Shown here one piece after another: positions 1-64,000 of a stretch of DNA of 64,000 bases. A program made the position numbers and the translations under genes. The stretch is from Frondihabitans sp. 762G35 (lineage in GTDB: Bacteria > Actinomycetota > Actinomycetes > Actinomycetales > Microbacteriaceae), in assembly GCF_002074055.1 (NCBI RefSeq), contig NZ_CP014619.1, forward strand, positions 2,108,001 to 2,172,000. Reading direction: 5' to 3'. The number at the start of each line of letters is the position of its first letter. Positions within the stretch are counted from its first letter, which is position 1. The notes beneath the pieces are model-generated. The model saw only the letters and a list, made by a program, of their open reading frames with translations. It did not search any database and had not been told where the DNA came from.

Positions 1-2
1 AG

Positions 3-647
3 TACTACGACTTCGGGGAGCGCCTCCGCGTCATCGGCGGGGCCGTGAGCAAGGAGCTCGCCGTGCCCGACGACGCCGACGAGATCGCCGACTCGCTCGA
101 CCTGCCGGAGCGCTACGCCCTGAGCGTGGGGACGCTCGAGCCGCGCAAGGGCCTCGAGCCTCTGCTCCAGGCGATGGCCCACCCCGACGCGCCGGACGTC
201 CCGCTGCTCGTCGTCGGACCGGAGGGCTGGGGCGACGTGCGCGTGGCCGAGGTCGCCGAGCGGCTCGGGCTCGGGCCCGACCGCGTGCGCGTCCTCGGGC
301 GGGTGCCCGACCGCACGCTGGCCGTGCTCCTGCAGCGTGCCTCGGTGTTCGTCTTCCCCTCGCTGGCCGAGGGCTTCGGTCTCCCCGTCGTCGAGGCTCT
401 GAGCCTCGGGACCCCGGTGGTCCACTCCGACGCGCCGGCGCTCGTCGAGGTCGCGGCGGGCGCAGGAGTCGTGGTGCCGCGCGACGATCCGGCCGGCTAC
501 CCGGAGCGGCTGGCCCAGGCGATGTTCCAGGTCGTCAACGACGTCGCTCTGTCGACGCGGCTCGGGGTCGCCGGGCTCGATCGCGCGCGGGCGTTCAGCT
601 GGCGGGACTCCGCCGAGAAGGTGTGGCAGCTGCACGCCGAGATCTGA
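3..647 (+). CDS. Glycosyltransferase family 4, C-terminal part (gene truncated by window edge)
   Basis: The frame is open to the left edge, so this is the C-terminal Rossmann domain of a longer GT4 enzyme; the GTG at 45 is probably internal. It shows the typical opening YALSVGTLEPRKG, in which the arginine-lysine pair contacts the donor phosphate, and the donor-binding EGFGLPVVEAL (E-x7-E) motif followed by GTPVV. Enzymes of this family move a sugar from a nucleotide-sugar donor onto a polysaccharide or lipid acceptor at the cytoplasmic face. An LCP ligase and UDP-glucose dehydrogenase nearby suggest cell-surface polysaccharide assembly. The sugar and acceptor cannot be told from this part. 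Confidence 0.85.
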   Translation, partial: YYDFGERLRVIGGAVSKELAVPDDADEIADSLDLPERYALSVGTLEPRKGLEPLLQAMAHPDAPDVPLLVVGPEGWGDVRVAEVAERLGLGPDRVRVLGRVPDRTLAVLLQRASVFVFPSLAEGFGLPVVEALSLGTPVVHSDAPALVEVAAGAGVVVPRDDPAGYPERLAQAMFQVVNDVALSTRLGVAGLDRARAFSWRDSAEKVWQLHAEI

Positions 648-649
648 GT

Positions 650-930
650 GCGGGGTCGGGCGGGGCTCCTGCGGTGTCGCGCTGCGTGAGGCTCCACGAT
701 GTGCCACGCTGCCCGGACGTGAGCGGCAAGTCGTGGAGTCTTGCGGGATCGGGGGCTCCCCGGCGCAGTGCACCCCGCGCGACACTCCACGATTCGCCAC
801 GCTGCGGGAACGTGAGCGGCGTGTCGTGGAGTCTCGCAGGATCGGGGGCACCCCGCGGCACCCCACCCCGCGCGACACTCCACGATTGGCCACGCCCCAA
901 GAACGTGAGCGGCCTGTCGTGGAGCCTCGC
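650..930. repeat. Tandem array of about three 93-bp units, each with a 9-bp inverted repeat
   Basis: This 321-bp gap between convergent genes is filled by about three direct copies of a roughly 93-bp unit. Each unit has a palindromic core bounded by (A)CTCCACGA and TCGTGGAG(T): cores at 692-738, 784-832 and 877-924. The core interior keeps GCCACGC followed by GAACGTGAGCGGC. The spacers between cores are also alike (GGATCGGGGGC, then CACCCCGCGCGAC). A fourth core in the opposite orientation lies at 10815-10863. In both places the core follows the 3' end of a gene read in the same direction, so a transcript-end or REP-like role is possible. I see no coding sequence here. Confidence 0.85.
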
Positions 931-968
931 GGGGCGCGGAGGGCGGGCGGGGCGGAGCGCAGCCGACG

Positions 969-2315
969 CTAGGGCGCGGGGACCGCCGGCGCCGCCTTGG
1001 CCACGGCCGCGCGGATCGCCGCGAAGTCCGGCCGCACGTTGTCGTAGGTCGGCGGGACGATCTCGAGGTCGGTCATCGGCTGCGACTTCGCCTTCACGGC
1101 CAGCGTCACGAACTCCGACAGCATGCCCTGCGGGATGTCGGTCTTGACGATCTGCGTCCCCGCCGTCGCCACCTGCTGGAACTTCGACAGCACGGTCGCG
1201 GGCGTGAACTGCTTGAGCACGGCCTGCTCCACCGTCCGCTGCCGGGCCATGCGGTGGTAGTCGTCGGTGCCGTGGCGGGCGCGGGCGAACCAGAGCGCGT
1301 GGTACCCGTCGAGATGCTGCACGCCCGGCTCGATCCAGCCGTCGACGTTGATCGGCTGCCCGTTCGCGTCGATGCCGCCGTTGATCGGGATGCGGTAGGG
1401 CACGTCGACCGTGATGCCGCCGAGGGCGTCGATCAGGTCGGTGAAGCCTCCCATGTCGATGAGCGCGTAGTACTGGATCGTGAGCCCCGTGACACCCTCG
1501 ATGGCGTCGCGCTCCGCCTCGATGCCCGAGTTGCTGCCCTGCTTCTCGGCGTCCGGATAGAGCTCCGGGTGCTGCTCGCCGTAGGTGTAGAGGAAGCTCA
1601 CCAGGCAGTCGTCGCCGCAGGTGTAGCCGTCGGGGTAGGGCCCGTAGAGCGGCGATCCCTCGCGGAACGGCGCGTTGTAGAGGTTCCTCGGGACGCCGAT
1701 GATCGTCGTCTTGCCGGTCGCCGCGTCGATGCTCACGACCGACAGGCTGTCCGGGCGGAGACCCGTGCGGTCGGCTCCGGCGTCGCCGCCCATCAGCAGG
1801 ATGTTGTACCGCCCGTCGACGGGGGCGGCGACGTCCTTCTTCGACGAGAACAGGGAGTCGAGGAGGCCGTGCTGCACGCCCGAGAGGTAGGAGCCGTAGG
1901 CGGCCGTCCCGGCGGTTCCGACGAGCACGACCACGGCGAGCGTCGCCACGAGCCCGCGCGCGAGCGGAGCCAGCCGCACGAAGCGGACGAGGCGGAGCGT
2001 GTCGATCGTGAGGACGAGCCAGAGCACGGCGTAGTACGCGAGGAAGACCTGCACCACCGTCAGCGCGGCCGTGTTCGTGGCGACGTCGAGCAGGAGGGTG
2101 CGGGCGAACAGGGCCGACAGGATCACGAGAACCACGAAAATCCAGAACAGGAACGTCGACACCAGCCCGAAGCGACCGAGTCGGCGGTTCCCGGCGACGA
2201 CCTGCGCCGAGCCGGGCAGGAGCACGTTCAGGGCGACGAGCCACCAGGCCCGCTTGGTCATGATCCGGGGCGAGGCCGCGTCCGGGGTGCGGACCGGCGT
2301 CGCGGCGAGGCTCAC
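969..2315 (-). CDS. LytR-CpsA-Psr (LCP) family wall-polymer ligase
   Basis: LCP proteins transfer lipid-linked anionic polymers or arabinogalactan-like polysaccharide onto peptidoglycan at the outer membrane face. The first half holds several membrane segments (around residues 25-165), more than the single anchor of a minimal LCP. The LCP domain follows: [12 protein letters not shown], then [11 protein letters not shown] with the conserved arginine that contacts pyrophosphate, and the late motif [26 protein letters not shown]. The GTG start at 2315 overlaps the purE stop by 4 bp (GTGA), so translation is probably coupled to purE. A methionine at residue 19 is an alternative start. Confidence 0.9.
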
Positions 2316-2848
2316 AGCGCTCGCTTCAGAGCGGCGTTCTTCTCCTCGACCAGGTCGGCCAGGCTGGCCGCGTAGTCGGCGAGGCGGGCCGCGATCGCAG
2401 GATCCGAGGCCCCCAGGATGCGCGCCGCGAGGAGTCCGGCGTTGGCCGCCCCGCCGATCGACACGGTGGCGACCGGGATGCCGGCGGGCATCTGCACGAT
2501 CGAGAGCAGCGAGTCGAGGCCGTCGAGCTTGGCCAGGGCCACCGGCACACCGATGACCGGGAGGGTCGTGACCGACGCGAGCATGCCGGGGAGGTGAGCC
2601 GCGCCTCCTGCCCCCGCGATCACGACGTGCAGACCGCGCCCCGCGGCCTCGCGACCGTAGGCGATCATCTTGTCGGGCGTGCGGTGCGCGGAGACGACCT
2701 CGACCTCGTGGGCTATGCCGAACTCGGCGAGGACGTCGGCAGCCGCCTTCATGGTCGGCCAGTCGGAGTCGGAGCCCATGACCAGGCCGACGAGCGGGCG
2801 CGGGGTCGTCGGGGCGTCGGACACGGTCAGATCGGGTTCTGGCAGCAC
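2312..2848 (-). CDS. purE: N5-carboxyaminoimidazole ribonucleotide mutase
   Basis: PurE moves the carboxyl group of N5-CAIR to give CAIR in purine biosynthesis, using the product of PurK, which is encoded just upstream. The class I signature is clear: [13 protein letters not shown] near the N terminus and [11 protein letters not shown]. The length of 178 aa is normal for the family with a short N-terminal extension. I chose the GTG at 2848 because a TAGCCT box ends 6 nt before it, the leaderless pattern seen at many genes here; GTG at about 2824 (SDAPTT) is the alternative. Its stop overlaps the LCP start. Confidence 0.95.
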
Positions 2849-2860
2849 CCGGACAGGCTA
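2849..2860 (-). promoter_or_regulatory. -10 box TAGCCT for leaderless purE
   Basis: TAGCCT occupies 2860-2855 on the minus strand and ends 6 nt before the GTG of purE. This suggests that purE can be transcribed separately from purK on an mRNA with almost no 5' leader. The call rests on motif and spacing only. Confidence 0.5.
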
Positions 2861-2864
2861 GCCG

Positions 2865-4001
2865 CTAGCCCGCGAAGAACTCGGCAGCGGCACGCGCGCG
2901 GAACACGACCTCGTCGAGGTCGTCTCCCGAGACGGTGACGTGGCCGACCTTGCGACCCGGGCGCGGGCTCTTGCCGTAATCGTGGACCTTCGCGTCGGGC
3001 TGGTCGCCGAGAGCGTGGGGCAGACGGTCGGCGAGGGTCCCGTCGAGCGGACCGCCCAGGATGTTGACCATGACGCTCCAGGGCGAAGCGGTACCGGTGT
3101 CGCCCAGCGGGAGATCGAGGACCGCGCGGAGGTGCTGCTCGAACTGGCTCGTCGTCGACCCGTCGATGGTCCAGTGGCCGGTGTTGTGCGGCCGCATGGC
3201 GAGCTCGTTAATGAGGATGCGGTCGTCGGTGGTCTCGAACAGCTCGACCGCCAGAACGCCGGTGACGCCGAGGCGTTCGGCGACGGTGCGGGCGATGCTC
3301 TCGGCCATGTCGGCCACCCGGCCGGCCGACCCGGGGGCGGGGGCGATGACCTCGGCGCAGACCCCGTCGCGCTGGATCGACTCGACGACCGGCCACGCGA
3401 CGATGTCGCCGCTCGGGCGGCGCGCGACCGACTGGGCCAACTCGCGGCGGAACGAGACGAGCTCCTCGGCCAGGAGGGCTCCCCCGGTGGACGGATCGCC
3501 GAGACCGTCGAACCAGTGGGCGACCTCGTCGCTCGAGGACACGACGCGGACGCCCTTGCCGTCGTAGCCGCCGCGGGCGGTCTTCACGACGCAGCGGCCG
3601 CCGTGGTCGGCCAGGAACGCGTCGAGGTCGGCCGGCGTCGTGAGTCGCGCCCAGTCGGGGACGGGCAGGCCGAGATCCGTCAGCCGCTCGCGCATGACCA
3701 GTTTGTCCTGAGCGACGAACAGCGCCTCGGGCGTCGGATGCACGGCGATGCCGGCCTCGACGAGGGCGCGCAGGACGCTCTGCGGCACGTGCTCGTGGTC
3801 GAACGTGACGACGTCGACGTCGCGCGCGAACGCGAGCACCGTCTGGGCGTCGTGGTAGTCGCCCACCTCCGTCGCGGCCAGTCGCGCCGAGGAGCCCTCG
3901 GTCTCGGCCAGGACGCGGATCTCGAACCCGAGGTGGATCGCGGGGGGAACCATCATCCGGGCGAGCTGCCCTCCGCCGATCACGCCAACCGTCAGTGCCA
4001 T
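2865..4001 (-). CDS. purK: 5-(carboxyamino)imidazole ribonucleotide synthase
   Basis: PurK is an ATP-grasp enzyme that carboxylates AIR with bicarbonate to give N5-CAIR for PurE. The N terminus has the dinucleotide-like motif VGVIGGGQLARMM. The ATP-grasp core shows CVVKTARGGYDGKG and the metal-binding stretch VELFETTDDRILINELAMRPHNTGHWTIDG. At 378 aa it is full length. The ATG at 4001 has a purine-rich GAGGAG upstream and a TACGCT box about 30 nt away, so unlike purE it appears to have a leader. It is followed after 16 nt by purE. Confidence 0.96.
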   Translation of the reverse strand: MALTVGVIGGGQLARMMVPPAIHLGFEIRVLAETEGSSARLAATEVGDYHDAQTVLAFARDVDVVTFDHEHVPQSVLRALVEAGIAVHPTPEALFVAQDKLVMRERLTDLGLPVPDWARLTTPADLDAFLADHGGRCVVKTARGGYDGKGVRVVSSSDEVAHWFDGLGDPSTGGALLAEELVSFRRELAQSVARRPSGDIVAWPVVESIQRDGVCAEVIAPAPGSAGRVADMAESIARTVAERLGVTGVLAVELFETTDDRILINELAMRPHNTGHWTIDGSTTSQFEQHLRAVLDLPLGDTGTASPWSVMVNILGGPLDGTLADRLPHALGDQPDAKVHDYGKSPRPGRKVGHVTVSGDDLDEVVFRARAAAEFFAG

Positions 4002-4044
4002 GGGGTGCTCCTCGTGCCTGTCTCTCGGAATCAGCGTAGCGCCG

Positions 4045-5355
4045 CTACGGGCGCCCGAGGCCTCGCAGGACGAAGCCCTCGGCCCGCCAGGCGTCGGCGT
4101 CGAGGCAGTTGCGCCCGTCGACGACCACGGCGCGCGAGACGAGGGCCTTCACCTCGGCGGGGACGAGGTCGCGGAACTCCCGCCACTCCGTCAGCACGAG
4201 CACCGCGTCGGCGCCTCGAACGGCGTCGGCGGCCGACCCGGCGGTCACCAGGCTCGGCAGGCTGCGCGTGGCGGTCTCGTTGGCCTCGGGGTCGTACGCG
4301 GTGACGTTCGCGCCGGCCTCGACGAGCTTCTTCACCACGTCGAGCGCCGGCGAGTCGCGGACGTCGTCGGAGTCGGGCTTGAACGCCAGGCCGAGGACGC
4401 CGATCGTCGCGCCCTCGAGGTCGCCCACGAGTTCGCGGGTAAGGGTGACGACCCGCTCGCGGCGGCGCAGGTTGATCGCGTCGACCTCGCCGAGGAAGGA
4501 CAGCGTGTCGGCCAGGCCCAGCTCGTCGGCCCGCGCGCGGAAGGCCCGGATGTCCTTCGGCAGGCAGCCGCCCCCGAAGCCGAGACCGGCGTTGAGGAAC
4601 CGGCGGCCGATGCGGGCGTCGTGGCCGATGGCGTCGGCGAGCTGCGTGACGTCGGCTCCCGTCGCCTCCGCGATCTCCGCCATGGCGTTGATGAACGAGA
4701 TCTTCGTCGCGAGGAAGGCGTTCGCCGAGACCTTGACGAGCTCGGCCGTCGCGTAGTCCGTCACGATGCGCGGCGTGCCGGTCGCGAGCGCCGTGGCGTA
4801 GACCTCGTCGAGGACGGCCGTCGCGCGCTCCCCCGCGTCGCCCTGCGGCACGCCGTAGACGAAGCGATCGGGAGCCACGGTGTCGCGGACGGCGAAGCCC
4901 TCGCGCAGGAACTCGGGGTTCCAGGCCAGCGTGGCGCCGGCTCCTGCGCCCTCGACGACGCCCGCGAGACGCGCGGCGGTGCCGACCGGGACGGTGGACT
5001 TGCCGACCACGAGGTCACCCTCGCCGAGGTAGGGCAGGAGCCCCTGGACGGCGGCGTCGACGTAGGTCAGATCGGCGTTGAAGCTGCCCTTCGTCTGAGG
5101 TGTCCCGACGGCGACGAAGTGGACGGTCGCCTCGGCGGCCGCGGCCATGTCGGTGGTGAAGCGGAGCCGGCCCGTGGCCAGGGCCCGCGACAGGACGTCG
5201 GGGAGACCCGGCTCGAAGAACGGGGCGCGGCCCGCCGAGAGTTCGGCGACCCTGTGCTCGTCGACGTCGATACCGACGACGTCGTGTCCGAGCTCGGCCA
5301 TGCAGGCCGCGTGGACCGCTCCGAGATAACCGCATCCGATCACTGAAATACGCAC
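4045..5355 (-). CDS. ugd: UDP-glucose 6-dehydrogenase
   Basis: This enzyme oxidises UDP-glucose twice with NAD to give UDP-glucuronate for surface polysaccharides. The N-terminal Rossmann motif is ISVIGCGYLGAVHA. The catalytic cysteine lies in GLGFGGGCLPKDIRAF, and the C-terminal UDP-binding domain includes GLAFKPDSDDVRDSPAL. The 436-aa length is normal. I chose the GTG at 5355 because TAGGGT ends 6 nt upstream, which suggests a leaderless message. Neighbouring LCP and glycosyltransferase genes fit an envelope role. Confidence 0.95.
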   Translation of the reverse strand: MRISVIGCGYLGAVHAACMAELGHDVVGIDVDEHRVAELSAGRAPFFEPGLPDVLSRALATGRLRFTTDMAAAAEATVHFVAVGTPQTKGSFNADLTYVDAAVQGLLPYLGEGDLVVGKSTVPVGTAARLAGVVEGAGAGATLAWNPEFLREGFAVRDTVAPDRFVYGVPQGDAGERATAVLDEVYATALATGTPRIVTDYATAELVKVSANAFLATKISFINAMAEIAEATGADVTQLADAIGHDARIGRRFLNAGLGFGGGCLPKDIRAFRARADELGLADTLSFLGEVDAINLRRRERVVTLTRELVGDLEGATIGVLGLAFKPDSDDVRDSPALDVVKKLVEAGANVTAYDPEANETATRSLPSLVTAGSAADAVRGADAVLVLTEWREFRDLVPAEVKALVSRAVVVDGRNCLDADAWRAEGFVLRGLGRP

Positions 5356-5367
5356 ACGACGACCCTA
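5356..5367 (-). promoter_or_regulatory. -10 box TAGGGT for leaderless ugd
   Basis: TAGGGT at 5367-5362 (minus strand) lies 6 nt before the GTG start of ugd. Motif and spacing match other starts in this window. Confidence 0.5.
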
Positions 5368-5910
5368 ACGGACCCCGAAGCCGTCTCGGGACTGCGCCGA
5401 CTGCTCCTGCTGTCTCATCCGCGCGACCTGGTTGAGGTTCTCCTCCATCAGGTCGTGCAGGGTCGACTGGACGAGGTCGGCGCTCGGGACGTCCCAGAGC
5501 ACGATCGGCCGCTCGAGCCCGGTGTTGATGAGCACGTCGCCGGAGCGGAAGAGGGTCTGGGCGCCGTTCTTGCGGACGGTCAGGTCGTAGCCCCGGGTGT
5601 GCATGAGCTCCTGGCGGGTCCGGACGAGGAGACCCCTCCGGATGATGATGCGCCGGGTCGTGATCGTGTAGTGGCGTCCGAGCCAGGCGAGGAGCGGAAG
5701 GAGCCAGAGCAGCGCGACCAGGCCGAGGGCCACGAGCGGCAGCGCCTGGTTCATCCACGCCTCGGGCAGGGTCCCGGAGAACCAGCCGCCCAGCGCGCAG
5801 ATCGCGATCAGGGCGACCGACGGCCAGAAGAGCACCCGGGCGTGGGGTCGCAGGCGCGCGATGACCTGCTCCTGCGGCGGGGCCGCGAAGGTCTGGTCAT
5901 CGGTCGACAT
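5365..5910 (-). CDS. Membrane protein with bacterial PH domain (YdbS/YdbT-like)
   Basis: The 181-aa protein has two closely spaced membrane helices (about residues 27-47 and 54-78). A bacterial PH-like domain follows, opening with the typical HYTITTRRIIIRRGLL and continuing with a GYDLTVRKNG strand and an IVLWDVPSADLV segment. Such proteins are widespread in actinobacteria and their molecular role is largely unknown. The gene lies 9 bp upstream of ugd and directly after birA on the same strand. The C terminus is glutamine-rich (QQEQSAQS). Confidence 0.8.
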   Translation of the reverse strand: MSTDDQTFAAPPQEQVIARLRPHARVLFWPSVALIAICALGGWFSGTLPEAWMNQALPLVALGLVALLWLLPLLAWLGRHYTITTRRIIIRRGLLVRTRQELMHTRGYDLTVRKNGAQTLFRSGDVLINTGLERPIVLWDVPSADLVQSTLHDLMEENLNQVARMRQQEQSAQSRDGFGVR

Positions 5911-5913
5911 GCG

Positions 5914-6783
5914 TCATTCATACCTCAGGTGGGTGACGTCTCCCGCGGCCACTCGGACGATCCCCGATTTGTCATCCGGAAGGACGACGAGCCGGCCGGC
6001 AGGATCCAGGCCCGTCGCGCGCCCGTGCAGGTCGGTCCCGTCGGGCAGCTCGACGCGAACCCGGCGGCCGACCGTGTCGCAGGCGGCCTCGACCTCCCGG
6101 TGGAGGCCGGACGCCGTGGCGTCGCCGGAGGCGCTCGCCAGACGGTCGAGCAGGGCCCCGAATCGCGCCACGAACGAGGACAGCACCCGGTCGGCGACGT
6201 CGACCGCCTCGCCCTCGACGCCCTCGAGCCGGAGCGACGTCGAGACCGCCGTCGGAAGGTCGGGCCGGGCGATGGTCAGGTTGACCCCCACGCCGACGAC
6301 GACGCCGTCGGGCGCACCGTCCACGGTGGTGACCTCCGCCAGGATGCCCGACACCTTGTCCCCGCCGATCTGGACGTCGTTCGGCCACTTGAGCAGGACC
6401 GGACGCGCCTCCGGGACCCCGTCGAGCAGCTCCTGGATGCCGCCCTCGAGCGCGTGCCCCGCCAGCAGCGGCAGCCAGCCCCACGCGTCCTCGGGCAGCG
6501 CGGCGCCGCGAGCGTCCCGCGGGCGGACCAGGATGCTCGCGGCCATCATCTGCCCGGCCGGCGCGGTCCACGCCCTCGCCAGCCGACCGCGGCCCGCGCG
6601 CTGCTCGAGGGAGACGACGACGGTGCCCGCGGGCGCGGTGGGCGCCCGGAGCACGAGGTCGTCGTTGGTCGAGCCGGTCACGCCGAGGTGGACGAGGCGC
6701 GGCACGACCCGCCGCGACAGGGCGAACCCGTCCGGAAGCTCCTGCGCCGCCTCGCCGGACCCCGACGGCGGGGAACCCGTCAC
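5914..6783 (-). CDS. birA: Biotin--[acetyl-CoA-carboxylase] ligase
   Basis: BirA activates biotin to biotinyl-5'-AMP and attaches it to the biotin carrier lysine, here most likely that of the accA product encoded nearby. The biotin-binding GRGRLARAWTAPAGQMMAAS loop and the KWPNDVQIGGDKVSGILAEV motif are both present. There is no N-terminal helix-turn-helix, so this is a class I ligase without repressor function. I chose the GTG at 6783 because it overlaps the upstream stop by 4 bp (GTGA) and gives 289 aa; the same frame stays open far upstream but only as a shadow of the preceding gene. Confidence 0.93.
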   Translation of the reverse strand: MTGSPPSGSGEAAQELPDGFALSRRVVPRLVHLGVTGSTNDDLVLRAPTAPAGTVVVSLEQRAGRGRLARAWTAPAGQMMAASILVRPRDARGAALPEDAWGWLPLLAGHALEGGIQELLDGVPEARPVLLKWPNDVQIGGDKVSGILAEVTTVDGAPDGVVVGVGVNLTIARPDLPTAVSTSLRLEGVEGEAVDVADRVLSSFVARFGALLDRLASASGDATASGLHREVEAACDTVGRRVRVELPDGTDLHGRATGLDPAGRLVVLPDDKSGIVRVAAGDVTHLRYE

Positions 6784-8477
6784 CACCCGAACCCCCGCAG
6801 GGCCGCGAGCATCTCGGCGCTCGTCCCGATGCGCTCCGTGAGGATCGCCTCCCCGGCCGTACCGCGGTAGTCGTAGATGTCGTACGTGCCGCAGGCGACG
6901 ACGTCGCGCGGCGGACCGAGAGCGGCCACGGTTCCTCCCAGGTCGGCGTCGCGCGGCTCGTCGCGCGGCCTGATGAGATAGCCCACCCGCGCACCCCGGT
7001 AGGGGGCGAGGTTGACGAGCCAGGGATAGACGTCGAGGGTGTCGGTGATCTGCAGGAGGCGCACAGTGGGCCCCGCGTACGCCGCGAGCCCCCTGCCCGT
7101 CCAGAACTGGGTCGCTCCGGCGACGGCGACGTGCTCGTCGCGCACCCAGTCCGTCAGGCACGCGGCACCCGTGTCGCCGGAGCCGGCGCCGGTCGCCAGC
7201 AGACGGCCAGCGGCAGGCGTCGCGACGACGACGGCGGACACCACGGCGGCGAGCGCGACGACGGCCACCCCGCGTCGAGCGGTCACGTCCCGCGGCCGCG
7301 GCGTCGAGGCCACGAGGGCGACGAGCCCGAGGAGCGGTGCGACCACCAGCGGGATCGCGTAGCGGGTCGAGATGCTGCCCGTCCAGATCAGGGCGATCGG
7401 CAGGAGGACGATCGTCGCCGACACGGACGCGAAGACGAGGGCGGCGGCGTCCGTCCTCCCCCGCCTGACGGCGCGCACGGCGCCCATCACCGATGCCACC
7501 GCGAGAGCCAGGACGAGCAGGAGCTCGCCCACGCCGCGCGGCGTCGACACGAGGTCCCGGAGTGCTCCCCCGAAGAACGCGATGCTCGTCGCCTGACCGT
7601 CCCAGCGGAGGTACTCCTGCTGCCGGGCGATGATGAAGCTCGTGAGCGGCGCTCTGCCGAGGTAGCCGGCGACGGACCCGGCGACGAGGGCCGCGGCGGC
7701 GACGAGGGGCCCGAGCATCCTGCGGTCGCGCGCCCGCCGGAGCCGCACGAGCGTCGACGCCCCGAGGGCGAGGCCGAGCGGGGCCGTGGCCCAGAGGGCG
7801 AAGAGCGGATTCGACAGGGTGGCCAGCCCCGCCACCAGGGCGAGGCCGAGGACGGCCCACGGGAGCGATCCGCGGCGGGCCGGTCGGACGGCTCCGCGGG
7901 CCCGCGGCCAGGCTGCGACGTGGAGGGCCAGCGCGAGGGAGGCGACGAGCGCCATGACCGTGCCGGAGTAGTAGGTCGTGGTCAGAAAGAGCGTCGCGAG
8001 CTCGGCGGTGTTCCCGCCGGCGGTCGTCTCGAGGAGGCAGAGGAGGGTGAGGGCGGCGACACCGACGAGGGCCGCGACGACGGGGCGGGCGGGGCCCGGT
8101 CGGGCATCCTGCGTGCCGCTCGCGACGACCCGGGAGGCCACGGCGCGGAAGAGGCCGTAGAGGATCACCACGTTGAGCACGCCGTTGAGGAGGAGCGAGG
8201 ACGCGACCGTGGTCGTGACAGCGGCGGACAGCAGGTAGAGGGGCAGCTCGGGGAAGACGAACAGCACGGGCGAGAGACCCCACTCGAACGGCTCGCCCCG
8301 CTCGAATGACGCTCGCATCAGCGGCAGCAGGACGGAGTCGGCGTCGCTGAGGAGGAGGGGCCGCTTCGCCGTGCCGAGCGCGTGCGCCAGGGCGATCAGG
8401 GCGAAGGCCGCGCTGAGCAGGACGCCGAGCGCCTCCCAGCCGAGGCGCACCAGGCGGGTGGGTCGACGCGAGGGCAC
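6780..8477 (-). CDS. Polytopic membrane protein, unknown function (possible GT-C type)
   Basis: This 565-aa protein has roughly ten or more hydrophobic helices, starting at about residue 13, and a C-terminal soluble part of about 100 residues ending in [15 protein letters not shown]. The topology resembles GT-C glycosyltransferases that use polyprenyl-phosphate sugars, but I see no diagnostic acidic motif in the first loop, so this is only a possibility. The start is a GTG at 8477, divergent from accD with only 51 bp between them. Its stop overlaps birA by 4 bp. Confidence 0.6.
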
Positions 8478-8515
8478 GGTCGGACACTAATGCATCGACG
8501 CCGGGAGGCCGTTAG

Positions 8516-8528
8516 TAGAGTTGACGCC
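8516..8528 (+). promoter_or_regulatory. -10 box TAGAGT for leaderless accD
   Basis: TAGAGT at 8516-8521 ends 7 nt before the GTG at 8529. No Shine-Dalgarno sequence lies between them, so the message is probably leaderless. Confidence 0.55.
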
Positions 8529-10136
8529 GTGACTGACGACCTCCCCTCGAACGCCAAGCCCGATCTCCACACGACGGCGGGCAAGCTCGCCGATCTGAAG
8601 GAGCGCTATCACGAGGCCGTGACCGCGGCCGGTGAGGCGTCCATCGCGAAGCAGCACGCCAAGGGCAAGAAGACGGCCCGCGAGCGCATCGACCAGCTCC
8701 TCGACGCCGGCTCGTTCGTCGAGATCGACGAGTTCGTGAGGCACCGCACCCACGCGTTCGGCATGGAGGACAAGCGGCCGTACGGCGACTCCGTCGTCAC
8801 CGGCACGGGAACGATCGGGGGCCGCCAGGTCGCCGTCTACTCGCAGGACTTCACGACCTTCGGCGGATCGCTCGGCGAGGTCGCCGGCGAGAAGATCGTC
8901 AAGGTGATGGAGCTCGCGCTCCGCACCGGCGTGCCGATCATCGGCCTGCTCGACTCCGGCGGGGCGCGCATCCAGGAGGGCGTGGTCGCGCTCGGAAAGT
9001 ACGGCGAGATCTTCCGGCTGAACACGCGCTCGTCGGGCGTCATCCCGCAGATCTCCATCATCATGGGGCCGGCGGCCGGAGGCGCGGTGTACTCCCCCGC
9101 CCTCACCGACTTCGTCGTCATGGTCGACAAGACGAGCCAGATGTTCGTCACGGGCCCCGACGTCATCAAGACCGTCACCGGCGAGGACGTCGGCTTCGAG
9201 GAGCTCGGCGGCGCGCTCACCCACAACAAGATCTCCGGCGTCTCGCACTACCTCGCCGAGAACGAGGACGACGCCCTCGACTACGTCGCGACCCTCGTCG
9301 GCTTCCTGCCCGACAACAACCTCGCCGATCCGCCCGTCTTCGAGGCGGCTCCCGAGATGGAGACCACCGACGCCGACCGTCAGCTCGACACGCTGATTCC
9401 CGACTCACCCAACCAGCCCTACGACATGCTCACCGTGATCGAGCACATCGTCGACGACGGCGACTTCCTCGAGGTGCAGCCGCTCTTCGCGCCGAACATC
9501 GTGATCGGCTTCGGCCGCGTCGAGGGACGGACGGTCGGCATCATCGCCAACCAGCCGTCCGTCATGGCCGGGACCCTCAACATCGACGCCGGCGAGAAGG
9601 CGGCGCGCTTCGTTCGGTTCTGCGACGCGTTCTCCATCCCGATCCTGACGCTCGTCGACACCCCCGGATTCCTCCCCGGAACCGACCAGGAGTGGACCGG
9701 CATCATCCGCCGCGGCGCCAAGCTCCTCTACGCCTACGCCGAGGCCACCGTCCCGCTCGTCACGGTCATCACCCGCAAGGCCTACGGCGGGGCCTACATC
9801 GTCATGGGCTCCAAGCAGCTCGGCGCCGACATCAACCTCGCCTGGCCCACGGCCGAGATCGCCGTCATGGGCGGCCAGGGCGCCGTCAACATCCTGTACC
9901 GCAGCGAGATCAAGCGGGCGACGGAGGCCGGCGAGGACGTCGCGGGCGTGCGCACGCGCCTCGCCAACGAGTACACCTACAACGTGGCGTCGCCCTTCCT
10001 CGCGGCCGAGCGCGGCGAGCTCGACGGCATCGTCGAGCCGGCCGCGACCCGCGTCGCCGTCATCAAGGCGCTCCGCGCGCTCCGCACCAAGCGGGCCTCG
10101 CTGCCGAGCAAGAAGCACGGGAACATCCCCCTGTGA
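8529..10136 (+). CDS. accD: Acyl-CoA (propionyl/acetyl-CoA) carboxylase beta subunit
   Basis: This is the carboxyltransferase subunit that passes CO2 from carboxybiotin to acetyl- or propionyl-CoA for fatty acid synthesis. The N-terminal half has the [18 protein letters not shown] opening and the [14 protein letters not shown] and [13 protein letters not shown] motifs. The C-terminal half has [25 protein letters not shown] and [12 protein letters not shown]. The GTG start is fixed by the TAGAGT box 7 nt upstream; the open frame beginning at 8382 lacks family residues before this point. The 535-aa length is normal. Its stop overlaps the epsilon-subunit start (GTGA). The acetyl versus propionyl preference cannot be read here. 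Confidence 0.95.
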
Positions 10137-10420
10137 GCGGCCGGCACGCCCTGCAGGAGCCTCGGGGAGACGAGCCTCACGAGGCCGCCTCCCCCGATCC
10201 CGCCGTCCCGGGCGCCTCCATCCGCGTGCTCGCGGGCTCGCCGACGCCCGAGGAGCTCGCCGCCGTGACGGCGGTCCTCGCTGCTCTGGAGGCCGAGGAG
10301 TCGGCCGCGGCCGCGCGGCGCACCGTCCCTCGCGGGCAGTCCGGCTGGCAGGAGAGCCAGCGGAGCCTCCGGGTGCCTCTGCACCCCGGTCCGGGCCGCT
10401 GGAGCCGCTCCGCCGGGTAG
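10133..10420 (+). CDS. accE: Acyl-CoA carboxylase epsilon subunit
   Basis: This 95-aa gene is easily missed. It starts with GTG in a 4-bp overlap with the accD stop. The conserved core [20 protein letters not shown] and the C-terminal tryptophans ([11 protein letters not shown] and [11 protein letters not shown]) are the hallmarks of the actinobacterial epsilon subunit. That subunit bridges and stabilises the alpha and beta carboxylase subunits. The N-terminal 30 residues are disordered and acidic. In many actinobacteria accD, accE, maf and accA are close together; here maf and accA lie about 8 kb further on. Confidence 0.85.
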
Positions 10421-10553
10421 AAACGGCGAACTTTGTCCCCCGTCCGGTCGGCGTCGGCCGGTCGAGCCTCGGCGTTTCCCCCTGTACGGGGGGCACGGGG
10501 CTCCTGCTATCGGGGTGGATGTCGCCCCGGTGTCCCCCAAAATGACGACTATC

Positions 10554-10587
10554 TTGACAGGTAAGGGACCACCATTATTACTAGTGC
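10554..10587 (+). promoter_or_regulatory. Promoter of the candidate small RNA
   Basis: A perfect TTGACA lies at 10554-10559. A TATTAC at 10576-10581 follows after 16 nt; TACTAG at 10579-10584 would give 19 nt. This is the most AT-rich spot in the surrounding 2 kb and does not precede any open reading frame on the plus strand. Confidence 0.55.
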
Positions 10588-10740
10588 TAGGTGTCTCTCT
10601 CAGAGTTACACCACCGAACAGGGTCTTCTAGGGTAAGCGGGCCATCGACTGTTCGGGGGCGAGTCAGGGCGACATTCGGGTTGTCGCCCTGACTCGGGGC
10701 TTGCGAAGGGCCGGACGGGTGTCCGGCCCTTCTGCGTTTC
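10588..10740 (+). ncRNA. Candidate structured small RNA with three hairpins
   Basis: The intergenic stretch between two convergent genes holds a promoter followed by three perfect stems. Stem 1 pairs CCGAACAG (10614-10621) with CTGTTCGG (10649-10656). Stem 2 pairs 15 bases at 10660-10674 with 10682-10696 around a 7-nt loop (TTCGGGT). Stem 3 is a terminator hairpin at 10705-10732. The 5' end also has GGTGT and ACACC around 10590-10612, which could pair. The strand is set by the TTGACA promoter and the T-containing tail after stem 3. It does not look like tmRNA, 6S, SRP RNA or 6C RNA as I know them. The exact ends are inferred. Confidence 0.6.
10705..10740 (+). terminator. Intrinsic terminator of the small RNA
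   Basis: A 12-bp perfect stem (10705-10716 with 10721-10732) with a GGGT loop is followed by TGCGTTTC. The T-rich tail is on the plus strand only. Confidence 0.7.
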
Positions 10741-10814
10741 CCGGGGGCGGTGTTCCCCCGGGGCGGTGCTTCCCGGGCCGGTGTTCCCCGGCGGGGTGAG
10801 CCGCCCCCGGCGAG

Positions 10815-10863
10815 ACTCCACGACCCGCCGCTCACCTTCGTGAAACGCCGCACATCGTGGAGT
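10815..10863 (-). repeat. Fourth, inverted copy of the ACTCCACGA/TCGTGGAGT palindromic element
   Basis: The arms ACTCCACGA (10815-10823) and TCGTGGAGT (10855-10863) match those of the array at 692-924. Read on the minus strand, the interior keeps GGTGAGCGG, and the flank TCTCGCCGGGGGC resembles the array spacers. It lies 17 bp after the stop of the minus-strand reductase gene. Confidence 0.8.
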
Positions 10864-10880
10864 CATGGCCCCGCGTTCCC

Positions 10881-11990
10881 CTACGGGATCAGGCGCGCCG
10901 CCCGGTACCGGTCGAACAGGTCGGCGAAGGCCCGCTCGGTCCGGCGGAACGACAGGAAACCCGCCTCGCGGCTCTTGCCCATGTCGGTGACGACCTCCAT
11001 CGCGCGACCGAGATCGGCGTCGGTGTGCCACCACGACGCGAGCCGCGACAGGTCCGACTCCGCGAGGCCGTGCTTCGCCGCGATGCCGGGCCACGCCGCC
11101 TCGTGCTCGGCCATCTGCTGCTCGAGGGGTCGCGCAGATCCCTCGAAGCCGACCACCCTCGCGGGATCGACCCCGAGACGCTCGGCGAGCCGCGGCCACA
11201 TCCAGCGCCAGCGGAAGACGTCGCCGTTGACGATGTTGAACGCCTCGTCCCGACCGGCGGGTTCCGTGGCCGCCCACACCATCTGCTCGGCGAGGACGCC
11301 GGCGTCGGTCATGTCGGTGAGGCCGTTCCACTGCGCCTCGCTGCCGGGGAAGACGAAGTCGAGGTCGAGCTCCTTGGCGATCGTCGCCTGCACCGCGAGC
11401 GTGAGGCCCATGTTCATCGCGTTCCCGACGGCATAGCCGATGACCGTGTGCGACCGGTGCACGGACCAGGTGAATCCCTGACGGGCCGCCGCCGCGAAGA
11501 GCTCGTCCTCCTGGGCGTAGTAGAAGTTCGGGGTGTCGAGCCGGGGCTCCTCCTCGTGGAACGGCGTGTCGGGCATCTCGCCCGCCGCGTACGCCTCGAA
11601 CGGCCCGAGGTAGTGCTTGAGGCCCGTCACGAGGGCGACGTGCTCGAGCGGAGCGTGGGCCAGGGCGGCCAGGAGGTCGCGGACCATGCCGCCGTTGACG
11701 GCGATGTTCTCCGCCTCCGTCTCCTGCCGCTGCCACGCCGTGAAGAAGACGTGGGTCGGCCTCTCGGGCGCGAGGGCGTCGCGGAGGCTCTCCGGGTCGC
11801 GGAGGTCGGCGGCGATCCCGCGGACGCCCGGCGCGGATGCGGCGCTCCGGGAGAGGGCGAGGACGGTCCACCCCTCCCCCACCAGCTGCTCGACGAGGGC
11901 GGATCCGGTGATGCCGGAGGCGCCGACGACGAGAGCCGTGCGGTCGCCGCGGGTGGCGCGGGAGTGGTCTGTCTGCGTGTCGTGGGGCAT
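10881..11990 (-). CDS. NAD(P)-dependent reductase of the PRISE (progesterone 5-beta-reductase/iridoid synthase-like) SDR family
   Basis: The 369-aa protein is an atypical short-chain dehydrogenase. Its cofactor motif is ALVVGASGITGSALVEQL. The family-specific VTGLKHYLGPFEAY carries the active-site lysine, and NFYYAQEDEL supplies the tyrosine. Plant relatives reduce enones or cyclise iridoids; bacterial members reduce activated C=C bonds, but their natural substrates are mostly unknown. The ATG at 11990 begins a short polar leader before the Rossmann fold. A strong hairpin separates it from the alkaline phosphatase gene upstream, so it is probably a single transcription unit. Confidence 0.8.
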   Translation of the reverse strand: MPHDTQTDHSRATRGDRTALVVGASGITGSALVEQLVGEGWTVLALSRSAASAPGVRGIAADLRDPESLRDALAPERPTHVFFTAWQRQETEAENIAVNGGMVRDLLAALAHAPLEHVALVTGLKHYLGPFEAYAAGEMPDTPFHEEEPRLDTPNFYYAQEDELFAAAARQGFTWSVHRSHTVIGYAVGNAMNMGLTLAVQATIAKELDLDFVFPGSEAQWNGLTDMTDAGVLAEQMVWAATEPAGRDEAFNIVNGDVFRWRWMWPRLAERLGVDPARVVGFEGSARPLEQQMAEHEAAWPGIAAKHGLAESDLSRLASWWHTDADLGRAMEVVTDMGKSREAGFLSFRRTERAFADLFDRYRAARLIP

Positions 11991-12043
11991 GGTGACCCCA
12001 ACCCGCCGGCTCCGTCGATATTCCGTCGAGGCCCGCAGGATCA

Positions 12044-12081
12044 GGACGGCCCCCTCCCACGAGGTGGGGAGGGGGCCGTCC
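12044..12081 (-). terminator. Hairpin after the alkaline phosphatase gene
   Basis: A perfect 15-bp stem joins 12044-12058 and 12067-12081 with an 8-nt loop. It begins 13 bp after the phosphatase stop. It lacks a clear U-tract on the minus strand, so termination is likely but not certain. Confidence 0.6.
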
Positions 12082-12094
12082 GTCGGGCCGACGT

Positions 12095-13798
12095 CTACTT
12101 CGTGACGCGCAGCTTCACGACCGCGTCGGTCCCGCTCTGGACACCGTGCAGCGTCACGGCGACGTCACCCGTCCGCGCGGGAGCCGTGTAGCGGAGCGTG
12201 ACGGTCCCGTCGATGACGTCGACCGTGCCGAGATCCTCGGATCCTGCCGTCACCCGGACCTGGCGGTCGCCGCCGAAGCGCGTCCCGGTCAGGGTGATCT
12301 TCTCGGACGGACGCGGTCGGACGTCGTTCGCCGTGGCCCTGGCCGACGCGCTGAAGCGATCGGTGTCGCGATCGAGTCGGAGCGAGCGGGTCATGGTGAA
12401 GAAGGTGTCCGTCTGGTCGGTCAGTCCGACGACGTTGGCCGCTCCGGGTCCGTAGGCGGCGATCCGGACCTGCGTCCCCGTGTGCTGCTGCGACCCACCC
12501 GCGGCGGCCGTGCCGTAGGCCACCTTCATGACGGAGCCGTCGGCCGTGAGGAGCGCTGTGCTCAGGGTCGCCGGCGGGGTGTTGTCGACGATCTGGCTGG
12601 AGTGGGCGTGATCGGCCGTGGCGATCACGAGGGTGTTGCCGTCCTTCTTCGCGAAGGCGAGGGCCGCCTGGACGGCCTCGTCGAAGTCGAGCGTCTCGCC
12701 GATCTGACCGCAGGCGTTCGCGGCGTGGTCCTGCTTGTCGATCGACGCGCCCTCGACCTGGAGGAAGAAGCCCTTGCCGTTCTTCGGCTTGTCGAGCAGC
12801 GAGATCGCCTTCGTCGTGAGGGCCGGCAGGCTGAGGTCGCTGCCGAGGCGGGCGGGGTTCGGCGTGCAGGTGACCGGCGCGGCGTTGGCTCCGCCGACGG
12901 TCGCCGGAGTCGCGGCGAACCGGGTCGGGAAGTTGCCGGGCGTGAAGAGGCCCAGCAGGGGCTTCTTCTGGTCGGCGGTCTTCACCGCGGCCAGGGCCGC
13001 GCCGTCCTGGACGACCTGGTAGCCGCGCTCGGACGCCTGGTCGAAGAGCGTGCGTCCGGCGTAGGCGCCGGCCTTCGCGGTCTGCAGGAAGCTGGTCTGG
13101 CCGCCACCCAGGGTGACGTCGGGACGCGTTCCGATCAGCTGCTCGCTGATCGAGCCGAGGCCGCCGGCAGTGAGGGCATCGCTGCCGCAGACGGCGGTGT
13201 CCGGGCCGTAGCAGCCGCGGTCGGCGACGTGCGCGACCTGGACGGCGGGAGTCGCATCCTGGATCTCCGCGGTGCTCACGTCACCGGTCCGCAGGCCGTT
13301 CGCCTTCGCGATCTCGGTGAGGGTCTTCTGCGGGGTGCCGTCGATGTCGACCGAGATCGCGCCGTCGTAGGTCTTCGTGCCCGTGGTCCAAGCGCTGCCG
13401 GAGGCGGCCGAGTCGGTCACGTAGTCGGGCTTGCCCTTCGTGGGGCCGTCCTTCGCGAGCGAGTAGGTGGTGTACGAGCCGGTGAGCGGAAGGGCGTCGA
13501 GCCCCGGGAGGCGGCCGGCGGCACCGTAGGCGTAGTTGCGGGCGATGGTGATCTCGGAGTCGCCCATCCCGTCGCCGAGCAGGAAGATGACGTTCTTCGC
13601 CTTCGAGCCGTCAATCGCGGCGCGCACGTCGGACGTCTGGTCGCCCGACAGCCGGGTCGCCCCTCCGTTCTGCGAGAGCGCGAGGCCGGCACCGGCGACG
13701 GCGGCGCTCGGGAGGAGGACGGCCGCGGCGACGACGACGACGCCCAGGCCGAGGGCGCGCTTGCGCGCGGCAGGACGGTTCACAACAGGATTCTTCAC
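12095..13798 (-). CDS. phoA: Secreted alkaline phosphatase with C-terminal beta domain
   Basis: PhoA-type enzymes release phosphate from organic monoesters outside the membrane. An N-terminal signal segment ([20 protein letters not shown]) precedes the catalytic domain. Metal and nucleophile motifs are visible: [20 protein letters not shown], then [11 protein letters not shown] with the catalytic serine, then [22 protein letters not shown] and QQHTGTQV. Residues after about 480 form an extra beta-rich region not needed for catalysis. The GTG at 13798 has GGAG 9 nt upstream. A pst gene at the far end of the window fits general phosphate scavenging but is not linked to it. Confidence 0.92.
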
Positions 13799-13877
13799 AT
13801 CGATCTCCAGGTCGGGTGACCCCCCATCGGGGCACGTTCCCAGCCTCGACTAGAAGAAGCGATAGGAGATGAACGGC

Positions 13878-13910
13878 AGGCGAGCGGCCGGCGAACGGTA
13901 CCGCTCGCCT
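13878..13910 (-). terminator. Hairpin after the signalling operon
   Basis: AGGCGAGCGG (13878-13887) pairs with CCGCTCGCCT (13901-13910), a 10-bp stem with a 13-nt loop. It starts 14 bp after the stop of the HTH gene. There is no clear U-tract on the minus strand. Confidence 0.45.
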
Positions 13911-13923
13911 TCGCGTCGCCGGG

Positions 13924-14184
13924 CTAGGCCTCGGGCAGCAGGTCGTCGGGCACGACGAGGTTGCCGGTCAGCTCCAGCGGGAACTGATCGCTCGAGAGGA
14001 TCCCGGAGACGATCGCGAGACCGATGAGCGCCGGCAGCGTCGGCGTGCGGAGCATCTGCTGGAGACGTCCGACGTGGTACGCGACGGTGGCCGGGCTGAT
14101 CGAGAGCCTCTCGGCCACGGCCCGGTAGGTGTTCCCGCGGCCGATCCCCTCGAGGATCTCGGCCTGACGCCGGGTGAGGTTCAT
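13924..14184 (-). CDS. Stand-alone LuxR-type HTH protein (86 aa)
   Basis: This short gene starts with ATG in an ATGA overlap with the preceding membrane-protein gene. The first 50 residues are a GerE/LuxR helix-turn-helix: LTRRQAEILEGIGRGNTYRAVAERL followed by SISPATVAYHVGRL. There is no receiver domain. After the HTH comes a hydrophobic stretch (PALIGLAIVSGIL) and an acidic tail. As the last gene of a four-gene operon headed by a response regulator and kinase, it may be the DNA-binding output partner of the kinase-like protein encoded just before it. That pairing is inferred from gene order only. Confidence 0.75.
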   Translation of the reverse strand: MNLTRRQAEILEGIGRGNTYRAVAERLSISPATVAYHVGRLQQMLRTPTLPALIGLAIVSGILSSDQFPLELTGNLVVPDDLLPEA

Positions 14185-15296
14185 TCGTCGTCGTCGTCGA
14201 ACGGCACGGGCACGAATCCGGCGACGCGCGGGATCTGCAACCAGAGGCTGACCTCGTCCTCCCCGTCGTCGTCGTCCTCGTCGTCCTCGACGTCCACGTC
14301 GGAGCCGCTGGTGCCGCTCCCGAGGGCGCTCGACTGGAGGTCCTCCGAGCTGAGCCCGACCACTGTGACGGCGTAGTCGCCGCCGGGCGCCACGGTCCTG
14401 ATGATGAGGCGGTCGGCCGAGGCGTCGCGGATCGCGTCGGCGAGCGCCCGGTGCACCCGGTCGAGCTCGACGTCGTCGAGGTCGTCGATCCCGCCCTCGT
14501 CGAGGAGGCTGACGACGGTGCCGCGCCGTCGCGCCGCCATGACCTCGCGGCGGACGTCGTCGCTGAGCAGGCGCCGCCCGCGGATCTCGTCGCGGATGGC
14601 CCCCTCGAGGTTCAGGCACTCCTGACGCTCCTCGGCCGAGAGGTCGCCGCCGGTCGCGACGATGCGCTGGAGCATCGGCCTCGCGGTGCGCCCGGTCTGC
14701 AGGAGCCGGTACTGCCGCTCGTTGACGTGGGCCTCCTGGGCCGCCTGCCAGTCGGCCGCCTCCTGCTCGGCCCGGATGAACTCGCGGGTGTCCCGGCTCG
14801 CCCTGGCCAGCGTGGCCTGCAGGGCGTGCGAGATGGCGACCCAGCTGACGCTCCCCAGCACGCCGAGGTTCGCCAGCTCGGCGAAGTTGCCGCTCCAGAT
14901 GACGGAGTGGACCACCAGGAACCCGACCCCGATCCAGGCGAAGCCCTGGCGGCGCCGGGTCGAGACGATCACCATGAGCGTCCCGACCGCGGCCACGTAC
15001 CAGGTCGCGTAGCCGTTGCCGCCCTCGCGGTGCGGGTCGAGCTGCGAGGCGACGGCGAGGGGCAGGATGATCGCCACGGCGAGGGCCACGGAGGCGAGCC
15101 ACACCGGCAGCAGGAGGTTCTTCGTCTTCGGCGGCCACAGCACGGCGGCCGTCGCCGCGGCGTACAGCACCATCGACACGACGACGGGGCCCGGATGCGC
15201 GGGGATGTCGATCGACGCGGCTGCCAGGAGCAGGTGGTAGAGCGAGAAGAGCGCGGCGAGCCCGACGGGCAGCCAGCGGGGCAGTCTGACGTTCAC
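14181..15296 (-). CDS. Membrane protein with kinase-like cytoplasmic part, unknown function
   Basis: The 371-aa protein has about six N-terminal membrane helices (residues 8-165), an alpha-helical linker (EFIRAEQEAADWQAAQEAHVNERQY) and a C-terminal soluble domain. The segment LDRVHRALADAIRDASADRLIIRTV looks like a degenerate HATPase N-box region, but I see no clear G-box or phospho-acceptor histidine. A very acidic linker (DVDVEDDEDDDDGEDE) lies near the end. The GTG at 15296 overlaps the upstream kinase stop (GTGA). It may be a divergent sensor paired with the small HTH protein encoded after it. No named family is recognised with confidence. Confidence 0.6.
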   Translation of the reverse strand: MNVRLPRWLPVGLAALFSLYHLLLAAASIDIPAHPGPVVVSMVLYAAATAAVLWPPKTKNLLLPVWLASVALAVAIILPLAVASQLDPHREGGNGYATWYVAAVGTLMVIVSTRRRQGFAWIGVGFLVVHSVIWSGNFAELANLGVLGSVSWVAISHALQATLARASRDTREFIRAEQEAADWQAAQEAHVNERQYRLLQTGRTARPMLQRIVATGGDLSAEERQECLNLEGAIRDEIRGRRLLSDDVRREVMAARRRGTVVSLLDEGGIDDLDDVELDRVHRALADAIRDASADRLIIRTVAPGGDYAVTVVGLSSEDLQSSALGSGTSGSDVDVEDDEDDDDGEDEVSLWLQIPRVAGFVPVPFDDDDE

Positions 15297-16558
15297 GCGA
15301 CGTCCTCCGAGATCGATGTGGCCACGGCGGGCTCGGCCGGGGTACGGCGCGGCCAGGTGAGGCTGATGACGGTGCCGGAGCCCATCTTGGTGTGGATGAC
15401 GGCCTCGCCCCCGGCGTTGGAGAGCCGTTCGGTGATGGAGACGCGGACGCCGAGCCGCTCGCCGGGGACGGACGACGGGTTGAACCCCGGACCCGTGTCG
15501 CCGACGTCGACGGCGACGCCCTCCGCGGCCCAGTTGAGGCTGACCCACCGGGACACCTCGGGCCCGCCCGCGTGCTGCACGCTGTTGACGATCGCCTGCA
15601 CGGCGGCCGAGTAGAGAGCCTCCGCGGCGGGCGCGGGGATGACGTGACCGTCGAGACCCTTGGCGCGCACCTCGACCTCGGCTCCGAGGTTGTCGATGAA
15701 GACGCCGATGCGCTCCCGCATCGACTCCAGGCTCGTCGACGACTCGTCGAACGGGGTGGCGCTGGCGGCGCTCGTCAGGTGCGCCATGGCGTTGCGGGCC
15801 ATGGTCGTCGCCAGGGCCTTCTCCTCGGGGCTGAACGCCCGGGCGGCCGAGAGGAAGGTCGTGAGGACGCTGTCGTGCACGATGGCGTCGACCTGCACCC
15901 GCTCGACCTCCGTCGCGTGCTCGCGGATGGCTCCCGAGTAGCGGGCCACGGCCGTGCCCTGCGCCTGGTCGACCGAGGTCGAGGCCTGGCGCAGCAGGAT
16001 GATGAGGATGAGGACGGCACCGCCGAGGATGACCGAGTACGAGCCGTCGAGGGCCGCTCGGAGGGGTGATGCCCCGCCGCCGGACGGCGTGAGGCGGATC
16101 AGCCCGTAGACGAGCGGCGCGATCAGCAGGTAGCCGGTCGCCACCCAGCGCGAGAAGGCGATGGCCGCGGCCGAGGTCGCGACGGTGACCAGGTACCAGA
16201 GCCAGGGGACCTGCGGTTGGACGACCGCGGGATCCTGCACGGCGAGGGGCCAGGTGATGAGCGCGACGAGGAACGAGATCGCGAAGAAGGCCGCCGTGAT
16301 CTCGACGCCGCGCATGACGACGCCCGTGGCGCAGGTGGCCAGGATGCCGCCGAAGATGGCGAGCGAGATGATCCACGCCCACACGGGCTGCATGCTCGCC
16401 TGCTGACCGAGGGCGAACGGCACGGCCTGGAGTCCGAAGACGAGACCGAGCGCGGCGAGACCACGACCGAAGACCTGGTCGAGCAGCGGCCCGCTGATCG
16501 GGTTCCGCGTCGACCGCTGTCGGAGTTCGGGTACGGGGGGGACCCCGTCAGCGGCCAT
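15293..16558 (-). CDS. Sensor histidine kinase
   Basis: The 421-aa protein has N-terminal membrane helices (about residues 33-190) and then a NarL-type kinase module. The phospho-acceptor region is VDAIVHDSVLTTFLSAAR (HD motif), the ATP-binding N-box is AVQAIVNSVQHAGG, and the G1 box is DVGDTGPGFN. There is no obvious extracytoplasmic sensor domain, so the stimulus may be sensed in or near the membrane. The first codons overlap the upstream response regulator gene by 11 bp, which makes a cognate pair very likely. Confidence 0.88.
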   Translation of the reverse strand: MAADGVPPVPELRQRSTRNPISGPLLDQVFGRGLAALGLVFGLQAVPFALGQQASMQPVWAWIISLAIFGGILATCATGVVMRGVEITAAFFAISFLVALITWPLAVQDPAVVQPQVPWLWYLVTVATSAAAIAFSRWVATGYLLIAPLVYGLIRLTPSGGGASPLRAALDGSYSVILGGAVLILIILLRQASTSVDQAQGTAVARYSGAIREHATEVERVQVDAIVHDSVLTTFLSAARAFSPEEKALATTMARNAMAHLTSAASATPFDESSTSLESMRERIGVFIDNLGAEVEVRAKGLDGHVIPAPAAEALYSAAVQAIVNSVQHAGGPEVSRWVSLNWAAEGVAVDVGDTGPGFNPSSVPGERLGVRVSITERLSNAGGEAVIHTKMGSGTVISLTWPRRTPAEPAVATSISEDVA

Positions 16559-17270
16559 CGCCGCCGTCCGCGTCCAGACCGGGCAGGATGCCGTCCTCCA
16601 CCGCGCGGCGCAGCAGGTCGACCTTCGTCGGCGCGGGGCGGCCGACCTCGACGTACTTCACGCGGATGCGGTCGAGGTACTCGCGAGCGGTCGAATAGCC
16701 GATGCCGAGCTGCTGGGCGGCGAGCTTGAGCGGGAGGCCGGAGGCGTAGAGGTGGAGGATCTCGCGCTCGCGCCTTCCGAGCTGCGCCTTGGCGAAGTCG
16801 CGGTCGGCGTCGATCGCGCTCGCCCACTCGAGGTTGTTGAGGACGTCGCCGCGGGCGACGGTCGCGACGGCGGCCATGACGGTCTTCGTCGCGGAGGACT
16901 TGGGGATGACGCCGGCGGCTCCCGCGGCGAGCGCCTCGCGGACCGAGGCGACCCGGTCGGCGATGGAGTGGACGAGCACGGCCGAGCCGGTCGCCTGGAC
17001 GCGCTTGACGTTCTCGGTGACCGTGGAGCCGTCGCCGAGGGAGAGGTCGAGGACGACGACGTCGACCTCGCGGCCGGCGAGGTTGTCGACGAACTCCTGC
17101 ACACCGGCGGCGGTGAGGATGACCTGGAAACCCTCGTTCTGGCAGGCGGCCTGGATGCCGAGCCGGACCGACTCGTGGTCGTCGACGATGGCCACCCGCA
17201 CGGGCTTCGCCACGGGGGCGACCCCTTCGTTGTCAGCAGCCTGGTCCGTCGTGGTATCTGACACGATCAT
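16548..17270 (-). CDS. Two-component response regulator, NarL/LuxR family
   Basis: The receiver domain opens with VRVAIVDDHESVRLG, keeps the phospho-acceptor aspartate in VDVVVLDLSLGDGS, and has the lysine in AGVIPKSS. The C-terminal LuxR HTH is REREILHLYASGLPLKLAAQQLGIGYSTAREYLDRI. It heads the operon with the kinase, the kinase-like membrane protein and the small HTH protein. The ATG at 17270 has GAAGGATG-type spacing from its ribosome site, and a TAGGAT box at 17327-17322 gives a plausible 45-nt leader. Confidence 0.9.
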   Translation of the reverse strand: MIVSDTTTDQAADNEGVAPVAKPVRVAIVDDHESVRLGIQAACQNEGFQVILTAAGVQEFVDNLAGREVDVVVLDLSLGDGSTVTENVKRVQATGSAVLVHSIADRVASVREALAAGAAGVIPKSSATKTVMAAVATVARGDVLNNLEWASAIDADRDFAKAQLGRREREILHLYASGLPLKLAAQQLGIGYSTAREYLDRIRVKYVEVGRPAPTKVDLLRRAVEDGILPGLDADGGDGR

Positions 17271-17343
17271 CCTTCGTTCGATGGGCGCTCGAGTCCCTGA
17301 TTCCCGGGCGTCACCAGCCGAATCCTATCGGCACCCGACACGG

Positions 17344-18573
17344 TCATCGCGTCAGGCGCACGACCGTTTCGAGGTGGTGCGTGTTCGGGAACAGGTCGAA
17401 GGCGCGGAGGGCTTCGAGGTGGTAGCCGCGCTCCGCGAAGAGCGCGACATCCCTGGCCAGAGCGACCGGGTCGCAGGCGACGTAGACGATCTGGGCAGAC
17501 TGCATCGACGCTAGGCGGTCCACGACCTGGCTGCCAGCCCCCGAGCGGGGTGGGTCGAGGACGATCGTCGCCGCACGGTGCCTGGAGCGGTCGCCGGCGG
17601 AGGCGTGCTCGGCGAGGTCGCTCACGAACCGCTCGACGCGACCGGTGACCGCCTGGGCGCCGATCCACTCCTGCAGGTTGTGCGCGGCGTGGTCGGTCGC
17701 GCGGGAGTCGCTCTCGACGCTGGTGATGCGCGTCGCCTGGCCGAAGCGGTCGCCGACGGCGGCGGCGAGGAGGCCGACTCCGCCGTAGAGGTCGAGGTTG
17801 GCCGCCCGCGGATCGAACAGCTCCGGGTCGACGAGGGTGCCGACGGCCTCGGTCAGCGTCGAGGCCGCGCCGTGGTGCACCTGCCAGAACCCGCCGTCGT
17901 CCAGGCGGAACTCGCGGTCGCCGACCCTCTCGGTGATCGTCGTCCGGGCCTGCTTCCCGACGATCAGTCGGGCTCCGCCCTCGGCCGGGGCGAGCACGTC
18001 GACGTGCTCCTCGCCGGGGAAGCGCTGGTCGAGAGGCGCGGCCTCCTCGACCGCGAGGGTGGCGAGGGGGAGGTCGTCGACGTCGACGACGGTGTGGGAG
18101 CGAGCCGCGTACGGGCCGGGGCGACCGTCGTCGTCGACGTGGAGCCGGATCCGGGTCCGCCAGCGCGCCCCGTCGACGTCGTCGTCACCCGGGAGGGCCT
18201 CGACGACGACCTCGGGCGCGATGTGCGCCATGCGCTGGAGGGCCTCGACGAGGACCTGTCGCTTGAGCTCCCGCTGGTGCGCCAGGGCGATGTGGCCGAA
18301 CTCGGCGCCGCCGGCGCGCCGGGCGGGGTCGTGCCGGATGCTCGCGGCACCCCAGACGTGCTCGCGACGGTGCTCGGAGGGCTCCAGCACCGCGACCGTG
18401 TCGGCGCGCCAGAACGACTTCTTGCGGTCGTCGGTGATGCGCGCCCGCACCCGCTCGCCGGGGATCGCGTCGGTCACGAAGACGACGCGACCCTCGAGAC
18501 GCGCGACGGAGATCCCGCCGTGCGCGATGGTGGTGACGTCGAGATCGACGTCCTGGCCCTGCATGTCACCCAT
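17344..18573 (-). CDS. Class I SAM-dependent RNA uracil-C5 methyltransferase (TrmA/RlmD family)
   Basis: Members methylate C5 of a uridine in tRNA or 23S rRNA. The N-terminal TRAM-like domain is IAHGGISVARLEGRVVFVTDAIPGERV. The methyltransferase core has NLDLYGGVGLLAAAVG, the DPPRSGAG motif, and YVACDPVALARD with the catalytic cysteine. That cysteine is the only one in the protein, so the 4Fe-4S cluster motif of RlmC/RlmD is absent. I chose the ATG at 18573 because a CAGACT box ends 6 nt before it; ATG at 18564 is possible. Divergent from maf. Confidence 0.85.
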   Translation of the reverse strand: MGDMQGQDVDLDVTTIAHGGISVARLEGRVVFVTDAIPGERVRARITDDRKKSFWRADTVAVLEPSEHRREHVWGAASIRHDPARRAGGAEFGHIALAHQRELKRQVLVEALQRMAHIAPEVVVEALPGDDDVDGARWRTRIRLHVDDDGRPGPYAARSHTVVDVDDLPLATLAVEEAAPLDQRFPGEEHVDVLAPAEGGARLIVGKQARTTITERVGDREFRLDDGGFWQVHHGAASTLTEAVGTLVDPELFDPRAANLDLYGGVGLLAAAVGDRFGQATRITSVESDSRATDHAAHNLQEWIGAQAVTGRVERFVSDLAEHASAGDRSRHRAATIVLDPPRSGAGSQVVDRLASMQSAQIVYVACDPVALARDVALFAERGYHLEALRAFDLFPNTHHLETVVRLTR

Positions 18574-18661
18574 GCGTCCAGTCTGGCGCATCGCGGGGTC
18601 GTCCCCGCGGCCGTTCGGCCGACGGGCGCCGCGTCCCCCGGCCGTCTGGCACGCTGGGGGC
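18574..18661. promoter_or_regulatory. Divergent promoter region between the RNA methyltransferase and maf
   Basis: On the minus strand CAGACT (18585-18580) ends 6 nt before the methyltransferase ATG. On the plus strand CACGCT (18650-18655) ends 6 nt before the maf ATG. Both would give leaderless messages; the maf box is weak. Confidence 0.35.
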
Positions 18662-19324
18662 ATGACCGAGCGCCTCTACCTCGCCAGCACCTCCCCCGCC
18701 CGGCTGTCGCTCCTGCGGGCCGCCGGCATCGAGCCCGTCCTCATCTCCCCCGGCGTCGACGAGGACGAAGCGGTCGCGCAGGAGTCGGCGCGTCTCGGCC
18801 GCGCCCTGGACGCCACCGAGACGGTCGCCCTCCTGGCCAGGGCCAAGGCCGAAGCGGTCGTGGGCAGCCTCGTCGACGGCCGACCGATCGACGGCTTCAT
18901 TCTCGGCGGCGATTCGGCGTTCGAGATCGAGGGCGAGGTGCTGGGCAAGCCGCACACTCCCGACGTGGCGACCGCCCGCTGGGGACAGATGATCCGCCGG
19001 GGCTCGGGCACCCTGCACTCGGGTCACCACCTCATCGACCACCGCGGCGGTCGGCCCGGACGGGGAGCATCGGCGACCGCCAGCGCCGCCCTCGTCTTCG
19101 CCGACGACGTCACCGACGCGGAGGTCGCGGCCTACGTGGCGTCCGGCGAACCGCTGAAGGTGGCGGGCGCGTTCACGATCGACGGCCTGGCCGCGGCCTT
19201 CATCGAGAGCATCGAGGGGACGCCGAGCGCGGTCGTCGGCCTCTCCGTGCCGGTCCTCCGCCGACTGTTCCGCGAGCACTTCGGGATCGAGTGGCACGCC
19301 CTCTGGAACCGCCGCGGCTTGTGA
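18662..19324 (+). CDS. maf: Maf-like nucleotide pyrophosphatase
   Basis: Maf proteins hydrolyse non-canonical or modified nucleoside triphosphates to monophosphates. The N-terminal signature [19 protein letters not shown] is clear, followed by LARAKAEAV, the active-site [18 protein letters not shown] and [20 protein letters not shown]. The 220-aa length is typical. It sits 79 bp upstream of accA, as in many actinobacterial carboxylase clusters, although no functional link to carboxylation is known. Confidence 0.92.
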
Positions 19325-19389
19325 CCTTCCTCGCGGCGACGCGGCGAGTTTTTGTGCATGGCATCCAAAGGCGGTTCCCGTCGTACCCC

Positions 19390-19403
19390 TAGGCTTGGGA
19401 TTT
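19390..19403 (+). promoter_or_regulatory. -10 box TAGGCT for leaderless accA
   Basis: TAGGCT at 19390-19395 ends 8 nt before the ATG at 19404. No ribosome-binding site lies between, so the message is probably leaderless. This also argues against the in-frame TTG at 19395 as start. Confidence 0.5.
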
Positions 19404-21164
19404 ATGCCCCGAATTACCAAGGTGCTCATTGCCAACCGCGGAGAGATCGCCGTCCGGGTGATCCGGGCCGCTCGCGACAGCTCCATCGCGTCGGTCGCGG
19501 TGTACGCCGATCAGGACCGCGACGCCCTCCACGCCCGCCTCGCCGACGAGGCCTACGCGCTGGACGGCACCACGAGCGCCGACACGTACCTCGTGATCGA
19601 CAAGATCCTGTCGATCGCCCGCCGCTCCGGCGCCGACGCCGTCCACCCCGGCTACGGCTTCCTCGCCGAGAACGCCGACTTCGCGCGCGCCGTCACCTCG
19701 GCGGGCCTCACCTGGATCGGACCGTCGCCCGACGCCATCGAGAAGCTCGGCGACAAGGTCTCCGCCCGGCACATCGCCGAGCGCGTGGGTGCGCCCCTCG
19801 CCCCCGGCACCCTGAACCCCGTGGCGGGAGCCGACGAGGTCCTCGACTTCGTCGACACCCACGGCCTCCCCGTCGCCATCAAGGCGGCCTTCGGCGGCGG
19901 CGGCCGAGGCCTCAAGGTCGCCCGCACCCGCGAGGAGGTCCCGGAACTGTTCGACTCCGCCACCCGCGAGGCCATCGCCGCCTTCGGCCGGGGGGAGTGC
20001 TTCGTCGAGAAGTACCTCGACAAACCGCGCCACGTCGAGACCCAGTGCCTCGCCGACGAGCACGGCAACGTCGTCGTCGTCTCCACCCGCGACTGCTCGC
20101 TCCAGCGCCGCCACCAGAAGCTCGTCGAGGAGGCGCCCGCCCCCTTCCTCACCGACGAGCAGACGACCAAGCTCTACGAGGCCTCGAAGGCGATCCTGCG
20201 CGAGGTCGGCTACGTCGGTGCCGGAACGTGCGAGTTCCTCATCGGCCAGGACGGCACCGTGTCCTTCCTCGAGGTCAACACGCGCCTCCAGGTCGAGCAC
20301 CCCGTCTCCGAGGAGGTCACCGGCATCGACCTCGTCCGCGAGCAGTTCCGCCTCGCCGAGGGCGGCGTCCTCGACTACGACGACCCGACGCCCACCGCGC
20401 ACTCCTTCGAGTTCCGCATCAACGGCGAGGACGCCGGTCGCGGCTTCATGCCCGCGCCCGGCCCGATCCACGTCTTCAAGGCGCCCGGCGGCCCCGGCAT
20501 CCGGGTCGACTCCGGGGTCCAGGCGGGCGACGAGATCAGCGGCTCCTTCGACTCGCTCCTGGCGAAGCTGATCGTCACCGGCGCCACCCGCGAGGACGCC
20601 CTCGAGCGCTCGCGCCGGGCCCTCGCCGAGTTCGAGGTCGCCGGCCTCCCCACCGTGCTCCCGTTCCACCGCGCGATCGTCGACGACCCGGCCTTCGCGC
20701 CCGAGGGCGGCGAGCCGTTCTCGATCTTCACCCGCTGGATCGAGACCGAGTTCGACAACCGCATCGAGCCCTGGAGCGGCGAGGCCGAGAGCCCCCGCGC
20801 GGCTCCGGCCCGCAACACCGTCGTCGTGGAGGTCAGCGGCAAGCGGATCGAGGTGACGCTGCCGTCGTCGCTCGGCGCGCGCGCGGCCGCCCCCGTCGCT
20901 CCGCCCCGGCGCCGTTCCTCCGGTCGGGCGACCGCCGCCGTCGCCACGGGGAACGCCGTGAAGGCTCCCATGCAGGCGACCGTCGTGAAGCTCGCCGTGG
21001 AGGAGGGGCAGCACGTCGTGAAGGGCGATCTCGTCCTGGTGCTCGAGGCCATGAAGATGGAGCAGCCGGTCGCGGCCCATCGCGACGGCACCGTCTCGGG
21101 GATCGACGCCGCCGTCGGCAGCACCGTCTCGTCGGGCCACGTGCTCCTCACCATCGAGGACTGA
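19404..21164 (+). CDS. accA: Acyl-CoA carboxylase alpha subunit (biotin carboxylase plus biotin carrier)
   Basis: The alpha subunit carboxylates its own biotin with ATP and bicarbonate and hands the carboxyl group to the AccD subunit. Biotin carboxylase comes first: [20 protein letters not shown], the ATP-grasp loop [14 protein letters not shown], and [18 protein letters not shown]. After a proline/alanine-rich linker (residues 470-515) the biotinyl domain ends the protein, with the acceptor lysine in [11 protein letters not shown]. The 586-aa length is normal. The BirA ligase that would biotinylate this lysine is encoded 13 kb to the left. Confidence 0.96.
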
Positions 21165-21179
21165 CGCCCGCGGCCGGCG

Positions 21180-21198
21180 GGCGCCCTTCATGGGCGCC
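21180..21198 (+). terminator. Hairpin downstream of accA
   Basis: GGCGCCC (21180-21186) and GGGCGCC (21192-21198) form a GC-only stem with a TTCAT loop, beginning 15 bp after the accA stop. There is no U-tract, so this is only a possible terminator. Confidence 0.35.
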
Positions 21199-21219
21199 GG
21201 CCCGTCGGCACACGCGCCC

Positions 21220-21273
21220 GCGCCGGTGGGCTCCCTCGCGTCCGCGCCGGTGGGCTCCCTCGCGTCCGCGCCG
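21220..21273. repeat. 24-bp tandem repeat, just over two copies
   Basis: Two identical 24-bp units lie at 21220-21243 and 21244-21267, starting GCGCCGGTGGGCTCCC, with a third partial unit (GCGCCG). They fall in the gap between the convergent accA and AbiEi-like genes. Confidence 0.8.
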
Positions 21274-21405
21274 AAGCACGAACGCTTCAGCAGGACGACA
21301 CTCCTCCACCGCAGGAACCTGTGCCCGCGACGGACGATTCAGCAGGAGAAGAGCCGACTTCGGCTGATATTGCAGGAGCCGTCGGAGAAAACTCCTGCTC
21401 AAGCA

Positions 21406-22269
21406 TCAGCTCGGGCCGAGCCCTGCCGTCGCGATTCCCGCCAGAATCATCCGCTCGACCCACGGCCACTGGTCGCAGACCTGAAGGGCCGTGAATCTCA
21501 GCGGAACGAACCCCCGAACGCGAGCCTCGGAGTCGCGGCGACGATCGTCGGCGAACCGCTCCGGGCTGGAGTGGAACCGATAACCGTCGAGCTCGATGAT
21601 CACGCGCGTACCGACCACGCGGAGGTCGACGAGGCCGACACCGTCGATCCTGCTCTGCATCTCCATCTGGAGTCCGCAGCCTTCCAGCCGCTGCCGCGCG
21701 ATCGATTCGACGCCCGAGGCGGCCCCGACCCGGGCCCGCAGCACGATGTCGTGCCTGTGCGGATCGTGTTGCAGCCTCTCGAGGAGCGAGCGGCGATCGA
21801 CGATGCGGGCGGTCAATGCCGTCTCCACGACCGCCACGCCGGTCGCGCGATCGTGCCAGCGGAGAACCTGCAGGATGCAGCGCTGGGCGCTCACTCTCCA
21901 GCACCATCTGGTCTCGCTCGGATCGTCGTTCCACCGCACCAGATCGGGGGCGTCCCGACTCGCTCCCCGCGACACGAGTGAGCGGCCCGAGGCGGAGCCG
22001 GGGAGCGAGATCACCAGCGAGTCGGACCAACCGCCCCACAACCCGAAGCTCCGAGCCGCACTCAGCTCGGCCAGTCGTCCACCGAGCCGGACGGCCCGAA
22101 GTCCGGCAGGATCGGCCGACGGCAGCGCGTAGACACCGCGACGTGGACGGAGCAGACGCCCACCGTCGACGAGCGCCTTCAATCGTTTCGAGGTTGCGCC
22201 CGCGTCGATCAGTTGTCGGTACGTCGCGAAACCGCCGCCGCGCCAGAGGACGCTCTGAAGGGGACCCAT
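21406..22269 (-). CDS. AbiEi-like winged-helix plus DUF559/VSR-like nuclease-fold protein
   Basis: The 287-aa protein starts with a winged-helix region resembling type IV antitoxin AbiEi (FATYRQLIDAGATSKRLKALVDGGRLLRPRRGVYALP). Its C terminus looks like a DUF559/very-short-patch-repair fold, with VDLRVVGTRVIIELDGYRFHSS carrying the D...E-x-D acidic pattern of PD-(D/E)XK nucleases. Such orphan proteins are common in Microbacteriaceae genomes and no function is proven. There is no adjacent AbiEii-type toxin. I chose the ATG at 22269 because the domain begins there. The base composition is slightly less GC-rich than the neighbours. Confidence 0.65.
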   Translation of the reverse strand: MGPLQSVLWRGGGFATYRQLIDAGATSKRLKALVDGGRLLRPRRGVYALPSADPAGLRAVRLGGRLAELSAARSFGLWGGWSDSLVISLPGSASGRSLVSRGASRDAPDLVRWNDDPSETRWCWRVSAQRCILQVLRWHDRATGVAVVETALTARIVDRRSLLERLQHDPHRHDIVLRARVGAASGVESIARQRLEGCGLQMEMQSRIDGVGLVDLRVVGTRVIIELDGYRFHSSPERFADDRRRDSEARVRGFVPLRFTALQVCDQWPWVERMILAGIATAGLGPS

Positions 22270-22373
22270 CCCGCCATCCTGACGAGGCGGCCGGCCTTGC
22301 GAGCTCCGTGAAAGTCGGCCCGGGGACAACCCGTTCGCGCACGGCACCTGTGGAGGAGAGGCAGCCGGAGGCG

Positions 22374-23810
22374 TCAGTTGACGATGTGCATCGCCCTCGC
22401 CGCGTCGGCGATCGAGCCGGAGAGGGACGGGTAGACCGTGAAGGCCCGAGCGACCTGGTCGACCGTGAGACGATGCTCGACCGCGAGGGCCAGGGGGAAG
22501 ATCAGTTCGGACGCCTTGGGCGCCACGATGACGCCGCCGATGACCGTGCCGGAGCCGGTCCGGGCGAAGATCTTGACGAAGCCGTCGCGGATGCCCATCA
22601 TCTTGGCTCGCGGATTGGCCGCGAGGGGCAGCTTGTAGATCTCGCCCTGGGCCACGCCGTCCTCGATCTGCTTCTGGGTCCAGCCGACGGTGGCGATCTC
22701 GGGCTGGGTGAAGATGTTCGACGTGACGTTCCGGAGCTCGATCGGCGTGACGGCGTCGCCCATGGAGTGGAAGACCGCGGTGCGCCCCTGCATGGAGGCG
22801 ACCGACGCGAGCGGCAGGAAATCGCTGCAGTCGCCGGCCGCGTAGACGGACGGCACCGAGGTGCGCGCAACGCGGTTCACGCGGATGTGCCCCGAGTCGG
22901 CCAGCTGGATCCCGGCCTCCTCCAGACCGATGCCGGAGGTGTTGGGGATGGAGCCGACGGCGAGGAGGCAGTGGCTCCCGTGGAGGAGACGACCGTCGGT
23001 GAGCGTGGCGACCACGCCGTCGTCGGTCCGCTCGACCGACTCGGCCCGCGACTTCGACAGGACCGTCATGCCGTTGCGGGTGAAGACGTCCTCGATGACG
23101 CGCGCGGCGTCGGCGTCCTCTCCCGGCAGCACCTGGTCGCGGCTGGAGACGAGCGTGACCTTCGAGCCGAGGGCAGTGTAGGCGCTGGCGAACTCCGCCC
23201 CGGTCACGCCCGAGCCGACCACGATGAGATGGTCGGGCACGGTCTTCAGCGTGTAGAGCTGGGTCCAGGTCAGGATGCGCTCGCCGTCGGGCCTCGCCGA
23301 GTCGAGTTCGCGCGGCCTCGCGCCGACGCTGACGACGACCGTGTCGGCCTCGATCTCGTCGAAGTCGGTGCTCCCGGTGCCGCCGCCGGTCGACACGACG
23401 ATGCGCGATGGGCCGTCGAGTCGCCCGTGCCCCTGGACGATCCGCACGCCGGACCGGATGAGCTCGGCCTTCATGTCTTCGGACTGCTGCCGCGCGAGCC
23501 GCAGGAGCCGCTCGTTGACCGCCTGCAGGTTGACGGCCACCTGCGGCCGCACGGGCCGACCGTTCTCGCCGCGGGTGAAGAACTGGACGCCCAGGTCGGC
23601 GGCCTCGCCGATGGCGTTGCTCGCCTCCGCCGTCGCGATGAGCGTCTTCGACGGGACGACGTCGGTGATGACGGCGGAGCCGCCGACCCCGATCCGCTCC
23701 ACGAGGGTGACGTCGGCGCCGAGCTGCGCGCCGCTCAGAGCGGCCTCGTAGCCGCCGGGACCCCCGCCGAGGATCGCCAGGCGCTGCTTCCGCTCGAACT
23801 CGTAGCTCAT
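22374..23810 (-). CDS. lpdA: NAD(P)H-quinone dehydrogenase, LpdA-type flavoprotein
   Basis: This 478-aa protein has the fold of dihydrolipoyl dehydrogenase: FAD motif LAILGGGPGGYEAAL, NAD motif VVGSGVTGAEFASAY and YAAGDCSDFLPLASVA. The redox-active CxxxxC is missing; the corresponding stretch reads GGSAVITDVVPSKTLI. This is the actinobacterial LpdA pattern, and known members reduce quinones with NAD(P)H rather than lipoamide. The ATG at 23810 is supported by a GATAAT box that ends 6 nt upstream. It is divergent from punA. Confidence 0.88.
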   Translation of the reverse strand: MSYEFERKQRLAILGGGPGGYEAALSGAQLGADVTLVERIGVGGSAVITDVVPSKTLIATAEASNAIGEAADLGVQFFTRGENGRPVRPQVAVNLQAVNERLLRLARQQSEDMKAELIRSGVRIVQGHGRLDGPSRIVVSTGGGTGSTDFDEIEADTVVVSVGARPRELDSARPDGERILTWTQLYTLKTVPDHLIVVGSGVTGAEFASAYTALGSKVTLVSSRDQVLPGEDADAARVIEDVFTRNGMTVLSKSRAESVERTDDGVVATLTDGRLLHGSHCLLAVGSIPNTSGIGLEEAGIQLADSGHIRVNRVARTSVPSVYAAGDCSDFLPLASVASMQGRTAVFHSMGDAVTPIELRNVTSNIFTQPEIATVGWTQKQIEDGVAQGEIYKLPLAANPRAKMMGIRDGFVKIFARTGSGTVIGGVIVAPKASELIFPLALAVEHRLTVDQVARAFTVYPSLSGSIADAARAMHIVN

Positions 23811-23952
23811 GGCTCCATTATCGGGGGAAGCGGCACGGGGACCGGACGCGGGATCGGCGCCTGTGGACAACTCGGACCCGACCGACGCTCGGTCCGGGAC
23901 ACCCTGTGGACAGATCCTGCAGCCCCTTCCGGTCGCCTCTAGAGTGGTTCGC
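23811..23952. promoter_or_regulatory. Divergent leaderless promoters of lpdA and punA
   Basis: On the minus strand GATAAT (23822-23817) ends 6 nt before the lpdA ATG. On the plus strand TAGAGT (23940-23945) ends 7 nt before the punA ATG at 23953. Neither gene has a visible Shine-Dalgarno sequence. Confidence 0.55.
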
Positions 23953-24786
23953 ATGCCTTCGACCCACACGAATCCCCTCGACGACCCCACGGCCGATCCC
24001 TTCGAGATCGCGCGCACCGCAGCCGCCGAGATCGCCGACGCGACGGGTGTCGCCTCCCACGACATCGCACTGACCCTGGGCAGCGGGTGGGCGAAGGCGG
24101 CCGACCTCCTCGGCGAGACCGTCGCCGAGATCCCCGCGACCGAGATCACCGGCTTCAGCGCCTCCGCGGTCGTCGGGCACACCGGCTCGCTGCGGAGCGT
24201 CCGCCTCCCCGACGGGCGACACGCCCTGGTCATCGGCGCCCGCACCCATTACTACGAGGGTCACGGCGTGCGCCGCGTGGTCCACAGCGTGCGCACGGCC
24301 GCCGCGACGGGTGCCCGCACCATGGTCCTGACGAACGGTGCCGGCGGCATCAAGGAGCACTGGAAGCCCGGCACGCCGGTCCTCATCAGCGACCACATCA
24401 ACCTCACGGCCGACTCTCCTCTCGAGGGGGCGACCTTCATCGACCTCACCGACCTCTACTCGTCGCGCCTCCGCGACGTCGCGCGCTCGATCGACCCCTC
24501 CCTCGACGAGGGCGTCTACACGCAGTTCCGCGGCCCGCACTACGAGACGCCCGCCGAGGTGCAGATGGCGAAGGCCATCGGCGGTCACATCGTGGGCATG
24601 TCGACGAGCCTGGAGGCCATCGCGGCCCGCCAGGCGGGCATGGAGATCCTCGGCTTCTCGCTGATCACGAATCTCGCCGCGGGCATCCAGAAGACGCCGC
24701 TGAGCCACACCGAGGTCATCCAGGCCGGCAAAGACGCCGAACCCGTCATCAGCGACCTCCTCGCACGCGTGGTGAGGGCCCTGTGA
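23953..24786 (+). CDS. punA: Purine-nucleoside phosphorylase
   Basis: It splits purine nucleosides with phosphate into the base and (deoxy)ribose-1-phosphate. Motifs of the trimeric class are present: IALTLGSGWAKAADLL with the phosphate-binding serine, then HYYEGHG, LTNGAGGI, YTQFRGPHYETPAE, and MSTSLEAIAARQAGM followed by ITNLAAG. The 277-aa length is normal. The stop overlaps the following mutase gene by 4 bp, so ribose-1-phosphate made here can be converted to the 5-phosphate by the next product. Confidence 0.94.
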   Translation: MPSTHTNPLDDPTADPFEIARTAAAEIADATGVASHDIALTLGSGWAKAADLLGETVAEIPATEITGFSASAVVGHTGSLRSVRLPDGRHALVIGARTHYYEGHGVRRVVHSVRTAAATGARTMVLTNGAGGIKEHWKPGTPVLISDHINLTADSPLEGATFIDLTDLYSSRLRDVARSIDPSLDEGVYTQFRGPHYETPAEVQMAKAIGGHIVGMSTSLEAIAARQAGMEILGFSLITNLAAGIQKTPLSHTEVIQAGKDAEPVISDLLARVVRAL

Positions 24787-26492
24787 CGACCGTCTCCACC
24801 GGCGTCGTGTCCGCCGCCGAGGGCTGGCTCGCGCAGGATCCCGACCCCGAGACCCGAGACGAGCTCACCGCCCTCCTCGCGCGGGTCTCCGACGGCGACG
24901 CCGACTCCGCCGCCGAGCTCGCCGACCGATTCGCCTCACGCCTCCAGTTCGGCACCGCCGGGCTCCGGGGCGAGCTCGGAGCGGGCTCGAACCGGATGAA
25001 CCGGGTCCTCGTGGCCCAGGCCGCCGCCGGTTTCGCCGCCTTCCTCGTCCGTCGCGAGGAGAAACCCAGCATCGTCATCGGGTACGACGGCCGCACGAAT
25101 TCCGACGTGTTCGCCAGAGACACCGCCGAGATCATGGCCGCCGCGGGAGTCGCCGCGACCCTGCTCCCCCGCGCCCTGCCGACCCCGGTCCTCGCCTTCG
25201 CCGTCCGCCACCTCGACGCGAGCGCCGGCGTCATGGTGACGGCGAGCCACAACCCGCCGCGCGACAACGGCTACAAGGTCTACCTGGGCGGCGCCGACCA
25301 CGGCTCCCAGATCGTCAGTCCCACCGACGGCGAGATCGCCGAGGAGATCGAGCGCGTCGCCGCCACCACCTCCGTACTCGACCTCTCCCGCTCCGACGAC
25401 TACGCCACCGCGGGCGACGACCTCGTCATGGACTACGTCCGGCTCACGGCGGCCGTCGCCGGCACACCGGCCGGCCGCGAGAAGCAGCCGCGCGTCGTCT
25501 ACACGGCTCTGCACGGGGTCGGCTGGGAGGTCGCTCGCCGCGTCTTCGCGACGGCCGGCTTCACCGAGCCGATCCCGGTCGCCGAGCAGGCGGCCCCCGA
25601 CGCGGCCTTCCCGACCGTCGCCTTCCCCAATCCGGAGGAGCCCGGGGCGATGGACCTCTCCTTCGAGACGGCGACGCGCGTCGGTGCCGACCTCATCCTG
25701 GCCAACGACCCCGACGCCGATCGGCTCGCCGTCGCCATCCCGGGTGCCGGCGGCGCGGCCGACCCGGCGTGGCGTCAGCTCACCGGCAACGAGGTGGGGG
25801 CGCTCCTCGGGTGGCGAGCCGCCGAGCGGCTCACCGCTACTTCGACCACGGGGAGCCTCGCCGCCTCCATCGTCTCCTCGCCCGCACTCCGCGAGGTCGC
25901 TCGACAGTACGACCTCGACTACGTCGACACGCTCACCGGCTTCAAGTGGGTCTCCCGCGTCGACGGTCTGGCCTACGGTTACGAGGAGGCTCTCGGCTAC
26001 CTCGTCGACCCCGCCAAGGTGCGCGACAAGGACGGCATCTCGGCGGCCGTCGACATGCTCGCGCTGGCGTCCGAGCTCGTCACCCAGGGCAGCTCGTTGG
26101 CCGAGCACCTGCGGGCCTTCGACGCGCGCTTCGGGGCGTTCGCCTCGTCCCAGGTCTCGCTCCGCGTCTCCGACCTGAGCGAGATCCCTCGCATCACCTC
26201 GGGCCTCCGCGCCTCCGTCCCGACCGAGATCGGCGTCCACCCGGTGGAGCGGCTCGACGACTTCGCGGAGGGTTTCGAGGGCTTTCCGCCGGGCGACATC
26301 CTGCGATTCTGGCTGTCCGGCGACGAGAGGCACGACGGGGCGAGAGTCATCGTCCGCCCGAGCGGGACCGAGCCGAAGCTCAAGGTCTACATCGACGCCT
26401 GGAGCACGACCGGAGACGCCGTGGCGCGTCGAGAAGCGGCGGACGCGGTCGTGGCCGACCTCGACGCGGGCGTGCGCGAGCTGCTGCGGTAG
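24783..26492 (+). CDS. Phosphosugar mutase (phosphopentomutase/phosphoglucomutase-like)
   Basis: This is an alpha-D-phosphohexomutase superfamily enzyme of the PGM2 type (569 aa). The GTG start overlaps punA. The substrate entry motif FGTAGLRGELGAG, the phosphoserine loop VMVTASHNPPRDNGYKVY, the metal-binding DPDADRLAVA and the phosphate-binding RPSGTEPKLKVY are all visible. PGM2-like enzymes can move phosphate on ribose-1-phosphate. Coupling to purine nucleoside phosphorylase makes a phosphopentomutase role likely, though a phosphomannomutase or phosphoglucomutase role cannot be excluded. Confidence 0.85.
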   Translation: MTTVSTGVVSAAEGWLAQDPDPETRDELTALLARVSDGDADSAAELADRFASRLQFGTAGLRGELGAGSNRMNRVLVAQAAAGFAAFLVRREEKPSIVIGYDGRTNSDVFARDTAEIMAAAGVAATLLPRALPTPVLAFAVRHLDASAGVMVTASHNPPRDNGYKVYLGGADHGSQIVSPTDGEIAEEIERVAATTSVLDLSRSDDYATAGDDLVMDYVRLTAAVAGTPAGREKQPRVVYTALHGVGWEVARRVFATAGFTEPIPVAEQAAPDAAFPTVAFPNPEEPGAMDLSFETATRVGADLILANDPDADRLAVAIPGAGGAADPAWRQLTGNEVGALLGWRAAERLTATSTTGSLAASIVSSPALREVARQYDLDYVDTLTGFKWVSRVDGLAYGYEEALGYLVDPAKVRDKDGISAAVDMLALASELVTQGSSLAEHLRAFDARFGAFASSQVSLRVSDLSEIPRITSGLRASVPTEIGVHPVERLDDFAEGFEGFPPGDILRFWLSGDERHDGARVIVRPSGTEPKLKVYIDAWSTTGDAVARREAADAVVADLDAGVRELLR

Positions 26493-26496
26493 CGCG

Positions 26497-26571
26497 CCGG
26501 CGCGGCGCGCACCGGCGCGGCGCACACCGGCGCGGCGCGCAACGGCGCGGCGCGCAACGGCGCGCTACGCG
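26497..26571. repeat. 15-bp GC-rich tandem repeat, about 4.5 copies
   Basis: Units close to CCGGCGCGGCGCGCA repeat at 26497, 26512, 26527 and 26542, with a partial degenerate copy at 26557. They lie in the 132-bp gap between the convergent mutase and PTS IIB genes. No hairpin terminator with a U-tract is seen. Confidence 0.85.
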
Positions 26572-26624
26572 ATGGCACGTCGGCCGACCCCACGTCAGCG
26601 GATCGCACGCCCACCGACCGCACC

Positions 26625-26897
26625 TCAGCCGAGCGCGCGCTCCAGCTTCTCGGTCAGCTCCTGCTGGTCGAAGAAGTTCTCGATGACGATGACATCGGCG
26701 AACGTCGGCCCGATGGCGTCGACGAACTCCGCCGAGGTGAGGATGACCTGCGCGTCGTCGGCCACCGCCTTGACGCTCCCGATGTCGGCGGCGACGACCT
26801 CGGCCTCGATGTCGAGCTTCTGGAGCACCCGCTCGGCGTTGACCTTGAGGATGCCGCTCGAGCCGATCCCGGCCCCGCAGATGGTGACGATCTTCAC
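26625..26897 (-). CDS. PTS IIB component, ascorbate (SgaB/UlaB)-like
   Basis: The 90-aa protein has the P-loop cysteine of IIB domains right at its start, KIVTICGAGIGSSGILK. The cysteine would carry the phosphoryl group. The GTG at 26897 overlaps the IIA stop (GTGA). The closest style is the ascorbate/galactitol IIB group. No IIC permease gene is adjacent, so the sugar is unknown. It is the last gene of the add-IIA-IIB unit. Confidence 0.8.
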   Translation of the reverse strand: MKIVTICGAGIGSSGILKVNAERVLQKLDIEAEVVAADIGSVKAVADDAQVILTSAEFVDAIGPTFADVIVIENFFDQQELTEKLERALG

Positions 26898-27346
26898 GAC
26901 GACACTCCCATCAGTCTCCGCACCTCGTCGGGCGTCGTGGCGGCTGCCAGAGCCCCGATCCTGCTGGAGTCGTTGAACACGTTGGCGATGTCGGCGATCG
27001 ACTCGAGGTGACCCCCGACCGATTCGACGGCGAGGCCGAGGACGACGCTCACCGGGTCGTTGTGAGGGTGGCCGAACGGCACCGGGGTGGCGAGGGTGAC
27101 GATCGCGAGGCCGGTGGAGAGCACCTGGTCGTCGGGGCGCGCGTGTGCCAGAGCGAGCCCGGGGGCGATCACGACGTAGGGACCGTGCTCGTCGATCATC
27201 CGGATCATCGCGTCGGAGTAGCCGACCTTGGCGGACCCGGACGCGACGAGGGCGTCGCCGACGAGGTGCACGGCGGCTCGCCAGTCGGGCGCCGTCGCAC
27301 CGATGACGATGGCTTCGTCGGGGATCGCGGGGAGCACCATCGTCAC
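26894..27346 (-). CDS. PTS IIA component, ascorbate (SgaA/UlaC)-like
   Basis: The 150-aa protein has the histidine phosphorylation site in APGLALAHARPDDQV and the following TPVPFGHPHNDPV, as in ascorbate and mannitol-type IIA domains. The GTG at 27346 overlaps the adenosine deaminase stop by 4 bp (GTGA); an ATG two codons later is an alternative. With the following IIB it could phosphorylate a IIC encoded elsewhere, or serve a regulatory role that reports PTS status to nucleoside catabolism. The context does not decide between these. Confidence 0.78.
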   Translation of the reverse strand: MTMVLPAIPDEAIVIGATAPDWRAAVHLVGDALVASGSAKVGYSDAMIRMIDEHGPYVVIAPGLALAHARPDDQVLSTGLAIVTLATPVPFGHPHNDPVSVVLGLAVESVGGHLESIADIANVFNDSSRIGALAAATTPDEVRRLMGVSS

Positions 27347-28464
27347 GCCCTCTCGAAGCCGTCGACGATGCGGTCGGCCAGGATGTCGCGATCCTCGAGC
27401 GGGAGGAACGCGGAGGCCGCCGCACTGAGCTGGAAGCGCTCGAGGTCGGCCAGGTCGTAGTCGAAGGCCTGGGCGAGGAGCGCGAGCTCGCGGCTGAGGC
27501 TCGTCCCGCTCATGAGGCGGTTGTCGGTGTTCACGGTGACCCGGAAGCCGAGCTGGTAGAGCACGTCGAAGGGGTGGTCGTAGAGCTCGGTGCCCCACTG
27601 GGCGATGGCTCCGGTCTGGAGATTCGACGAGGGCGACAGCTCGAGGGCGACCTCGCGGTCACGGACCCAGGAGGCCACCGGGCCGAGGCCCACCGTGGTG
27701 TTGTCTCCGTCGCGCTCGAGGACGCTGACGTCCTCCGCGAGCCGGACACCGTGCCCGAGGCGGAGAGCCCGCCCGTCGAGCAGGGCTCCCTTGATGCTGT
27801 CGAGGCCGTCCGCTTCGCCGGCGTGGACCGTGACGGGGAAGAACTCGCGCGCGAGCAGGTCGAACGCCTCGGAGTGCGCCGCCGCGGGGAAGCCGTTCTC
27901 GGCTCCCGCCAGGTCGAACGCGACGACGCCCCGCTCGCGGTGGCGGAGGGCGAGTTCCGCGATCTCGAGCGAGCGCCCCTCCGTGCGGAGCGCGCTGAGG
28001 ATCTGCCCGATGGTGATGACGTGGCCCCGCTCCGCCAGATCGGCGACCCCGTCGTCGAGCCCGGCCTGAACGGCCTCGACGGCCTGATCGATCGACAGGC
28101 CGGATCGGGTGTGCTGCTCGGGCGCCCAGCGGATCTCGCCGTGGATGACGCCGTCCGCCGCCAGGTCGAGGACGAACTCGTGAGCGATGCGGCGGAGACC
28201 CGACTCGGTCTGCATCACGCCGACGGTCAGATCGAAGGGCTCGAGGTACGACACGAGCGAGCCGGAGTCGCAGCGCGCCTCGATCCAGGCGGCGAGCGAC
28301 GGGGCGTCCGCCGCGGGCAGGGCGAGTCCGACCTCGTCGGCCAGTTCGACCAGCGTCTCGGGCCGGACTCCGCCGTCGAGGTGGTCGTGCAGCGACACCT
28401 TCGGCAGGAGAGCGATGCTGGGCCCGCCGTTCGGTAGCCGATACTCCTGATCCGGTGCGCTCAT
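27343..28464 (-). CDS. add: Adenosine deaminase
   Basis: It hydrolyses adenosine and deoxyadenosine to inosine forms and ammonia. Zinc and catalytic residues are visible: KVSLHDHLDGG, VTVHAGEADG, ALRLGHGVRL, SPSSNLQTGA and VNTDNRLMSGTSLS. The 373-aa length is normal. The ATG at 28464 is fixed by a TAGGTT box that ends 7 nt upstream, so add probably has its own promoter although it follows deoA by 100 bp on the same strand. It is translationally coupled to the PTS IIA gene. Confidence 0.95.
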   Translation of the reverse strand: MSAPDQEYRLPNGGPSIALLPKVSLHDHLDGGVRPETLVELADEVGLALPAADAPSLAAWIEARCDSGSLVSYLEPFDLTVGVMQTESGLRRIAHEFVLDLAADGVIHGEIRWAPEQHTRSGLSIDQAVEAVQAGLDDGVADLAERGHVITIGQILSALRTEGRSLEIAELALRHRERGVVAFDLAGAENGFPAAAHSEAFDLLAREFFPVTVHAGEADGLDSIKGALLDGRALRLGHGVRLAEDVSVLERDGDNTTVGLGPVASWVRDREVALELSPSSNLQTGAIAQWGTELYDHPFDVLYQLGFRVTVNTDNRLMSGTSLSRELALLAQAFDYDLADLERFQLSAAASAFLPLEDRDILADRIVDGFERA

Positions 28465-28477
28465 GCCCCATAACCTA
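28465..28477 (-). promoter_or_regulatory. -10 box TAGGTT for leaderless add
   Basis: TAGGTT at 28477-28472 on the minus strand ends 7 nt before the add ATG. It lies in the 100-bp gap after deoA and would start a separate add-IIA-IIB transcript. Confidence 0.5.
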
Positions 28478-28564
28478 CTAGGACCGAGCGACGGCAATCT
28501 GGATGCGAGCCTGACGTCGCCGCCGCGAACGGTGGAGGGTCGCTCCACGCCGCGGCGGCCCGCC

Positions 28565-29860
28565 TCAGGAGATCTTCTCGGCCACCAGCGGCGTCCGCGC
28601 AGGAGCCTCGTCACCGATGGTCCACGCCCCGCCGACGGCCTCGAGTGCCCTGTCGAAGCGCGCGGGCTCGTCGGTGTGCAGGGTGAACAGAGGCTGCCCG
28701 GCCACGACCCGGTCGCCCGGCTTGGCGTGCAGTTCGATGCCGGCGGCCGCCTGCACGGGGTCCTGCTTGCGGGCCCGGCCCGCGCCCAGCCGCCACGCGG
28801 CGATACCGAAGGGAAGGGCCTCCTGCCGGACGAGGTAGCCGGAGGACTCGGCGGTGACGACATGCGTCTCGCGGGCGGTCGGAAGGGGCGCGTCGGCGTC
28901 GCCGCCCTGCGCCTCGATCATCCGCCGCCAGGAGGCGAGGGCGCGTCCGTCGTCGAGGGCGGCCTCGACATCGGCGTCCGGCTGGCCGGCCAGCGTGAGC
29001 ATCTCGCGCGCGAGGGCGACGGTGAGCTCTCGGATGTCGGCGGGGCCGCCGCCGGAGAGCGTCTCGATCGACTCCCGCACCTCGAGGGCGTTGCCGATCG
29101 TCAGGCCGAGCGGGACGCTCATGTCGGTGAGGAGGGCCGTCGTCGCGACGCCGGCGTCCTTGCCGAGGTCGACCATGGTCTGGGCGAGACGCCGCGACTC
29201 GTCGATGTCCTTGATGAAGGCGCCGGAGCCGAACTTCACGTCGAGCACGAGGGCGGCGGTCCCCTCCGCGATCTTCTTCGACATGATCGACGAGGCGATG
29301 AGCGGGATGCACTCCACCGTGCCGGTGATGTCGCGGAGCGCGTAGAGCTTGCCGTCGGCGGGCGCGAGGCCCGAGCCGGCCGCGCAGATGACCGCGCCGA
29401 CCTCGCTCAGGATCTCGTGCATCCTGCTGTTCGAGAGGGAGGCCTGCCAGCCGGGGATCGACTCGAGCTTGTCGAGGGTGCCGCCGGTGTGGCCGAGCCC
29501 CCGACCCGAGAGCTGGGGCACGGCGACGCCGAACGACGCGACGAGCGGGGCGAGCGGGAGGGTGATCTTGTCGCCCACTCCCCCGGTCGAGTGCTTGTCG
29601 ACGGTCGTCTTGCCGAGGGTGGAGAACGACATCGTCTCGCCGGAGGCGATCATCGCGAGGGTGAGGTCGCGGATCTCCCGACGCTCCATCCCGTTCAGGA
29701 AGATCGCCATCGTGAGGGCGGCCATCTGCTCGTCGCCGACGTAGCCGCGGGTGTAGGCGTCGATCAGCCAGTCGATCTCGACGGTCGAGAGGGACCCCTT
29801 CGAGCGCTTCGTGCGGATCAGGTCGACGGTGTCGAAGGGCTCGACGGCGGTGGTGCTCAT
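28565..29860 (-). CDS. deoA: Thymidine phosphorylase
   Basis: It cleaves thymidine and deoxyuridine to base and deoxyribose-1-phosphate. Motifs include VDLIRTKRSKGSLS at the N terminus, HSTGGVGDKITLPLAPL binding phosphate, QLSGRGLGHTGGTLDKLESIPG, and a C-terminal KPGDRVVAGQPLFTLHTDEP domain. The 431-aa length is normal for pyrimidine nucleoside phosphorylases. The ATG overlaps the cdd stop by 4 bp. It works on products taken up by the ABC transporter encoded by the same operon. Confidence 0.96.
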   Translation of the reverse strand: MSTTAVEPFDTVDLIRTKRSKGSLSTVEIDWLIDAYTRGYVGDEQMAALTMAIFLNGMERREIRDLTLAMIASGETMSFSTLGKTTVDKHSTGGVGDKITLPLAPLVASFGVAVPQLSGRGLGHTGGTLDKLESIPGWQASLSNSRMHEILSEVGAVICAAGSGLAPADGKLYALRDITGTVECIPLIASSIMSKKIAEGTAALVLDVKFGSGAFIKDIDESRRLAQTMVDLGKDAGVATTALLTDMSVPLGLTIGNALEVRESIETLSGGGPADIRELTVALAREMLTLAGQPDADVEAALDDGRALASWRRMIEAQGGDADAPLPTARETHVVTAESSGYLVRQEALPFGIAAWRLGAGRARKQDPVQAAAGIELHAKPGDRVVAGQPLFTLHTDEPARFDRALEAVGGAWTIGDEAPARTPLVAEKIS

Positions 29861-30291
29861 GACTCTCCTGGAACGTTCTGCGACGCCCGGTAGGCGTCGA
29901 GCTGACGGGGCCCGAACGCGTCCGGGATCACCTCGTCGATGGTCTTGAAGCCCGAGACGGTCTCGAGCAGCATGCCCTCGGCCGAGTGCTCGTAGAGCAG
30001 CTGCCGGCAGCGACCGCAGGGCATGAGGGTGTCGCCGTTGCCGTCGACGCAGACGAAGGCGACGAGGCGGCCGCCCCCGCCCATGACGAGGTCGGACACG
30101 AGCGAGCACTCGGCGCAGAGCGTGAGGCCGTAGGAGGCGTTCTCGACGTTGCAGCCGGAGACGATCCGCCCGTCGTCCGTGAAGGCGGCGGCTCCCACGG
30201 GGAACGTCGAGTAGGGGACGTACGCCCGCTCCATGGCGTTCCGGGCGGTCGCGCGGAGGAGGGTCCAGTCGACGTCGGCGGCCCGCGTCAT
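29857..30291 (-). CDS. cdd: Cytidine deaminase
   Basis: It converts cytidine and deoxycytidine to the uridine forms, which deoA and related enzymes can cleave. The zinc site is clear: CNVENASYGLTLCAECSL with the catalytic glutamates, and MPCGRCRQLLYEH. The 144-aa length fits the homotetrameric type. ATGA overlaps join it to the upstream permease and to downstream deoA. Confidence 0.96.
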   Translation of the reverse strand: MTRAADVDWTLLRATARNAMERAYVPYSTFPVGAAAFTDDGRIVSGCNVENASYGLTLCAECSLVSDLVMGGGGRLVAFVCVDGNGDTLMPCGRCRQLLYEHSAEGMLLETVSGFKTIDEVIPDAFGPRQLDAYRASQNVPGES

Positions 30292-31574
30292 TTGACGTAC
30301 GGCTTCCCCGAGGCGGCGGGCCCCCTCGACTGGCCCACGAGGCCCGCGACCGCGAGGATCGTGACGACGTACGGCAGCATCAGCATGAACTCGCTCGGCA
30401 CGGGTGAACCGACGACGCTGAGCACGTTCTGCAGGTTGCTCGCGAAGCCGAACAGGAGGGCGGCGAGGGTGGCCCGGATGGGGTCCCAGCGCCCGAAGAT
30501 GACGGCGGCGAGGGCGATGTAGCCGGCTCCGGCCGTCATCGTCTTCTGGAACTCGCCGAGGTCGCCGAGCGTGAAGAAGGCCCCTCCCAGCCCCGCGATG
30601 GCGCCGGCCAGGGAGACGTTCCAGAACCGGGTCGCGTTGACCCGGATACCGACCGTGTCGGCGGCCTGGGGGTGCTCTCCGACGGCGCGGAGGCGGAGAC
30701 CCCAGCGCGTCTTGAAGAGGCCGATGAACACCGCCGCGATGGCGACGTACATCAGGTAGACGACGACGTTCTGCTGGAACAGCAGGGGTCCGATCAGCGG
30801 GATGCGGCTCAGCAGCGGGATGTCGAAGGTCGAGAAGCGCAGGCCCTTGTTGAGGTCGGGCGAGTTGGTGAGCACCTCCGAGTAGAGGAAGCTCGTCAGG
30901 CCCGTGACGAGCACGTTGAGGACGACGCCCACGATGACCTGGTCGACGAGATACCGGATGCTGAAGGCGGCCAGGACCATCGAGACGAGGGCCCCGGCGA
31001 TCATGGCGCTGAGGAGCCCCACCCAGAGCGACCCGGTGACGCTCGCGACGACCGCGGAGACGAACGCCCCGCCGAGGAGCTGCCCCTCGATGGCGACGTT
31101 GACCACGCCGACCCGCTCGGAGATCACGCCGCCGAGCGCGCCGAAGATCAGCGGGGTGCTGAGCCCGAGAGAGCCGACCAGGAGGCCCGGCACGAGGATC
31201 GAGTTGTTCGCCCCCGCCCACGCCAGGAAGCCGACGAGGAAGAGGACCCCGAAGAGGGCGATGAGCCAGATCGGCACGCGACGGTACTGCGAGACGAGGA
31301 GCGCCGCGACGATCGTGATGACCGCGAGCACGAGGGTCACGACGACCCCGGTGGCGGCCGTCGGGAGGACGGCGTTCGGCAGCGTGAGGAAGTCGGTCGG
31401 CGTCGACAGTCGGAACGTCGACTTCCCGCTGCGACCGGCGACGACGAACAGCAGGAGCGCAATCACCGTGAAGATGCCGAGCGCGATGGGGGCCTTGAAG
31501 GAGCGCGAACGCGCCGTGGCCAGGCCGGGGGTCTCGGCGGCCGGGACGGCCACGTCGGGGGTCAGCGTGCTCAC
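30288..31574 (-). CDS. Nucleoside ABC transporter permease 2
   Basis: This is a BPD-transp-2 family permease (428 aa). It has an N-terminal extension with two extra helices, then the conserved core ALGGVISERVGVVNVAIEGQLL and the loop RWGLRLRAVGEHPQAADTVGI that contacts the ATPase. The two permeases, the double ATPase and the BMP lipoprotein form a guanosine/nucleoside uptake system like those of Bacillus and Streptococcus. The GTG at 31574 overlaps the preceding permease gene (GTGA). Confidence 0.9.
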   Translation of the reverse strand: MSTLTPDVAVPAAETPGLATARSRSFKAPIALGIFTVIALLLFVVAGRSGKSTFRLSTPTDFLTLPNAVLPTAATGVVVTLVLAVITIVAALLVSQYRRVPIWLIALFGVLFLVGFLAWAGANNSILVPGLLVGSLGLSTPLIFGALGGVISERVGVVNVAIEGQLLGGAFVSAVVASVTGSLWVGLLSAMIAGALVSMVLAAFSIRYLVDQVIVGVVLNVLVTGLTSFLYSEVLTNSPDLNKGLRFSTFDIPLLSRIPLIGPLLFQQNVVVYLMYVAIAAVFIGLFKTRWGLRLRAVGEHPQAADTVGIRVNATRFWNVSLAGAIAGLGGAFFTLGDLGEFQKTMTAGAGYIALAAVIFGRWDPIRATLAALLFGFASNLQNVLSVVGSPVPSEFMLMLPYVVTILAVAGLVGQSRGPAASGKPYVK

Positions 31575-32874
31575 TTGGTCACCACCGCGGTCTTGGAGGA
31601 GGCGCGGCGGACCCTGCGGACCCCGGCCCCCGGTGTCTGGATGCGGAAGATGGTCCGCACGAGAGGCGGCGCCGCCACGAACAGGACGATCAGCGACTGC
31701 ACGACGAGGACGATGTCGATCGGGACCCCGTTGGCCGCCTGCATGGCGTAACCGCCGGCCTTGAGCGCACCGAAGAGGATGCCGGCGCCGAAGACGCCCC
31801 AGGGCCGCGAGCGTCCGAGGAGCGCGACCGTGATCGCGTCGAACCCGATGCCGGCGTCGATGCCCGACGAGAACCCGGTGGTCAGCGTGCCGAGCACCTG
31901 GGTCGCCCCGGCGATGCCGACGAGCGCGCCCGAGATGACCATCGCGTAGACGTAGACGTTCTTGACGTTGATGCCGGCGGTCCGGGCCGCGTGCGGGTTC
32001 TCGCCGACGGCGCGGAACCGGAAGCCGAGGCTCGACCGGTTGAGGAGCCACGAGCAGAAGATCGTCGCCGCGATGACGAGGAGGAACCCGATGTTGAGGT
32101 TGAACGTCGGCCCGAGCAGCTTCGGCAGCGTGGCCGACGGCAGCGTCGCGGGCGACTGCGGGTTCGAGGAGCCGGGGGCCTGCAGGAGCCCCGGGGTGCG
32201 GAGCATGAACGAGAGCAGGTAGAGCGCCACGTAGTTGAGCATGATCGTGAGGATCACCTCGTGGGCACCGGTGCGCGCCTTCAGGAAGCCGACGAGGAAA
32301 CCCCACGCCGCGCCTCCTGCGATTCCCGCGAGGACGGCGAGCGGCAGGTGGACGGCGAGCGGCAGCTGGAACGAGAATCCGACCCAGCCGGCGAAGGCCG
32401 CGCCGATCAGGATCTGGCCCTGGCCGCCGATGTTGAACATGCCGGCGCGGAACGACATCGCGACGCCGAGGCCCGCGACGATGAGCGGCATGGCGTAGTT
32501 GAGCGTCTCGGTCAGCGGCCGGATCGCCCCGGCGAAGTCGGTCGCCTGGAAGTTGACGATCGCGCCCTGGAAGATCGACGAGTAGGCGAGCGAGACGGAC
32601 TTCCACGCGGCGCTCAGGAGGTCGCTCGGGCGCGCGAAGAAGTAGCCGGCCGTCGACTGCACGGTCGGGTCGGTCGCCGCGATCAGGATGCCGCTCAGGA
32701 CGAGGGCGAGCACGACGGCGAGCACCGACACCATGGCGTTGCTCGAGACGATCTCGCGCAGGATGCCCGAGGTCCGATCTCCGCGTGACTCGCCGCCCGC
32801 GGGTGGCCCGCTCGGCGGCACGGCCTGAGTCGTCGGCGCGGCGGCGTCCTGCGCCGCCTGCGTGGTCGAGTCGC

Positions 32875-32878
<4 letters not shown>
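31571..32878 (-). CDS. Nucleoside ABC transporter permease 1
   Basis: The 435-aa permease belongs to the same BPD-transp-2 family. A proline/glutamine-rich cytoplasmic start of about 40 residues precedes about ten membrane helices. The core has SFRAGMFNIGGQGQILIGA and the ATPase-coupling loop LGFRFRAVGENPHAARTAGI. Its first codon overlaps the ATPase stop (ATGA). It would form the heterodimeric membrane channel with the second permease. Confidence 0.9.
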
Positions 32879-34422
<1,544 letters not shown>

Positions 34423-34454
34423 CGGGAGAATCTCCTTCGGGGTGGGACAGGCGT

Positions 34455-34490
34455 GAAGGCCCGGAACGACGTTAGCCGTTCCGGGCCTTC
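34455..34490 (-). terminator. Intercistronic hairpin between bmp and the ABC ATPase gene
   Basis: GAAGGCCCGGAACG (34455-34468) pairs perfectly with 34477-34490, a 14-bp stem with loop ACGTTAGC, starting 10 bp after the bmp stop. It lacks a U-tract. In transporter operons such hairpins often give partial termination or protect the upstream mRNA, so the binding protein is made in excess. Confidence 0.65.
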
Positions 34491-34499
34491 CGCAGGGAC

Positions 34500-35582
34500 C
34501 TACTTGGTCAGCGACGCCGGCGACTCGACCTTGATCGAACCGTCGATGATGCCGGCCTTGATCGTGTCGAGCTCACCGGGGAGGCTCGACGCGATCTTGC
34601 TCTCGTAGTCGTGGAACGGGGCGAGGCCGACGCCGTCGTTCTTGAGGGTCCCGACGTAGGGCGTGTTGGTGAAGCTGCCCTTGGCGGCGTCCTCCACGAC
34701 GGCCTTGGTGGCGGGGGCGATGCCCTTCTCGACGCTGGTCAGGAAGAGGGACGCGTTCGCCGGGTCGGTCTCGTAGGTGTCGGAGTCGACACCGACGAGG
34801 ACGATGCCCTTGTCGGCGTCCTTGATCGCCTGCGCGGCGCTCTGGTAGATCGGTCCGCCGACGGGCATGATGACGTCCGCGTTCTGGTCGATCAGGGTCT
34901 GAGCGGACTGCTTCGCCGCGGTTCCGGCGTCGAAGCCGCCGGTGAAGACGCCCTTCTGGCTCGAGACGTCCCAGCCGACGACCTTGACGTCCTTCTTCTT
35001 CTGCTCGTTGTAGTACTTGACGCCGTCCGCGAAGCCGTCCATGAAGATGGTGACGGTCGGGATCTGCGCGCCGCCGAAGGTGCCGACGACGCCGGTCTTC
35101 GAGTAGCTCGCCGCGGCGTAGCCGCCGAGGAACGCGGCCTCGGAGGTGTTGAACGTGATCGGGCGCACGTTGTCGGCGGTCGTCGACGCGTCGTCGATCG
35201 TCGCGAAGTCGACGTTCGGGTTCGCCTTGGCGGCGGCCTTGGTCGCGTCGGCCAGGAGGAAGCCGACCGTGATGATCAGGTTGCACTTCTGGTTGACGAG
35301 GCTCGAGATGTTCGAGGCGTAGACCGTCTGGTCGGCCGACTCGACCTTCTTCGGGGTGGCGCCGAGGTCTTTCGCGGCCTCGTTGAGGCCGTCGAGGCCG
35401 AGCTGGTTGAACGACTTGTCGTCGAACCCGCCCGCGTCGGAGACCATGCACGGGACGTAGCTGGACTTGGCCGTGGTGGCGGAGCTGCTCGGCGTCGGTG
35501 CCGAGCCGCAACCGGCCAGGAGTGCGGTGGCGGCGACCATTGCGAGACCGCTCGCGACGACCTTCCCTGCAGAGATAGTCAA
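34500..35582 (-). CDS. BMP family nucleoside-binding lipoprotein
   Basis: This is the substrate-binding part of the nucleoside ABC transporter. A signal peptide ends in a lipobox (ATALLAGC) so the protein is anchored outside the membrane. The BMP/PnrA fold is shown by MVSDAGGFDDKSFNQLGLDGL and VPVGGPIYQ-like hinge segments (IMPVGGPIYQSAAQAI, VGVDSDTYETDP). I chose the TTG at 35582 because GGAGG lies at 35592-35588 and it yields a standard signal peptide (360 aa). The longer open frame adds a charged stretch that would spoil it. Confidence 0.9.
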   Translation of the reverse strand: MTISAGKVVASGLAMVAATALLAGCGSAPTPSSSATTAKSSYVPCMVSDAGGFDDKSFNQLGLDGLNEAAKDLGATPKKVESADQTVYASNISSLVNQKCNLIITVGFLLADATKAAAKANPNVDFATIDDASTTADNVRPITFNTSEAAFLGGYAAASYSKTGVVGTFGGAQIPTVTIFMDGFADGVKYYNEQKKKDVKVVGWDVSSQKGVFTGGFDAGTAAKQSAQTLIDQNADVIMPVGGPIYQSAAQAIKDADKGIVLVGVDSDTYETDPANASLFLTSVEKGIAPATKAVVEDAAKGSFTNTPYVGTLKNDGVGLAPFHDYESKIASSLPGELDTIKAGIIDGSIKVESPASLTK

Positions 35583-35775
35583 AGTGTCCTCCAAGAACGA
35601 GCCCGGTCGAGCACCGGGCGATATGGCTGACAGGTTACCCAAAGTTACGAGGCGTATTGACCACCGCGGGCGCGCGCGCGAGAAGCGTTATCCCGTTGAG
35701 ACCCGAGCGAAACGGCGACGTAATGCGCGATCTGCTAGGGCGGCGGACGCAGGAGCCGGCGCCCGCCGCCGCACG
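35583..35775 (-). promoter_or_regulatory. Leader/promoter region of the nucleoside uptake operon
   Basis: This 193-bp gap follows manC and precedes bmp on the same strand. A GCCCGGT/ACCGGGC hairpin (35601-35607 with 35613-35619) lies just before the GGAGG ribosome site. A possible -10 TAACCT is at 35637-35632. I found no purine or other known riboswitch pattern. Promoter assignment is weak. Confidence 0.35.
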
Positions 35776-36897
35776 TCAGAGGACGTCGTTGCGCCCGGAG
35801 AGCTTGAGGGCGTCGACGACCGACTTCACCCGCTGGGCGTTCGCGCTGGTGGTGACCAGGAGGGCGTCCGGGGTGTCGACGACGACGATGTCGGTCACGC
35901 CGATGAGCGAGATGAGGCGGTCGCCCTGGCTCACCACGATGCCCGACGAGGAGTCCGCGAGGACGCGGGCGTTCTCGCCGAGGATGGCGAGGTCGGACGC
36001 GCGCCCCTTCGAGTGCAGCTTCGCGATGGAGGCGAAGTCGCCCACGTCGTCCCAGTCGAAGTCGCCGGGGACGACCGCGAGTCGACCCTGTGCCGCGGCC
36101 GGCTCGGCCACCGTGTAGTCGATGGCGATCTTCTCGAGGTTCGGCCAGATGCGGTCGACGACGGCTCCGCGCGCCGGGGTGTCCCAGGCGTCGGCGAGCT
36201 CGAGGATGCCCTTCAGCAGCTCCGGGCGGGTCTCGCCGAGCTGCTCCAGGAGCCGGTCGGCGCGCGAGATGAACATCCCGCCGTTCCAGAGGTAGTTGCC
36301 GTCGCGGAGGTAGGCCTCTGCGGTCTCGAGCTCCGGCTTCTCGACGAACGACGTCACGGCCTTCGCGTGCGGGGCGCCCTCGATGGCGAGATCGTCGCCC
36401 GTGTGGATGTAGCCGAAGCCGATGGCCGGCTCCGTCGGCGTGATGCCGATCGTCGCGATGTAGCCGGCGTCGGCGGCCGCGATCGCCTCGTGGACGGCGC
36501 GGACGAACGACCGCTGGTCGGCGATGACGTGGTCGGCGGCGAAGGAGCCGATGATGACATCGGGCTCGCGCTTGACCAGGATGGCCGCGGCGAGGCCGAT
36601 GGCCGCCGTGGAGTCTTTCGGCTCGCTCTCGAGGACGACGTTGTGGTCCTCCAGGGCGGGGAGCTGGGCCTCGACGGCGGCGCGGTGCGACCGGCCGGTG
36701 ACCACCATGATGCGCTGCTCGCCGTTGATGGGCGCGAGGCGGTCCCACGTGCCGCGGAGGAGGGTCGAGCCGCTGCCGGTGAGGTCGTGGAGGAACTTGG
36801 GGGCGTCGGCGCGGCTGAGCGGCCACAGCCGGGATCCGATGCCGCCGGCCGGGATGATGCTGTAGAACCGGTCGAGGCTCTCTCGTGCTGTCGTCAT
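35776..36897 (-). CDS. manC: Mannose-1-phosphate guanylyltransferase
   Basis: It joins mannose-1-phosphate and GTP to give GDP-mannose. The nucleotidyltransferase signature is YSIIPAGGIGSRLWPLSRADAPKFL, with further family motifs FVEKPELETAEAYL, YLWNGGMFI and GDFDWDDVGDF. There is no C-terminal isomerase domain, so at 373 aa it is the single-function form. The ATG at 36897 is preceded by TAGGGT ending 7 nt upstream (leaderless). It diverges from a mannosyltransferase that would use its product. Confidence 0.94.
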   Translation of the reverse strand: MTTARESLDRFYSIIPAGGIGSRLWPLSRADAPKFLHDLTGSGSTLLRGTWDRLAPINGEQRIMVVTGRSHRAAVEAQLPALEDHNVVLESEPKDSTAAIGLAAAILVKREPDVIIGSFAADHVIADQRSFVRAVHEAIAAADAGYIATIGITPTEPAIGFGYIHTGDDLAIEGAPHAKAVTSFVEKPELETAEAYLRDGNYLWNGGMFISRADRLLEQLGETRPELLKGILELADAWDTPARGAVVDRIWPNLEKIAIDYTVAEPAAAQGRLAVVPGDFDWDDVGDFASIAKLHSKGRASDLAILGENARVLADSSSGIVVSQGDRLISLIGVTDIVVVDTPDALLVTTSANAQRVKSVVDALKLSGRNDVL

Positions 36898-36910
36898 GCC
36901 GCCCACCCTA
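36898..36910 (-). promoter_or_regulatory. -10 box TAGGGT for leaderless manC
   Basis: TAGGGT at 36910-36905 (minus strand) ends 7 nt before the manC ATG. The opposite gene has TACGGT at 37011-37016 and a normal leader with a GAGGGG site. Confidence 0.5.
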
Positions 36911-37042
36911 GCGGCCGATCCGCGGGGTTCCCGGGGCCCCACGCCCGCTGCCTCCGGCCGCCGCCACCGCTCATTCACGCGGCCGACACCCCCGCGCCAC
37001 GCCCGCGGCCTACGGTGCCCCCACGACGATCGAGGGGATCCG

Positions 37043-38200
37043 ATGCGAGTAGCCATCGTGACCGAGAGCTTCCTACCGACTCTGAACGGGGTCACGACGA
37101 GCGTCTGTCGCATCCTGGAGCACCTGCGCGAGCGGGGCCACGACGCGATGGTGATCGCCCCCGACGGCCGCGGCCCCACGACCTTCGCGGGATTCCCGGT
37201 GCACCGGATGCCCTCCGTGGCCTACCGGCAGTTCCCGGTCGGGATCCCCGGCCCGCAGCTCGCCGGTCTCCTCGCCGGATTCGCGCCGGACGTCGTCCAC
37301 GCGGCCTCCCCGTTCATCCTCGGCGCGCAGGCCGTGACGGCCGCGAATCGGATCGGGGTGCCGAGCGTCGCCGTCTTCCAGACGGACATGGCGAAGTACG
37401 CGGGCCGCAACGGATTCGGCCCGGCGACCTCGGCGCTGGCGTGGAAGGTGATCCGCTGGATCCACTCCGGCGCCGCTCTCACGCTCGTGCCGTCGGAGGC
37501 GTCGCGGCTCGACCTCGAGCGGCAGGGCATCGAGCGCCTGGCGCTGTGGGGTCGCGGCGTCGACTCGGTGCTGTACCACCCCAACCGGCGGCAGGACCCC
37601 GCCACGGGCATCCTGCGGTCCCGCCTCGCCCCGGCGGGAGAGGTGCTCGTCGGCTACGTCGGGCGGCTCGCGCCGGAGAAGGAGCTGCACCGGCTCGCGG
37701 CGCTCCGCAGGATCCGGAACATGCGGCTCGTCCTCGTCGGCGACGGCCCCGCGCGCGCCACGCTCGGCAGGAAGCTGGCGCACCTCGATCCCGTCTTCCT
37801 CGGCTCGCTCCGCGGCGAGGAGCTCGCGACCGCCTACGCCGCCCTCGACGTCTTCGTCCACGCGAGCACGACCGAGACCTTCGGCCAGACCCTGCAGGAG
37901 GCGCACGCGGCGGGGCTCCCGGTCGTCGCCCCCGCCGCGGGAGGCCCTCTCGACCTGGTCCGCCACGGCGTCGACGGTCTCCTCGTCGACCCGCACCACG
38001 ACCACTCCCTGCGCCGAGCGGTGCTCGGCCTGGTCGAGGACCCGCTCCAGCGCGCCCGGTTCGGCGAGGCCGGAAGGAGGGCCGTCGTCGGCCGGACCTG
38101 GACCGCCCTCGGGGACGAGCTGATCGGCCACTACGCCGCCGTGATCGCGGCGAAGGAACCCACCCGCCGGGCCCTCGACGATCTCTCGCCGTCGAGATAG
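37043..38200 (+). CDS. GT4 glycosyltransferase, GDP-mannose-dependent alpha-mannosyltransferase (MgtA/PimB-like)
   Basis: The 385-aa enzyme has the N-terminal acceptor domain RVAIVTESFLPTLNGVTTSV typical of actinobacterial lipid mannosyltransferases. The C-terminal donor domain has GYVGRLAPEKELHRL and STTETFGQTLQEAHAAGLPVV (E-x7-E). It likely adds mannose to a glycolipid or lipoglycan at the cytoplasmic face. Gene order with manC supports GDP-mannose as donor; the acceptor is unknown. The start is ATG 37043 with GAGGGG upstream. Confidence 0.85.
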   Translation: MRVAIVTESFLPTLNGVTTSVCRILEHLRERGHDAMVIAPDGRGPTTFAGFPVHRMPSVAYRQFPVGIPGPQLAGLLAGFAPDVVHAASPFILGAQAVTAANRIGVPSVAVFQTDMAKYAGRNGFGPATSALAWKVIRWIHSGAALTLVPSEASRLDLERQGIERLALWGRGVDSVLYHPNRRQDPATGILRSRLAPAGEVLVGYVGRLAPEKELHRLAALRRIRNMRLVLVGDGPARATLGRKLAHLDPVFLGSLRGEELATAYAALDVFVHASTTETFGQTLQEAHAAGLPVVAPAAGGPLDLVRHGVDGLLVDPHHDHSLRRAVLGLVEDPLQRARFGEAGRRAVVGRTWTALGDELIGHYAAVIAAKEPTRRALDDLSPSR

Positions 38201-38219
38201 TTAGGTTTGCCTTCGCGGC
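38201..38219 (+). promoter_or_regulatory. Possible iron-regulator (DtxR/IdeR) half-site upstream of sdhC
   Basis: TTAGGTTTGCCTTCGCGGC begins right after the mannosyltransferase stop. The left half matches the TTAGGTTAGCCT part of the DtxR/IdeR box well; the right half does not. A TAGGAT -10 for sdh is at 38239-38244. SDH needs heme and three Fe-S clusters, so iron control would make sense, but the match is partial. Confidence 0.3.
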
Positions 38220-38289
38220 GACCGTCACAGGCGTTGCCTAGGATGATGATGTTCTACGAACACTCCCGATCCGCTTTGGAGGGTTGCTC

Positions 38290-38742
38290 ATGGCCGAGCA
38301 GACAACGGGGGTACTCAGCGGCTCGTCGCCGCAGGGCTCCCCATCAGCATCGATCCCCGAGCCCCGCGCCGGGCGCTTTCAGGGAACCCTCTACCGGGGC
38401 CGCGAGGGCATGTGGTCGTGGGTCCTCCACCGCATCACCGGGGTCTCGATCTACTTCTTCCTCCTGGTGCACATCCTCGACACGGCTCTCGTCCGCGTCA
38501 GCCCCCAGGCGTACAACGCGGTGATCGGCACGTACAAGCACCCGATCATGGGTCTCGGCGAGACGGCTCTGGTCGCGGCGATCGGCTTCCACGCCCTCAA
38601 CGGGCTGCGGATCATCCTGATCGACTTCCTGCCCAACGGCACGAAGTACCAGAAGCTCCTCTTCTGGATCGTCATCGCCCTGTGGATCGTGCTGCTCATC
38701 GGCTTCGTCCCCCGCCAGCTCATGAACGTCTTCTCGGAGTAA
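38290..38742 (+). CDS. sdhC: Succinate dehydrogenase cytochrome b556 subunit
   Basis: SdhC is one of two membrane anchors of complex II that bind heme b and the quinone. The signature HRITGVSIYFFLLVHI follows a 40-residue cytoplasmic start; a second histidine lies in GFHALNGLRIILIDF. Three membrane helices are visible. I chose the ATG at 38290, with GGAGGG 6 nt upstream; the frame could also start at the TTG at 38284. The operon order is sdhC-D-A-B, with sdhD following after 4 bp. Confidence 0.93.
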   Translation: MAEQTTGVLSGSSPQGSPSASIPEPRAGRFQGTLYRGREGMWSWVLHRITGVSIYFFLLVHILDTALVRVSPQAYNAVIGTYKHPIMGLGETALVAAIGFHALNGLRIILIDFLPNGTKYQKLLFWIVIALWIVLLIGFVPRQLMNVFSE

Positions 38743-38746
38743 GCGC

Positions 38747-39211
38747 ATGGCCATCGACACCTCAGCACCCTCGACGATCGAGGCCCCGCGGTCCAAGCGA
38801 CCCGCCACACGCTCCACGAACTGGGAGAAGTGGGGCTGGATCTACATGCGCGGCAGCGGCGTCCTGCTCGTCGTGCTCATCTTCGCGCACCTCTTCACCA
38901 ACCTCATCGCCGGCCAGGGCGGCGTCAAGGCCATCGACTTCGCCTTCGTCGGCGGGAAGTGGTCGAACCCCTTCTGGCAGATCTGGGACACCCTCCTCCT
39001 CTGGCTCGCTCTCATCCACGGCTCCAACGGGATGCGCACGATCGTCAACGACTACGTCGCCAACCAGACCCTGCGCAAGGTCATGCTCGTCGCGCTCCTG
39101 GTGTCGAGCGTCGTCCTCATCCTCCTCGGAACGCTCGTGATCTACACGTTCTCGCCCTGCCCCGCCGGCGCCCTGCCCTCCGACCTGCCGTCGTTCTGCC
39201 CCGCGCAGTAG
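38747..39211 (+). CDS. sdhD: Succinate dehydrogenase membrane anchor subunit
   Basis: The 154-aa protein has three membrane helices and the motifs [21 protein letters not shown] and [16 protein letters not shown], with histidines placed for heme binding. Together with SdhC it anchors the SdhAB catalytic part and passes electrons to menaquinone. The C terminus ends with a short loop holding two cysteines. It is followed after 94 bp by sdhA. Confidence 0.92.
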
Positions 39212-39305
39212 CGAGCCCCGGGCGATAGCGCCCACCGCACCGACCGCGCAGCGGCCGCGACACGGCCAGCCAGCATCCCGCTCCACCTCTCAGACGGAAA
39301 GCACC

Positions 39306-41120
39306 GTGACAGACATCCCCGATTCGGCAACCGCCCCCACGACCGTTCGCGACGGCATCCACTACCACCAGCACGACATCGTCATCGTCGGCGCCGGCGG
39401 GGCGGGGATGCGCGCGGCCATCGAGGCCGGTCCGAACGCGTCGACCGCGGTCATCTCGAAGCTCTACCCGACGCGCTCCCACACGGGTGCGGCGCAGGGC
39501 GGCATGGCCGCCGCCCTCGCCAACGTCGAGGAGGACAACTGGGAGTGGCACACCTTCGACACCGTCAAGGGCGGCGACTACCTCGTCGACCAGGACGCCG
39601 CGGAGATCCTCGCCAAAGAGGCGATCGACGCGATCATCGACCTCGAGAACATGGGCCTGCCCTTCAACCGGACGCCCGACGGGAAGATCGACCAGCGCCG
39701 CTTCGGCGGTCACACGGCGGAGCACGGCAAGAGCCCCGTGCGGCGTTCCTGCTACGCGGCTGACCGCACGGGTCACATGATCCTGCAGACGCTTTACCAG
39801 AACTGCGTCAAGTTCGGCATCAACTTCTTCAACGAGTTCTACGTTCTCGACCTGATCATGACCGAGGTGGACGGCGAGCAGCGTCCCGCGGGCGTCGTCG
39901 CCTACGAGCTGGCCACGGGAGACCTCCACGTCTTCCAGGGCAAGGCCGTCATCTTCGCGACCGGAGGCTTCGGGAAGATCTACAAGACGACGTCCAACGC
40001 CCACACCCTCACGGGCGACGGCGTCGGGATCATCTGGCGCAAGGGCCTCCCGCTGGAGGACATGGAGTTCTTCCAGTTCCACCCGACCGGTCTCGCCGGG
40101 CTGGGCATCCTGCTCTCCGAGGCCGCCCGCGGTGAGGGCGCGATCCTCCGCAACAGCGAGGGCGAGCGCTTCATGGAGCGCTACGCCCCCACCATCAAGG
40201 ACCTCGCCCCGCGCGATATCGTCGCCCGCTGCATGCGCACCGAGATCCGCGAGGGCCGGGGGGCCGGTCCGAACAAGGACTACGTCTACCTCGACATCAC
40301 CCACCTCTCGCCCGAGGTCATCGACGCGAAGCTCCCCGACATCACCGAGTTCGCCCGCACGTACCTCGGCGTCGAGCCCTACACGGAGCCCGTGCCCGTC
40401 CTCCCGACGGCGCACTACGCGATGGGCGGCATCCCGACGAACGTCAACGCCGAGGTGCTGCTGAACAACGACACCACCGTCCCGGGTCTCTACGCCGCCG
40501 GCGAGTGCGCCTGCGTGAGCGTCCACGGCTCGAACCGCCTCGGCACCAACTCGCTGCTCGACATCAACGTCTTTGGCAAGCGCGCCGGCAAGAACGCCGT
40601 CGAGTACGTCAAGACGGCGGAGTTCGTCCCGCTGCCCGACGACGCGGCCGAGTTCGTCAAGGGCCTGGTCGACCAGGTGCGCAACGCCTCCGGGACCGAG
40701 CGCATCGCGGTCCTCCGCAAGGAGCTCCAGGACTCCATGGACGACAACGCCCAGGTATTCCGCACCGAGGAGACGCTGACCGAGGTCACGAAGGTGATCG
40801 AGTCGCTCCGCGAGCGCTACAAGAACATCTCCGTGCAAGACAAGGGGAAGCGCTTCAACACCGACCTCCTCGAGGCGATCGAGCTGGGCTTCCTGCTCGA
40901 CCTGGCCGAGGTCGTCGTCTACTCGGCTCGTTCTCGCACCGAGAGCCGCGGCGGTCACTTCCGCGAGGACTACCCGACGCGCGACGACGAGAAGTGGCTC
41001 GTGCACACCATGGCCTACCTGACCGGCGACGCCCACTCGGCCGACGCGGGCGACCACATCAAGCTCGACACCAAGCCGGTCGTCATCACGAACTACCAGC
41101 CGATGGAACGGAAGTACTGA
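39306..41120 (+). CDS. sdhA: Succinate dehydrogenase flavoprotein subunit
   Basis: SdhA oxidises succinate to fumarate using covalently bound FAD. The FAD motif [18 protein letters not shown], the flavinylation site [15 protein letters not shown], the substrate loop [12 protein letters not shown], the catalytic RGEGAILRN region and [13 protein letters not shown] are all present. The 604-aa length is standard. The GTG at 39306 has GGAAAG upstream. It is followed by sdhB after 1 bp. Confidence 0.97.
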
Positions 41121-41121
41121 G

Positions 41122-41874
41122 ATGAGCACTGTCCTCGACGAGCGTCCGGCCGCGGCCGACGCGATCCAGAAGTTCACCGCGACCCTGGTCATCCGCCGGT
41201 TCGATCCCGAGACCGACTCCGAGCCGCGCTGGGAGGAGTTCAAGGTCGAGGTTCTTCCGACCGACCGGGTGCTCGACGCCCTGCACCAGATCAAGTGGGA
41301 GCAGGACGGCTCGCTGACCTTCCGCCGCTCCTGCGCCCACGGTGTCTGCGGCTCCGACGCCATGCGCATCAACGGCCGCAACCGGCTCGCCTGCAAGACC
41401 CTGATCAAGGACCTCGATCTCGACAAGCCCGTCTACGTCGAAGCCATCAAGGGTCTCCCCCTCGAGAAGGACCTCGTCGTCGACATGGAGCCGTTCTTCG
41501 CCTCCTACCGCGAGATCCAGCCCTTCCTCCAGGCCTCCTCGAAGCCCGAGAAGGAGCGCCTGCAGAGCGTCGAGCAGCGCGCCCGCTTCGACGACACCAC
41601 CAAGTGCATCCTCTGCGCCGCGTGCACCTCGTCGTGCCCGGTGTTCTGGACCGACGGGCAGTACTTCGGCCCGGCCGCGATCGTCAACGCGCACCGCTTC
41701 ATCTTCGACTCCCGCGACGAGGAGGCCAAGGTCCGCCTCGACATCCTCAACGACAAGGAGGGCGTCTGGCGCTGCCGCACGACCTTCAACTGCACCGAGG
41801 CCTGCCCCCGCGGCATCCAGGTGACGCAGGCGATCGCCGAGGTCAAGGCCGCCGTCCTGCGCGGTCACGCGTAG
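41122..41874 (+). CDS. sdhB: Succinate dehydrogenase iron-sulfur subunit
   Basis: SdhB carries electrons from FAD to the quinone through 2Fe-2S, 4Fe-4S and 3Fe-4S clusters. Cluster cysteines are visible in RRSCAHGVCGSDAM, in CILCAACTSSCPV and in FNCTEACPRGIQV. The 250-aa length is normal. It ends the operon and abuts, 1 bp away, the convergent unknown gene at 41876. Confidence 0.97.
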   Translation: MSTVLDERPAAADAIQKFTATLVIRRFDPETDSEPRWEEFKVEVLPTDRVLDALHQIKWEQDGSLTFRRSCAHGVCGSDAMRINGRNRLACKTLIKDLDLDKPVYVEAIKGLPLEKDLVVDMEPFFASYREIQPFLQASSKPEKERLQSVEQRARFDDTTKCILCAACTSSCPVFWTDGQYFGPAAIVNAHRFIFDSRDEEAKVRLDILNDKEGVWRCRTTFNCTEACPRGIQVTQAIAEVKAAVLRGHA

Positions 41875-41875
41875 G

Positions 41876-42220
41876 TCAGTCCTCCACGACGCACACCGCA
41901 TCGAGCCCGAGGGCGAGGCGGAGGGCGATCGACACGCCCGCCTCTCCCTCCGGGCCCCACGGCGCGAACGCGTCGGTCCACCAGAGTGGGACAGAGACCT
42001 CCGGGGCGTCCGGTAGGAGCCGCGCAACCTCGTCCGCGCATGAGACGCGTCTCGGCGGGTAGACGGTCAGCACCTCGACGTGGTCGGGTCCGATCACCTG
42101 CAGCGCCGCTCCGCCGTCGATCTCCCGGATCTCCGCGGCGCCCTCGATCCCCTCGGCCGCTCGGGCCAGGGCGTGGAGGTCGTGCGGCGCCTGGGCGAGG
42201 ACAGTGATCTCACGGGGCAT
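41876..42220 (-). CDS. Hypothetical protein (114 aa)
   Basis: No family is recognised. The protein is soluble and acidic, starting REITVLAQAPHDLHALARAA and containing a small alpha/beta pattern (ALQVIGPDHVEVLTVYPPRRV) and a WWTDAFAPWGPEGEAG motif. Its ATG lies inside the end of the upstream DUF6177-like gene (11-bp overlap), so the two are co-translated. It may be a partner or immunity protein, but that is inferred only from neighbours. Confidence 0.6.
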   Translation of the reverse strand: MPREITVLAQAPHDLHALARAAEGIEGAAEIREIDGGAALQVIGPDHVEVLTVYPPRRVSCADEVARLLPDAPEVSVPLWWTDAFAPWGPEGEAGVSIALRLALGLDAVCVVED

Positions 42221-43361
42221 CCTGCACCCCCTCCCCCAGTTTTCGATCGAGTTCCTCGAGGTCCGCGTGGAGGTCGTCCTCCCAGGCCTGCAGGAGCGGC
42301 GGAGAGAGCAGCGTCGTCAGCCTCTCCGATCCCACGGAATCGAGGGCGTCGTGCAGGGCGTCCCAGCCGGGATGCGCGGCGTCGCCGAGGGGCAGGAGGA
42401 ACGCCGGTCCCGCCGGACGCCCGACGACGTCGACGCGCTGCGCCTCGCCGAAGGCCGCCGCGGCCAGATCGAGTCGGCGCACCGACGGAGCCCCGATGAG
42501 GAGGACCAGGGGGTTCGGCGGCGGATAGGAGACGGCCCGGAACGTGCGGTCGGTCTCCCCCTCCCGGGCCAGGACGAGAGCGAACGTGGGGAGGGCCTCG
42601 CGGGCGAGGTCGCCGAGCGCGACCCGGACCCGGTCGACCGCCGCGTCGACACCGGCGGACCCGCCGGGCACGTCGGCCGTGAGCGCCACGGTCTCCTCGA
42701 TGCCGCGGTCGGTCACGCGCGCGGTGACGGCGGCCGAGAGGTGCCGCCCCTCGACGATGACGCGGGAGGTGTCGGGTGCGCGGTGGCGGGCATCCTGCGT
42801 CAGGACCCAGCGATCCCAGGCGTGGTCGAGGGGCTCGGAGCGGCCCCACGCTCGCGGCCGGTAGCCGCCGACGGCCTCGCAGAGGGCCTCGAGTGCCCCG
42901 CCGAGCAGGGTCTCGTGCGACGCGCGGTGGAGCACGGTGACGTCGACGCTGAGCTGTGTCGCCCGGTCGACGGGGTCCGATCCGCTCGGTGCGACCCGGT
43001 CCCCCGCCGCCTCGTCGGCCTCGCCGGCCTCGTCCCAGCCGATCACGGCCGACGGGTCCGCCGCGTCGAAGTCGTCGACATGGTCGCGCAGGATGCCCGT
43101 GACGCCGTCCCGATAGCCGGCGGCCGTCCGCACCAGCCAGGCACCGCCCGCGGCCGTGAGAGCGGCTCGGAGGCCGATGGTGATCCGTGAGCCCTCGGGG
43201 CTGACGATCACGACCCGGCGGCCGCCGATCGGGGGCCTCGCCAGGACGTCGGCGAGCGGACCGCTCAGTCGGATGACGCTCGCTCGTGTCTCGACGCGGA
43301 CGACACGCGCGGTGATCCCGTCGATGAGGGGATGGCGTATGGAGGTACCCACCCCTGCCAT
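42210..43361 (-). CDS. DUF6177-like protein of unknown function
   Basis: The 383-aa protein has an N-terminal domain with VVIVSPEGSRITIGLRAALTAAG and a C-terminal alpha/beta domain with THGIEE-like and LPTFALVLAREGETD stretches. It has no signal peptide or membrane helix. It resembles the actinobacterial DUF6177 group, members of which I recall near type VII secretion or polymorphic toxin genes; no such secretion genes are in this window. I chose the ATG at 43361 (MAGVGTS). It diverges from the immunity-like gene at 43500. Confidence 0.5.
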   Translation of the reverse strand: MAGVGTSIRHPLIDGITARVVRVETRASVIRLSGPLADVLARPPIGGRRVVIVSPEGSRITIGLRAALTAAGGAWLVRTAAGYRDGVTGILRDHVDDFDAADPSAVIGWDEAGEADEAAGDRVAPSGSDPVDRATQLSVDVTVLHRASHETLLGGALEALCEAVGGYRPRAWGRSEPLDHAWDRWVLTQDARHRAPDTSRVIVEGRHLSAAVTARVTDRGIEETVALTADVPGGSAGVDAAVDRVRVALGDLAREALPTFALVLAREGETDRTFRAVSYPPPNPLVLLIGAPSVRRLDLAAAAFGEAQRVDVVGRPAGPAFLLPLGDAAHPGWDALHDALDSVGSERLTTLLSPPLLQAWEDDLHADLEELDRKLGEGVQDAP

Positions 43362-43499
43362 TGTGCCCCGACGGACTCCGGTCCGGTCGGCGCTCGCCCA
43401 GGTTGACGTCCCGGCGCCGACCTCGGCACCCCGGTGATCGATAGGATCGAGGCCCGGCGGGAGGAGCCGGACCCCCGACCGCGACCGAGAGGCCACGCC

Positions 43500-44504
43500 A
43501 TGGATGCCGACACCGTCGACCACGACGACAGGGGCCACGACGCCAGGGGCCACGACGACACGCCCGAGGCCGACGAGCGCGCCGTTCTGCAGCAGCGGAT
43601 CGCGACGTCCCTCGCCGCCTCCCTGGCCGAGACGGAGTGGGCCGAGGGCGATCTCTTCTGGGCCGAGATCGGCGAGAGGATCATCGCCCGCCTGAGCACG
43701 CTCGACGCCGCGGGCACTCCCCACGACCACGCCGTCCCCCGCGACATCGACGACCTCGGACGCGCTCTGCGGCGTGCCATGGCCACACCGGAGAAGGGCA
43801 CCTGGTTCTCGCTCTCCCTGACGCTCGAGGCCGACGGCAGCTACACCGCCCGGTTCAACTTCGATCGGCGCGTCTACGACAACCCGTCGACGCCATTCTC
43901 GGCGGGCCGCCTCGGCGCCGTGCCGACCGACGCCGACTACACGCTCGACCTCGAGCGGTACCCCCGCGGGGCGCGCTACCAGCCCGCGTGGCTCGGGCTT
44001 CCCGCCGTGCAGCCGGCGCCGGAGTCATCGGTCACGGCACCGGCCCCCGCCGCGTCCGCGGCAGCCTCGTCGGCCGCCACCGAGGTGGGTCGCGGGACGT
44101 CCGGCCAGCCGCTCGTCCAGCCCCCGTACGACGTCCTCGAGGAGGCGTGGGGCTGGCCCGGGGTCTTCGCCAGCGTCTCCCAGCAGATCACGGCGGCCGT
44201 CGACGAGCGCGAGCCCGGCGAGCCGATGACGCGGACGCAGGCCGAGCAGGCGGGCCGGCACGTTCTCGCGGCCGTCGTCGCCGACGTTCTGGAGCCGCAC
44301 CGGCTCGCGACGATCCTGACGCTCCACGCCGAGGCGGTCCGCAGGAGACTCCTGCCGGAGGTCCCGGGCACGTCCGACCTCGACGCAAGCATCACGCTCC
44401 TGGAGGCACGCGGGGCGTCGTCGCCGACGCTCCTGGCCGTCGAGGCCGGCGTCTACGGCATCGTCGGCGACGTCGTCCGGGCCGAACTCGTCCGGCGCCT
44501 CTGA
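43500..44504 (+). CDS. Unknown protein with DUF600/immunity-like domain
   Basis: A histidine- and aspartate-rich start is followed by a region (residues 90-170) resembling YezG/DUF600-type immunity proteins: GTWFSLSLTLEADGSYTARFNFD, then a conserved DLERYPR. An alanine-rich linker joins a C-terminal helical domain (LAAVVADVLEPHRLATIL) with no recognised family. Total length 334 aa. The ATG at 43500 has GAGAGG 8 nt upstream. A toxin partner is not visible here. It may act with the two divergent unknown genes. Confidence 0.5.
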   Translation: MDADTVDHDDRGHDARGHDDTPEADERAVLQQRIATSLAASLAETEWAEGDLFWAEIGERIIARLSTLDAAGTPHDHAVPRDIDDLGRALRRAMATPEKGTWFSLSLTLEADGSYTARFNFDRRVYDNPSTPFSAGRLGAVPTDADYTLDLERYPRGARYQPAWLGLPAVQPAPESSVTAPAPAASAAASSAATEVGRGTSGQPLVQPPYDVLEEAWGWPGVFASVSQQITAAVDEREPGEPMTRTQAEQAGRHVLAAVVADVLEPHRLATILTLHAEAVRRRLLPEVPGTSDLDASITLLEARGASSPTLLAVEAGVYGIVGDVVRAELVRRL

Positions 44505-44526
44505 GCCTCCGCGGCTCCAGGCCCCA

Positions 44527-44554
44527 CGGCTCGTGGGCGCCGGTCGACGAGCCG
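44527..44554. terminator. Possible bidirectional hairpin between convergent genes
   Basis: CGGCTCGT (44527-44534) pairs with ACGAGCCG (44547-44554) around a 12-nt loop. It lies between the ends of the immunity-like gene and mtlD. No U-tract is visible. Confidence 0.35.
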
Positions 44555-44572
44555 CGTGCGGCCCGGACGTCG

Positions 44573-45745
44573 TCAGGACGCTCGCGCCGCCGCGATGCGC
44601 TCGGTGAAGGGCGCTACGAGCGGGTGCGACTCGTCGAGGCCCGTGATCCGGACCGCCAGGGCCGCATCCGCGATCGACGCGTCGGCGAGGAGAGCCTGGA
44701 GCTCGACGCTCTGCTCGTCGTCCGCCACGTCGAAGCGCAGCGCGGCGCCCATGGCGTCGAGGAGCGCGACCGGCTCGGTCCCGGTCTCGGCGATGGCCGC
44801 CGCCGGCGACACGAACCGCTCGTCGCGCGAGAGCTTGCGGAGGGGCTGGCGACCGACGCGTGTCACCGTGTCGGGCAGGTGGACGTTCTCGAAGCGCTGC
44901 AGGATCGCCGCGACGTAGGCCGCGTGCTCGGCGGGGTCGAGCTCGTGCCGGGCGATCAGGAGGTCGCTCGTCTCGCGGAGCACGGCCTCGACGGCGCTCC
45001 GCACGGCCGGGATCGCGATGGCGTCGGAGATCTTCTCGGCTCCGGCGACGAAGCCGTGGTAGGCGGTCGTCGCGTGACCCGTGTTGACGGTGAACAGCTT
45101 GCGCTCGATGGAGGCCTCGAGCCCGTCGACCCAGTGGACGCCCGGGATGTCCGGCTCGGCGCCGGCGAACGGGGTCCGGTCGATGGCCCACTCGAAGTAG
45201 GTCTCGACGGTGACGTCGAGGCCCTGCCCCTCGGCCTGCTGCGGGACGATGCGGTCGACGGCCGTGTTGGCGAAGGTGACCTTCGCCAGGGCCTCGGAGG
45301 CCTCGCCCCCCGGAAGCGCCGCCACGATGAACTCGCGGAGGCGGTCGGTCGCGTTGAGCGCGTTCTCGCAGGCCATGACGACCAGCGGGGCGGCGTCGGC
45401 GTCGCGCGCCTCCAGGCCCGCCGCGATGACGGGGGCGATGAAGCGGAGGACGTTCGGGCCCACGGCGCAGGTGACGATGTCCGCGCCGGCGATCTCGGAG
45501 ACGACGACCGGCTCGTTCGCCTGGCTGTTCAGAGCCCGGAACCGGGTCACCACGTGATCGGCGGCTCCTGCCCCGACCTCGTGCACCGTGTAGGAGGTCG
45601 CCGCCGCGAGCGAGTCGATCAACTCGGCGTTGACGTCCGCGAAGACGACCTCGTAGCCCGCCTCGTGCAGCAGCAGACCGACGAATCCGCGCCCGATGTT
45701 GCCGGCCCCGAAGTGGACGGCGACGGGGCTCGAGGAGGCCGTCAC
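44573..45745 (-). CDS. mtlD: Mannitol-1-phosphate 5-dehydrogenase
   Basis: It oxidises mannitol-1-phosphate from the PTS to fructose-6-phosphate with NAD. The N-terminal cofactor motif is [25 protein letters not shown], and family motifs [18 protein letters not shown] and [17 protein letters not shown] (catalytic lysine region) are present. The 390-aa length is normal. The GTG overlaps the mtlF stop (GTGA). It ends the mannitol operon. Confidence 0.95.
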
Positions 45746-46179
45746 TCGTTGACCGCTTCGAGCTGGGCGAAGATCTCGTCGACGCCCGCGGCGTCGCGGA
45801 GAGCCTGCACCTGGTCGTCGTCGGAGAACACGATGGCGATCTTCGACAGGATCTCGAGGTGCTCGTTCTCGATGCCGGCGATGCCGACGACGAAGCGGAC
45901 GTCGTTGCCGTCCCAGTCGATGGGCGTCGAGTAGCGGACGAACGAGAGCGCGGAGGCGAGGATGGCGTCCTTCGACTCGTTGGTGCCGTGCGGGATGGCG
46001 AGGAAGTTGCCCATGTAGGTCGAGACGCTCTTCTCGCGCTCGATCATCGCGGGCAGGTAGTCGAGGGTGACCGCTCCCGCCTCCACGAGGATGTCAGCCG
46101 CCTCGCGCATCGCCTCCGACTTGGTCGTGGCGGTGCCTTCGGCGCGGATCTGGCTCTTCTGGAGGACGGGAACGGTCAT
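45742..46179 (-). CDS. mtlF: PTS mannitol-specific IIA component
   Basis: The 145-aa IIA protein takes the phosphoryl group from HPr and gives it to the IIB domain of MtlA. The active histidine lies in [17 protein letters not shown]. Helices and strands follow the mannitol/fructose IIA pattern ([22 protein letters not shown]). It is located between mtlA and mtlD, 26 bp after mtlA. Confidence 0.95.
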
Positions 46180-46205
46180 GGCCTCGTGCTGCTTTCTCTC
46201 GTGGA

Positions 46206-47732
46206 TCAGTTGTTGTGCTGGAGCTCGTCGACGACCTCGTCGTAGCGCGGCGAGTTCATGAAGTTGTCGACCGAGACGTGCTGGGCGGTCGGGTTCTTCT
46301 CGCGGGCTCGCGCCGTCAGATCCTGGTGCGTGATGATGAGCTCCTCGTCACCGGTCAGGTTGGCGATGGACTTGTTGACCACCGTAACCCCCTCGATGCC
46401 GGCCTTCTTGATCTTGTTGCGGAGGACGCTCGCACCCATGGCGCTCGAACCCATGCCGGCGTCGCAGGCGAAGACGATGTTCTCGATCTTCGTCGCGGTC
46501 GTCGTGCCGGAGCCCGTGCCGGTGGGAGCGGCGGCGCCGCCGCCCAGCAGGCCCGTGGTCGCGGCGTTGGCGTCGCGGCCCTTCATGCTCTGCATCTTGG
46601 CCAGGGCGGCGTCCATGTCGCCGGAGCCCTCGCGGGCCAGGTCGCGCTTGCGGCTCGCGATGAGCAGCAGCGAGGCGACGACACCGGAGACCGCGGCCGA
46701 CAGGACGACGGACAGGATCACGCCGACGTAGCTGTTGCGCTCGGTGTTCGCCAGGACCGCGATGATCGATCCGGGCGAGGCGGGGGCGACGAGGCCCGAG
46801 TTGAAGGCCACGTTGGTGCCGACGCCGGTCGCGCCACCGAGGATGACGGCGAGCAGGAGCTGCGGCTTCTGCAGCACGAAGGGGAAGTAGATCTCGTGGA
46901 TGCCACCGAAGAACTGGATCAGGATCGCACCGGGGGCGGAGGCGCGGGCCGAACCGATCCCGAAGAACGTGAAGGCCAGCAGGATGCCCAGGCCGGGGCC
47001 GGGGTTCGCCTCGAGCAGGAACAGGATCGACTTGCCGGTCGCCTGCGACTGCTGCGTGCCGAGCTGGTCGAGGACGCCGTGGTTGATCGCGTTGTTGAGG
47101 AAGAGGATCTTCGCCGGCTCGATGATGATGCTGGCGAGGGGCAGCAGGCCCGCGTTGATCAGGGTCTGCACCGCGTTGCCCAGGCCGACCGCGATCGCCT
47201 TGAACAGCGGGGCGAGCCAGAAGAAGCCGATGAGCGCCAGCGCGAAGCCGAGGATGCCGGCCGCGTAGTTGTTGACGAGCATCTCGAAGCCGGGCTTGAT
47301 CTTGCCGTCCCAGATCTTGTCGACCTGCTTGATCAGCCAGGCGCCGAGCGGCCCGCAGATCATCGCGCCGAGGATCATGATCGTGCCGTTGGCGCCGATG
47401 ATGACACCCATGGCCATGATCGAGCCGACGACCGCACCGCGGGTGTCGTAGACCATCCGGCCGCCCTGGAAGGCGATCGCGAGCGGGATGAGGTAGGTCA
47501 GGATCGGCCCGACGAGGCCGATGTTGGCCACCCCGTCGGTCGTGCCGAATCCGCCGAGGATTCCCACGGGCGTCCATCCGGTCTGGATGAAGAACGCCGT
47601 GATGAAGCCCCAGGCGATGAAGATGGCGATGTTCGGCATGACCATGCCGGAGAGGAACGCGCCGAATTTCTGGACGCGGACGCGAGCGCCCACTCCCTGC
47701 TTCGTCGACACGTCGGGAGACGTCGTTGTCAT
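46206..47732 (-). CDS. mtlA: PTS mannitol-specific IICB component
   Basis: The 508-aa permease has the membrane IIC domain (residues 20-355, with the conserved GGIHEIYFPFVL motif) followed by a glycine-rich linker. The IIB domain starts at about residue 415 and carries the phosphocysteine in ENIVFACDAGMGSSAMGAS. The IIA domain is separate (mtlF), the split arrangement common in Gram-positive bacteria. It imports mannitol and phosphorylates it to mannitol-1-phosphate, which mtlD uses. It is preceded by ptsI with a 48-bp gap. Confidence 0.95.
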   Translation of the reverse strand: MTTTSPDVSTKQGVGARVRVQKFGAFLSGMVMPNIAIFIAWGFITAFFIQTGWTPVGILGGFGTTDGVANIGLVGPILTYLIPLAIAFQGGRMVYDTRGAVVGSIMAMGVIIGANGTIMILGAMICGPLGAWLIKQVDKIWDGKIKPGFEMLVNNYAAGILGFALALIGFFWLAPLFKAIAVGLGNAVQTLINAGLLPLASIIIEPAKILFLNNAINHGVLDQLGTQQSQATGKSILFLLEANPGPGLGILLAFTFFGIGSARASAPGAILIQFFGGIHEIYFPFVLQKPQLLLAVILGGATGVGTNVAFNSGLVAPASPGSIIAVLANTERNSYVGVILSVVLSAAVSGVVASLLLIASRKRDLAREGSGDMDAALAKMQSMKGRDANAATTGLLGGGAAAPTGTGSGTTTATKIENIVFACDAGMGSSAMGASVLRNKIKKAGIEGVTVVNKSIANLTGDEELIITHQDLTARAREKNPTAQHVSVDNFMNSPRYDEVVDELQHNN

Positions 47733-47780
47733 TGTCGGATCCTTCTGATGGGGAGGGTTGATGTGATGGGGAGGGAGGGA

Positions 47781-49439
47781 TTACAGGGAGGACGAGACGG
47801 CCGCGACGGCAGCTCGCGCTGCGGCCGCGGACGGTGCTGCGACGGCGGCTTCCGCCATCGCCCGCGCCTCGTCGAGCGTGTGGTTCAGGAGCTCGGCGCG
47901 CACGTCGGCCAGGGCCGCGGGCGTCATCGAGAGGGTCGTCGCGCCGAGGCCGACGAGGACCACCGCGAGGAGCGGGTCGGAGGCGGCCTCGCCGCAGATG
48001 CCGACGCCCTTGCCGGAGGCGGCACCCGCGGAGCCCAGCTGAGCGACGAGACGGAGGACCGCGGGGTGCCACGGGTCCTGGTACGACGCGACCGATCCGA
48101 GCATCCGGTCGGCGGCGAGCGTGTACTGCGTCAGGTCGTTCGTTCCGATGCTGACGAAGTCGGCCACCTCGAGGACCTGCTCGGCGAGCAGGGCCAGCGA
48201 GGGGATCTCGGCCATGACGCCGGGGGTGCGGATGCCGAGCTCGCGCGCGATGTCGACGAAGTACTGCGTCTCCTCGACGTCGGCGACCATCGGGGCCATG
48301 ACCCAGAGGTCGGCCTCCGTCTCGGCGTCCGCCTGGGCGAGGGCCGTGAGCTGGTCGCGCAGGATCTCCTCGTGGTGACGCAGGGCGCGGAGTCCGCGTC
48401 GACCCAGGGCCGGGTTCTCCTCGCCCTTGTCGGTGAGGAACGGCAGAGGCTTGTCGGCGCCGGCGTCGAGGGCCCGGACGACGACCTTCTTGCCGGGGAA
48501 GGCCGCGAGGAGCTCGACGTAGGAGGCCTTCTGCGAGGCGACGTCGGGCGCGTAGGGCGCGTCCAGGAAGAGGAACTCGGTCCGGAATAGGCCGACGCCC
48601 TCGGCACCGGCGGCCACGGCCGCGGCGGCGTCGGACGGCGAGCCGAGGTTCGCGAGCAGGGGCACGGCGTGGCCGTCCTTGAGGGCGCCCGCGGTCAGCG
48701 GGGCCGTCCGCGCCTTGAGGCGCTCGGCGCGTGTGGCCTCCGCCTCGGCGACCTGCTCGGCCGTCGGGTCGGTCACGACGACTCCTGCGGCCGAGTCGAC
48801 GATGACGACGTCGCCGTCGGCGAGCGAGTCGGCATCGACGACGCCGACGATGGCGGTGATGCCCTTCGAGCGGGCGAGGATCGCCGTGTGGGAGGTCGGG
48901 CCGCCGTCGCGGGTGACGAGGGCGAGGACCTTCTCGAGGTCGAGGAGCGCCGTGTCGGCGGGGGCGAGGTCGTGGGCGACCAGGATGAAGGGGGTCTCCG
49001 ACTCGGGGACGCCCGGTGCGGACACGCCGCGGAGTCGCGCGATGATGCGCTGCGCCACATCGGAGAGGTCGGCCGCGCGCTCCCCCATGTAGCCGCCGAT
49101 GCCGCTGAGGATGTCCTGGAACGCCTTGAAGGCCTCGAAGACGGCGCGCTCGGGGTTCGTGCCCTGGTCGATGCGGCTGTGCACGTCGTCGAGGACCGAG
49201 GGGTCCTGCGCCATGAGGGCCTGGGCCTCGAGCACGGCCTGGGCGTCACCTCCTGCGGCGACCCCGCGCTTGGCGAGGTCGGTGGCGACCGAGGCGAGGG
49301 CCTCGCCGACCGCGGCCTTGGCCGAGGCGGCATCACCCTGGAGGGGCGTCTGGTCGGGTTCGCCGAGCGGTGCGGCCATGCGGAGGACGGGACCGCTGGC
49401 GGTCCCTCGTCCGACGCCGACTCCGGGCAGTTCGCGCAT
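47781..49439 (-). CDS. ptsI: PTS enzyme I (phosphoenolpyruvate-protein phosphotransferase)
   Basis: Enzyme I takes phosphate from phosphoenolpyruvate and gives it to HPr. The active histidine is in TRDGGPTSHTAILARS. The C-terminal PEP-binding barrel shows EGVGLFRTEFLFL, SIGTNDLTQYTLAADR and the active cysteine in GICGEAASDP. The 552-aa length is normal. I chose the ATG at 49439; GAAGGAG lies upstream. It is the first gene of the minus-strand PTS unit and diverges from the DeoR regulator. Confidence 0.96.
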   Translation of the reverse strand: MRELPGVGVGRGTASGPVLRMAAPLGEPDQTPLQGDAASAKAAVGEALASVATDLAKRGVAAGGDAQAVLEAQALMAQDPSVLDDVHSRIDQGTNPERAVFEAFKAFQDILSGIGGYMGERAADLSDVAQRIIARLRGVSAPGVPESETPFILVAHDLAPADTALLDLEKVLALVTRDGGPTSHTAILARSKGITAIVGVVDADSLADGDVVIVDSAAGVVVTDPTAEQVAEAEATRAERLKARTAPLTAGALKDGHAVPLLANLGSPSDAAAAVAAGAEGVGLFRTEFLFLDAPYAPDVASQKASYVELLAAFPGKKVVVRALDAGADKPLPFLTDKGEENPALGRRGLRALRHHEEILRDQLTALAQADAETEADLWVMAPMVADVEETQYFVDIARELGIRTPGVMAEIPSLALLAEQVLEVADFVSIGTNDLTQYTLAADRMLGSVASYQDPWHPAVLRLVAQLGSAGAASGKGVGICGEAASDPLLAVVLVGLGATTLSMTPAALADVRAELLNHTLDEARAMAEAAVAAPSAAAARAAVAAVSSSL

Positions 49440-49631
49440 CCGAGACTCCTTCATCTCATGGGGGTGGTGTGCTCGAGCACGCGGGCGACACCGTGCGCTG
49501 CGAAGACCATACATCGAACTGAGTTGACAAACAAACAAAATCAGGGCTAAAAATGCAGCAACAGACATTTGTTTGCGCTTGAATACCTCGAACTACCCGT
49601 CGAAATGCCCATTTCTCATTGATGAGGACCG
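49440..49631. promoter_or_regulatory. Divergent ptsI/deoR-type promoter with CAAACAAA operator-like repeats
   Basis: This AT-rich gap holds two facing promoters. On the plus strand TTGACA (49524-49529) and TAAAAA (49548-49553) are 18 nt apart. On the minus strand TTGTTT (49534-49529) and TATGGT (49511-49506) are 17 nt apart. The two -35 boxes overlap in CAAACAAACAAA (49528-49539), and an inverted TTTGTTTG lies at 49568-49575. This looks like a binding site for the DeoR-type protein encoded next to it. Confidence 0.6.
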
Positions 49632-50402
49632 ATGTACGCTCCCGAACGCCACCTCCGCATCGTCGAGGAGGCCCGGCAACACGGTCGCGTCGACGTGAAG
49701 GACCTCGCCGAACTCCTCGAGGTGACACCCGAGACCATCCGGCGCGACCTCACCAGCCTCGAGCGTCGCGGCCTCGTCCGCCGGGCGCACGGCGGGGCCA
49801 TCCCGGTCGAGCGGATCACCTTCCACCCCGGCGTCGGCGACCGCGGCGGCATGAACACGGCCGAGAAGATGGTCATCGCGCAGGCGGCCCTCGACGAGAT
49901 CCCCGAGAACGGGTCGATCATCATAGATGCCGGGACGTCCACGATCCTGCTCGCCCAGATCCTGCCGGCCGACCGCGGGCTGACGGTGGTCACCCACTCC
50001 CTGCCCGTCGCCATGGCCGTGGCCAGCCGTCCCGGCATCGACCTCCACCTGCTGGGCGGCAGCGTGCGCCGGGACTCCCTCGCGGGCGTGGGCACCTGGA
50101 CCCACCAGCTCGTCGGCATGGTCTCCGTCGACGCCGCCTTCCTCAGCGTCGGCGGCATCACGCCCGAGCGCGGCCTCACCACGCACAACATCGCCGAGGC
50201 CGCCGTGAAGTCGGCGCTCATCAAGGCGGCTCGCAGGAGCATCCTGCTCGCCGACCACACGAAGTTCGGCCGCGAGGAGTTCGGTCGCGTGGCCCCCATC
50301 GCGGCCATCGATACGATCATCACCGACCCCGCCGTCAACCTCGACCTCGTGCGCGAGGTCGAGGGCGCGGGCACCGAGGTCTTCTGGCCGGGGCGCAGCT
50401 AG
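49632..50402 (+). CDS. DeoR family transcriptional regulator of the PTS genes
   Basis: The 256-aa protein has an N-terminal DeoR winged helix (RVDVKDLAELLEVTPETIRRDLTSL followed by RRAHGGA). The C-terminal sugar-phosphate sensor domain has IIIDAGTSTILLAQIL and a late LADHTKFGREEFGRVAPI stretch. Such proteins repress PTS genes and are relieved by phosphorylated sugars, as SugR and FruR do in corynebacteria. Its position between ptsI and ptsH and the adjacent CAAACAAA repeats suggest it controls both and possibly itself. Confidence 0.88.
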   Translation: MYAPERHLRIVEEARQHGRVDVKDLAELLEVTPETIRRDLTSLERRGLVRRAHGGAIPVERITFHPGVGDRGGMNTAEKMVIAQAALDEIPENGSIIIDAGTSTILLAQILPADRGLTVVTHSLPVAMAVASRPGIDLHLLGGSVRRDSLAGVGTWTHQLVGMVSVDAAFLSVGGITPERGLTTHNIAEAAVKSALIKAARRSILLADHTKFGREEFGRVAPIAAIDTIITDPAVNLDLVREVEGAGTEVFWPGRS

Positions 50403-50485
50403 TGCCGCACCGGCGCCGGTAGCCTGACCACGACCGACCGACCCCGAGCCGCACCGCGCGGCCGGAATCCCCCAAGGAGAGCTCC

Positions 50486-50755
50486 ATGTCCGAAGCCACC
50501 CGCACCGTCACCGTCGCCTCCGCCTCCGGGCTCCACGCGCGACCGGCGTCGCTCTTCGTGCAGACCGTCACGGCGTCGGGCCACAGCGTCACGATCGCCA
50601 AGGGCGACAAGAAGGTCAACGCCGCGAGCATCCTCGGGCTCCTGGGCCTCGGCGTGAACACGGGCGACGAGGTCGTGCTGACCGTCGACGGCGACGACGC
50701 CGAGGCGACCGCCGACCAGCTCGAGACGTTCCTCACCACCGACCACGACGCGTAG
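50486..50755 (+). CDS. ptsH: PTS phosphocarrier protein HPr
   Basis: HPr relays phosphate from enzyme I to sugar-specific IIA proteins such as MtlF. The active histidine is in SGLHARPASLFV, and the second conserved site reads KKVNAASILGLLGLG, the form found in actinobacteria. The 89-aa length is normal. AAGGAG precedes the ATG. A TAGCCT at 50420-50425 may give it its own promoter in addition to readthrough from the regulator gene. Confidence 0.96.
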   Translation: MSEATRTVTVASASGLHARPASLFVQTVTASGHSVTIAKGDKKVNAASILGLLGLGVNTGDEVVLTVDGDDAEATADQLETFLTTDHDA

Positions 50756-50804
50756 CCCCTCCGCGGTCGCTCCCGCGCCAGGGCCGGGCGTCGGCGGCCG
50801 CCGG

Positions 50805-50817
50805 TAGAGTTCTGGGC
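50805..50817 (+). promoter_or_regulatory. -10 box TAGAGT for leaderless exonuclease III gene
   Basis: TAGAGT (50805-50810) ends 7 nt before the ATG at 50818, with no Shine-Dalgarno sequence between. Confidence 0.55.
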
Positions 50818-51663
50818 ATGGGTTCCCGTCTCCGCCTGGCCACCGTCAACGTCAACGGCATCCGAGCCGCCTTCCGCAAGGGCATGGGCGACTGGCTGCC
50901 CGGTCGCGACGTGGACATCCTGGCCCTGCAGGAGGTCCGGGCGTCGACCGACGACATCGAGGGCCTGCTCGGTCCCGACTGGAGCGTCCTGCACGATCCG
51001 GCGACCGCGAAGGGCCGCGCCGGCGTCGCCCTGGCGAGCCGTCGCGCGGCGCACATCCACCGTGTCGACCTCGGTCCGACCGACTTCGACAGCGCCGGTC
51101 GCTGGCTCGAGGCCGACTACGACGTCGACGGCACACTCGTCACCGTGGTCAGCACCTACGTCCACTCGGGCGAGGTCGACACCCCGAAGCAGGTCGAGAA
51201 GTGGACCTTCCTCGACGCCATGACGGAGCGCCTGCCCGAGCTGCGGGCGCACAACGAGCTCGCCGTCGTCGTCGGCGACCTCAACGTCGGCCACACGCCC
51301 CTCGACATCAAGAACTGGAAGGGCAACGTCAAGCGCGCCGGCTTCCTGCCCCGCGAGCGCGCCTACTTCGACCGTTTCTTCGGCCCCGAGGGCGAGCCCG
51401 TGGAGGGCGTCGACGGTTCGACGGGCGAGGGGCTCGGCTGGGTCGACGTCGGCCGGAGGGCCGCCGGCGAGGTCGACGGCCCCTACACGTGGTGGTCCTG
51501 GCGCGGTCAGGCGTTCGACAACGACACCGGCTGGCGCATCGACTACCAGATGGCCACTCCCGCCCTGGCCGACCGCGTGACGAACTACGCCGTCGACCGT
51601 GCCGACGCCTACGACAAGCGCTGGTCCGACCACACGCCCGTCGTCGTCGACTACGACATCTAG
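50818..51663 (+). CDS. xth: Exodeoxyribonuclease III (AP endonuclease family)
   Basis: It cuts DNA at abasic sites and degrades 3' ends in base-excision repair. Motifs of the EEP fold are visible: LATVNVNGIRAAFRKG, LALQEVRAS with the metal-binding glutamate, VVGDLNVGHTPLDIKNW, and RIDYQMATPAL followed by the catalytic WSDHTPVVVDYDI at the very end. The 281-aa length is normal. The start is supported by the leaderless promoter. Confidence 0.95.
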   Translation: MGSRLRLATVNVNGIRAAFRKGMGDWLPGRDVDILALQEVRASTDDIEGLLGPDWSVLHDPATAKGRAGVALASRRAAHIHRVDLGPTDFDSAGRWLEADYDVDGTLVTVVSTYVHSGEVDTPKQVEKWTFLDAMTERLPELRAHNELAVVVGDLNVGHTPLDIKNWKGNVKRAGFLPRERAYFDRFFGPEGEPVEGVDGSTGEGLGWVDVGRRAAGEVDGPYTWWSWRGQAFDNDTGWRIDYQMATPALADRVTNYAVDRADAYDKRWSDHTPVVVDYDI

Positions 51664-51683
51664 CCCGTCTCCCCTCGTTCTAA

Positions 51684-52700
<1,017 letters not shown>

Positions 52701-52739
52701 CCGAGCCCACCGCCCGTCCGCGATCCGAGGAGCCCCACC

Positions 52740-53318
52740 ATGCAGCCGTTCGTCCTCGAGTCGTCGCGGGTGCGACTCGAGGTACCCCGGACGGCCGACA
52801 CGGTCGCGATCCACGAGGCGTGCCAGGATCCCGAACTGCAGCGGTTCACGACCGTCCCGGTCCCGTACACCTTCGAGGACGCCCAGTACTTCGTCTCGCA
52901 GACCGTCGAGAGGAGCTGGCTCACGGGCCGCGAGTACATCTGGGGCCTCCGCGAGCAGGGGTCCAGCCTCTGCCTCGGGATCGTGAGCATCCGGCTCCTG
53001 CACCACGACATCGGCTTCTGGTCGGCTCCGGAGGCCCGGGGACGCGGCCTGATGACCGAGGCGGTCCGCCTCGTGACCGACTGGGCCTTCTCCGAGGGGC
53101 TGTCCGACGTGAAGTGGGAGGGTTACGTCGGCAACCGCGCCTCGGCGGGGGTCGCCCGGCGCGCCGGGTTCACCTACACGGGGACGGGCCCCGGGCTGCA
53201 GCCCGACCGGGAGCGACGCCACCCCGCCTGCTGGCAGGCCCGGCTCCTGCCCGGCGACGACACCTCGACGAAGCCCGGATGGCCCCTCGAGACGCTCCCC
53301 GGGGCCGACGCTCCGTGA
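52740..53318 (+). CDS. GNAT family N-acetyltransferase (RimJ/RimL-like)
   Basis: The 192-aa protein has the acetyl-CoA-binding loop EARGRGLMTEAVRLVTDWAF and the later GNRASAGVARRAGFTYTG, characteristic of the RimJ/RimL branch, which acetylates N termini or amino groups of small molecules. The substrate cannot be inferred. It lies 39 bp after trpS on the same strand, probably cotranscribed. Confidence 0.85.
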   Translation: MQPFVLESSRVRLEVPRTADTVAIHEACQDPELQRFTTVPVPYTFEDAQYFVSQTVERSWLTGREYIWGLREQGSSLCLGIVSIRLLHHDIGFWSAPEARGRGLMTEAVRLVTDWAFSEGLSDVKWEGYVGNRASAGVARRAGFTYTGTGPGLQPDRERRHPACWQARLLPGDDTSTKPGWPLETLPGADAP

Positions 53319-53396
53319 CGCCCCGACGCGAGCCGTGACGTCGACACCTCTCGTCACGTCGAGCGACCGGAATAGCACCGCGCGACGAGCGTTGGC

Positions 53397-53447
53397 TATG
53401 GTCGAACGATTGCTCCGCTCCCTCCCGCCCTTCGTCCGAGGAATTCC
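53397..53447 (+). promoter_or_regulatory. Promoter and short leader of ribDA
   Basis: TATGGT at 53397-53402 is preceded by TGGC, an extended -10 shape, and the leader to the GTG at 53448 is about 40 nt with AGGAA before the start. That is too short for an FMN riboswitch, and none of its conserved motifs is seen. Confidence 0.4.
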
Positions 53448-54515
53448 GTGACCGCCGCCCCGCACGACCCCACCGCCCCGGCGACGCCCGCGGGCGGCCC
53501 GGTCGAGCGGGCCATGCGCCACGCCCTGGCCATCGCCGCGCACGGGCCCGAGCACGGCGTCAATCCGCGGGTCGGGTGCGTCCTCCTGCGCGCGGACGGC
53601 TCGATCGCGGCGGAGGGCTGGCACCGGGGCGCCGGCACACCCCACGCGGAGGTCGACGCGCTCGGCAAGCTGCCCGAGGGTGCGGCCAGGGGCCTGACCG
53701 CGGTCGTCACCCTGGAGCCCTGCAACCACCACGGTCGCACCGGCCCGTGCAGTCAGGCCCTCATCGACGCGGGGATCGCTCGCGTCGAGTACGCGGTCGC
53801 CGACCCGGGCGAGAAGTCGGGCGGGGGCGGCGATCACCTGCGACGCGCAGGAGTCGCGGCGCACGAGGGCGTGCTCGGGGCGGAGGCCGCCGAGTTCCTG
53901 CGGCGGTGGCTGCTCGCCACGACGCGGAAGCGCCCCTTCGTGACGCTCAAGTGGGCGTCGAGCCTCGACGGGCGCACCGCCGCTCGCGACGGGACGAGCC
54001 GCTGGATCACCGGGGCGGCCGCCCGCCAGCACGTCCACGAGCAGCGCGCCCGGCACGACGCGATCCTCGTCGGGACGGGGACCGTCCTTGCCGACGACCC
54101 GTCGCTGACCGCAAGGGGCGACGGCGGCGAACTCCTCGAGCACCAGCCGATGCCCGTGGTCGTCGGGCTCCGCGACGTCCCCGCCGGGTCGAGCATCCTG
54201 CGCCACCCCCGCGGCGTCCTCGAGACCGGGAGCCGCGACCCGGAGGCGATCCTCCTCGATCTCTACCGCCGCGAGATCCGCAGCGTGTTCGTGGAGGGAG
54301 GCCCCACCGTCGCCTCCGCCCTCGTCCGCGCCGGGCTCGTCGACGACTACCTCGTCTATCTGGCGCCGACCCTGCTCGGCGGCCCTCGGCTCGCTCTCGG
54401 CGACCTCGGAGTAGACACGATCAGCGCTCAACGTCGCCTCCGCGTCACGAGCGTCACCTCTCTCGGCGACGATCTCGCGATCCTCGCCCGTCATCACAGC
54501 GGGAGCACCTCATGA
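53448..54515 (+). CDS. ribD: Riboflavin biosynthesis deaminase/reductase
   Basis: RibD deaminates and then reduces the GTP cyclohydrolase II product. The deaminase zinc site is HAEVDAL with EPCNHHGRTGPC. The reductase half begins FVTLKWASSLDGRTA and keeps GGPTVASALVRAGLVDDYLVY. At 355 aa both domains are complete. The GTG at 53448 follows a short leader. The stop overlaps ribA by 4 bp (ATGA), so both enzymes are made together. Confidence 0.94.
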   Translation: MTAAPHDPTAPATPAGGPVERAMRHALAIAAHGPEHGVNPRVGCVLLRADGSIAAEGWHRGAGTPHAEVDALGKLPEGAARGLTAVVTLEPCNHHGRTGPCSQALIDAGIARVEYAVADPGEKSGGGGDHLRRAGVAAHEGVLGAEAAEFLRRWLLATTRKRPFVTLKWASSLDGRTAARDGTSRWITGAAARQHVHEQRARHDAILVGTGTVLADDPSLTARGDGGELLEHQPMPVVVGLRDVPAGSSILRHPRGVLETGSRDPEAILLDLYRREIRSVFVEGGPTVASALVRAGLVDDYLVYLAPTLLGGPRLALGDLGVDTISAQRRLRVTSVTSLGDDLAILARHHSGSTS

Positions 54516-55183
54516 CCGACACCGACACCCCAGCCGTCCGACCGCACGTGTCGTTCGAGGTCGAGACGACGGTGCCCACGACGCACGGCACCTTCCGCCT
54601 GCGCGCCTACCGCGACCTCGACACCGGGGCCGACCACATCGCGATCGTCTCGGGCGACCCGCATGACGGCGCCCTCGTCCGCGTCCACTCGGAGTGCCTC
54701 ACGGGCGAGGCGTTCGGGTCGCTCAAGTGCGAGTGCGGCCCGCAGCTCGACGCGGCCCTCGACACGATCCACAACCAGGGCGGCATCGTGATCTACCTCC
54801 GCGGGCACGAGGGACGCGGCATCGGCCTCGTCAACAAGCTCCGGGCGTACCGCCTGCAGGAGGACGGCCTCGACACCCTCGACGCCAACCTCGCCCTCGG
54901 CCTGCCCGCGGACGCCCGCGAGTACGTCGCGGCCGCCGACATCCTGCGCGACCTCGGCGTCTCGTCGATCCGGCTGTTGACCAACAACCCGGACAAGCGC
55001 GACCAGTTGACCGAGCACGGCATCGAGGTCGAGGCCATGGTCCCGCTGGTGGTCGGGGTCGGCGCCTTCAACGAGTCCTACCTCGACACGAAGCGCGATC
55101 GGATGGGCCACCGGCTGCCGGGCGCGCTCGACACCGGCTTCGACGACGCGGATCTCGACGCCGGTTTCGACGACGCGCACTGA
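54512..55183 (+). CDS. ribA: GTP cyclohydrolase II
   Basis: It opens GTP to start riboflavin synthesis, feeding RibD. The zinc cysteines are in VHSECLTGEAFGSLKCECGPQLD, and the catalytic loop is GIVIYLRGHEGRGIGLVNKLRAYRLQ. The 223-aa length means there is no fused RibB (DHBP synthase) domain. A TGFDDADLDAGFDDAH tail is a small internal duplication. ribE and ribH are not beside it and must be elsewhere. Confidence 0.95.
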   Translation: MTDTDTPAVRPHVSFEVETTVPTTHGTFRLRAYRDLDTGADHIAIVSGDPHDGALVRVHSECLTGEAFGSLKCECGPQLDAALDTIHNQGGIVIYLRGHEGRGIGLVNKLRAYRLQEDGLDTLDANLALGLPADAREYVAAADILRDLGVSSIRLLTNNPDKRDQLTEHGIEVEAMVPLVVGVGAFNESYLDTKRDRMGHRLPGALDTGFDDADLDAGFDDAH

Positions 55184-55338
55184 GCGCGTAGCATCGACAG
55201 CGGCCGCCACGAACGGCCGACCACTTTCCCGGTGGCGACGATGCGCGGGAGTCCACCGCACCATCCTGCGCCGCTTCCCCCCTGCATCTCCCCCGTCGGC
55301 GCGAGCCCCGCCTCGCGCATCCGTTCCCGGAGATCCCC

Positions 55339-56742
55339 ATGGCAAGCAGCACCACCACGCCCACGCCCGATTCGACGGCCCCGACGAACTCGCGCTCGCG
55401 CGTCATCGTCGCGAGCCTCATCGGCACCTCGATCGAGTTCTACGACTTCTACGTCTACGCGACGGCGGCCGTCCTCGTCTTCCCCGCCCTCTTCTTCGCG
55501 AACGCCGACCCGACCGTCGAGCTCCTGTCGTCGTTCGCCGTCTTCGGCGTCGCCTTCGTCGCGCGCCCCGTCGGCTCCATCGTGTTCGGCCACTTCGGCG
55601 ACCGCATCGGCCGGAAGAACACGCTCATCGCCTCCCTCCTCACGATGGGGATCGCGACGGTCCTGATCGGCCTCCTGCCGACGGCCACGGCGCCGGGCTG
55701 GCAGATCCTCGCGCCGACCTTCCTCGTCGTCCTCCGCTTCGCCCAGGGCTTCGGCCTCGGCGGAGAGTGGTCCGGCGCGGCTCTCCTCGCGACCGAGAAC
55801 GCCCCCGCCGGCCGACGAGCGATCTACGGCACGTTCCCCCAGCTCGGCGCGCCGATCGGGTTCCTGATCGCCAACGGCGTGTTCCTCGTCCTCAACCTGA
55901 CGATGTCCGCCGACGCCTTCACGAGCTGGGGCTGGCGCATCCCGTTCCTCGGCAGCGCCGTCCTCGTCGTGATCGGCCTCTACGCGCGGTTCAAGCTGAT
56001 CGAGACGCCCGCGTTCACGAAGGTCGTCGAGACCGGGAACGTGGCGAGGCTGCCCATCGCCCGCGTCTTCGTGTCGAGCCGGCGGCCCCTCATCCTCGGC
56101 ACGTTCATCATGCTCGCGACCTACACGCTCTTCTACCTGATGACGACCTTCACGCTGACCTACGGCACCACCGCCTCGAACGCCGCGACGGCCGCCGCCG
56201 CGGCCCAGGCGGCGGGCAAGCCGTTCAACGCGGCCGCCTTCGTGCCGGGCCTCGGCTACTCGCGCACCGAGTTCCTCCTGATGCTCATCGTCGGCGTCGT
56301 GTTCTTCGGCATCTTCACCCTCGTCTCCGGCCCGCTCGCGGAGCGGTTCGGACGACGACGCCTGCTCCTCGTCGTCACCTTCGCGATCCTCGTGTTCGGA
56401 TTCCTCTTCGTGCCCCTCTTCGCGGGCGGGTTCGCAGGAGCCCAGGCTCTCCTCATCCTGGGCTTCGTGCTGATGGGGTTGACCTTCGGCCCGATGGGCG
56501 CCGTGCTGCCGGAGCTCTTCCCCGCGAACGTCCGCTACACCGGGAGCGCCGTCAGCTACAACGTGGCGAGCATCCTGGGGGCGGCCGTCGCGCCGTTCAT
56601 CGCCGTCGCCCTCTGGGGCGCCGCGAACGGCAGCACGTTCCTCGTGGGCGTCTACCTCTCGGCGATGGCGGCCATCACGCTGGTAGCCCTCCTCCTCAGT
56701 CGCGAGACCCGCGACGTCGACTACTCCGCGAACCTCTCGTAG
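55339..56742 (+). CDS. MFS transporter, metabolite:H+ symporter (MHS/ProP-like) type
   Basis: The 467-aa protein has twelve membrane helices. MHS-type marks are IGTSIEFYDFYVYATAA in the first helix and FGHFGDRIGRKNTL in the loop 2-3. A second such loop is GPLAERFGRRRLLL, and RFAQGFGLGGEWSGAALL is also typical. Substrates in this group include shikimate, proline/betaine and dicarboxylates. It follows ribA by 155 bp; a link to flavins is not indicated by its sequence. Confidence 0.88.
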   Translation: MASSTTTPTPDSTAPTNSRSRVIVASLIGTSIEFYDFYVYATAAVLVFPALFFANADPTVELLSSFAVFGVAFVARPVGSIVFGHFGDRIGRKNTLIASLLTMGIATVLIGLLPTATAPGWQILAPTFLVVLRFAQGFGLGGEWSGAALLATENAPAGRRAIYGTFPQLGAPIGFLIANGVFLVLNLTMSADAFTSWGWRIPFLGSAVLVVIGLYARFKLIETPAFTKVVETGNVARLPIARVFVSSRRPLILGTFIMLATYTLFYLMTTFTLTYGTTASNAATAAAAAQAAGKPFNAAAFVPGLGYSRTEFLLMLIVGVVFFGIFTLVSGPLAERFGRRRLLLVVTFAILVFGFLFVPLFAGGFAGAQALLILGFVLMGLTFGPMGAVLPELFPANVRYTGSAVSYNVASILGAAVAPFIAVALWGAANGSTFLVGVYLSAMAAITLVALLLSRETRDVDYSANLS

Positions 56743-56781
56743 CGCAGGAGCGACGGCGTCGGAGCACGCAGGCGCGGAGAC

Positions 56782-56812
56782 TAAAATCGGGTCACCTGGC
56801 ACGAAAGGCATC
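56782..56812 (+). promoter_or_regulatory. Promoter and ribosome site of the ABC exporter gene
   Basis: TAAAAT at 56782-56787 is a good -10 in a GC-rich setting, and GAAAGG at 56802-56807 precedes the ATG at 56813. Confidence 0.5.
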
Positions 56813-58771
56813 ATGAGCTCCGACACCGTCACCGCGCCGAACGACCCCTCCGTCGCGGCACCCGCCTCGCCGCGAGCGGCGAAGCCCCGGCGCCGTCCCC
56901 GGCCCGAGAAGCTCGACCGCAACGGCCGTCCGATCCCCGAGGGCCCGCGCGCGAAGTTCTCCCAGCTCGTGCCCTACCTCTTCGAGCACAAGAAGCTCAT
57001 GGTCGTCATCATCGGCCTGAGCATCCTGGGAGCCGCGGCCTCCCTGGCCCAGCCGCTCCTCGTCAACCAGGTGATCGGCTTCGTGCAGGCGTCGAAGCCG
57101 CTGGGGCCGCTCGTGGCCGCGCTCGTCGCCCTCGTCGTCGTCTCCGGCCTGCTGAGCGGCTTCCAGCACTATCTCCTGCAGCGCACCGGCGAGGCGGTCG
57201 TCCTCTCCAGCCGCCGCCGCCTCGTCTCGCGGATGCTCCACCTGCCGATCAGCGAGTTCGACGCCCGCCGCACCGGCGACCTGGTATCGCGCGTCGGCTC
57301 GGACACCACACTCCTGCGCGCCGTTTTGACCCAGGGCCTCGTCGACGCGATCGGAGGCAGCCTGACGTTCGTCGGCGCCATCATCGGCATGGCGATCATC
57401 GACCCGGTGCTGCTGGGGCTCACGGTCCTCGTCGTCGCCGTCTCGGTCGTGGTCGTCGTCAGCCTGTCGCGCCGGATCCGCGTGGCCAACCAGCGCGCCC
57501 AGCGGAAGGTCGGCGACCTGGCCGCCGCCGTCGAGCGAGCGATCTCCTCCATCCGAACCGTGCGGGCCTCCGGCGCGACGGAGCGCGAGATCGAGGCCAT
57601 CGACCGCGACTCGCAGGGCGCCTACGAACGCGGCCTCGACGTGGCGAGCGCCTCCGCCGTCGTCGTCCCGATCGCGAGCGTCGCCATGCAGGTCTCGTTC
57701 CTCGTCGTCCTCGGCGTGGGCGGTTACCGGGTGGCGTCGGGCGCCGACACGATCGCCCAGCTCGTCTCGTTCATCCTGTTCCTGTTCCTGATGATCATGC
57801 CGCTCGGCCAGGCCTTCGGCGCCGTGACGAGCGTCAACTCGGCGCTGGGCGCCCTGGGCCGGATCCAGGAGATCATCGACATCCCGAGCGAGACGGCGAA
57901 CGACCGGGCGACGGCGGCGTCGCTCCTCCGCGGCGAGACCGATCCGGTCCCGTCGACGGCGAACGCCCTCGAGTTCGACGGCGTGGAGTTCACCTACCCG
58001 GCCGAGCCCGTCACCGACGACGTCTCGACCACGGCGAGCACGACCTCGACCTCGACCTCGACCTCGACCTCGACGGGCGTAGATCACGACCTGACCGTGC
58101 TGCGCGGCGTCAGCTTCGTCGCGCCGCAGGGCAAGCGGACGGCGCTCGTCGGCCCGTCCGGCGCCGGGAAGTCGACCATCCTGGCGCTCATCGAGCGGTT
58201 CTACGACCCGACGGCCGGAGTCGTCCAGCTCGGCGGCATCGACATCCGCGCCCTCGACCGCGCGGAGCTCCGCGCGCAGATCGGCTACGTCGAGCAGGAC
58301 GCCCCCGTCCTCGCCGGCACGATCCGCGACAACCTCGTCCTCGGCGCGCCCGACGCCACCGACGACGACTGTCGCCGCGTGCTCGACGCCGTCAACCTCA
58401 CCGACGTCCTGGAGCGCGGGTCGCACGGCCTCGACGCGCAGGTCGGCGAGGACGGCGTCATGCTCTCGGGCGGCGAGAAGCAGCGCCTCGCGATCGCGCG
58501 GACACTCCTGGCCGCTCCCCCGATCCTGCTGCTCGACGAGTCGACGTCGTCGCTCGACGGGATCAACGAGCAGCGGCTCCGCGAGGCCATCGACGCCGTG
58601 GCCGAGAACCGCACGCTCATCGTGATCGCGCACCGGCTCTCCACGGTCGTCGACTCCGACCAGATCGTCGTTCTCGAGAACGGTCGGGTCGTCGGAGTCG
58701 GGACGCACTCCGAGCTCGTCGTGTCGACGCCGCTCTACAAAGACCTGGCGAAGCACCAGCTGCTCGTCTGA
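56813..58771 (+). CDS. ABC exporter (fused membrane and ATPase domains)
   Basis: The 652-aa half-transporter has six membrane helices (residues 55-350) and then an ATPase domain with Walker A GPSGAGKST, signature MLSGGEKQRLAIART and Walker B ILLLDES. It would act as a dimer, exporting lipids, peptides or drugs; the substrate is unknown. Between domain start and Walker A lies a Ser-Thr run (STTASTTSTSTSTSTSTSTG) encoded by a hexanucleotide repeat at 58041-58074. Confidence 0.9.
   Translation: MSSDTVTAPNDPSVAAPASPRAAKPRRRPRPEKLDRNGRPIPEGPRAKFSQLVPYLFEHKKLMVVIIGLSILGAAASLAQPLLVNQVIGFVQASKPLGPLVAALVALVVVSGLLSGFQHYLLQRTGEAVVLSSRRRLVSRMLHLPISEFDARRTGDLVSRVGSDTTLLRAVLTQGLVDAIGGSLTFVGAIIGMAIIDPVLLGLTVLVVAVSVVVVVSLSRRIRVANQRAQRKVGDLAAAVERAISSIRTVRASGATEREIEAIDRDSQGAYERGLDVASASAVVVPIASVAMQVSFLVVLGVGGYRVASGADTIAQLVSFILFLFLMIMPLGQAFGAVTSVNSALGALGRIQEIIDIPSETANDRATAASLLRGETDPVPSTANALEFDGVEFTYPAEPVTDDVSTTASTTSTSTSTSTSTGVDHDLTVLRGVSFVAPQGKRTALVGPSGAGKSTILALIERFYDPTAGVVQLGGIDIRALDRAELRAQIGYVEQDAPVLAGTIRDNLVLGAPDATDDDCRRVLDAVNLTDVLERGSHGLDAQVGEDGVMLSGGEKQRLAIARTLLAAPPILLLDESTSSLDGINEQRLREAIDAVAENRTLIVIAHRLSTVVDSDQIVVLENGRVVGVGTHSELVVSTPLYKDLAKHQLLV
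58041..58074 (+). repeat. Hexanucleotide microsatellite (CGACCT)n in the ABC exporter gene
   Basis: Five full and one partial copy of CGACCT encode an alternating Ser-Thr run in the ATPase domain, between the first strand and Walker A. Gains or losses of units would keep the reading frame. Confidence 0.9.
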
Positions 58772-58808
58772 CGGGGTCGGGCCGGGCGGCACGGCTCCAA
58801 GCCCGGGG

Positions 58809-59381
58809 TCAGTCCCCGGTGACGGCTCCGGCCGCCCGGAGCTCCGCCAGGGCCGCCCTGCTCGACTCCGGCGCGACCCCCGCGACGAGCCCCTCCAGGA
58901 CGCGGACGCGACGCCCCGTGCCGAGCGCGTCGAGCGCGGAGGCCCGGACGCAGTAGTGGGTGGCGATCCCGACCACGTCGACCTCGTCGATGCCGAGGCG
59001 GTCGAGGAGCGCCTCGACGGTCGAGCCGTCGTCGGTCACGCCCTCGAACATCGAGTAGGCGGGGACCCCCATGCCCTTCCGCACGTGCACGTCGACGAGC
59101 GTCGTGTCGAGCGCGGGGTGGTAGTCGGCTCCGGAGGTGCCCGCGACACAGTGCACGGGCCAGGTGACGACGAAGTCGGGGGCGCCGTCGAGGGCGAAGT
59201 GCCCGCCGTTCGTCCCCTCCGCGTCGTGCCAGTCCCGGGAGGCCACGACGACCTCGTAGTCGGGCTCCGACCGCAGGAGCCGCGTGATCCCGCGCGCGAC
59301 GGCGGCCCCGCCCTCGACGCCGAGGGCACCGCCCTCGGTGAAGTCGTTCTGGACGTCGACGATCAGCAGTGCGCGGGCCAT
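58809..59381 (-). CDS. pncA: Nicotinamidase (isochorismatase family)
   Basis: It hydrolyses nicotinamide to nicotinate for NAD salvage. The catalytic aspartate is in LLIVDVQNDF, the lysine in VHVRKGMGV, and the cysteine in GIATHYCVRASALDAL. The metal-binding residues follow from ASRDWHD. The 190-aa length is normal. It is convergent with the ABC exporter gene, 37 bp apart. Confidence 0.93.
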   Translation of the reverse strand: MARALLIVDVQNDFTEGGALGVEGGAAVARGITRLLRSEPDYEVVVASRDWHDAEGTNGGHFALDGAPDFVVTWPVHCVAGTSGADYHPALDTTLVDVHVRKGMGVPAYSMFEGVTDDGSTVEALLDRLGIDEVDVVGIATHYCVRASALDALGTGRRVRVLEGLVAGVAPESSRAALAELRAAGAVTGD

Positions 59382-59474
59382 GCCCCCCAGTCTGCGACAG
59401 CGCGGACCCGGAGGCACGCCGAGCCGACCGCGGGGGCGCCCGAGTTCGCCGGGCGTCACCGGGGTCGTCGGGCG

Positions 59475-60983
59475 TCAGTTGTTGGACAGGTTCGCCCCGC
59501 ACGAGTAGACGGCCGCCGTCAGCGTGTCGAGCGCCTGCCGCGCCGAGCCCGAGACGTTGCCGATCGCGTAGAACGCGAAGGTCAGCTTCGTGCCGTCCTG
59601 CGCGTCGATGACGCCGCCGAGCGTGTACGCGCTGTCGATCCATCCGGTCTTGGCGTGCACGTGGCCGCGCGCCACGGCGTTCGCGCCGGTGAAGCGGGAG
59701 GCCAGGGTGCCCGACTGCCCGGCGACGGGCAGCGTGTCGTAGAGGATGCCGAGGGAGCCGACGCGGTTCATCACCTTGATCATCAGCTGCGAGACGACGG
59801 CCGACGGCACGCCGTCGTTGAGGCTCTCGCCGGAGCCGTCGATGATCGTGATCGTCGAGGCGTCGAGGCCGTAGCCCTTCGACAGGGCCGCCTTGTAGAC
59901 GGCGGTGAGGGACGCCGCCGACCCGTCGCTCCCGGAGACCTTCGAGGAGACCCGGGCCAGCATCTCCGCCAGGGTGTTGTCGCTGTTGGGGATCATCTGG
60001 CCGATCAGCGTCGAGACCGGCTGGCTCCGCACCTCGCCGAGGACGGCCGTGCTCGTGGCGGTCCCGCGCGTGATGGCCGCGGTCGAGGCTCCGGTGACTC
60101 CCGCCGACACGAGCGCCTGGCGGAACGCGTCGCCCGCGCGGCCGACGGGGTCGGTGCTGCGGGGGCTCGTGGCGGCCTGCGGGTTGGCCCGGTCGCCGTC
60201 GATCATCAGCGGGACGATGAGCGGCTGATAGCCGATGGTGCGCTCGCTCACGGGCCAGCTGGCGTCGTAGCTGTCGGCGTTGTTCCAGAAGCTCGAGTCG
60301 AGCTGGATGGAGGTCAGCGGCGTGGAGCCGAGCTTCGCCTTCACCTGCGTCGCGAGGTCGCGGATCTTCGGCGCCCCGGGGTAGACGCTCTCCGACCCGG
60401 CGGGCAGCGTGCTCAGGGTGGGATCGCCGCCGCCGACGAGCGAGATGCTGCCGCCCGTGCCGACGACCCGGGTGGTGAAGCGGTAGTCGGGACCGAGGAC
60501 CGAGAGGGCGACCGCGCTCGTCAGGGTCTTCATGACGCTGCCGGTCCGGGCAGGAGTCGAGCCGTTGCGGTCGAAGACCGTCTCGCCGGTCGAGGCGTCG
60601 AGGACGGTGCCCTCGAAGGTGCCGAGGCGCGAGTCGGCGGCCTGGGCGGCGACGGAGCAGGTGCGGAGCGGCGCCGGTGCGGCGATGGCGCTGGGGGTGG
60701 GGCGCGCGGCGACGGTCGGCGTCGGCGTGGGCGTCGCGCGCGGCGCGGCGGAGGGCGCTGCGGCGCGGGACGACGCGGCGGACGGTGCGGGGGCCGACGC
60801 GGTCGACCTCCCGGACGCGGCTCCTGCGGCCACCGCCCCGCCGCCGAGGACGACGAAGGCGAGGGCACCCGCGACGATGGCGGAGGTGCGTCGGTGCTCC
60901 CGGATCCACCCCACGATCGGCGATCGGGTGCCGGTGGTCGAGGTCTGGTCGCTGGGGTGGCCGTCGTCAGTCATCCGGTCCAT
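59475..60983 (-). CDS. dacB: D-alanyl-D-alanine carboxypeptidase/endopeptidase, PBP4 (DacB) type
   Basis: This peptidoglycan-trimming enzyme has a membrane anchor (AIVAGALAFVVLGGGAVAAG) and an Ala/Pro/Thr-rich linker. The S13 family motifs are RTGSVMKT (SxxK), PNSDNTLAEML (SxN) and HAKTGWIDSAYTLGG (KTG). The 502-aa length is normal. The ATG at 60983 is close to the following minus-strand oxidoreductase (18 bp). Confidence 0.92.
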   Translation of the reverse strand: MDRMTDDGHPSDQTSTTGTRSPIVGWIREHRRTSAIVAGALAFVVLGGGAVAAGAASGRSTASAPAPSAASSRAAAPSAAPRATPTPTPTVAARPTPSAIAAPAPLRTCSVAAQAADSRLGTFEGTVLDASTGETVFDRNGSTPARTGSVMKTLTSAVALSVLGPDYRFTTRVVGTGGSISLVGGGDPTLSTLPAGSESVYPGAPKIRDLATQVKAKLGSTPLTSIQLDSSFWNNADSYDASWPVSERTIGYQPLIVPLMIDGDRANPQAATSPRSTDPVGRAGDAFRQALVSAGVTGASTAAITRGTATSTAVLGEVRSQPVSTLIGQMIPNSDNTLAEMLARVSSKVSGSDGSAASLTAVYKAALSKGYGLDASTITIIDGSGESLNDGVPSAVVSQLMIKVMNRVGSLGILYDTLPVAGQSGTLASRFTGANAVARGHVHAKTGWIDSAYTLGGVIDAQDGTKLTFAFYAIGNVSGSARQALDTLTAAVYSCGANLSNN

Positions 60984-61001
60984 CCTACGAAACGAGGAGC
61001 G

Positions 61002-61988
61002 TCACGCCACCTCCCCGGGGTAGGTCACCCCGATCCGACGGCGGATCTCGTCCATCGTCTCCATCACGGCGATCGTCGCGCCCGGGGTCAGGCGGTCGGT
61101 CCCCGACCAGCCCTCGCGGGTCAGACGGTCGAGCTCGAGGGCCTGGTGCTGCATCCCGCGAAGGGTGCCCTCCTGACGGTCGAAGCGTTCCACGACGGTG
61201 CCGTCGGAGTCGACGACGGTGAATCCGTGCGCGCTGAAGAAGGTGTCGGAGAGTTCGATCCGACCACCCTCGAGGTCGATCCTGGCGCTGTTGCTCTGGG
61301 CGAGATCGAGCGCGGCGTAGAGATGCGACTGCGCGCCGCCCGCGTGGCCGAGGAGGATTCCGACCCGGTCGTCGACGCCCTGGGCGCTGAGGGTCGCCGT
61401 GGCGTCGACCGACTCCGGTGCCCCGAGCACGTCGAGCGCGTAGGAGACGGGATAGACGCCGAGGTCGAGGAGCGCTCCCCCGCCGAGCTCCGGCGCGTTG
61501 ATGCGGTGCCGCGGGTCGGTCGGGAGTCTCTGCCCGTGCGTCCCCGTGAACAGCCGGGGCCGTCCGAAAGCCTCGGAGCGCAGGATCTCCCGGATCCGGT
61601 CGTTCTGCGGGAGGAACCGCGTCCACATCGCCTCGAGCGCGACGACGCCCGCGGCCTCCGCCGCCGCGAAGATCTCCCGCGCCTCGCCGGCGTTCACGGT
61701 GAACGGCTTCTCGACCAGCACGTGCTTGCCCGCCCCGATGGCCAGGAGCGCCTGCTCCAGGTGGAAGACGTGCGGCGTTGCCACGTAGACGACGTCGACC
61801 GCGGGATCCGCGACGAGGGCCTCGTAGTCGCCGTGCGCCGTCTCGATCCCGAGGCCGGCGGCGAACGACCCGGCGCGCCCGGCGTCGCGGGAGCCCACGG
61901 CGCTGACGGTGATCCCCGAGCCCTGGAGGTCGCGGACGAAGGTCTCGGCGATTCCGCCGGTCCCGAGGATTCCCCATCGAAGTGTCAT
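61002..61988 (-). CDS. Gfo/Idh/MocA family NAD(P)-dependent oxidoreductase
   Basis: The N-terminal Rossmann motif RWGILGTGGIAETFVRDL and the catalytic lysine region HVLVEKPFTVNAGEA identify the family. The C-terminal part has the usual beta-sheet domain with a GGALLDLGVYPVSYALDVLG helix. Members act on sugars or cyclitols; the substrate is unknown. A ribokinase gene lies 46 bp upstream on the same strand. Confidence 0.88.
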   Translation of the reverse strand: MTLRWGILGTGGIAETFVRDLQGSGITVSAVGSRDAGRAGSFAAGLGIETAHGDYEALVADPAVDVVYVATPHVFHLEQALLAIGAGKHVLVEKPFTVNAGEAREIFAAAEAAGVVALEAMWTRFLPQNDRIREILRSEAFGRPRLFTGTHGQRLPTDPRHRINAPELGGGALLDLGVYPVSYALDVLGAPESVDATATLSAQGVDDRVGILLGHAGGAQSHLYAALDLAQSNSARIDLEGGRIELSDTFFSAHGFTVVDSDGTVVERFDRQEGTLRGMQHQALELDRLTREGWSGTDRLTPGATIAVMETMDEIRRRIGVTYPGEVA

Positions 61989-62034
61989 GGGGCTGTTCTA
62001 CCAGGCTCGCGACGGCGGAGGCGGGCGCGCGTCG

Positions 62035-62970
62035 TCAGCCGGCGTCGACGGTCAGGTCGGCGGGGCGCGCGTACGACGTCTGCGCGCCGACGCCGCGGAT
62101 CGCGAAGCTGCCCGCCGCGACCCCCAGGCGCACCGCCTCGGGAAGCGTCGAACCGCCCGCCAGGGACGCGGCCAGCGCGCCGACGAACGCGTCCCCGGCG
62201 CCGGTGGTGTCGACGACGTCCGCGGTCTTCCGGGCGGGCGCGTGACCGGAGGCGTCCGCGTCGGCCCAGACCGCGCCGAGCGACCCCAGAGTGATCACGG
62301 CCGATCGTGCGCCGACGGTCCCGCCCTCCTCGACGAGGCCGCGGACCGCCGCGAGCGCGGACGCCACGTCCGTGACGGTCGCTCCGGTGAGCGACGCGGT
62401 CTCGGTCTCGTTGACGACGAGCGGATCGGCGAGCACCAGCGTCTCGCGGGTCGCCGCGCGATACGGCGCGAGGTTGATGATGACGCGCGCCGCGACTCCT
62501 GCGGCCGCCCGGGCCGTCTCGGCGAGGACGTCGAGCGTCAGTTCGCCCTGCAGCAGCACGAGGGCGCCCGGGCCGCCGACCCGCTGCACGGCCTCCACGG
62601 CCCGCTGCGGGGTCACGGTCGCGTTCGCTCCCGAGACGACGGTGATGGAGTTCTCGCCGGCCTCCTCCACGGAGATGAGGGCGAGACCGGTCGGCTGAGC
62701 GTCGACGATTCGGACGGCGTCGATCTGGACGCCCTCCGTCTGGAGGGACCGCAGGATGCTCGCCCCGTCGTCGTCGCGCCCGACGGCTCCCACGAACGTC
62801 ACGTCGCCGCCGAGCCGCGCCGCCGCGACGGCCTGGTTGGCGCCCTTGCCGCCCGGCTGCTTGGCGAGACCGTGGGCGATGACCGTCTCGCCGGGGCGGG
62901 GTGCCCGTTCGACGCGGACGAGGTAGTCCTGGTTGGCCGACCCGACGACGATGATGCGCGCTCCGTTCAC
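62035..62970 (-). CDS. rbsK: Ribokinase (PfkB family)
   Basis: It phosphorylates ribose to ribose-5-phosphate. The PfkB signatures are KQPGGKGANQAVAAARLGG near the N terminus and DTTGAGDAFVGALAASL with the catalytic aspartate. The 311-aa length is normal. It could use ribose released by nucleoside breakdown encoded 30 kb to the left, but that link is only functional. Confidence 0.92.
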   Translation of the reverse strand: MNGARIIVVGSANQDYLVRVERAPRPGETVIAHGLAKQPGGKGANQAVAAARLGGDVTFVGAVGRDDDGASILRSLQTEGVQIDAVRIVDAQPTGLALISVEEAGENSITVVSGANATVTPQRAVEAVQRVGGPGALVLLQGELTLDVLAETARAAAGVAARVIINLAPYRAATRETLVLADPLVVNETETASLTGATVTDVASALAAVRGLVEEGGTVGARSAVITLGSLGAVWADADASGHAPARKTADVVDTTGAGDAFVGALAASLAGGSTLPEAVRLGVAAGSFAIRGVGAQTSYARPADLTVDAG

Positions 62971-63010
62971 GCTTCCACCCTGTCACGCCCGTCCGGTTCT
63001 GCCCGCCCCC

Positions 63011-63871
63011 CTAGCCGAAGCGGCCGTGGACGTAGTCGGCGGTGCGCTGATCCTGCGGGGCCTCGAACATCGCCTCGGTCGAGCCGTGCTCGACGATGGC
63101 GCCCGGCGTGCCCTGCTCGGCGAGGAAGAACGCGCACCGGTCGGAGACGCGCTGGGCCTGCTGCATGTTGTGCGTGACGATGACGATGGTCACCTCGGTG
63201 GCGAGCTCGGTGATCGTCTGCTCGATGCGTCGGGTGGAGGTCGGGTCGAGGGCCGAGCAGGGTTCGTCCATGAGCAGGACCCGCGGGCGGACGGCGAGGG
63301 ACCTCGCGATGCAGAGGCGCTGCTGCTGACCGCCCGAGAGGCCGCCTCCGGGCTGCCGGAGGCGGTCCTTGACCTCGTTCCAGAGGCCCGCCTTCGTGAG
63401 GGTCTCCTCGACGAGGTCGACGCGGGCTCCCCGGTCGAGCTTCCGACCGGTCAGGGCGAGGCCGGCGAGAACGTTGTCCTGGATGCTCATGGCCGGGAAC
63501 GGGTTCGGCTTCTGGAAGACCATGCCGATCTGCCGGCGCGCGTCGGTGATGCGCCGCGCGGCGTCGTAGATGTCGACGTCGTCGAGGAGCACCTCGCCCG
63601 CGAGCGACGCGGACGGCACCAGCTCGTGCATCCGGTTGAGGGTGCGGAGGAAGGTGCTCTTGCCGCAGCCCGACGGGCCGATCAGGGCGGTCACGTGGCC
63701 GGCCGGCATCGTGAGCGAGACCCGGTCGAGGACCTTGTGCGTCCCGAACCACGCGGAGATCTCCCGGGCGTCGAGGGTGGCCGGCTGTCCTGCCGGTCGG
63801 AGGGGCTGCTCTTCGGCGGCGTCGGGCTGGGCGAACCAGCTGTCGAACTCGCTCGCGAGGGTGTCGGTCAT
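63011..63871 (-). CDS. pstB: Phosphate ABC transporter ATP-binding protein
   Basis: PstB powers high-affinity phosphate import. Walker A is GPSGCGKSTFLRTLNRM, followed by the PstB hallmark QKPNPFPAMSIQDNVLAG, and the signature LSGGQQQRLCIARSLAVRP with Walker B VLLMDEPCSALDP. The 286-aa protein has a 30-residue N-terminal extension. It would follow pstA in the usual order. Confidence 0.95.
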   Translation of the reverse strand: MTDTLASEFDSWFAQPDAAEEQPLRPAGQPATLDAREISAWFGTHKVLDRVSLTMPAGHVTALIGPSGCGKSTFLRTLNRMHELVPSASLAGEVLLDDVDIYDAARRITDARRQIGMVFQKPNPFPAMSIQDNVLAGLALTGRKLDRGARVDLVEETLTKAGLWNEVKDRLRQPGGGLSGGQQQRLCIARSLAVRPRVLLMDEPCSALDPTSTRRIEQTITELATEVTIVIVTHNMQQAQRVSDRCAFFLAEQGTPGAIVEHGSTEAMFEAPQDQRTADYVHGRFG

Positions 63872-63884
63872 GGGGGGCTCCGGG

Positions 63885-64000
63885 TCACATCAGGTTGGGC
63901 AGGAGGAGGGTGAACTGCTCGGCGGCGAAGAGGCCGACGACGAGGACGACGGGCACGGCGACGACGAGGGTCTGACGGCGGCCCCAGAATCGGAGGCTCA
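63885..64000 (-). CDS. C-terminal end of a membrane protein (gene runs off the window)
   Basis: A minus-strand frame is open from the right edge to a TGA at 63887-63885. It encodes RFWGRRQTLVVAVPV, then a hydrophobic helix and the end EQFTLLLPNLM. Being 13 bp upstream of pstB it would be pstA in a standard operon, but this tail does not look like typical PstA and the fragment is too short to decide. Confidence 0.5.
   Translation of the reverse strand, partial: SLRFWGRRQTLVVAVPVVLVVGLFAAEQFTLLLPNLM

Follow-up and report, generated by a model that had tools for sequence, protein, structure and literature searches.

The closest described counterparts of the RNA presented here are found among regulator-linked and actinobacterial small RNAs. 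The GacA-controlled RsmY, RsmZ and CsrB carry GGA motifs in repeated loops; the CiaR-controlled csRNAs, RsaE and other regulator-linked sRNAs are short, trans-encoded and equipped with an intrinsic terminator and a loop seed, with C-rich UCCC loops; and 6C RNA of actinobacteria (RF01066) has two prominent hairpins with C-rich loops.

The locus studied here lies in a 64,000-nucleotide stretch of Frondihabitans sp. 762G35 DNA, the whole of which we call the window. Its RNA resembles RsmY/RsmZ and CsrB in repeating an identical loop core and possibly in its link to a NarL/FixJ-type response regulator and a conserved upstream site, but it has only two such loops, these carry GGGU instead of several GGA motifs, and no Rfam model matches. 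It is like the CiaR-controlled csRNAs and RsaE as a short trans-encoded sRNA with an intrinsic terminator, a loop seed and, as we infer for this RNA, a regulator-dependent promoter; unlike them it is actinobacterial and its loops are G-rich. With 6C RNA it shares two prominent hairpin loops in an actinobacterial sRNA, but these read AGGGUA and UUCGGGU, and the 6C model of Rfam gives no match.

No Rfam 15 family reached its gathering threshold in the window or in eight of the loci, and with E values up to 10 only six sub-threshold cmscan matches were returned for positions 9600-11700. The top one, Scr3202 (RF02833), lies mainly over the terminator and scores 21 bits against a gathering threshold of 52 (E 4.5), so that the RNA is not a member of that family. 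ARAGORN found neither tmRNA nor tRNA in the window. The preliminary description, which had seen no likeness to tmRNA, 6S or 6C RNA and had proposed the cmscan search, is thus borne out. A literature search that covered few of the subscription journals returned nothing describing this RNA. From these comparisons the RNA family appears to be new, and of a familiar kind.

Fold, conservation and loops of the RNA

The covariance model places the RNA at 10586-10740 on the forward strand, with a predicted start at about 10588-10590. It is made up of four hairpins. SL1 (10590-10612) pairs GGTGT at 10590-10594 with ACACC at 10608-10612. The SL2 arm (10614-10656) has an outer 8-bp stem, CCGAACAG at 10614-10621 with CTGTTCGG at 10649-10656, and ends in the hexaloop AGGGUA (10630-10635) closed by CU/AG. 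SL3 (10660-10696) is a perfect 15-bp stem, CGAGTCAGGGCGACA at 10660-10674 with TGTCGCCCTGACTCG at 10682-10696, which presents the heptaloop UUCGGGU (TTCGGGT in the DNA, 10675-10681) on an A-U closing pair. The intrinsic terminator hairpin (10705-10739) consists of the 12-bp stem GAAGGGCCGGAC (10705-10716) and GTCCGGCCCTTC (10721-10732) around a GGGT loop, followed by the tail TGCGTTTC, in which the longest run of T is only three. Read directly, the sequence contains the TTGACA box and the 8-, 15- and 12-bp stems exactly where they had been reported. SL1 had been overlooked as a fourth stem, and the 8-bp stem turns out to be the outer form of the longer SL2 arm, the conserved part of which is the tip.

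The predicted fold of 10588-10740 has a free energy of -87.8 kcal/mol (z -7.4; none of 200 shuffles was equally good). The opposite strand also folds well (z -9.7), as near-palindromes must. Folding alone therefore does not set the strand, which follows instead from the site upstream and from the conservation of the loops. A 6S- or Ms1-like RNA that binds RNA polymerase could likewise be compact, widespread in the family and served by its own promoter region; the separate short hairpins, in place of a long rod with a central bubble, and the absence of an Rfam 6S match leave this reading only a slim chance.

Comparison across relatives, the check that the preliminary description had proposed, revealed compensatory double changes in the stems. 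Covariance models were built from 28 (R1) and 73 (R2) sequences. In alignment A4, which holds 73 chosen loci above the R1 score threshold with near-duplicates excluded, 95.8% of the cells in 48 pairs are paired (the outer SL2 arm included), and 41 of the 48 pairs show double changes, in 449 cells; none of 500 shuffles equalled either measure, and slid controls gave 32-49% pairing. A4 was fitted to R1 and its counts thus lean towards that structure. A MAFFT alignment fitted to no model (A1; 28 of 30 aligned sequences, L006 and L026 being excluded for insertions) nevertheless yielded 41 RNAalifold pairs, 15 of them with double changes. A third alignment with three antisense rows (A3) was kept out of the counts. 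Within A4, SL1 has 96-98% of its cells paired and double changes in all seven counted pairs, the terminator has double changes in 12 of 12 pairs, and the outer SL2 arm is the weakest helix (85.4% paired).

That the hairpins are chance inverted repeats without any RNA gene is next to impossible. The one result in favour, that a simple consensus scanner reported neither the TTGACA promoter nor the terminator on the forward strand, stands against the fold z-score, the conservation in genus and family and, decisively, the compensatory changes. The earlier remark that such stems are unlikely by chance was well founded and, judged by comparison of the copies, the hairpins are part of a genuine RNA gene. 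It is not a hidden coding gene either: as had been noted for the window, no open reading frame explains the structure, and none is conserved among the 73 copies. ATG is absent from 22 of them, the longest closed frame of a copy ranges from 0 to 35 codons (median 15), and the distance from the SL2 to the SL3 loop is spread over the three phases (57, 11 and 5 copies). These properties rule out a hidden peptide.

The loops are the best conserved parts. The SL2 tip is (A/C)GGGUA in most genera, on closing pairs that vary between CU/AG (most copies), GU/AC (g79) and, by eye, CC/GG (g85). It has been lost in several genera: L046 (G030) has the operon and the upstream site without the SL2 loop, and in L175 the loop reads GUGGUG. 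The SL3 tip AUUCGGGUU is nearly invariant. The SL3 stem varies while A-UUCGGGU-U persists, with the A-U closing pair in 73 of 73 copies; copies without the SL2 loop keep SL3, and [U/C]UCGGGU could still be recognised by eye in the most divergent ones.

This pattern brings to mind a protein sponge, in which the GGGU tips shared by SL2 and SL3 would bind and titrate a perhaps dimeric RNA-binding protein as CsrB does CsrA. Two hairpins sharing a GGGU loop core on varying stems, and conservation confined to loop and closing pair instead of a long seed, would suit such a role, as would the presence of the upstream site near genes for sigma factors and, in individual genomes, near glgE-like and acs-like ones (see below). 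Since the motif occurs only twice and its SL2 copy is lost in several genera, and since no CsrA is known in this group, we regard the sponge as possible but rather unlikely.

Complements of the tips were sought in the neighbourhood of 76 loci and none was conserved, which argues against a target in cis. Matches to the SL3-tip motif GNYATTCGGGTTRNC away from the RNA exceeded a reversed control, and we inspected nine such loci. Eight had stems of 1-5 pairs and were mostly coding-like; the idea that the SL3 tip is scattered through the genomes as a motif was thus rejected. Isolated hairpins with a AUUCGGGUU tip do occur away from accD, at L302:1490-1525 (13 pairs) and L276:1501-1537 (a longer stem with mismatches), both of them clear hairpins.

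Distribution in the Microbacteriaceae

A blastn search with positions 10540-10745 found the RNA in all seven genomes of the genus and in 180 of 299 genomes of the family, from 52 of its 85 genera. The family is the Microbacteriaceae: a pattern scan of named genomes matched 59 contigs, whose titles give either a Microbacteriaceae genus (Leifsonia, Herbiconiux, Salinibacterium, Cryobacterium and others) or an unclassified member of the Microbacteriaceae, Micrococcales or actinobacteria. R1 and R2 added divergent copies in genera with weak or no blastn matches, including g34, g16, g17, g53 and g85, the last of which scores weakly (29 to 32 bits) but lies at the expected position.

Under strict filters, with which weak matches are lost, 23 of 396 genomes matched in the order, 15 of them within the family, and ten of 394 in the class, nine within the family and one as a 30-bit partial match. 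Seven of the eight order matches outside the family owed their score to the terminator or a tRNA neighbourhood only, as judged from the alignments by eye. The searches of the order and class thus returned nothing convincing outside the Microbacteriaceae, and a single candidate, L047, resembles the RNA. It comes from another family of the order (G663), scores 42 bits with R1 and 38.8 with R2, and carries GACUAGGGU in a hairpin. It lies directly before a chemotaxis operon, a different context, and has no Rfam match.

Promoter region, inversions and the neighbouring operon

The preliminary description had placed a TTGACA promoter before the RNA. The box is there (10554-10559, -35-like), but among 72 copies TTGAC occurs near the -35 place in one, the window's own, and TTGACA as the promoter box of the family was therefore rejected. 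In its place relatives carry a conserved GTCCCCCnAAATGACGACT site upstream at a near-fixed distance. In the window this activator-like site reads GTCCCCCAAAATGACGACT (10532-10550, forward strand), and column counts show a -10 region, CATTATTAC at 10573-10581, conserved as CA(T/A)(T/A)ATT(G/A). The pattern GTCCCCCnAAATGACGAC, derived from the same alignments on which it was counted, was found with at most four mismatches upstream of 70 of 72 copies (one of the 73 does not have 110 upstream bases), and in 66 of the 70 its distance from model position 1 is 34-36 bp. Base shuffles reached four mismatches in 6 of 1440 cases and never fewer. The centre of the site would fall near -48. This arrangement resembles a promoter that depends on an activator, and in this genome a good -35 box would have been added to it. 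The window also has, on the forward strand, tandem half-sites, TGTCNCCC and TGTCCCCC, at 10520-10538 with 11-bp spacing; the tandem occurs once in the window with one mismatch, which is not above chance (shuffle mean 1.25). Of the 70 copies with the main site, 36 have a second TGTMCCCC further upstream.

The site is also found elsewhere. With at most one mismatch it occurs in 60 of 150 family genomes, where the reversed pattern gave one match. In the window's genome a copy with one mismatch precedes a SigB-like sigma gene (G000:C1:149295; L117) and a copy with two precedes a FliA-like gene next to flagellin (G000:C1:244143; L118), both genes being named by eye. With up to two mismatches the site precedes the fliA-like gene in six of the seven genomes of the genus (none in G004), and it does so in two g31 genomes too. 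Because it recurs before sigma-factor genes, the sequence behaves as the site of a regulator. As a family-wide feature of fliA it was rejected, since only 5 of 30 fliA loci carry it at up to one mismatch, all in genera g1 and g31; L258 has it with three mismatches on the other strand. In other genera (L164, L176, L180), inspection by eye showed single sites ahead of glgE-like, BLUF and acs-like genes, and some further copies fall within coding sequence. That the operon regulates itself by way of the site was rejected, as 30 response-regulator loci contained no copy with three or fewer mismatches (best four).

The locus runs from accD-accE through the RNA to the two-component operon. Upstream of the RNA lie, on the forward strand, an accD-like carboxyltransferase gene (8382-10136, an ORF start, the true one probably being further in) and a small gene that we take to encode an accE-like epsilon subunit (10133-10420; cluster 3, which occurs in 31 of 89 RNA loci). 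The operon is on the reverse strand and comprises a NarL/LuxR-type response regulator (16548-17270, with a GerE hit below the Pfam cut-off), a histidine kinase with a HATPase_c domain (15293-16558; the nearest NCBIfam model, MacS, is far below cut-off) and a membrane sensor-like protein (14181-15296; cluster 1; no Pfam hit in a relative). An 86-aa LuxR-type protein (13924-14184, reverse strand; HTH recognised by eye) begins in overlap with the stop of the sensor-like gene and looks like an extra DNA-binding partner. In the window, epimerase-like and alkaline-phosphatase genes (10881-13798, reverse strand) lie between RNA and operon. Among 89 RNA loci, some of which share a genome and many of which are cut short, the stretch covered beside the RNA includes an accD-like gene in 79 and the gene of the sensor-like protein in 67.

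The neighbourhood of accD-accE leads to the question of whether the RNA is the 3' end of their mRNA, a conserved terminator region that either yields a 3'UTR-derived sRNA by processing or serves only to protect the transcript. It lies beside accD-accE in the loci examined, including those where the two-component operon is absent, as this reading would have it. However, where accD was matched (91 loci, some of which share a genome) the RNA is on the accD strand in 88 and on the opposite strand in three (L003, L004, L215), and three more genomes, G073, G136 and G094, have it inverted. In these six genomes, which belong to four genera (g1, g16, g68, g7), the upstream site (0-4 mismatches) and the RNA have turned together, off the accD strand, between accD and the two-component operon. 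The inverted loci are L003, L004, L215, L309, L310 and L311, two of them from the window's own genus, and inversion of the promoter-RNA unit is a repeated event. Inversion of the whole unit means that it is independent of accD-accE transcription. Together with the conserved -10 region and upstream site, the inversions make the 3'-end reading extremely improbable and raise that of a separate regulatory RNA. On this comparative evidence, site and RNA are an autonomous gene. The proposal of a stand-alone structured small RNA between convergent genes is upheld by the compensatory changes, the promoter region and the inversions.

The RNA is usually found near the two-component operon. Among 150 genomes of the family, 111 have a match to the response regulator; in 103 of these, counted among the matches listed, the identity is at least 62%. 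In the 77 genomes for which both coordinates are among the matches listed, RNA and regulator are at most 20 kb apart in 76 (median 2.4 kb; 73 pairs convergent and the three in G073, G094 and G136 inverted); G027 has them on different contigs. In 20 further regions beside a regulator the covariance model detected the RNA in 14 of 16 with an orthologue at 62% identity or more and in none of four with a regulator of 45-51% identity. Together with the matches of another model search, these bring to 19 the genomes beyond the 77 in which the RNA lies beside the operon. The model search gave no RNA match in the short stretches from G049 and G055, which have an orthologous regulator.

Of 29 genomes without an orthologue of the regulator, five gave a match; in the same model search four of six genomes with the orthologue scored. 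One of the five matches (G069) is an isolated SL3-like hairpin. In the other four, G103, G023, G051 (34 bits) and G043 (31 bits), the RNA copy follows accD, so the RNA is not uniformly absent where the system is absent (4 of 29 keep it). The two-component system is hence not essential to the RNA, and the shared position may in part be inherited synteny. By eye, the four operon-less copies have no GTCCCCC site in their 110 upstream bases and no recognisable GGGUA tip in SL2, while the SL3 tip remains. SL3 is thus the core of the RNA, and the site and the SL2 tip go largely with the operon. From co-occurrence and synteny, the RNA is probably controlled by the neighbouring two-component system.

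Probable function and its meaning

Comparison establishes that the RNA has a conserved promoter region, folds into four hairpins and ends in an intrinsic terminator, that it is syntenic with accD-accE and the two-component genes, and that site and RNA are inverted as one unit. An own promoter region, an intrinsic terminator, the lack of a conserved ORF and inversion as one unit are what is found in trans-encoded sRNAs. The reading we favour, with somewhat more confidence than doubt, is that this is the gene of a trans-acting small regulatory RNA of about 150 nt, the representative of a new RNA family of the Microbacteriaceae. The RNA would be switched on when the NarL-type response regulator encoded nearby, or a partner from the same pathway, binds the upstream GTCCCCCnAAATGACGACT site, as suggested by the lack of a -35 box in relatives. 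The exposed SL3 tip would be the working part, with that of SL2 assisting in most genera, and the GGGU of each tip would either pair with ACCC-containing sites in mRNAs or hold an RNA-binding protein. Short conserved tips fit both, and we lean slightly towards pairing with mRNA over protein capture.

It is conceivable, although we think it improbable, that the locus forms a Gac/Rsm-like switch without CsrA, in which a sensor-made RNA captures a putative RNA-binding protein with its GGGU tips while the site tunes the fliA and SigB-like genes. If this were true, one and the same regulator site would tune motility and stress sigma factors.

The trans-acting RNA that we favour is of interest beyond this genome. 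High-GC actinobacteria are not known to have the familiar RNA chaperones. Their regulatory RNAs are poorly charted, and this one is present in at least 180 of 299 genomes of a large family that is soil- and plant-associated. Its nearly invariant exposed tip, the regulator site and the adjoining signalling operon together may provide a handle on the partners of the RNA and on the signal pathway to which it would belong.
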